Source: a virus
IMG/VR virus record: IMGVR_UViG_3300021085_000203
Span: 1 to 24,883 of that record
Reading direction: 5' to 3' (one strand)
DNA length: 24,883 nucleotides
The notes beneath the pieces were generated by a model, which was not told the DNA's origin, searched no databases, and saw nothing but the letters and a program-made list of their open reading frames with translations. Position numbers and translations under genes: made by a program. This document shows positions 1-24,883 of this stretch, in pieces (positions within the stretch are counted from its first letter, which is position 1; every line of letters begins with the position of its first letter).

Positions 1-627
1 ATGACACATGAATAAAGATTTACCAACACCAGTTCCAGCGAGAGCAATATTCAAAGTCTTATTGGGAAGTCCACCCTTAGTAATACGATTAAAGTAATCT
101 AGATCAAAAGGAATGCGTTCCTCTTGTCTATGGTAAAACTCAAATCTTTCGTCTATGTTCTCTAAGTAATCGTGACCAACTGCTGTATCGAATGTAACAG
201 CAAGTGCTTTACTAAGTACATCGGGTATAGCATTCTTTGAAAGAGTTTGATGTTTTCCATCAATTATCTGAATTGACTCCATGACACTATTAAACACGGC
301 ACGATCTTGACACCACTTCTCAGTGGAATCAATCAACCATTCTAAGTTTTCTTTTTGCGGAGTAAATATATTCGGCAATATTTCTATTGCGTGTCGATAC
401 TGTTCGTCGTTTAGTCTGTCGCCAGAATCGATTTCAATTTTGAAAGCTTCCATACTAGGAAGTTTATTGTATTTAGCAATGAATAACGTGAACTCTTTAA
501 AGAGACCTTTGTAGACCCCCTCAAAGTATTCGGGTTGTAAAAATGCAGCAACCTTTCTTGCGTAATCATCATTCGTTAACAGATTCCTCAGAATCGTCTG
601 TTCCAGTGTTATCTCCAACTTCATCAT
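1..627 (-). CDS. 41: Replicative DNA helicase gp41, N-terminal part (3' end outside window)
   Basis: This is the 5' part of the T4 gp41-type hexameric helicase (DnaB-like, RecA fold), which unwinds DNA ahead of gp43 and works with the primase. The first 209 codons are present and the frame stays open to the window edge. The protein begins MMKLEITLEQTILRNLL, has a helical N-terminal domain, then the segment RITKGGLPNKTLNIALAGTG followed by VGKS, a Walker A loop (GTGVGKS) near residue 200, and stops shortly after it at MCH. The start is uncertain: ATG at 627 abuts the AGGAG at 632-628, ATG at 624 is 3 nt from it, and TTG at 618 would have the best spacing. An in-frame TAG just upstream excludes a longer start. 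The gene overlaps the 3' end of the preceding small gene by about 59 bp, which suggests translational coupling. Identification rests on T4 family knowledge of the helicase N-domain and P-loop context. Confidence 0.9.
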   Translation of the reverse strand, partial: MMKLEITLEQTILRNLLTNDDYARKVAAFLQPEYFEGVYKGLFKEFTLFIAKYNKLPSMEAFKIEIDSGDRLNDEQYRHAIEILPNIFTPQKENLEWLIDSTEKWCQDRAVFNSVMESIQIIDGKHQTLSKNAIPDVLSKALAVTFDTAVGHDYLENIDERFEFYHRQEERIPFDLDYFNRITKGGLPNKTLNIALAGTGVGKSLFMCH

Positions 628-928
628 CTCCTGTAACTAAGCTACCTTCATTATATGCTACCTCAAGAATATTCTCAAGTATTTTTGTGGTCTTGTTTTG
701 TAAATCAACATCTTCAGATGTAAGACCATCAATGGGAGAGGAGACTACCGAAAAACTAAACTTCAGTCTATCCATCTCTCCGTCAAATTGTATGTTACCA
801 TACACAATTACAGTTTCAACAAAATCTCCAGTAAGAATTCTTACGTGCCAGGCTTGTTGGTTACTTGCTTCACCAACAGGTACTAACTCATAATCTACAT
901 TCTCAGTTTGATTAGATTGTTCATTCAT
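569..928 (-). CDS. Small acidic conserved hypothetical protein between uvsX and 41
   Basis: A 119-residue soluble protein that I do not recognise. Residues about 13-75 look like a compact beta-rich fold (YELVPVGEASNQQAWHVRIL, then alternating hydrophobic strands). Residues 76-95 could be a helix (TTKILENILEVAYNEG) and the last 20 residues are an Asp/Glu-rich tail. It occupies the place of T4 gene 40, between uvsX and 41, but I see no similarity that would justify that name. Its start ATG lies only about 12 nt from a strong TATAAT box, so the main transcript may carry almost no leader. An AGGG lies 7 nt upstream of the ATG and would serve only on read-through mRNA from uvsX. The 3' end overlaps the gp41 start. 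The function is unknown; the position suggests a replication or recombination accessory. Confidence 0.75.
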   Translation of the reverse strand: MNEQSNQTENVDYELVPVGEASNQQAWHVRILTGDFVETVIVYGNIQFDGEMDRLKFSFSVVSSPIDGLTSEDVDLQNKTTKILENILEVAYNEGSLVTGDDEVGDNTGTDDSEESVNE

Positions 929-939
929 AATAATACCCT

Positions 940-968
940 ATTATACACTATTCTGGGGGGTTTGTAAA
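940..968 (-). promoter_or_regulatory. Sigma-70-type promoter for the small gene and 41
   Basis: TTTACA (968-963), exactly 17 bp, then TATAAT (945-940). The spacer ends in GAATAGTG, an element shared with the gp43, gp45 and gp55 promoters. The -35 box sits in the centre of an 18-bp inverted repeat (956-973). The predicted transcription start is about 5 nt before the ATG at 928. Confidence 0.8.
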
Positions 969-973
969 CCCCC
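956..973. repeat. Perfect inverted repeat, possible terminator or operator
   Basis: GGGGGTTT-GT-AAACCCCC, 8-bp arms with a 2-nt centre, located 13 bp after the uvsX stop. As RNA on the minus strand it is a strong G/C hairpin but is followed by CAGAATAG, not a U tract. On the plus strand it is followed by TTTT, but no gene there needs a terminator. Because the -35 box of the next promoter lies inside it, it could act as a DNA operator or as an uvsX mRNA 3'-end hairpin. Confidence 0.6.
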
Positions 974-986
974 TTTTAAAAATAAA

Positions 987-2024
987 TTATGCTGCTTCAT
1001 TCTCTACTTCGATATCAAGTTCAACAACACTCTGTAGACCTATTTGATATTGTTTCTTTAGGAAGTCTTTGAAGTCAGTTTCTTTAAATATAGGAGACCA
1101 GAAGTCTTCTGTGAGAGTAACATCTTTACGAACCTTCTTATCAGTTCCAGCTCGTTGATACCAACCGTTAGATGGTTTTTCCACATAACCTCCAGCCAAT
1201 GCCACATCAAGTAGACCCGACCATTTTTCTACACCACCATTCCAAGACACACTGATAGGAATCTTAGAATTTTCTTTGGCGTATCGAGACTTCTCAACTT
1301 TAATTACAAAATCATAACCAGTAACTTCTGTACCAGTCTTGTTCTGTCTACGACCAATGATCCATACATTGTCTGCACTATACATGATACCAGTACCGCC
1401 AGAGACAACATCTTTAGGATAGAGACCGATCTCTTTGTATGTATGGTTAATAGCGATCATAGGAATCTTCTTCATATTTAAGTATGGTGTTGCCATACGG
1501 AATAAAGACTTGAACGCTTTTGCACGTGACATATCAGCAACAGACTTACCATCTCTAGCATCATCTAATTCTTTCTTAGATGCAAGGTTACCGACAGAGT
1601 CAATTACTATAATAACATCATCTTTCTCAGTTAAGTTTTCTAACTGATTGATTAAGTCAAACTTTAATTCCTCAACATCTTTGATAGGTACGTGTAATAC
1701 ACGAGTAGTGTCTATACCAAACTGATCAAAATAAGACTGAGGAGATCCAAACTCAGAATCATAAAAAAGCATCACTGCATCTTTTTTATGTTTAAGGTAA
1801 GCACCAGCCATCAATAATGCAAAGGAAGTCTTGAAGTGTTTAGATGGACCAGCAAGAACCGTAAGGCCTGGCGTTACTCCCCCATCAGTAGAACCAGAGA
1901 GTGCTACATTTACCATAGGCACTTCAGTAGGAACCATATCCACTTCAGTAAAAAACTTACTATCCGCAAGGGTAGAACTATCTTTTACTCTAGACTGTTT
2001 TTTCAATTTATCCATTAAATTCAT
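987..2024 (-). CDS. uvsX: UvsX recombinase (RecA/Rad51-like)
   Basis: T4 UvsX homologue, 345 residues. It forms ATP-dependent filaments on single-stranded DNA and does strand exchange for recombination-dependent replication, loaded by UvsY. The Walker A region is GPSKHFKTS (residues 59-67), matching the atypical GPSKxFKS loop of T4 UvsX. Walker B is DVIIVIDSVGNLASKK, with Asp142. The stretches MSRAKAFKSLFRMATPYL, IAINHTY and GGTGIMYSADNVWIIGRRQ are also UvsX-typical. The C-terminus is shorter than in T4 (about 390) but ends in an acidic stretch. The start ATG overlaps the stop of the dehydrogenase gene as ATGA, with GGAG about 9 nt upstream. It is the last gene of the operon beginning at the promoter at 4858-4830. 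Confidence 0.96.
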   Translation of the reverse strand: MNLMDKLKKQSRVKDSSTLADSKFFTEVDMVPTEVPMVNVALSGSTDGGVTPGLTVLAGPSKHFKTSFALLMAGAYLKHKKDAVMLFYDSEFGSPQSYFDQFGIDTTRVLHVPIKDVEELKFDLINQLENLTEKDDVIIVIDSVGNLASKKELDDARDGKSVADMSRAKAFKSLFRMATPYLNMKKIPMIAINHTYKEIGLYPKDVVSGGTGIMYSADNVWIIGRRQNKTGTEVTGYDFVIKVEKSRYAKENSKIPISVSWNGGVEKWSGLLDVALAGGYVEKPSNGWYQRAGTDKKVRKDVTLTEDFWSPIFKETDFKDFLKKQYQIGLQSVVELDIEVENEAA

Positions 2025-2932
2025 TCTTTATCTTCTCCAAAATTCACAAATGTAATATTATTAACTCTTTCACGATCATCTAACTCATAGTCCTTTCGGT
2101 AACGAGTGTTGATATCTAGAATTCTTTCTAGAATATCCATTGATACTATGTTCCCATCTTCATCAGTCTGTTCAGAAAACTTTAAGAGAGCATTAGTATC
2201 TTTCGGCAAACATGCGCCACCGAAACCACGTTTCTTATCGAAGCCCGGCACACGTGTATGACCGATTCCGACTCTGGGATCTAATCCCACAGTACGTGAT
2301 ATAATATTGTAACTGCAACCATACATATTAATCAAATCATAAATCTGATTAAAGAATGTAACCTTAGTCGCTAGGTACGAATTGATTGTATACTTTACAA
2401 AGGAAGCTTCAAATGCTGTCATATAGTGGTAGTCATTAGATGCACATCCACTAAATATATCATAAATTTCACTTAGTTCACGAGTTGCAGATTCTGATCC
2501 ACCCATGACATGATAGTCAGCATTGACAAAGTCCGCCTTGGCATTAGACTCTGTAAGAAACTCTGGGTTATAAACAAAACGATCCGTATCCTTAAGATCC
2601 ATAGAACTATAAATCTTATCAATTATATCGGGAGTTACTGTCGATTTAACAACAACTAATGCTTTAGTATGGATAAGAGATTTTTGTACTGCATCAATAA
2701 CAATAGTAGCATCAACCTTACCATCTTCGCCTTGTGGTGTTGGTGCGCATACGAATACGAGATGAGGAGAAAACTCTTTCAAGTCATCAATGGAAGTATT
2801 ATATTTTGGGTCTACAGCATAAGACTTCACCAAAGGATGGGTGAATGCATATTCTACAGCCTGTCCAACAAACCCATGACCTACTATAGCAAGTCGGAAT
2901 TGGTTATTAGGACTCAATGGTTCATTATTCAT
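2021..2932 (-). CDS. UDP-glucose/GDP-mannose 6-dehydrogenase family protein, compact
   Basis: NAD-dependent nucleotide-sugar dehydrogenase of the UDP-glucose/GDP-mannose family, most likely UDP-glucose to UDP-glucuronate because a glucuronate epimerase-like gene precedes it. The N-terminal Rossmann motif is AIVGHGFVGQA (residues 15-25). Other family motifs are VVVKSTVTP (93-101), YNPEFLTESNAKADF (121-135), FVKYTINSYLATKVTFFNQI (178-197, with the usual Lys and Asn), and GFGGACLPKDTNAL with catalytic Cys241. At 303 residues it lacks most of the usual C-terminal nucleotide-sugar-binding Rossmann domain (family length about 390-450), yet the frame is intact and the tail is not frameshifted, so it seems a compact phage form. 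It overlaps the genes on both sides (start at the epimerase stop, ATGA with uvsX). The exact substrate is inferred, not seen. Confidence 0.88.
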   Translation of the reverse strand: MNNEPLSPNNQFRLAIVGHGFVGQAVEYAFTHPLVKSYAVDPKYNTSIDDLKEFSPHLVFVCAPTPQGEDGKVDATIVIDAVQKSLIHTKALVVVKSTVTPDIIDKIYSSMDLKDTDRFVYNPEFLTESNAKADFVNADYHVMGGSESATRELSEIYDIFSGCASNDYHYMTAFEASFVKYTINSYLATKVTFFNQIYDLINMYGCSYNIISRTVGLDPRVGIGHTRVPGFDKKRGFGGACLPKDTNALLKFSEQTDEDGNIVSMDILERILDINTRYRKDYELDDRERVNNITFVNFGEDKE

Positions 2933-3879
2933 TATTTAACCTTATGGTAATCTTTGTACCACGCATAAAAGTTTTTAATACCGTCTTCGATATTAGTTTT
3001 AGGGACGTAACCCAATCCCTCCAGTTTAGTCGTATTAGACCAAGTCTCTAAAGAATCTGCTGGATGTCTAGGAACCAAATCAATTATGGCATCTATACCA
3101 CAGTTCTTTTCAATCTCCCTTACAAAATGCATAAGGTCAACTTGTTTGCCACGACCAATATTAAAGATTTCACTATTCCCAATTTCATTATTGTGAATAA
3201 CGATTTCAATACCATCTAAGATATCTTCAACGTATGTGAAGTCTCTTTTCATATTACCATAATTATACACTTTTATTTCGTTTTTGTCAAGTATATTTTT
3301 AGTAAAATCAAACAAAGCCATATCGGGTCTTCCCCAAGGGCCATATACAGTAAAGAATCTAAGTCCTGTATTATTCAGTCCAGATATCTCAAACTGAATT
3401 TCGTTGATGTATTTGGTATAAGTGTAGGCGTTTAACTGTTTTCCGAGTATCTGATTTTCTTTCCATCCATCTTCAGGTATCTCGGTTCCACCAAACACAC
3501 CAGAAGTTGATGCATAAATGACTCTAACATCAGGAACAACTTCCTTACACATTTCAATAAGGTTTTGTGTACCGTCAATGTTGTTTGCATGGTATTCAGA
3601 TTCCTTTCCGAAAGAATCTCTAACTCCAGCATGTGCCGCAAGGTGAACTATAGTATCAGGTCTAAAGTCACCCAATACAATTCTTAATCCATCCCTATCT
3701 CTCAGATCACATTCAGAAACATCTAATCCAAAATGATTTACTCTATCTCTTTTCAGTTCTGGTTCATAAAGATGATTGTTGTAGTTATCTAAACCACGAA
3801 CATCATGTCCACTATTCCTTAACCTATTTGTTAATTGTGAACCGATAAATCCTGCGGCTCCAGTTACTAATATTTTCAT
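2932..3879 (-). CDS. NAD-dependent epimerase, UDP-glucuronate 4-epimerase-like
   Basis: Extended short-chain dehydrogenase/reductase of 315 residues, a full-length single-domain enzyme. The cofactor motif is TGAAGFIGSQ (6-15), the active site is S-T-S at 124-126 with Tyr152-x-x-x-Lys156 (YTYTK), and the substrate region is LRFFTVYGPWGRPDMALFDF. This last region with YNYGNMKRDFTYVEDILDGI is characteristic of UDP-glucuronate 4-epimerases, which turn UDP-glucuronate into UDP-galacturonate. A dTDP-glucose dehydratase or UDP-glucose 4-epimerase is less likely, and a UDP-xylose synthase cannot be excluded from motifs alone. It is sandwiched by start/stop overlaps (TAATG with the upstream primase-like gene) and is followed directly by the dehydrogenase that would supply its substrate, so the pair reads as a two-step UDP-sugar pathway. 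Confidence 0.88.
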   Translation of the reverse strand: MKILVTGAAGFIGSQLTNRLRNSGHDVRGLDNYNNHLYEPELKRDRVNHFGLDVSECDLRDRDGLRIVLGDFRPDTIVHLAAHAGVRDSFGKESEYHANNIDGTQNLIEMCKEVVPDVRVIYASTSGVFGGTEIPEDGWKENQILGKQLNAYTYTKYINEIQFEISGLNNTGLRFFTVYGPWGRPDMALFDFTKNILDKNEIKVYNYGNMKRDFTYVEDILDGIEIVIHNNEIGNSEIFNIGRGKQVDLMHFVREIEKNCGIDAIIDLVPRHPADSLETWSNTTKLEGLGYVPKTNIEDGIKNFYAWYKDYHKVK

Positions 3880-4823
3880 TAACCTTTCCTATAAACGTAT
3901 TCTAGCGCTCTATCGGCTTCTACGATAATTGGACGATTCTCATACCAATTGCCATTACAAGCGTCAAACTCTTTACACAATTCAGCAATCTGAATTGCAG
4001 TTATTGGGTATCCTTTCTTTATAGCGTTTCCAGCTATCGCTATCATTATCTGGTACATTTTTGCGTACCATCCAGTTCCAGTTATAGTTTGATATTCCAT
4101 CGCCATTCTTTTTGGAAAGAATGGACAATCTCTAAAACCCGTCCATCGATACTCAGTATTATTTAGACTATTCTTACGATGTTCTATGACCGCACTTTGC
4201 ATTTGTGGTGGTAATCTATCAAGAAAAGAATTTCCGGTCTTCTGAACATAAGGATGTTTAGAGATAAGTTCGGAAGTGTTTAATGCCTTACCAGATGTAT
4301 TATGAAAAATAAAACCATAGGCGTCAGGATAATCAGCTGGTACATAATACATACGCGCCAAGTCTTTAGTTTGCGGATCTCCCATTTCCCCCAGTTCGGT
4401 ATTGAGGGCGTGCCAGAACGCTTTGATATTATCTCTCTGTATCTGTTCATCAATCCTAAATACAATACGAAATTTAAGATAATCCATGCGACTAGAAGCA
4501 GTGCTATAAACCACATAATCGACATCTCCCAGTTGTTCAGAAAGTTGTTCATTTAGAGTGTCCACACTGTTAGAAAACCTATGAGTATCAACATCAACAG
4601 CACACCAACCACCCCAATATAAAGTATTGTCATTAGAACGCGTACTATCGGTTTTAAAAACAGCAGGACTAATAAGAGGACTAGAATTATTTCCACCTTT
4701 CTTTCCTTTTTGTTTGATCAATCCATAAAGTTCTTGGACGAACTTATCCCAAGTATCGTAAGAAACTTTTCTATGAGTCTTGTTATCAAACTGATTTTTG
4801 AATATAGTTAATTCGTAATTCAT
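3879..4823 (-). CDS. Putative primase-polymerase-like (AEP-type) protein
   Basis: A 314-residue protein of uncertain family. Residues 70-125 look like the core of an archaeo-eukaryotic primase: WGGWCAVDVDTH holds a DxD pair (Asp77, Asp79), followed by DYVVYSTASSRMDYLKFRIVF, which resembles the S-T-x-S-H...K-x-R segment of plasmid and phage primases, then GDPQTKDLARMYYVPADYPD, similar to the usual D...dpsR...yp segment. The expected His of the sxH motif is not obvious here (Ser/Arg instead). Residues about 230-314 form a helical domain (GWYAKMYQIMIAIAGNAIKK...) like the PriCT-type tails of such primases. It lies next to DNA polymerase gp43 and begins the operon with the sugar genes and uvsX. 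There is no Shine-Dalgarno sequence and the promoter -10 box lies 6 nt from the ATG. Family assignment is inference; a replication role is likely from context. Confidence 0.55.
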   Translation of the reverse strand: MNYELTIFKNQFDNKTHRKVSYDTWDKFVQELYGLIKQKGKKGGNNSSPLISPAVFKTDSTRSNDNTLYWGGWCAVDVDTHRFSNSVDTLNEQLSEQLGDVDYVVYSTASSRMDYLKFRIVFRIDEQIQRDNIKAFWHALNTELGEMGDPQTKDLARMYYVPADYPDAYGFIFHNTSGKALNTSELISKHPYVQKTGNSFLDRLPPQMQSAVIEHRKNSLNNTEYRWTGFRDCPFFPKRMAMEYQTITGTGWYAKMYQIMIAIAGNAIKKGYPITAIQIAELCKEFDACNGNWYENRPIIVEADRALEYVYRKG

Positions 4824-4829
4824 AGTGGT

Positions 4830-4858
4830 ATTATAACATACTTAGGAGTATTTGTCAA
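4830..4858 (-). promoter_or_regulatory. Sigma-70-type promoter of the primase-like/epimerase/dehydrogenase/uvsX operon
   Basis: Consensus TTGACA (4858-4853), 17 bp, consensus TATAAT (4835-4830). The TGA stop codon of gp43 lies within the -35 box. Only 6 nt separate TATAAT from the ATG at 4823, so transcription should begin at or next to the start codon, giving a leaderless mRNA. Confidence 0.85.
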
Positions 4859-7353
4859 CAGAAGAAATCCTCAAGTGATGCGCGAGGTTCAGCTGACCAG
4901 TCAACTGCCTCTAGTATAGGTAACAATGGATCGAGGAAAGTCTTATCAAACATCTTATCATAGTCGATGTACTTATGTAGATTGACCTCGGGCGGTAAGA
5001 ACTGAGGATAAGATACTACGTTCTCACTGATAGGATTAGGCATCTTAAGATAACAAAACTTGATCTTCTCACCATTCTTAATATATTCATATCTTTTATC
5101 GAGGGAAAGTTTTTTAATCTGATCATTGTACAACAAACTACCACGAACATGTATGGGAGTACCTTTTGAGTATATACTCTTGGCATCTCTCCACTTCTTA
5201 AGATCAGAAACAGACCGAGGGAAGGATACCGACTCTGGGGGAAGAGTACGAAAATCTGTGCGGAAGTTTCTTATAAAACTTTGAGTATCACTCTCACTAC
5301 CATTTATAATAACGTGGAAGATTTCCTTGAACTTATCCCTGACCGTCATAGGAGTACTAGACTTGATTGCCTCGATACCCATCATCTTTAGTTTAGGTTC
5401 TGCGTACTGGACACCCTCATTATTATGTACGTTGAGGATGTATCGTTTCTTGGCTACCCAGATACCCTTGTCCGCGATTACCTCACGACCCATCTCCATT
5501 CGGTTTTCATACGCGCCAGTCATGTCAGCCATCTCCTGATACGACTTAGTCAGAACAGGTTCAAAATGATCCTTACAAATGTTATCTAAAAACTTAACAG
5601 GATTCTTGGGAGAGAACTTTTCGACCAAGGATTCCATTCGGATATATACTGAGTCGGTATCGATCGCAACAACATAGTCTTCCTCCGTCTTAAGAAGTTT
5701 TTGCATCTCGTCGTTGACGGTTCTTTCTGCCCACTTAATGGCTAACTGTCCAGCCATAGTAATAGACTCCGCAACACGTTGATCGAAATACCGGAACCAT
5801 CGGTTACCCAAAGCACCATAAAGTGAGTTCATAAGAATCTTGATTGCCATTTGTTGGTTATCAAGTTGGGATATCTTATTCTTAAGCGAAGGGTCTTTGG
5901 TATTCTCAAACTCTTGTTGGGTCTTCAACATCTCCTTCTTAATAACTTTACGATCATTATAATAACGAGTAATAATCTCTGGGACAATACCCTTTCGATC
6001 ATGAGAGAATCTGACTCCGGTGGGAGCGATAGAGTGACAGAGTTTTGTATAATCAAAGTCATCCTTAAACAAATTACCTTCTAGTATTTTCTCTACCGAT
6101 ACATCGGGGACAATACCATCAAGGACAGTTTCGGGGGACATATTATATTGAACGATCAGATTGGGATAGAGTGAGTTCAAGTCAAATGAAGTTACCCAGT
6201 TATGTTGACCAACTTGAGGTTCCTTAACATATCCGCCGGGATATGGGGTCTTAGACTTCTCTATCTTGGGAGGACATGCAATCTTGGATTGGTTCAACAT
6301 ACGATAGATAATGACATCCCATATAGTGGTCGTACCTAGGGTGTCGGAATAGTTAACTCCAGCTCGGTAGGCCATTGTCATAACCAAATCAATAAGGCCG
6401 AGAACTTCATCAATGCGAAGTACGAGTTCGGTATCTTTAATGTTGTAGTCAATATATTTTTGTGGGTCTTCGATATATAGATTATGCAGACTTCCGTGTT
6501 CCTCATAGGACAACTTACGTTCTCCAAGAACAACATTTGCGATGTGATCCAGTCTATAGGATTCTTGTTGACCTAATGTATTGTAAGTAAATTTACGGAA
6601 TAGATCAAAGTAATCTAGTTGCGCCACACCCATAATATCAAATGTGTCAGCTTCGTCCATACCAAATTTATTGACTCGACCCTTCTTAAGTCTGACCACA
6701 CCCCAAGGAGAAAATTTCCTAGACTCTTCCTCACCGAACAAACGCATGGTCCTATTAATAAGATAGGTCATATCAAAAGAAGTACTGTTCCATCCAGTGA
6801 TGATATCGGGGGTCCACTCTTTCCAGTGTTCAATAAACTTGGTCATCAACTCAGCTTCAGTCTCACACTTAACATAAAGAACATCGTCTCTAGTATTCTC
6901 ATAATCAATACAAGACCAGACCCGACGAATTCCATCTCTCTGAATTATCGTGATAGCAGTGACAGGATGTTGCGCTAATGTTGGTTCGGGGAAACCTTCC
7001 TCAGAGTGAACCTCAATATCTATGTAGGTTACCTCAACATCTTTGGAATCGAAGTTTATGTTGTTGGGAAACTTTTCAGAAATATATTGGTAAATAAAGT
7101 TGTTCATACCATAGACTCGGAAATTTTCTACGTTGTCATAACGTTTTATAAAGTCTGAGGCTTCCTTCATAGAATCTAACTGGATGGGTTCTAGATTAAT
7201 TTGATCTAGTCCTTTCCAAGGAGTCTTTTGTTTTGGGGTAGGAATGAAAAGTGTGGGTTGAAAAGGAACGCGTTTTTTTACACGAACGCCGTCTTTATAC
7301 CCACGGTAGAGGATGTTATTACCGTAACGAGTTACTGATGTATAAAATTCCAT
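4855..7353 (-). CDS. 43: DNA polymerase gp43 (family B)
   Basis: Replicative family B DNA polymerase with 3'-5' proofreading exonuclease, 832 residues against about 900 in T4. Exonuclease motif I is YIDIEVHSE with Asp112 and Glu114 (same numbering as T4), motif [10 protein letters not shown] with Asp194, motif [11 protein letters not shown] with Asp307. Polymerase motif A is [10 protein letters not shown] (391-400), motif [14 protein letters not shown] (505-517), motif C AIDTDSVY (563-570), and KKRY is at 635-638. The C-terminus RASLEDFFC matches a clamp-binding peptide for gp45. Every catalytic residue is present. It has its own promoter (7407-7379), a GGAG ribosome site, and shares a 15-nt leader motif with gene 44. 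The stop overlaps the next promoter. Confidence 0.98.
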
Positions 7354-7358
7354 AAAGT

Positions 7359-7373
7359 CTCCATAATATATAA
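7359..7373 (-). promoter_or_regulatory. Leader element of gene 43 shared with gene 44 (candidate RegA site)
   Basis: TTATATATTATGGAG, ending 5 nt before the gp43 ATG and including the GGAG ribosome site. The identical 15-mer at the identical distance precedes gp44 (11913-11899). RegA, encoded at 10191-9781, is known in T4 to repress translation by binding AU-rich initiation regions, so this may be its operator. The operator role is inferred. Confidence 0.5.
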
Positions 7374-7378
7374 CAGGT

Positions 7379-7407
7379 ATTATACACTATTCAGCATGGA
7401 ATGTAAA
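7379..7407 (-). promoter_or_regulatory. Sigma-70-type promoter of gene 43
   Basis: TTTACA (7407-7402), 17 bp spacer ending GAATAGTG, TATAAT (7384-7379). The predicted start gives a leader of about 19 nt to the gp43 ATG. Confidence 0.82.
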
Positions 7408-7413
7408 GTCTTT

Positions 7414-8223
7414 TTAATCGATAACGTGAAAATAATTATGTCTTGTCCAAGGTTTTTTTATATGTCGGTCTATGTATGTGTGATGATCTTGAGTGACCAT
7501 CAGACTTTTGGATACTACCTGAGTGGTTGGGTTGGGTATACTGTTCTCTTCGTCTAAATCTGGTTTGTTAAAGTAAATTCCACAATCTCTACCAAATCCC
7601 AAAGTGGTACATTGAGTCCAAGGGTGTACGACGGTAACTTCCTTACCGTGGTATCTAACGCCAGATTTCTCTAAGTACTGAGTAGAGTATGTTCTATACA
7701 ATCTCTGAAGAGTGCAGTAAGGACCACAGTTTATAGGGAAATCTTTATTTATTAAAAGATCGTACTGCCAGGCAGCGCAATGAGTATCTAGAGAGTAACA
7801 ACCCATAAACAAACCAATGTTTACATAAAAAGGTTGATGTGATCGAGTAAAATCTACCATCAATTCGAAAGTATTCAAGTGTTGAGGTAACAGGTAGGTA
7901 TCATGTTCCATCACAAAAAATCTTTCGTCAGATTCAGATTGCATTCTCATAAGTTCCCAATGAGAACACATGCCAGCTTTTTCTGTTTCAGAATGATCCT
8001 GAGTTTTTTTGCCAGATCTTGTGTCTGCGAACATCAAACTGGGAGACCAATCATATCGATTCAAGTGTTCCTCAAAATCTGGGGATTGTGGTGTTATCGC
8101 ATCAAAGGTTCTTATTTCGGAAATGATACCAGCATCGATAACTGGTTGGAAGGATCTTCTAGAAATTTCCGCGTATTGTTCAGACTTATAGTCTCCTTTC
8201 ATTACAATTTGATACGCTATCAT
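7414..8223 (-). CDS. Putative glycosyltransferase (GT25/GT-A-like)
   Basis: A 269-residue protein when started at ATG 8223. That start has AGGA about 7 nt upstream and begins MIAYQIVMKGDYKSEQYAEI, like a first beta strand plus helix. A longer frame from 8262 would put its start inside a stem-loop and has no ribosome site. Residues 81-93 (EKAGMCSHWELMR) resemble the GcxxSHxxlw motif of LPS-type GT25 glycosyltransferases, and RFFVMEHDTYLLP (101-113) resembles their hydrophobic strand ending in an acidic metal site (E-x-D). The C-terminal half contains YCTLQRLYRTYS and several His residues. It could act on host surface sugar, phage DNA or protein; the UDP-sugar genes nearby make a UDP-sugar donor plausible. 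The family call is tentative and the substrate unknown. Confidence 0.55.
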   Translation of the reverse strand: MIAYQIVMKGDYKSEQYAEISRRSFQPVIDAGIISEIRTFDAITPQSPDFEEHLNRYDWSPSLMFADTRSGKKTQDHSETEKAGMCSHWELMRMQSESDERFFVMEHDTYLLPQHLNTFELMVDFTRSHQPFYVNIGLFMGCYSLDTHCAAWQYDLLINKDFPINCGPYCTLQRLYRTYSTQYLEKSGVRYHGKEVTVVHPWTQCTTLGFGRDCGIYFNKPDLDEENSIPNPTTQVVSKSLMVTQDHHTYIDRHIKKPWTRHNYFHVID

Positions 8224-8241
8224 ATATTTTCCTAAAAGGTC

Positions 8242-8264
8242 GGGTGAGCGGTTTAGACTCACCC
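8242..8264 (-). terminator. Stem-loop between the small membrane peptide and the GT-like gene
   Basis: Perfect 7-bp stem GGGTGAG/CTCACCC with a 9-nt loop on the minus strand, followed by GACCTTTTAGG. The short interrupted T run makes it a weak intrinsic terminator at best; it ends 18 nt before the GT-like start codon and may instead act as an mRNA-stabilising or attenuating hairpin. Confidence 0.45.
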
Positions 8265-8288
8265 TATTTAAAAAGTTTCTTGACGGTG

Positions 8289-8411
8289 TTACCTTAGTGG
8301 AAATATTGCCATAAAGTAACTTGCCATTAAGACTGAGATTACCAGATACTCAAAATGTTCTACTTCCATTTTTTTCACTGTTTTTTTAGTCTTTCTGATT
8401 ATAGTCCGCAT
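8289..8411 (-). CDS. Small membrane peptide, 40 residues
   Basis: A short gene with a strong GAGGAG ribosome site 6 nt before its ATG, directly downstream of hsp20 (13-bp gap). The product starts with a basic stretch (MRTIIRKTKKTVKK), then EVEHFEY and one hydrophobic segment of about 16 residues (LVISVLMASYFMAIFP), ending in Arg and TAA. This predicts a single-pass inner-membrane peptide with the basic N-terminus in the cytoplasm. I do not recognise a family. The good ribosome site and clean charge/hydrophobic pattern argue that it is real; its size argues for caution. Cotranscription with hsp20 suggests a role during host takeover or envelope stress, which is inference. Confidence 0.6.
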   Translation of the reverse strand: MRTIIRKTKKTVKKMEVEHFEYLVISVLMASYFMAIFPLR

Positions 8412-8424
8412 TAGATTCTCCTCG

Positions 8425-8835
8425 CTAATTAATTGAAATTTTGCGAGGTCGCCTTTCTTCAGGTAACTCTATCTCCATTTGGATCGATAGAATACCGTCC
8501 TTAAGAAGGGCACCAGCCACTTCTACATATTCGGACAATCTGAATACCCTTTTAAACTTTCTTGTTGAGATGCCACGATGGATATAATCCTTGTCAGCAG
8601 AACCGCTACTATCACCCACAACAGTGAGAGTACGTTCTATAGATTCAATTTCGATTTGTTCTTGGGTAAATCCCGCAACAGCGATTTCAATAAGGTAATC
8701 TGTGTCTGATACCTTTATTATATTATGAGGAGGATAGTTATCGTTTGCGTTTTTTGCAACGAAGTCCAACTCATTAATAAGATGATCGAAACCCACAAAC
8801 GCGTTACGTGGGAATAATTGCTTTACAGTAGTCAT
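8425..8835 (-). CDS. hsp20: Small heat shock protein Hsp20 (alpha-crystallin/IbpA-like)
   Basis: ATP-independent holdase chaperone of 136 residues, a typical length. The N-terminal arm contains FDHLINELDF. The alpha-crystallin domain covers about residues 36-125: YPPHNIIKVSDTDYLIEIAV-AGF at the beginning, the TLTVVGD strand, RGISTRKFKRVFRL, and LLKDGILSIQMEIELPEE at the end. The C-terminal ISI is the usual I-x-I tail motif used in oligomer assembly. Hsp20 genes of this type are common in marine T4-like phages and are thought to help capsid or host protein folding. The start has GGAG 7 nt upstream, partly closed in a predicted hairpin (8845-8870). It is transcribed divergently from the plus-strand gene at 8961. 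Confidence 0.93.
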   Translation of the reverse strand: MTTVKQLFPRNAFVGFDHLINELDFVAKNANDNYPPHNIIKVSDTDYLIEIAVAGFTQEQIEIESIERTLTVVGDSSGSADKDYIHRGISTRKFKRVFRLSEYVEVAGALLKDGILSIQMEIELPEERRPRKISIN

Positions 8836-8844
8836 ATTTTTTCT

Positions 8845-8893
8845 CCATTAGTTTCATGCAAGATTAATGGGTACCCGACCATTCGGCATACCC
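8845..8893 (-). promoter_or_regulatory. Structured hsp20 leader, candidate RNA thermometer
   Basis: Two overlapping inverted repeats lie in the hsp20 leader. The upstream hairpin has GGGTA/TACCC outside and CCGA/TCGG inside with an ATGG loop (8893-8869). The downstream one pairs CCATTA (8870-8865) with TAATGG (8850-8845), whose last GG is the beginning of the GGAG ribosome site. The two share bases 8869-8870, so they exclude each other. Folding energies were not computed. Confidence 0.45.
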
Positions 8894-8909
8894 GATTATA
8901 TATATAAGT

Positions 8910-8938
8910 ATTATAACACAAAGTTTATAAAAAATAAA
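8910..8938 (-). promoter_or_regulatory. Possible promoter of hsp20
   Basis: TATAAT (8915-8910) preceded at 17 bp by a poor -35 (TTTATT). A second TATAAT on the same strand is at 8900-8895. The region also holds TATAAGTA (8903-8910) on the plus strand, one base from the T4 late box TATAAATA, which could serve the divergent gene. Weak compared with the other promoters here. Confidence 0.4.
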
Positions 8939-8960
8939 GTTTTTTTTTTTAAGGAATACT

Positions 8961-9230
8961 ATGTCGAACGACAATGAGGAAGAATGGCACGACTACGAAG
9001 AATGGAAGCGCCAACATGAAGAGGATAATCCAGATATCAACTATCCATTTGGCATAAACAATTTTAGACAGGAAATACCAGCCACAACAACACGCATAGA
9101 AGTAGTGGACAAGAATGGTAAGTCTTACACTAATTACGACTGTGATAGAATAACTTTATCTTTTAAGGACGAAGGTTTGACTATGCAAGTCGTAATAGAG
9201 GATGTTTTGAACAACGCCCCCTACTCTTAG
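8961..9230 (+). CDS. Hypothetical acidic protein, the only plus-strand gene
   Basis: An 89-residue protein of unknown family. The first 30 residues are highly charged (NDNEEEWHDYEEWKRQHEED), then a segment with NYPFGINNF, then a likely beta-rich part (TTRIEVVDKNGKSYTNYDCD, RITLSFKDEGLTMQVVIEDVL). A ribosome site AAGGA lies 5 nt before the ATG, which supports translation. It converges on the JmjC-like gene with a 4-bp overlap of stop codons and no terminator between them, so its transcript would run antisense into the clamp-loader operon. Its orientation opposes every other gene here, which hints at a later insertion or separate regulation. Confidence 0.7.
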   Translation: MSNDNEEEWHDYEEWKRQHEEDNPDINYPFGINNFRQEIPATTTRIEVVDKNGKSYTNYDCDRITLSFKDEGLTMQVVIEDVLNNAPYS

Positions 9231-9766
9231 AAATATGTTGAGGGGTCCGGATCACCTTCCACACCGAAAGAAAAAGTTACTCTAGAATCTTTAGGTATTA
9301 TTTGATGGTGAGTTCCTCTAGGAATCCAAACATAGTCTCCAGCACTAAAAGGGAAAGCTTCATTATCATTGATACCTTCTATCCTTAAACCTATAGTAGA
9401 TATAGCCTGACATAAAAAAACATCCATAGAGTCTTTATGCCAAGGATAACTGTCACTCTCCCTACCAAAACCACTGAATGCGATATTGGTTATCTTACCT
9501 TCATGGAGAGAAAAGAAGTCTTCCATTTCGGAGACTATTTCTTTTGCGAATTCTGGTGCGGAAGGACGACTGTGGAAAGAGTTTAAACCAAGTCTCATCT
9601 TCTTAGTATTTCTATCATACAACTCTTCGGGGTGAGAATCCATTAAGTGCATATACTTGTTCCAATCAAAAACTGAAGGAACATCAATTGGAAGTTTTCC
9701 GAAAAAGGGCGTTTTTGTTTTTATATTTTTTTCTCTTTCTTCAGAGAAAATTCCATATCCTACCAT
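9227..9766 (-). CDS. JmjC/cupin-type Fe(II) oxygenase-like protein
   Basis: A 179-residue protein with the signature of cupin_4/JmjC 2-oxoglutarate oxygenases. WHKDSMDVFLCQAISTIGLR (109-128) supplies the first iron ligands His110-x-Asp112, and FSAGDYVWIPRGTHHQI (140-156) supplies the distal His153 or His154. Arg162 in SRVTFSF could bind 2-oxoglutarate. Family members hydroxylate protein side chains (ribosomal protein oxygenases), but the substrate here is unknown. It is the last gene after regA, with a 14-bp gap, and ends overlapping the convergent plus-strand gene. Iron chemistry is inferred from motifs; a non-catalytic cupin is possible. Confidence 0.65.
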   Translation of the reverse strand: MVGYGIFSEEREKNIKTKTPFFGKLPIDVPSVFDWNKYMHLMDSHPEELYDRNTKKMRLGLNSFHSRPSAPEFAKEIVSEMEDFFSLHEGKITNIAFSGFGRESDSYPWHKDSMDVFLCQAISTIGLRIEGINDNEAFPFSAGDYVWIPRGTHHQIIPKDSRVTFSFGVEGDPDPSTYF

Positions 9767-9780
9767 AATACAATCCTATA

Positions 9781-10191
9781 TCAACTATTTCCTATATTGT
9801 ACTTAGGTTGCAAATTCCAGTTAGTTTTATCTTTATGAGATATTATCTTAATCTGTCTCATTGGGGCAAATTCTTTTACCATATTCTTATTTTCAATATC
9901 TATAAGACCCCAATCCTGTAAGAGAATAGCTATAGTGTTTCTTCTCATAATATCATTCTCTTCCAGATTAGATTTCTTACCGTCCAATAAAAACAATTCC
10001 TTAAAGTGAACTATAAAGTATCTACCTTGTTTGTGCAGTATGTGACATGATTGATATAATGTGTTGTCTCTTCTCGACGACACTCCAATTCTAGTTAGAG
10101 TTTCCCTCACCTTGAGAAAATCATCGGGTTCTGTCAACACTATTTCTAACATCTTCAGAGGATTCCATTCTACTAAATTATTTTCTTCCAC
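9781..10191 (-). CDS. regA: RegA translational repressor
   Basis: RNA-binding repressor of early phage mRNAs. From residue 14 it follows T4 RegA closely: MLEIVLTEPDDFLKVRETLT, RIGVSSRRDNTLYQSCHILH, YFIVHFKELFLLDGK, RRNTIAILLQDWGLIDI, and the C-terminal PKYNIGN. In T4 it blocks ribosome binding on genes such as 44 and 45 and autoregulates. The first codon is GTG at 10191 (AAGG 9 nt upstream), giving 136 residues with the extra N-terminus MEENNLVEWNPLK. ATG at 10152 would give the T4-like start but has no clear ribosome site. The gene overlaps the 3' end of gene 62 by 14 bp. Confidence 0.96.
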   Translation of the reverse strand: MEENNLVEWNPLKMLEIVLTEPDDFLKVRETLTRIGVSSRRDNTLYQSCHILHKQGRYFIVHFKELFLLDGKKSNLEENDIMRRNTIAILLQDWGLIDIENKNMVKEFAPMRQIKIISHKDKTNWNLQPKYNIGNS

Positions 10192-10576
10192 CTTTAAAAA
10201 CCTTATTTTGTATCACCGCAATCTGTTCTTTCGATAATATAGTTAATGCTTGTTTTGCTTTACTATCACTATAACCAAAATACTCTTTCACAGTTTCTAT
10301 GTTATTAATATTATCCGCTTTAGACCATTTACTAAAACGTTTACGTTTACGTACAATATTTATAAAAAAATGATATTGTAGTTTACTATCGAGATGATGG
10401 AATCTGTTCATCTCATTAGCCATAAAAACTGTGTCGGGAAAATAAGAAAGACTGCGATTAACCATAAACGAATTATAAACCTTTTCGTTATCAGTATCTA
10501 TAGACATAATATCTATCTTAGAATCATTTATACTATTCAGAAAATCGAATGGGGAAAGTGATTTCACCTTTTTCAT
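10178..10576 (-). CDS. 62: Clamp loader small subunit gp62
   Basis: Small subunit of the sliding-clamp loader (four gp44 to one gp62 in T4), which loads gp45 at primer ends. It is 132 residues, shorter than T4 gp62 (187). Recognition rests on position between 44 and regA and on the segments MVNRSLSYFPDTVFMANEMN and VRKRKRFSKWSK, which match the T4 pattern of ENALSQFPE...MN and RGKRYGKWAK. The C-terminal helices (VKEYFGYSDSKAKQALTILS) resemble those of other marine T4-like gp62 proteins. Ribosome site AAGG is 6 nt upstream. Confidence 0.88.
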   Translation of the reverse strand: MKKVKSLSPFDFLNSINDSKIDIMSIDTDNEKVYNSFMVNRSLSYFPDTVFMANEMNRFHHLDSKLQYHFFINIVRKRKRFSKWSKADNINNIETVKEYFGYSDSKAKQALTILSKEQIAVIQNKVFKGGRK

Positions 10577-10593
10577 AACAAACCTTATATATT

Positions 10594-10956
10594 TTAATTA
10601 GAATCTTTAACAAAAACCCCATCGACCATTCGACCCTTTCTATCTTTAATATCATCGTATGCGACGTTTAAACAATGTTTTAAAGACAAATTATTTCTTA
10701 CAGCAATGTTAATGAGGACAACCATAATATCCCCAATGTCATCTGAGATATCATTACCCTTACAAATATTATCGGAAAGTTCTCCACACTCCTGCATCAA
10801 CTTACAGAACTGATCTTTGTCGTTGGAACCCTCGATCAGATTTCTGTCTAGATGCCATCTTTCAATAGACTGAATAAGTCTTTCCAAACTTTTTAAAGAT
10901 TTGTCTCTCTTGAGGAGCTCTCTTTTAGTATAAGTCATAACTTCCATATTACCCAT
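10594..10956 (-). CDS. MazG-like nucleotide pyrophosphohydrolase
   Basis: All-alpha NTP pyrophosphatase of the MazG/dUTPase-2 superfamily, 120 residues, single domain. The metal-binding pattern is E56-x-x-E59 in LMQECGELSDNI and D73-x-x-D76 in DISDDIGDIMVVLINIA. The N-terminal region WHLDRNLIEGSNDKDQFCKL is also typical. Phage MazG proteins are proposed to hydrolyse (d)NTPs or alter host alarmone levels, but the substrate is not visible here. It sits between 44 and 62, one base after the 44 stop, with GGAG inside the end of gene 44. In T4 itself 44 and 62 are adjacent, so this is an insertion into the clamp-loader pair. Confidence 0.87.
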   Translation of the reverse strand: MGNMEVMTYTKRELLKRDKSLKSLERLIQSIERWHLDRNLIEGSNDKDQFCKLMQECGELSDNICKGNDISDDIGDIMVVLINIAVRNNLSLKHCLNVAYDDIKDRKGRMVDGVFVKDSN

Positions 10957-10957
10957 T

Positions 10958-11893
10958 TTATTTTATCTCCACATTGGCCATGACTTCGGTAAGACAGGCA
11001 ACTAAGTTAAGTTCGTGATCTGCCACGAACGCATTTTTGTATTGATAGTCCGCAAGTATAAGAACTAATTGAGGAATACTCTCGGACACTACATAGTCTT
11101 GCATATTGTCGTAGACATCTCTAAATATCGAAGCGGGTTCTAAGTCCATATTATTGACAACCCACTTGCGCATTTTTTTGAAGTCCTTGTTTTTGATATG
11201 AGAAAATAGTTGTGCATAATTACTATTATTATCATTATCTATAACAGTAGTTAGTAAGGTACCACTAATAGAACCTCTTTGAGCTTCATTAAGGACTCGT
11301 CTCCAATCTGGGGCGTGGCGCATAATGAGACCAGCAACAACATCTTTATTATACTCGACATCCTCTTCATTAAGAATAGTTTGAAGACGAGTCATAAACT
11401 GACCGCACAATTGAACCATTGTATTCTTACCAAAAGTAAACTCATAATTAGAACAACGAGAATGCAATGGTTCGATTATACGATTCTTAAAATTACAAGT
11501 GAGAATGAATCGACAGTTCTTAGAGAACTCTTCTATGAAACCTCTAAGGGCGGGTTGAGTAGACTGTGGATTAAGGTAGTCCGCCTCGTCAAGGATTACA
11601 ACTTTGTAACCCCCTGAGAGAGATACGGACGAGGCGAACTGTTTAATCTTACCACGTAGGGTATCAATATTACCCTCTTCAGAACCGTTGATGACGATAT
11701 AGTCAAGTCCAAGTTCTTCGCACATGGCACGAGCGATAGTGGTTTTACCAGTACCAGCCGTACCACTAAACATCATATTGGGCATATCTCCACCATCCAC
11801 AATAGACTGGAAAGTGTTTTTAAGATCTTTTGTGAGAATGGTTTCCGATACTTTTGAAGGGCGATACTTCTCCACCCATAGAAATTCTTTCAT
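10958..11893 (-). CDS. 44: Clamp loader large subunit gp44 (AAA+ ATPase)
   Basis: ATPase subunit of the clamp loader, RFC/DnaX-like, 311 residues (T4: 319). The N-terminus EFLWVEKYRPSKVSETIL is the RFC-box II-like signature. Walker A is GTAGTGKTT (44-52), Walker B VVILDEADYL (98-107), and the arginine-finger motif SRC is at 145-147. It opens the 44-mazG-62-regA-oxygenase operon behind a consensus promoter at 11954-11926. The leader carries the 15-nt element shared with gene 43. Confidence 0.97.
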   Translation of the reverse strand: MKEFLWVEKYRPSKVSETILTKDLKNTFQSIVDGGDMPNMMFSGTAGTGKTTIARAMCEELGLDYIVINGSEEGNIDTLRGKIKQFASSVSLSGGYKVVILDEADYLNPQSTQPALRGFIEEFSKNCRFILTCNFKNRIIEPLHSRCSNYEFTFGKNTMVQLCGQFMTRLQTILNEEDVEYNKDVVAGLIMRHAPDWRRVLNEAQRGSISGTLLTTVIDNDNNSNYAQLFSHIKNKDFKKMRKWVVNNMDLEPASIFRDVYDNMQDYVVSESIPQLVLILADYQYKNAFVADHELNLVACLTEVMANVEIK

Positions 11894-11898
11894 AGTTA

Positions 11899-11913
11899 CT
11901 CCATAATATATAA
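11899..11913 (-). promoter_or_regulatory. Leader element of gene 44 shared with gene 43 (candidate RegA site)
   Basis: TTATATATTATGGAG, ending 5 nt before the gp44 ATG, identical in sequence and distance to the copy before gp43 (7373-7359). T4 gene 44 is a known RegA target at its initiation region, which makes a RegA operator the simplest reading. Confidence 0.5.
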
Positions 11914-11925
11914 GTCAATACACAT

Positions 11926-11954
11926 ATTATAACATAATACGTAAGGTTTGTCAA
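11926..11954 (-). promoter_or_regulatory. Sigma-70-type promoter of the gp44 operon
   Basis: Consensus TTGACA (11954-11949), 17 bp ending ATTATGT, consensus TATAAT (11931-11926). Predicted leader of about 26 nt. Confidence 0.88.
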
Positions 11955-11984
11955 TCAGTTTCAAGTCTATCTTAATAGTTGTGT

Positions 11985-12060
11985 ACATGTTCGGCCCGCC
12001 CTATATCTAGACAACCAGATCTAAACATTAGTCTCTTAATCAGTCGACGGGCAACCGATT
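11985..12060 (-). other. Structured intergenic segment downstream of the tRNAs
   Basis: On the minus strand GCCCGTC (about 12052-12046) can pair with GGCGGGC (about 12002-11996) over 7 bp with one G-U, enclosing two short hairpins (ATTA/TAAT and ATCT/AGAT). It resembles a three-way junction or a much-decayed tRNA but has no recognisable T-loop or CCA end. No ORF with a ribosome site was seen between the gp44 promoter and tRNA-Arg. Confidence 0.3.
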
Positions 12061-12087
12061 CGTATTCCAATCAACTAGGTTGTGTAT

Positions 12088-12117
12088 GAAAGAACTGGAC
12101 TGGAAAACAGTTCTTTC
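12088..12117 (-). terminator. Strong stem-loop after the tRNA array
   Basis: Perfect 10-bp inverted repeat GAAAGAACTG/CAGTTCTTTC with a 10-nt loop, 11 bp beyond the 3' end of tRNA-Arg. There is no U tract on either side, so it may be a factor-dependent terminator or an RNA-processing/stability hairpin closing the gp45-tRNA transcript. Confidence 0.5.
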
Positions 12118-12128
12118 GGGTTTCGGTG

Positions 12129-12205
12129 TGGCACGCCCGGCACGATTCGAACGTGCGACCCACAGCTTAGAAGGCTGTTGCTCTATCCAACTGAGCTACG
12201 GGCGC
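12129..12205 (-). tRNA. tRNA-Arg (anticodon TCT)
   Basis: 77-nt tRNA. Acceptor GCGCCCG pairs with CGGGCGT (position 1-72 is G-T), the D-arm is GCTCAGTTGGATAGAGC, the anticodon arm is ACAGC-CTTCTAA-GCTGT, the T-arm is GCACG-TTCGAAT-CGTGC, and CCA is encoded. It reads AGA, a codon common in AT-rich phage genes. Close to E. coli tRNA-Arg(UCU) in sequence pattern. Confidence 0.95.
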
Positions 12206-12209
12206 ATAT

Positions 12210-12285
12210 TGGAGCGGATAGTCGGGTTCGAACCGACGACCTCGACCTTGGCAAGGTTGCGCTCTACCAACTGAGCTATATCCGC
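12210..12285 (-). tRNA. tRNA-Gly (anticodon GCC)
   Basis: 76-nt tRNA with acceptor GCGGATA/TATCCGC, D-arm GCTCAGTTGGTAGAGC, anticodon loop TTGCCAA in the arm ACC-TTGCCAA-GGT, T-arm GTCGG-TTCGAAC-CCGAC and encoded CCA. A 4-nt spacer separates it from tRNA-Arg. Confidence 0.95.
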
Positions 12286-12290
12286 AATAT

Positions 12291-12360
12291 TGGAGCGGAG
12301 TGTAGGAACTTCCCCTACCTTCAATGAGTGGTACTCATCGACCCAATAACTGACCTCCGC
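12291..12360 (-). pseudogene. Degenerate tRNA-like element (tRNA-Gly relic or unusual tRNA)
   Basis: 70 nt between tRNA-Gly and tRNA-Glu with 5-nt spacers on both sides. GCGGAG pairs with CTCCGC, followed by T and CCA, nearly the tRNA-Gly ends. An anticodon-like arm GATGA-GTACCAC-TCATT would give anticodon ACC (Gly) after a T33. A 5-bp T-arm GTAGG/CCTAC has loop GGAAGTT rather than TTCGAAT. The D-arm is missing (14 nt where about 19 are expected). Either a decaying tRNA duplicate or a D-arm-less tRNA-like RNA that keeps the array spacing. Confidence 0.5.
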
Positions 12361-12365
12361 AAATT

Positions 12366-12441
12366 TGGCATCCCATACCGGATTCGAACCGATGTTGCTA
12401 GGATGAAAACCTAGTGTCCTAACCAACTAGACGAATGGGAC
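12366..12441 (-). tRNA. tRNA-Glu (anticodon TTC)
   Basis: 76-nt tRNA with acceptor GTCCCAT/ATGGGAT, D-region CGTCTAGTTGGTTAGGACA typical of tRNA-Glu, anticodon arm CTAGG-TTTTCAT-CCTAG, T-arm CATCGG-TTCGAAT-CCGGT and encoded CCA. It begins 5 nt after the stop of the 63-residue ORF, so it is probably cut from the gp45 transcript. Confidence 0.95.
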
Positions 12442-12446
12442 TCTAG

Positions 12447-12638
12447 TTACTTTTCCGTTTTTTCTTCCGAAACTTCTTCAACCAAACTAATAACTTGAAT
12501 AGACTGTTCCCTTAGTTGTCCGATAGTAAGAAGTTCTTCACCCTTAAACCCACCTCTACCAGATATAGTATCAATAACAGCAACAGTAGATCTCGCAATT
12601 TTATTGGCTAGGTCATTTAATTTTTTCTGATCGGTCAT
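12447..12638 (-). CDS. Small conserved hypothetical protein downstream of gp45
   Basis: A 63-residue protein, unrecognised. Residues 1-25 form a likely helix (KKLNDLANKIARSTVAVIDT), a Gly-rich turn SGRGGFKGEE follows, then a second helix (LLTIGQLREQSIQVISLVEE) and an acidic/basic tail. It starts 4 bp after the gp45 stop with GGGGA as ribosome site. In T4 the RNA polymerase-binding protein RpbA is encoded beside 45, but on the other side and longer, so I do not assign it. Cotranscription with the sliding clamp suggests a small clamp- or transcription-linked factor. Confidence 0.7.
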   Translation of the reverse strand: MTDQKKLNDLANKIARSTVAVIDTISGRGGFKGEELLTIGQLREQSIQVISLVEEVSEEKTEK

Positions 12639-12642
12639 CTAT

Positions 12643-13320
12643 TTATTCCCCATATACCGATGATTTTTCTAAAGCGACAAAGTATTCAATATTAGAATGT
12701 GTGCTTCGGAAGTTACTTATAAGTTTGCTAGAGATAGAAACTTCGAAAGATTCATTTACAACTTTGATGTTGTTAACGTTTAAAATAAAACTGAAGTCCA
12801 TGTCTTCAACATAACTACCATCCACACTTATAGAGAAAGAGTTTGAAGTCGGATCTTTAGAATCTCCTACAGTTAAAGCGATAGATCCGTTTGATGGTGT
12901 TATAGAAATCTCTTGATGACCTAAAGCTGAAGAAGCACGTTTAATCTTGGCGAGAGTTTCCACACTCAAAGTGAACTTAACCTCACCTTCAGGCATTACA
13001 ATGTCCTTTGTGGGGGTTGTTAACATGTCCGGATCAGAGTAAAAGTAACGAATAGAAGAGAGTCCTGAACCATCTGTGATGGTTGCATAATCTTCACTAA
13101 AACTTATATTGGGGCGTTCAACCAACCCAAGAACATTTAAGAACTCATTCAAATCATAAATACCAAATGATTTGGGAAAGGTCTCGTCGACAGTAGCTGA
13201 AGATACGACATTTCTCGCTACAGCCATAGTTTTAATAGTATTACCCTCACTGATAACGATGTTAGGGTTAATGTTAGAGTAGTTCTTGAGAACTGATAGA
13301 GTACGATCTGATAATTCCAT
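12643..13320 (-). CDS. 45: Sliding clamp gp45
   Basis: Processivity clamp (trimeric PCNA-like ring), which tethers gp43 and also activates late transcription by gp55-RNA polymerase. It is 225 residues, close to T4 gp45 (228). The beginning MELSDRTLSVLKNYSNINPNIVISEGNTIKTMAVARNVVS matches the T4 N-terminal pattern, and later segments such as FGIYDLNEFLNVLGL and VEDMDFSFILNVNNIKVV fit the repeated PCNA-like domains. It has its own promoter (13378-13350) and heads a transcript that includes the 63-residue gene and the tRNAs. Confidence 0.95.
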   Translation of the reverse strand: MELSDRTLSVLKNYSNINPNIVISEGNTIKTMAVARNVVSSATVDETFPKSFGIYDLNEFLNVLGLVERPNISFSEDYATITDGSGLSSIRYFYSDPDMLTTPTKDIVMPEGEVKFTLSVETLAKIKRASSALGHQEISITPSNGSIALTVGDSKDPTSNSFSISVDGSYVEDMDFSFILNVNNIKVVNESFEVSISSKLISNFRSTHSNIEYFVALEKSSVYGE

Positions 13321-13349
13321 AATATAATTCCTTAGTTAATATGACATAC

Positions 13350-13378
13350 ATTATACACTATTTCTACACTTTTGTAAA
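13350..13378 (-). promoter_or_regulatory. Sigma-70-type promoter of gene 45
   Basis: TTTACA (13378-13373), 17 bp ending AAATAGTG, TATAAT (13355-13350). Same AATAGTG element as the promoters of 43, 55 and the small gene before 41. Leader about 23 nt. Confidence 0.82.
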
Positions 13379-13383
13379 GCACT

Positions 13384-15108
13384 TTATGCAACTTTTTTTA
13401 ATGTGGAGAAATTTTGTTTCTTACTAAACACAAGTTTATTCTCAAAGTGAGCATCCTCAAGTTCAGCCTTATGAGAGATAACAAAAACATTTGTGTCGTC
13501 TCCCAAGGAGTAGATGATCTTCATTAAGTTATCTACACCGTCTTCGTCTAGAGAAGAATCAAAAGTCTCATCTAGAATCAAAAGATTTGTTGCAACAGAG
13601 TTCTTCATCTTAGCCACTTGTCTCCAAGTAAACAATAACGATAAATCTATTCTCTGTTTCTCACCTTCAGAAAAAGAATCGTAGGTGAATGAATCACGAT
13701 GTCTAGATCGGATAGTCTCTTGAAAACTTTCGTCTAAATCAAAATGAACAAAGAAGTCTAAAGTCTGTAAGTACTGATTCGTTAACTGATTTATAACAGG
13801 TATATACTGTTTAATAATTTTAGTCTTAATTCCAGTATCTTTCAAAAGTTCAGAAGATACCTGATTGTAAGAGTGTTGTTCATTTAACTTATACTTCTCA
13901 TCTTGGAAGGAATGTAACTGATCTCGCAATTCATCCAAGTCTTTATTCGCTTGACCCATATCACCTTCACTATCAACAAGACTATCTATGTCAGCCTGTA
14001 TTCTATCTATCTGAGTCTGGAATTGACTGATAGATTTATTGTTACTGTACATTTCTGTTTGATCTTTCTGAATAAGAACTAATTCCTCATTAACTCTTTC
14101 TATATCGGAATTGACTTCAGACAGTTCTTCAGTAACCTTATGCATTGCTTCATTTAGTTGTTTGGCACGAAACTGAGCTTTATCCTTCTTCTCTTTCCGT
14201 AAATCATCACCAATAACTTGTTCGCATGTTGGACAAGATTCGTTATCCTCAAAAAACTTAGCTTCCTTTACTATACCTCTAACCTGAGTTTTAAATTGTG
14301 TATTATAGGAAGTTAGTTTAGTTTTCTTTTCATTCAGACCTTTTATCTCATTCGTGTGCGCTGGAAGTAACTCTTCAATCTTAGATGACAAATCAGTATT
14401 CTGTTTAGAAAATTGTTTTATCTTCTTATGAAGATCTTTAATATCTTTCTCTTTCTGTTTTCTACTCGCAACAGTAATAGCTGTAAGATCTCTAATGTAT
14501 TTTTTCTGAGAATTTATCTTAGTGTTAACAACATCCAATCTGTGGTTATTATCACTTATAGAGTTTTTCAATAATGCAATCTTCTCCTTTAGGAGTTGGT
14601 TCATTTTAGAAAATACATTAATATCAAGAAGATCTTCGATAACGTCACGTCTTTGCGTTTGACTCAATTGCATAAAGGGAACAAAAGAACCAGACCCTAG
14701 AACAACGATCTGATGAAAAGATTTATGATTAAGTTTAAGAATATTTTTTTCTAGTATCTGTTGATACTCTTTCGCATGGGAACTCTGATCGATCATCACT
14801 CCATTGACATAGATCTCAAAAATGTTTGGTTTTATACCACGAACTATTTTATAGTTCTTAGAACCAATACTAAACTCAACCTCAACCATAGTAGACTTGG
14901 CATTTATACTATTGACGAGTTGAGGTTTAGATATCTTCCTATGAGCCTTACCAAACAAACCGAAGGATAGAGCATCCAACATAGTAGATTTCCCAGCGCC
15001 ATTCTGACCAACAACTAATGTAGTGGACGAATCTTGCAAATCTATTTCAGTGAAACTATTTCCGGTAGATAAAAAATTTTTATATCTAAGTTTCTTGAAT
15101 ATTATCAT
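13384..15108 (-). CDS. 46: Recombination endonuclease subunit gp46 (Rad50/SbcC-like)
   Basis: ATPase subunit of the gp46/gp47 nuclease, which resects double-strand ends for recombination-dependent replication and degrades host DNA. It is 574 residues (T4: 560). Walker A is GQNGAGKS (34-41), followed by FGLFGKAHRKISKPQLVNS and IVVLGSGSFVPFMQLSQTQR. Long coiled-coil arms (about 165-290 and 300-395) flank a zinc hook CPTC (292-295). The ABC signature FSEGEKQRIDLSLLFTWR and Walker B NLLILDETFDSSLDEDGV follow, with the H-loop in VFVISHK. It has its own promoter, and the ribosome site is weak. Confidence 0.97.
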   Translation of the reverse strand: MIIFKKLRYKNFLSTGNSFTEIDLQDSSTTLVVGQNGAGKSTMLDALSFGLFGKAHRKISKPQLVNSINAKSTMVEVEFSIGSKNYKIVRGIKPNIFEIYVNGVMIDQSSHAKEYQQILEKNILKLNHKSFHQIVVLGSGSFVPFMQLSQTQRRDVIEDLLDINVFSKMNQLLKEKIALLKNSISDNNHRLDVVNTKINSQKKYIRDLTAITVASRKQKEKDIKDLHKKIKQFSKQNTDLSSKIEELLPAHTNEIKGLNEKKTKLTSYNTQFKTQVRGIVKEAKFFEDNESCPTCEQVIGDDLRKEKKDKAQFRAKQLNEAMHKVTEELSEVNSDIERVNEELVLIQKDQTEMYSNNKSISQFQTQIDRIQADIDSLVDSEGDMGQANKDLDELRDQLHSFQDEKYKLNEQHSYNQVSSELLKDTGIKTKIIKQYIPVINQLTNQYLQTLDFFVHFDLDESFQETIRSRHRDSFTYDSFSEGEKQRIDLSLLFTWRQVAKMKNSVATNLLILDETFDSSLDEDGVDNLMKIIYSLGDDTNVFVISHKAELEDAHFENKLVFSKKQNFSTLKKVA

Positions 15109-15147
15109 AAAATGTATTACTCATAACAAATTATATTAAGGAAGGGT

Positions 15148-15176
15148 ATTATACCACAATCAGAACAAAATGTAAA
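15148..15176 (-). promoter_or_regulatory. Sigma-70-type promoter of gene 46
   Basis: TTTACA (15176-15171), 17 bp ending ATTGTGG, TATAAT (15153-15148). Leader about 33 nt, without a strong Shine-Dalgarno sequence. Confidence 0.78.
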
Positions 15177-15181
15177 GAACT

Positions 15182-15475
15182 TTATAACTTTTCTTTTTCG
15201 TGAAGAAAGGCTCTGATCGCATCTCCCATAGTCTGACCGTATGCGGTAACTTTAGCGTCGTATATTTTGAACATATCACGACCAACAAAATCAGATGGAG
15301 TTATAACGCTGACCCTATGTCTTTCCATGTAGTTTATATCAAAGACAGATATGTTTATATGACTACCATCTCTAGTTGAAGTCTTATTAAAAATATTCTC
15401 GAAGTTTTCAGAATACTTCTCACTAGGTGTTTTTGACCGTATAACATCTCCAGTGATATCATTCTTCGTGACCAT
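15182..15475 (-). CDS. Conserved hypothetical protein between 47 and 46
   Basis: A 97-residue soluble protein. The N-terminus MVTKNDITGDVIRSKTPSEKYSENFENIF resembles a short N-terminal segment that recurs in many phage small proteins, but no function is known to me. A middle strand pair (HINISVFDINYMERHRVSVITPSDF) and a C-terminal helix (GQTMGDAIRAFLHEKEKL) are visible. Its ATG is 1 nt beyond the gp47 stop, and GGAG within the end of gene 47 is its probable ribosome site, so it is coupled to gp47. The promoter of 46 lies just beyond it. Confidence 0.75.
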   Translation of the reverse strand: MVTKNDITGDVIRSKTPSEKYSENFENIFNKTSTRDGSHINISVFDINYMERHRVSVITPSDFVGRDMFKIYDAKVTAYGQTMGDAIRAFLHEKEKL

Positions 15476-15476
15476 A

Positions 15477-16532
15477 TTACGCTATCTCCAAATTCTGAGC
15501 TTCAATCATAAGTTCGGATAGTTCCGTCTTAATCCTATTCTTGTCTAGATCAGTATCAACCATATCGATATACTTGTGTACCAAGTCAGTAGTGTCATCG
15601 ATCTTTATATCACCATTGACAGCATCACCAACAAACTCTTTGAAGTTTTCTACAATTTTTAGTTCATGTATAGGTCGCATCTGAATACGATCAACAAACC
15701 TCTCGAAAGTTAAGGGATCTCCTTTATTAACGACAATCAGTTTAACAAACTTATTATCAATTCCGGACAAGTCTTGGAACACATCTATAATTTCACTATT
15801 ATAATAAATCTTTTCGTATATAGTAAGAGGATTGCGAATAGGTGTAAGTTCTCTAGTGTCAGTATCAAAAATATGAAAATACTTGTTATCGTTACAATCA
15901 TTCCAGTAGAATTCCATCTGGGACCCTAGGTAGTAAATATTACCTCTAGTAGATCTAGCGTGGAAATGTCCAGTCATGACCATCTCAAATCTATCGAAAT
16001 GAGTAGGGGACATTCCATCCCTACACTCTAGACCCCTGTCCATTTCAAACCCAGTCAATTCTAAATGAGCTCCAACAATATCTGCCTTACAAGTTCTGAT
16101 AAACTCTAGAGTATCCTCTTCATTCTCAGGGTTTATCCAAGGGATAAGGGCAATCTTACATCCGTCATAATCCATAACGCGAGGTTCTTCAATTAAATGA
16201 ACCTCATTCATGTAATGACCCTGTAGTTCCTTTAATGCATTTAGGTCATTAGTGTTCTTATAGTAACAGTCGTGGTTGCCAGGAATTATATCCATAGTGA
16301 TACCATAATCTCTTAGTTTTTCCAAGAACACCTTTCTATTCCTGTGGAGAGACTTGAAGTTTATGGTTTTCCTATTGTCATAGTAATCGCCCAAATGAAG
16401 TATCTGAGTTATGTTATTTTCTAGTAGATATGGAAAAAATATATCAGTGTAAAACCTTTCCTGATATTCCATAAAGATGTCGGAAGAATTTCTTGTACCA
16501 CAATGAGTATCATTGAGAATAGCAATCTTCAT
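15477..16532 (-). CDS. 47: Recombination endonuclease subunit gp47 (Mre11/SbcD-like)
   Basis: Metallophosphoesterase nuclease partner of gp46, 351 residues (T4: 339). The five phosphoesterase motifs are present: LNDTHCG (Asp8, His10), HLGDYYDNRK (Asp49), IPGNHDCYYK (Asn86, His87, Asp88), GAHLELTG (His156) and MTGHFHAR (His189, His191). The C-terminal third is the gp46-interacting part. It is separated from 46 by one small gene; its own promoter is at 16589-16560 and AGGA lies before the ATG. Confidence 0.97.
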   Translation of the reverse strand: MKIAILNDTHCGTRNSSDIFMEYQERFYTDIFFPYLLENNITQILHLGDYYDNRKTINFKSLHRNRKVFLEKLRDYGITMDIIPGNHDCYYKNTNDLNALKELQGHYMNEVHLIEEPRVMDYDGCKIALIPWINPENEEDTLEFIRTCKADIVGAHLELTGFEMDRGLECRDGMSPTHFDRFEMVMTGHFHARSTRGNIYYLGSQMEFYWNDCNDNKYFHIFDTDTRELTPIRNPLTIYEKIYYNSEIIDVFQDLSGIDNKFVKLIVVNKGDPLTFERFVDRIQMRPIHELKIVENFKEFVGDAVNGDIKIDDTTDLVHKYIDMVDTDLDKNRIKTELSELMIEAQNLEIA

Positions 16533-16559
16533 AATATAGTCCTATAAATTTATACGGTA

Positions 16560-16589
16560 ATTATACCATACTTCATAAGTAAATGTCAA
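16560..16589 (-). promoter_or_regulatory. Sigma-70-type promoter of gene 47
   Basis: TTGACA (16589-16584), 18-bp spacer ending AGTATGG, TATAAT (16565-16560). The spacer is one longer than the other promoters. Leader about 21 nt. Confidence 0.75.
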
Positions 16590-16597
16590 GTGTTTTA

Positions 16598-17188
16598 TTA
16601 CAAATAATCTGAGAGATCGGAATCGACTTTAACGGCTCTTCTTTTTCTTTTCTTTTCTTCCTTAGCGTAATCTTTGAAGTGACCATCAGCATCCTTTACA
16701 ATATCAATTCTCTGTCGGAGGACATCAACAAATGGTTGGTTATGAATATGACCATCTATGTTTTCTCCATTCACCAAAAAGTCTTCTATTGCAGCTTCAG
16801 AAATATACTTCATCTTTATATCTTGTTGACGTTTCTCATTCTGTATGCGACGTAAGAATGCATACCAAGAAATCTGTGTGAAATATGCGAACGCATTAAG
16901 ATTCCCCGAACGAGTTGCAGCTTCTGGATCAAACCTATTAATTGCTTTAAGACAGTTTTCTACAGCATCCATAACCATCTCTTCTCTATATGTGTATCGA
17001 ACAAAGTTTGCTTTGTGTGATAGTCCCTCACATATTTTAAGAAAGCATTCAGCGATATAATCAGGAACTACTGGTTTGGATAGACCATCCTTTTCACTTT
17101 CTTTCACATGCAAAACATAATCTACTACAGCTTGACTGAATTGTTTATTGTTAACATAATGTGGTCTTTTAGATGCTTCACTTGCCAT
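16598..17188 (-). CDS. 55: Late-transcription sigma factor gp55
   Basis: Divergent sigma-70 family factor of 196 residues (T4: 185) that directs host RNA polymerase to TATAAATA late promoters, with clamp gp45 as activator. It follows T4 gp55: YVNNKQFSQAVVDYV near the start, the region-2-like core YREEMVMDAVENCLKAINRF and AFAYFTQISWYAFLRRIQNE, and a basic tail (KEEKKRKRRAVKV) ending in SDLSDYL, which would carry the clamp-binding end. The two exact TATAAATA boxes in this window are its expected targets. It is transcribed from a strong early-type promoter that carries an inverted repeat. Confidence 0.94.
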   Translation of the reverse strand: MASEASKRPHYVNNKQFSQAVVDYVLHVKESEKDGLSKPVVPDYIAECFLKICEGLSHKANFVRYTYREEMVMDAVENCLKAINRFDPEAATRSGNLNAFAYFTQISWYAFLRRIQNEKRQQDIKMKYISEAAIEDFLVNGENIDGHIHNQPFVDVLRQRIDIVKDADGHFKDYAKEEKKRKRRAVKVDSDLSDYL

Positions 17189-17213
17189 AATATTAGTTCC
17201 ATTTATATTTGTT

Positions 17214-17252
17214 AATAGTGTGTATTATACACTATTTTATGTTTTTTGTCAA
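17214..17252 (-). promoter_or_regulatory. Gene 55 promoter with overlapping operator-like dyad
   Basis: TTGACA (17252-17247), 17 bp ending AAATAGTG, TATAAT (17229-17224). AATAGTGT (17214-17221) and ACACTATT (17229-17236) form an 8-bp dyad with a 7-bp centre that covers the -10 box. Other promoters here have only the upstream half-site. It faces the plus-strand promoter at 17278-17306 back to back. Confidence 0.82.
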
Positions 17253-17277
17253 TAACTAAATTTATTTTAAAAAGTGC

Positions 17278-17306
17278 TTGACAATACTTGTCTTATCGTG
17301 TATAAT
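17278..17306 (+). promoter_or_regulatory. Orphan plus-strand sigma-70 promoter
   Basis: Consensus TTGACA (17278-17283), 17 bp, consensus TATAAT (17301-17306). It faces into the 3' end of the Sm-like gene on the opposite strand. Downstream are the palindrome CTCCGGAG (17318-17325), an 8-codon frame starting at 17327 and a 7-bp stem AAAACTA/TAGTTTT (17339-17360). No normal gene follows, so it may make a short or antisense RNA. Confidence 0.7.
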
Positions 17307-17338
17307 ATATCTACTGCTCCGGAGGGATGAATAGAACA

Positions 17339-17360
17339 AAAACTAATGTATAATAGTTTT
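17339..17360. terminator. Bidirectional AT-rich stem-loop at the convergent ends
   Basis: AAAACTA, 8-nt loop, TAGTTTT: a 7-bp stem ending in TTTT when read from either strand. It overlaps the TAG of the Sm-like gene. The low G/C content makes it a weak terminator, but its placement between a plus-strand promoter and a minus-strand gene end fits one. Confidence 0.4.
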
Positions 17361-17738
17361 CTTATTCACCTCACCAACGATTTCTTTTAACCAGTCTTCT
17401 ACATTTTCATCTAAAACAAGTTCCTCTTCAGGATCGTTTAATAATTTATCCATCTGTTCTAGAGCTACATCATATTGAAGTATCATTTCTTTAGTGGGAA
17501 CACCGAAAGCCATCATATGAGGAGTCATTAACATAATGACTTGAAGCAATCCATCCTGATAGGTCATGTAAGAACTAAAAGTAAAATACTTATGATTTTC
17601 TTTAGTTAATTTTTCCGTAAGCTTTAAAGCATTTCTAACAATAAAGTGTCCTTTATGTTCTTCTAGAACCTCACAAATTATTTCGTCGCCATTAGACATT
17701 TTTAATTGACGAACATCTTTTTTAACTTTCATCATCAT
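17343..17738 (-). CDS. Sm/LSm-like small protein downstream of uvsW
   Basis: A 131-residue (or 129 from the third ATG at 17732, which has the best AAGGA spacing) protein. VRQLKMSNGDEIICEVLEEHKGHFIVRNAL near the start has the strand-turn pattern of Sm-type barrels (NGDEI followed by an acidic strand and an N-x-L strand). FSSYMTYQDGLLQVIMLM and VPTKEMILQYDVALEQMDKL continue a barrel plus helix. The C-terminus is acidic (DPEEELVLDENVEDWLKEI). It overlaps uvsW by 17 bp and is the last gene of the uvsY-uvsW run. A role in RNA or DNA binding is plausible but not shown; similar proteins sit beside uvsW in other marine T4-like phages, from memory. Confidence 0.7.
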   Translation of the reverse strand: MMMKVKKDVRQLKMSNGDEIICEVLEEHKGHFIVRNALKLTEKLTKENHKYFTFSSYMTYQDGLLQVIMLMTPHMMAFGVPTKEMILQYDVALEQMDKLLNDPEEELVLDENVEDWLKEIVGEVNKKTIIH

Positions 17739-19233
17739 CCTTAAGTTGAGAAGTTTTCATATCAATAGGGTATATTTTATATTTAAACCCTTCCTTAGTA
17801 TATATCTTAATCCTTTCAGCTGAATGTTTTAGGGTGAAGTTCTTATAACCCTTTTTATGAAAATCATCAGCAATATCAAATAACTTTGTAGTCTCTCCAT
17901 TATCGGACTGTCTTAATCCACGACCAATACTTTGCAACACTTTTACTTGGGATTTACTTGGTGTCGCAAACACAATGTTGTGCAAGTTTTTAATATTTAT
18001 ACCAGTACTAAATGTACCAAGTGAAGCTACAATGATCGAGTCTTTCTGTTTCTCGACAATACTTCTTATAGATTCTCTGTCAGCTGCGCCAACTTCACCG
18101 GAGACATAAAATACCTTTCTATCCTCATCAACCGAATCCTTTATCTTATCAAATAAAACCTTTCCGTGTTTCTCAACAAACTGAAACATAACTAGAGTAT
18201 TTCCTTTTTGATCTACGGCTAATTTAGTTATGAAATTATTTCTTGCATCATTCGTAACAATCCAATCTATCTCTTCTTGATAAGTCTTACCGTCCATGAA
18301 ATGACATATATCATTATGGTAACGTAACAACAAAACAGATATATCCAGATCAGCTAATTGTTTGTCTTTCTGTAATTGCGCAGTACTAGTAACTTTAAAT
18401 ACAGGACCAAATAACCCTTCCAATACAAGTTTATTTGTTTCAGTCCCATCTAAAGTTCCGGTGGTTCCAAATCTATATTTTGCATTGATACATTTATCCA
18501 TCATAGTAGATAAAGATTTTGCTTTAAACAAATGTACCTCATCACCAAATACAGCACCAAATTGTTCAAACCACTCAACACCAAATTTATAAATTGATTG
18601 CCATGTAGATATGATAATAGGTTTATCTGTAACTTTGTCTTTACCAGAGTAAATCATATGTACGTTTTTATCTACATCATAACCATAGTCAGAAAAATCT
18701 TTATACATCTGTTCCACTAAGGAAGTAGTAGGTACGATGATTAATGTTTTATTTATTTTATTATTTTCCTTGACAAAACGCATCAAGTTGTATATAATAA
18801 AGCTCTTACCGCTTCCGGTAGGAGAGAGTAACAAACATCTTTTATTTTCTATGCCATGCGTAATGGCTTTGTATTGGTAGTCTCTAGACTCAAATGGCAA
18901 GTCCCAACTAGTCATAGTTTTTATTAAAGAAGGGTGATCAATTTCCTCTTTCGATGAGGGTATTCCATATTCTGGATGATCTAGGATTTCCATTGGATAA
19001 AATCTATCTGCGCAAAATCTTCGAAGATGTGTATATAACCCGACATGCATCTCTTTAGTTATCTGGTTATATAACTTTATTCGACCATCCCATTGTTTAC
19101 GTTTATAAGCGGGCATGTATTGATAACCCGGCACAAAGAAAGCAAAGTACTCCCTCAGTTCTTGGTCAATAGAAGGATGCGCAGACACAAGAAGTTGCGC
19201 ATGATTCTTCATTTGTATTTGAATTTTTTCCAT
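17722..19233 (-). CDS. uvsW: UvsW DNA/RNA helicase (SF2)
   Basis: Superfamily 2 helicase of 503 residues (T4: 587) that unwinds branched DNA and R-loops, moving T4 from origin-dependent to recombination-dependent replication. Motif I is SPTGSGKS (137-144), motif Ia is in IIVPTTSLVEQM, motif II is DEVH (231-234), motif III is in GTTGTLDG, and motif VI is QSIGRGLRQ (434-442). The N-terminal 110 residues (YMPAYKRKQWDGRIKLYN) are the small UvsW-specific DNA-binding region. There is no good Shine-Dalgarno sequence; the stop of uvsY is 18 bp away. T4 uvsW is a late gene, which agrees with the late promoter upstream of this run. Confidence 0.96.
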   Translation of the reverse strand: MEKIQIQMKNHAQLLVSAHPSIDQELREYFAFFVPGYQYMPAYKRKQWDGRIKLYNQITKEMHVGLYTHLRRFCADRFYPMEILDHPEYGIPSSKEEIDHPSLIKTMTSWDLPFESRDYQYKAITHGIENKRCLLLSPTGSGKSFIIYNLMRFVKENNKINKTLIIVPTTSLVEQMYKDFSDYGYDVDKNVHMIYSGKDKVTDKPIIISTWQSIYKFGVEWFEQFGAVFGDEVHLFKAKSLSTMMDKCINAKYRFGTTGTLDGTETNKLVLEGLFGPVFKVTSTAQLQKDKQLADLDISVLLLRYHNDICHFMDGKTYQEEIDWIVTNDARNNFITKLAVDQKGNTLVMFQFVEKHGKVLFDKIKDSVDEDRKVFYVSGEVGAADRESIRSIVEKQKDSIIVASLGTFSTGINIKNLHNIVFATPSKSQVKVLQSIGRGLRQSDNGETTKLFDIADDFHKKGYKNFTLKHSAERIKIYTKEGFKYKIYPIDMKTSQLKDDDES

Positions 19234-19251
19234 AATATATCTATACGAATG

Positions 19252-19701
19252 TTAACCGCCCGCCTCGAACTGTTTCCACCTTATAATATTACCAATTGTC
19301 TGGTGTCTCCACTTCAGAGAGTCAACTATCTCTGTTAGAGTCTGTATCATAATTTTATAGTATTGAACCTTTTCGTCAGCTTCCTGTATTTCTGGATCAG
19401 AATTATAATAATAATCCATGTCACCTTTGAGAATTTTTAGTCCATTAAAAGGATCTGGTTGCCATCCTTTAGAAAGAATAGAATCTTGATCCATCTTACC
19501 GTTATAATACAACCACTTGTCTTTCAACAAGTTTTGTTGTGAGTTTTCTATCCTCTTAAGTTTCAACTTAGTTAAAGATAATACTTGCAGATATTTTGCA
19601 TGAAGACTGGGCGTCTGTCGTGAGACCTCATCTAATTGATGTTGAGGTATCTTACAATCATCTTCCCATTCTTTCATTATAGATTCTAAATCTAATAACA
19701 T
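19252..19701 (-). CDS. uvsY: UvsY recombination mediator
   Basis: Single-stranded-DNA-binding mediator that loads UvsX onto gp32-coated DNA, 149 residues (T4: 137). The start is ATG 19701 with GAAGGA 7 nt upstream; a TTG 15 nt earlier lies within that ribosome site and is not used. The body is helical (VLSLTKLKLKRIENSQQNLL, WLYYNGKMD, VQYYKIMIQTLTEIVDSL) and the C-terminus IRWKQFEAGG closely parallels the T4 ending DMRAFEAGK. Position next to uvsW is as in T4. Confidence 0.92.
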   Translation of the reverse strand: MLLDLESIMKEWEDDCKIPQHQLDEVSRQTPSLHAKYLQVLSLTKLKLKRIENSQQNLLKDKWLYYNGKMDQDSILSKGWQPDPFNGLKILKGDMDYYYNSDPEIQEADEKVQYYKIMIQTLTEIVDSLKWRHQTIGNIIRWKQFEAGG

Positions 19702-19720
19702 AATATAATCCTTCAATAAT

Positions 19721-20359
19721 TCATTTAGTACTTATATGTTCAATACAGTCCTGCCAGTAGGACTTATCATGACCTAAAACATAGGAAAGAGTAATCCTAG
19801 GACAATAGGTTCTAGCTGCATGGTAAACAACATTTCCACTATCATACGATCCAAAGTATCCAGCCTTAAGTGTCCAACCGGAAGAATCTTCCATTGTAAT
19901 CAACTCATGTGTCTTGGGATCTATATATTTAAACCAACCCTCACCAGTCTCGGACCATGTTAGGATAAGATTATATGCTGAAGCGTTTGCGTTGTTATGC
20001 CAACCAATAAATCCATTAGATGGATAAAACTGACTCAAGGCGGAATTTTGTGTACCTAACTCAGATTGAATTAAGTAGTTGAGATTGGAATAGTCCAAAT
20101 TATATCTAGAATCTTTTCCATTATAATGATCAGGTTTTATCGCAACCGAATAGGACTTTTCAGCTGCACCACTATGATTTTCTTTCATAGATATTATTTG
20201 GCGCATAAAACCTTCGCCAGTATACCAGTCAGCCTCACCTTCAAACTCCGGAGAAAAAATGGTGTTGGTCTTTATGATGTCGTATTTTTCAATGTATGTG
20301 TAACGAAACTGTTCGAGAATGTCGATCAATTCTTCATTACGTATTTCATAATTTTTCAT
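19721..20359 (-). CDS. 2OG-Fe(II) oxygenase-like protein with altered metal motif
   Basis: A 212-residue protein shaped like a 2-oxoglutarate/Fe(II) oxygenase. IGWHNNANASAYNLILTWSE (118-137) occupies the place of the HxD motif, but has His121-Asn-Asn123 where an acidic ligand is expected. WFKYIDPKTHELITMEDSSG (142-161) and WTLKAGYFGS follow as barrel strands; VVYHAARTYCPRITLSYVLG (177-196) would supply distal His180 and the 2-oxoglutarate-binding Arg188. The missing carboxylate could mean a halogenase-like or non-catalytic site, or another ligand. It overlaps the tail tube gene stop (TAATG) and precedes uvsY. Such genes are frequent in marine T4-like phages; substrate unknown. Confidence 0.62.
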   Translation of the reverse strand: MKNYEIRNEELIDILEQFRYTYIEKYDIIKTNTIFSPEFEGEADWYTGEGFMRQIISMKENHSGAAEKSYSVAIKPDHYNGKDSRYNLDYSNLNYLIQSELGTQNSALSQFYPSNGFIGWHNNANASAYNLILTWSETGEGWFKYIDPKTHELITMEDSSGWTLKAGYFGSYDSGNVVYHAARTYCPRITLSYVLGHDKSYWQDCIEHISTK

Positions 20360-20883
20360 TATATAATCTCAAATTGAGCGAATCTAAACGTTGCATTAAA
20401 CGTTAGATATGTTACATCTCCTGTAGTAGCATTTAAATCAATGGCACTTAACGCCGTTGGAATACAGTCTTGATATTTAATCTTCACAGATTGATTATTT
20501 TGACTAGACAAAACTATAACAGTTATGTCTGAATATATTGATGATACCGGAGTCTCTAGTATTCCTCTGGTATTTGTTTCTATTGTTCTCTCCAACCAAG
20601 ATTGCATCTCTTTATAACCAGTCATATCTTCATCTAAGATAAGAGTAAGTTCTAATTCTGAATACGTAATCTTGTCTCCAGCTAGAGGGACTGAAGTTAT
20701 TTGTCTGACAGGAAGGTCTACTACATTCACTGTAGCGCCGGGATGCATCACTGACTGCGCAAAATATTGTAGATTTGCATAGTACCCTTTATTGATGACA
20801 ATGCGAAACCCAGTAGGCTGTAGAAATCCTTTATTCTCTGTTAGAGTACTTTCTAGTATTCCTGTAGTAGTTGTGACTGGCAT
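20359..20883 (-). CDS. 19: gp19-family tail tube-like protein
   Basis: A 174-residue structural protein of the T4 gp19 tail tube family. Family features are FRIVINKGYYANLQYFAQSV near the start, LPVRQITSVPLAGDKITYSE (loop and strand), LELTLILDEDMTGYKEMQSW, and the end TFNATFRFAQFEII. In T4, gene 19 lies between 18 and 20, upstream of the head genes; here this gene lies after 23, so it may be a second tube-like protein (for example a tail-tip or completion protein) rather than the main tube subunit. It is preceded by an exact late promoter box and AGAGG. The symbol indicates family, not proven orthology. Confidence 0.65.
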   Translation of the reverse strand: MPVTTTTGILESTLTENKGFLQPTGFRIVINKGYYANLQYFAQSVMHPGATVNVVDLPVRQITSVPLAGDKITYSELELTLILDEDMTGYKEMQSWLERTIETNTRGILETPVSSIYSDITVIVLSSQNNQSVKIKYQDCIPTALSAIDLNATTGDVTYLTFNATFRFAQFEII

Positions 20884-20908
20884 GATAACCTCTTTTAATC
20901 TATACCTT

Positions 20909-20916
20909 TATTTATA
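20909..20916 (-). promoter_or_regulatory. T4-type late promoter box before the tail tube-like gene
   Basis: Exact TATAAATA on the minus strand, 26 bp before the ATG, right after the gp23 terminator. It should be read by gp55-RNA polymerase and would serve the tail tube-like gene, the oxygenase, uvsY, uvsW and the Sm-like gene. Confidence 0.85.
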
Positions 20917-20930
20917 CAAAAATTAAGATA

Positions 20931-20955
20931 AAAAAAGGGAGACCGAAGTCTCCCC
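20931..20955 (-). terminator. Intrinsic terminator after gp23
   Basis: GGGGAGAC-TTCG-GTCTCCC followed by seven T on the minus strand: a stable G/C stem with a UUCG tetraloop and U tract, the clearest terminator in the window. Confidence 0.95.
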
Positions 20956-20962
20956 TAAAATG

Positions 20963-20977
20963 ATCCCTTTTGGGGAT
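20963..20977 (-). other. Second small hairpin between gp23 stop and terminator
   Basis: ATCCC-CAAAA-GGGAT, a 5-bp stem 16 bp after the gp23 stop and before the terminator. It may stabilise the very abundant capsid mRNA. Confidence 0.4.
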
Positions 20978-20993
20978 TCTAGTTTTTATAATC

Positions 20994-22289
20994 TTATGCG
21001 AGGATGTTGTCCACACGGAAGATTCTGTAGTACTGGTTGGTTTTAGCAGCAGCTAGGTTATCTGAAGGAGTAGGTCCAACAAATGGGTTAGAAGTCATAC
21101 CATAACGAGTCTTGAATCCGATTCGTGGCTGGAAGTCATTCTCACCGACAGCTTTAACCATCTGTAGAGGTACATATGGGCAGTAGAAAATACCTGAGTC
21201 ATATGGGTTAGTACCCTTATAACCGACAGTGATATAATCAGTAGTTGCGTATGGATCGATGTAAACCTTAGTACGACCATTAAGAACACCAGCAAAAGTA
21301 TTACCAGTGTCGTCTACCTGTAGAGTAGTGCTCATAGCAGGAGTGTAGTCCAACATACCTGAAGCGGAAAGTGCAGTAGCAACGTCTGAAGAACAGATAA
21401 CGATGTTACCCTTACCACGACGAGTTTCTTTAGCAATTACGTTCGCTTCACGATCTAATTGTACAACTAGACCTTTGAACTTCTCAGCAGACCAACGGCC
21501 GTCAGCATCTGAAGAAAGATCAAAAATACCTTTCTTGGTAACGTTTGCTTGTTGTGCGCCAGTGATTGCCTGTGAGTTGATTGTACGGATAACTTCACGG
21601 TTGATTTCTGCAAGAATTTCAGTTGACAAGATGTTTGCCAATTCTGTTTCTGCATCCAAACCGTGGATAGCTTTCAAGTCTTGAGCAAGTTCAAGAGAGT
21701 ATTCTGCTTTCAAAGCACGTGACTTTGCAGTAACAGTTGACTTCTCGATAGTGAAACCCATCTCAGCGAAAGAGTTACCAGTGTTACCTAGAGCTTCAGC
21801 ATCAGCTGTCTCCATTCCAGCAGCAGCAAGATCAGTTACTCGAGCGCCTTCAGAATCGATACCAGCAAAACCAGAACCGTCAGCAGGCTTGTTTGAACCG
21901 TCGCCAGAGAAACCAGTTTTAGCTTCGTCGAAAAATGCTTCGTCATTAGAAGTTGAACCGCCATTATATCTTGACTTCATAGCAAAGATAAGACCAGTAG
22001 GACCAGACATAGGTTGAACACCACAAACGTCATAAGCCATCAAGTTAGGCATTGCACGACGTACCAATGAGATCAATACTGGATCCCATCGTGACTGTGA
22101 TGTAGTGTTATTTGCCGCAGTTTCAGTGATGAAACCAGACTCTTGTAGGTGTTGCTCGTTCATTGCTTTTTCTTGGTTCTCAAGAACGGCAGCAGTTACA
22201 GCTTTACGCTGATGATCTCGAATAGTTCCGGCACTCTCTTCATTCAGTACTGGAGACCACTTTTCGATTAGTGTATCAAAAGATTGCAT
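20994..22289 (-). CDS. 23: Major capsid protein gp23
   Basis: Main head subunit (HK97 fold), 431 residues as precursor (T4: 521; marine forms are shorter). The strongly conserved block RWDPVLISLVRRAMPNLMAY, then DVCGVQPMSGPTGLIFAMKS, is the usual gp23 marker region. The C-terminus GFKTRYGMTSNPF is also typical. A prohead-protease site of the L/I-x-E type is visible at ITE56 (FITE-TAANN) and another at LQE50, so mature gp23 probably begins near residue 57. AAGGA is 8 nt upstream of the ATG and gene 22 ends 12 bp before it. Confidence 0.98.
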   Translation of the reverse strand: MQSFDTLIEKWSPVLNEESAGTIRDHQRKAVTAAVLENQEKAMNEQHLQESGFITETAANNTTSQSRWDPVLISLVRRAMPNLMAYDVCGVQPMSGPTGLIFAMKSRYNGGSTSNDEAFFDEAKTGFSGDGSNKPADGSGFAGIDSEGARVTDLAAAGMETADAEALGNTGNSFAEMGFTIEKSTVTAKSRALKAEYSLELAQDLKAIHGLDAETELANILSTEILAEINREVIRTINSQAITGAQQANVTKKGIFDLSSDADGRWSAEKFKGLVVQLDREANVIAKETRRGKGNIVICSSDVATALSASGMLDYTPAMSTTLQVDDTGNTFAGVLNGRTKVYIDPYATTDYITVGYKGTNPYDSGIFYCPYVPLQMVKAVGENDFQPRIGFKTRYGMTSNPFVGPTPSDNLAAAKTNQYYRIFRVDNILA

Positions 22290-22301
22290 TTTAGTAATTC
22301 C

Positions 22302-23339
22302 TTATTTTTTAGAGGTTTTTCTAAGAGTAGTTAAGTAGTGCTCCATTACTGAAGAAACTTCAACTTCTTCATCAGCTTCTTCAACAAGTGATTCAGCTTC
22401 ATTGGTCTGCTCTACGATTTCTTTAGCGAAGTAAGATTCTTTGATAGTAGCAATTTTCTGAGTGAATTCTTCTTCACTTTCAAAATCAATGCTTTCTACA
22501 AGTCCTTTTAACTTCTCAGTTTGGGTGTCAGCTAGGTCACGACATGCTTCGGAGATAATAGACTCACGTTTGTAAGTTTCTAACTCTTCAGCTAGAGCAA
22601 TTGCATCACCAGTAGTAGAATTTAACTTCTCTTCTAGTTCTGTAACTTGTTCTGATAGATCGTCAACTAGGTCAACTTTAGTTTCTGGTACTTCGACATA
22701 AGATTCTACAAATACGTCTCTCATCTTGGTCATAAAGTTCTCAGCAATTTCAGTACGGAGACCGTTCTGGATTGCAACCTTATTGTCTTCTACCCAAGAC
22801 TCAACAACGTAGTTCAAGTATGAATCGACAGAAGAAACCAAATCTTCTTTGATTGTAGCAACTTCTTCCGCGAGTTCTTCCTGATACTGTTCTTCAAGTC
22901 GGTTAACTTCTTCAGATAACTTAGACTTGACAGCAGCTTCAAAAATTACCGCAGTTTTTTCTTTGAACTCTTCTGAAAGAGTCGCTTCGCTTTGACATAG
23001 AGCATCGATTTCAGATGTAGTATCTGAACCTTCGATTACTAGGTCTTCAGCATCAACGCCTTCGCATACTTTTGAGTATGCAGCTTGTAGATCACCTTTC
23101 TTCATTTTGCTCATGCTTTTATACATAGCATTGATCATACCAGCTTTTGTTTTAGGCAAAGAAGTTTTAGTTGTCGCTTTTGTCGCCTTATCGACAGATG
23201 CAATAGATTCGTCTTCGCTTGGCGCTTTAACGTCTGTTGCTCCACCTTTAGGCTCTTGCGCTTCTTCGAGAGTTTCCTCCACGATTTCGTTAATATCTTC
23301 GTCGTGAAGTTCAACTTCGACTTTACTTTCTTCAGTCAT
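22302..23339 (-). CDS. 22: Prohead core scaffold protein gp22
   Basis: Internal scaffolding core of the prohead, degraded by gp21 during maturation. It is 345 residues (T4: 269). It is very acidic and almost entirely helical with coiled coils. A Glu-rich N-terminus (VELHDEDINEIVEETLEEAQ) is followed by a basic segment KTKAGMINAMYKSMSKMKKG (about 66-85), common in marine gp22, then long helical arms. Several L/I-x-E sites that the protease could cut are present. GGAG 6 nt upstream of the ATG. Confidence 0.92.
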   Translation of the reverse strand: MTEESKVEVELHDEDINEIVEETLEEAQEPKGGATDVKAPSEDESIASVDKATKATTKTSLPKTKAGMINAMYKSMSKMKKGDLQAAYSKVCEGVDAEDLVIEGSDTTSEIDALCQSEATLSEEFKEKTAVIFEAAVKSKLSEEVNRLEEQYQEELAEEVATIKEDLVSSVDSYLNYVVESWVEDNKVAIQNGLRTEIAENFMTKMRDVFVESYVEVPETKVDLVDDLSEQVTELEEKLNSTTGDAIALAEELETYKRESIISEACRDLADTQTEKLKGLVESIDFESEEEFTQKIATIKESYFAKEIVEQTNEAESLVEEADEEVEVSSVMEHYLTTLRKTSKK

Positions 23340-23348
23340 AATTGACTC

Positions 23349-24011
23349 CTATATTTTAGATTTGATTAACGAGAGGAAATTCTTAAACTCACGAATTTGC
23401 ACTTCTGGACGATGCGCAACCGTTGCTTGTTTGATTTCAGTCTCCATCTCTTCAATTACTTGAGGTTCTAGAATCCCATTATTCCAAATCCAATCTACAC
23501 CTTCCATTATACCATTAACGAAAGCATCAGGTGCACTTGGATCTTGTACGATATCTACCGTACTAAGAATAAAGTCTTCTTTGACGTAGTTTACGCCATT
23601 TCTTGTCTCAAGACTTCCCATACCACGAGTTGAGACACCTAACTGTACACCACCCTCAAGAAGACCTTTGACAATCTTTCCCATTGGGGTATCTAGTATT
23701 TGTGCCTTTCCGATCACATCATTGCCTTCTAATTTAAGGTCAGTGATGAGATGCGAAACTTTATCCAAGTTAACAGTTGGGCCTTCAGGATGATTTAACT
23801 CACCTACCGCCCTCTTCTTGTTAACCTGTTCGGTCACGTATTTTGATACTGCCGATTCCATTATAGGTTTCGGGTATACACGACCATTACGATTCTTTTT
23901 GTCTGCTTGCGCAAAAACGCCTTCTATAACGTATGATTTCTCACCGTTCTCTTTGGCTTCCACAATGCATTGTACATCATTATTTTCATTAAACTCAGTA
24001 ATAAGTTTCAT
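23349..24011 (-). CDS. 21: Prohead maturation protease gp21
   Basis: Serine protease that processes gp22, gp23 and core proteins, 220 residues (T4: 212). YVIEGVFAQADKKNRNGRVY is the N-terminal family marker, VGELNHPEG holds the catalytic His74, and LGVSTRGMGSL the nucleophile Ser127. DFILSTVDIVQDPSAPDAFV is also conserved in T4-type proteases. The start overlaps the stop of the small gene upstream (TAATG), which indicates coupling. Confidence 0.95.
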   Translation of the reverse strand: MKLITEFNENNDVQCIVEAKENGEKSYVIEGVFAQADKKNRNGRVYPKPIMESAVSKYVTEQVNKKRAVGELNHPEGPTVNLDKVSHLITDLKLEGNDVIGKAQILDTPMGKIVKGLLEGGVQLGVSTRGMGSLETRNGVNYVKEDFILSTVDIVQDPSAPDAFVNGIMEGVDWIWNNGILEPQVIEEMETEIKQATVAHRPEVQIREFKNFLSLIKSKI

Positions 24012-24238
24012 TATAGTTTACCGCCTAGTTCTTTTACCGTACTCTTGAGTGCTTTCATTGCTTCACCCTGAGACTTAAATACATCTAGTTTGTCACCATC
24101 AATGTAAACAGTGAAACCTTTAGGTTCCTTAATAATAGAGACAGAAGCTTTAGCAATACGTCCACCAGCCTTACCAGAAAAAACAACATCACCTTTCGGT
24201 TGTTTTCCTTTTTCTCTAATTTCTTTAAAAGATTTCAA
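24011..24238 (-). CDS. Small prohead-core-region protein upstream of 21
   Basis: A 75-residue basic protein starting with TTG at 24238 (AAAGG 8 nt upstream); an ATT 6 nt further upstream is the only other in-frame candidate before a stop. MKSFKEIREKGKQPKG is followed by two strand-helix units (KASVSIIKEPKGFTVYIDGD, FKSQGEAMKALKSTVKELGG). It occupies the place of T4 gene 68 (a core protein between 67 and 21) but is half its length, so I give no symbol. It is the first gene after the late promoter box at 24257-24264 and is coupled to 21. Confidence 0.72.
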   Translation of the reverse strand: MKSFKEIREKGKQPKGDVVFSGKAGGRIAKASVSIIKEPKGFTVYIDGDKLDVFKSQGEAMKALKSTVKELGGKL

Positions 24239-24256
24239 TTTAATACCTTTACTTAG

Positions 24257-24264
24257 TATTTATA
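24257..24264 (-). promoter_or_regulatory. T4-type late promoter box before the head genes
   Basis: Exact TATAAATA on the minus strand, 19 bp before the TTG start of the small core-region gene. Expected to drive that gene, 21, 22 and 23 up to the terminator at 20931. Confidence 0.85.
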
Positions 24265-24292
24265 CAAATTACATTCTTAAAATAAAAATATT

Positions 24293-24556
24293 TTATACTG
24301 CGTCTTCTTCCGCAACACTCTCTTCTTCAGAATCCTCTTCTTCCAACTCGGACTCCAACTCAGATTCTAAATCAGTTTCATTCTCTAAGGGTTCATTAAA
24401 AATATCAGATGCTACAACAACTTTTTCTGCATCCAGTGCAGTATTAACCTTGTCACCCAAAACACTAGAAAATATAGATTCAGCTCTATTGAATTCTTTT
24501 TCACCTACGGCATTAATAAAATCATTTATTGTCATTTCTTGATTATCTTCGTTCAT
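24293..24556 (-). CDS. 67: Prohead core protein gp67
   Basis: Small internal prohead core protein of 87 residues (T4: 80). The helical N-terminal part (MTINDFINAVGEKEFNRAES) followed by an extremely acidic tail (ESELESELEEEDSEEE) is the gp67 layout, and the gene follows 20 as in T4. The chosen start is ATG 24556 with GGAG 7 nt upstream and 1 nt after the gp20 stop; a longer frame from 24577 lies inside gene 20 and has no ribosome site. T4 gp67 is cleaved to internal peptides by gp21. Confidence 0.85.
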   Translation of the reverse strand: MNEDNQEMTINDFINAVGEKEFNRAESIFSSVLGDKVNTALDAEKVVVASDIFNEPLENETDLESELESELEEEDSEEESVAEEDAV

Positions 24557-24557
24557 A

Positions 24558-24883
24558 TTATACTCCAAGTTCATCATCTACTTCGTCGTCGCTTTGTGCA
24601 TTTTCAGCTTCGACCTGTTTTGCCATATCTTCGATATCTTCATCACCAAATCTCATGACATTCTTCATTACCCACTCACGCGAGAAATATTCGCCTACAT
24701 ACTGAGAGACTTGATCCATAGTCTGGAGTCTTTCTCTAAGTATTTCCGATTCTTTTAGTTCCGCAAAGTGATTGTCTCGCAAGAAGTCAACGTTGATATC
24801 TGACTTCCAACTTTCCCAATCTAGCTCAGTGCACACACCTTTCAGAAGCAATTGTTTCTTAAGAATTGATATGAATAGATTAG
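24558..24883 (-). CDS. 20: Portal vertex protein gp20, C-terminal part (5' end outside window)
   Basis: The last 108 codons of the portal (connector) protein; the frame is open through the right edge (NLFISILKKQLLLKGVCTEL). ISILKKQLLLKGVCT, then INVDFLRDNHFAELKESEIL, then VGEYFSREWVMKNVMRFGDE match the T4 gp20 C-terminal pattern of ILKTQLILKGI...YFAELKEAEIL...IGKYIS. It ends with a short acidic tail. Gene 67 starts 1 nt after its stop. Confidence 0.93.
   Translation of the reverse strand, partial: NLFISILKKQLLLKGVCTELDWESWKSDINVDFLRDNHFAELKESEILRERLQTMDQVSQYVGEYFSREWVMKNVMRFGDEDIEDMAKQVEAENAQSDDEVDDELGV

Follow-up and report, generated by a model that had tools for sequence, protein, structure and literature searches.

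The hsp20 locus

The stretch of DNA analysed here (the window) spans a virus record of 24,883 bases from a T4-like marine phage, the gene content of which includes a PolB-type DNA polymerase, a clamp-loader subunit, a RegA-type repressor and a major head protein. Its minus strand encodes, at 8425..8835, a 136-residue small heat-shock protein with an alpha-crystallin domain (hsp20; Pfam HSP20, 5.6e-15; PHROG 432, 3e-34), starting with an ATG at 8833-8835. The gene for the RegA-type translation repressor (9781-10191, minus strand; PHROG 242) lies near hsp20. Elsewhere on the same strand are three consecutive tRNA genes (12132-12441) and adjoining UDP-glucose dehydrogenase-like and nucleotide-sugar epimerase-like genes (2021-3879).

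The hsp20 leader (8836-8897, minus strand, as are all of its features) carries a conserved RNA structure, the parts of which are defined by folding and by covariation. Hairpin I (8869..8893), GGGUA-U-(g)-CCGA AUGG UCGG-G-UACCC, contains a conserved U-G pair and a bulged G at 8887, and is joined by an unpaired linker, AUUAA (8864..8868), to a second hairpin (8842..8863), UCUU-g-CAU / AUG-GAGA, with a 7-nt loop. The latter, the supposed thermosensor, encloses the Shine-Dalgarno (SD) sequence GGAG (8843..8846), all four bases of which are paired, and is referred to as the SD hairpin; its irregularities are a bulged G at 8859 and a U-G wobble (8860/8845). The strand opposite the SD, UUGCA (8857..8861), is the counterpart of the ROSE motif U(U/C)GCU, with the difference that its last pair is A-U rather than U-A.

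Immediately upstream of hairpin I is a late-promoter-type octamer, TATATATA (8897..8904, with a second register at 8899-8906); the T4 late promoter is TATAAATA. Such octamers occur in 73 of 81 distinct upstream stretches, compared with 3.3 expected in base shuffles, a count for which the accepted forms were picked after the leaders had been read, and from which stretches that were duplicated or shorter than 25 nt were excluded. The octamer lies 7-11 nt upstream of the UG of hairpin I in 72 stretches, and 13 nt upstream in one. Should it behave like its T4 counterpart, the 5' end of the mRNA would fall at hairpin I or slightly within it, and hsp20 would be a late gene.

Conservation of the leader structure

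Similarity to the leader region at the DNA level gave a single 47-base match among GenBank phages (Prevotella phage Lak-A2), so relatives were gathered through the protein, initially as 15 loci and then as the best 80 of 257; the 80 yielded 41 distinct leaders and one locus, L211, without a leader. A second route, a blind DNA motif scan, gave at least 120 stretches. Of the 120 listed, a simple motif test places hsp20 directly after 45; most of those without hsp20 resemble GC-rich chance matches, the DNA pattern being too loose, and in one stretch (L116) the element is apparently present but the contig ends. The motif-selected set gave 43/43 for hsp20 leaders versus 10/205 for other genes, which, because this set is biased towards a bulged-G hairpin, is weaker evidence than that from the protein-selected sets.

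Covariation was assessed on a MAFFT alignment (A2) of 54 nonredundant leaders, comprising 53 of 123 cores, i.e. after leaders six or fewer differences apart had been dropped, with the window taking the place of L138 and phage C48C1 added. The core set excludes L211 and also L166, for which the start was wrongly assigned. The alignment has flaws, in that L058 is misaligned and L149 is off by one column; the hairpin calls in L175, L177, L178 and L185 were set by a forced TGCCGA anchor, and L045 was given a corrected start.

On A2 the two-hairpin structure is paired in 94.6% of 835 cells, versus 80.7% in shuffles, and versus 35-55% when the structure is slid along the alignment. Ten of its 16 pairs have changed on both sides (119 such cells), eight of them among the ten pairs of hairpin I, and none of 500 shuffles equals the structure on any of five covariation measures. 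RNAalifold, supplied with no structure, recovers the same two helices, with 8/14 pairs compensated. The outer pair of the SD hairpin is U-A in 22 leaders, C-G in 17 and A-U in 6, with an A.A mismatch in 9. The base following CTTGC is T in 51/54 leaders, A in two and C in one; the window itself has a compensated change here, having UUGCA..UGGAG where in the 51 a U follows CUUGC and an A precedes GGAG. In C48C1 the bulged G of hairpin I is kept while the upper stem CCGA/UCGG has become CCAC/GUGG. As a matter of comparison between leaders, these patterns demonstrate a real and conserved two-hairpin RNA structure ahead of hsp20, with the SD inside the second hairpin.

Predicted folding and response to temperature

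The strong nested hairpin (GGGTA..CCGA/TCGG..TACCC) that the earlier note had read from the DNA is borne out as hairpin I, which dominates the predicted fold: the five pairs of its lower stem have predicted probabilities of 0.97-0.99 across 4 to 50 °C. The same note had proposed a weak, thermometer-like sequestration of the ribosome site. That proposal is supported for the leader, but the hairpin concerned is the SD hairpin, UCUUgCAU/AUGGAGA, and not the CCATTA/TAATGG pairing that had been named, which is considered with the alternatives below. The folding calculation over temperature that had been suggested as a check gives, for the window leader, predicted SD pairing of 0.99 at 4 °C, 0.94 at 25 °C, 0.79 at 42 °C and 0.62 at 50 °C. 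The SD hairpin alone is predicted at -3.7, -1.7 and -0.8 kcal/mol at 25, 37 and 42 °C, respectively, and with its 3' flank at -2.5 kcal/mol at 37 °C.

The predicted opening of the SD is gradual and shallow, a real weakness of the thermometer reading; predicted SD pairing averaged across 53 leaders drops only from 0.86 at 10 °C to 0.73 at 42 °C. These energies ignore the non-canonical pairs of ROSE elements, such pairs being a known feature of that class. Folding energy alone would not settle the structure, since the results of shuffling are mixed between leaders and flank lengths. The 60-nt window leader folds better than 200/200 shuffles (z -2.3), whereas with more flank 18/200 shuffles are equally good (z -1.4), and for the leaders of three relatives (L012, L013 and L014) 38, 10 and 10 of 200 shuffles, respectively, fold as well.

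Relationship to ROSE and other thermometers

The leader had earlier been described as not obviously ROSE, a view that its core contradicts. As in ROSE elements, the SD is imperfectly paired within the 3'-proximal hairpin, with a UUGC-type anti-SD bearing a bulged G and a U-G wobble opposite GGAG; a stable hairpin, hairpin I (by fold and covariation), lies upstream, and a small heat-shock gene, hsp20, lies downstream. The motif U(U/C)GCU itself is not present opposite the SD in the window, where UUGCA is matched by a compensating U just ahead of GGAG. Four consecutive U residues opposite the SD, characteristic of fourU elements, are likewise absent, the anti-SD being UCUUGCAU.

The best Rfam family for the window leader is ROSE_3 (RF02523; 28.0 bits, E 1.5e-4 for 85 bases), although this is below the gathering score (43 bits), which neither the window nor any other of 18 chosen records reached. 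Fifteen of the 18 match ROSE_3 at E <=1 and three have no match; below-cut-off matches were also obtained in 6/14 control genomes, so that little weight can be put on any one weak score. Of 11 phage loci, none passed any of the Rfam thermometer families, and no phage leader searched passed an Rfam cut-off. A match of the leader to freshwater-2 RNA (12.8 bits, E 4.9) was taken as chance. The leader is placed as a ROSE variant, because its motif in the window differs from U(U/C)GCU and its scores stay below every Rfam cut-off.

The resemblance to ROSE_3 is in the two hairpins, with hairpin I (AUGCCGAA..UCGGGU) departing very little from the consensus, in the SD hairpin (anti-SD CUcGCu in ROSE_3) and in a similar start-codon context, whereas the linker and the flanks of the SD hairpin are unlike. 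The short ROSE-like thermometers of Pseudomonas ibpA similarly combine a GC-rich, temperature-insensitive hairpin I with a short SD hairpin ahead of a small heat-shock gene and, in the available part of that report, it is the second hairpin that melts and not the first (PMC3669281). They differ in being bacterial and under a sigma-32 promoter, where the window is phage; in having U(U/C)GCU rather than UUGCA in the short melting SD hairpin; and in the energy of the sensing hairpin, given there as -4.1 to -7.6 kcal/mol, versus -1.7 (alone) or -2.5 (with flank) for the window at 37 °C. ROSE (RF00435) of Bradyrhizobium and relatives and ROSE_2 (RF01832) of E. coli ibpA share their core and gene family with the window, but have longer leaders, with three to four hairpins as described in the available text (PMC3669281). 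Temperature-responsive leaders in phage genomes include lambda cIII, the SP-beta blyA fourU and a fourU sigma-70 element; in the accessible portions of the two reports none of these is of the ROSE type or on hsp20, and lambda cIII alternates between two conformations and is shut by warming (PMC11182007, PMC4166951).

A covariance model, R1, was built from A2. When R1 was run with filters off on 9,927 bases (E. coli K-12 and four bacterial loci), the top matches were the leaders of ibpB (14.8 bits) and ibpA (13.2 bits), of which the latter is Rfam ROSE_2 and the former also has a thermometer; the Bradyrhizobium ROSE leaders gave no clear match to R1. A scan with Hsp20s from a related branch of phages (A4, not including the protein of the window) gave 315 loci, the best 80 of which are bacterial and nearly all titled alphaproteobacteria, many of them Bradyrhizobium. 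R1 matched upstream at E <=0.12 in only three of these 80 (L304 twice, L300 and L285), and 9/26 tested leaders of those bacterial genes passed Rfam ROSE (3/20 in one set, 6/6 in a Bradyrhizobium and Afipia set). On these sequence comparisons hsp20 and its leader may well descend jointly from an alphaproteobacterial small heat-shock gene with its ROSE element, such joint descent being the simplest account.

Distribution of the element among phages

R1 scores the window leader at 62.6 bits and matches just upstream of the gene in 79/80 protein-selected hsp20 loci, some of which were in its training set; the sole miss, L211, starts within the gene. Apart from C48C1, the GenBank phages did not contribute to the model. 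Among 23 of them R1 finds the hsp20 leader in 17, i.e. 10/15 in a first batch at E <=0.026, which also gave one weak match elsewhere (E 0.98), and 7/8 in a second at E <=0.0085; none of five earlier misses was recovered on a repeat search. On whole records with stricter filters, the leader is matched in 18/25, the window and C48C1 included, and there are seven matches away from hsp20. One of these, in Agrobacterium phage Atu_ph07 (NC_042013, 224484-224535, plus strand; 24.8 bits, E 9e-4), is stronger than several of the leader matches; it is a second match in that phage, sits between two hypothetical genes on the opposite strand, and is either chance or an unannotated leader.

A model-free search for a bulged-G helix over the SD found one in 20/24 GenBank phage hsp20 leaders, versus 0.87 expected from shuffles, adding four phages that R1 missed. 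In three of the four the SD is altered with its partner changed alongside, i.e. HTVC103P (GGAU), S-B68 (GGUAA) and S-TIM5 (GGUGG). By one or other method the element is present in 22/24 leaders; S-RSM4 has a similar hairpin by eye only, and the one remaining, from Vibrio phage PWH3a-P1, has no element by model, script or eye. Hosts named in the GenBank records are Synechococcus, Prochlorococcus, Pelagibacter, Methylophilales, Agrobacterium, Sinorhizobium and Pseudomonas. The element precedes hsp20 in most of the related phages examined, among them T4-like phages of marine origin and no fewer than two jumbo phages.

In 11/14 leaders of Synechococcus and Prochlorococcus phages the anti-SD takes the alternative accepted ROSE form, UCGCU, and several GenBank cyanophage leaders (such as L225, L229, L232, L236 and L240) have a shorter upper stem in hairpin I, of the UGCCUUCGGGG kind. 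The cyanophage leaders with the shorter stem and UCGCU are a distinct form of the element.

Proposed mechanism and alternatives

The hsp20 leader is very probably a translational control element, and probably a thermometer, the latter by analogy with bacterial ROSE elements and from the modelled folding. The reading that we consider likely, from covariation, folding models and that analogy, is of a phage-borne, two-hairpin, ROSE-like translational thermometer on a late hsp20 mRNA. Transcription from the late-type phage promoter would start near the base of hairpin I, which, being stable and temperature-insensitive, probably guards the 5' end and keeps the leader correctly folded. The second hairpin, the structure of which comes from covariation, would pair GGAG with the UUGC-type anti-SD through the bulged G and U-G wobble, so keeping ribosomes off at low temperature. 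Warming is predicted to open the weak SD hairpin first and, as in the proven ROSE elements, this may allow Hsp20 to be made in late infection. A marine phage should, however, seldom meet heat shock in the laboratory sense, which counts against a thermometer.

The strongest alternative, though an unlikely one, is that a leader of this ROSE-like kind is chiefly an operator for self-repression, with Hsp20 binding its own 5'-untranslated region and blocking translation until unfolded proteins titrate it away; the leader would then sense protein damage or assembly load rather than temperature. In the available text of a study of IbpA, the proteins of E. coli, Cedecea and Vibrio repress their own translation via the ibpA 5'-untranslated region, with R93 required in all three and an aromatic residue at 34 required in E. 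coli (PMC10474464). Among 30 phage Hsp20 rows aligned with E. coli IbpA, the equivalent of R93 is Arg in 27 (Lys in two, Ser in one) and that of Y34 is Tyr or Phe in all 30; the window protein has both the Arg and an aromatic residue, and the single Ser belongs to PWH3a-P1, the phage without the hairpin. Arg at this site is, however, common in alpha- and gammaproteobacterial homologues, according to the portion of the study available (PMC10474464), so its presence in phage Hsp20 may be explained by descent alone. The E. coli protein additionally requires a positive charge at 98, and Lys at R93 fails there, as given in the same partial text (PMC10474464), whereas the K98 equivalent is Lys in only 2/30 phage rows and Val in the window, and the two phages with Lys at R93, C48C1 and Paride, both have the RNA element (by R1 only in Paride). 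Given the conservation of the Arg and the aromatic residue, a sensor of protein load could exist beside a thermometer or instead of it. It is conceivable, if doubtful, that many tailed phages, T4-like marine and some jumbo, inherit a complete circuit of hsp20 plus ROSE element in which Hsp20 also binds the leader. Were this so, chaperone would be made according to heat or the load of unfolded protein, and the circuit would in late infection be a viral sensor of proteostasis.

Binding of the leader by another phage regulator, e.g. RegA, which would set the timing of expression with no role for temperature, is improbable. A RegA-like repressor is encoded nearby in the window, and directly before hsp20 as annotated in several cyanophages, but this proposal leaves unexplained the bulged G, the U-G wobble, the covariation of the hairpins and the likeness to bacterial ROSE elements. 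A role of the palindrome at 8869-8893 as a DNA operator or terminator, and not in RNA, is very improbable: it is an inverted repeat near a promoter-like octamer, but both sides of the stem change with pairs kept, the bulged G is on one side only and, as regards a terminator, no T-run follows it on either strand.

Least credible is the switch, raised in the earlier note, between two exclusive hairpins, hairpin I and CCATTA (8865-8870)/TAATGG (8845-8850), the latter closing part of GGAG; both can be drawn, sharing the two bases 8869-8870, and the isolated CCATTA..TAATGG piece folds at -4.1 kcal/mol at 37 °C, but in the full leader this pairing competes with hairpin I for the shared bases and loses, with a probability of ~0.01 at every temperature from 4 to 50 °C. 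The check by covariation in related phages that had been called for supports hairpin I and the SD hairpin and not CCATTA/TAATGG, which is paired in 48.3% of cells versus 47.6% in shuffles (54 leaders). Hairpin I and the conserved SD hairpin have no bases in common and can therefore form together.

In the literature searched, which is mainly open-access, so that a description elsewhere is possible, none of the matches listed reported by title or abstract opening that a phage hsp20 carries a thermometer, of the ROSE type or otherwise, and the word thermometer is absent from the two cyanophage small-heat-shock papers. In the part available of a 2024 paper, blyA is counted as no more than the second RNA thermometer from a phage genome, and the fourU sigma-70 candidate is put forward in addition (PMC11182007). 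With one structured element conserved before hsp20 across marine T4-like and at least two jumbo phages, two questions become testable: whether phages adjust the translation of their late genes to temperature, and why so many of them carry a small heat-shock gene. The leader alignment could also extend the public RNA-family models, the cut-offs of which these leaders miss.

A separate hairpin, TTGCTYTAGAAGCAA, occurs in three contigs (L070, L122 and L130) upstream of a clamp-loader-like gene (MNDVMLWVEKY/FRP...), which by resemblance we take to be gp44-like; it is possibly a translational operator.
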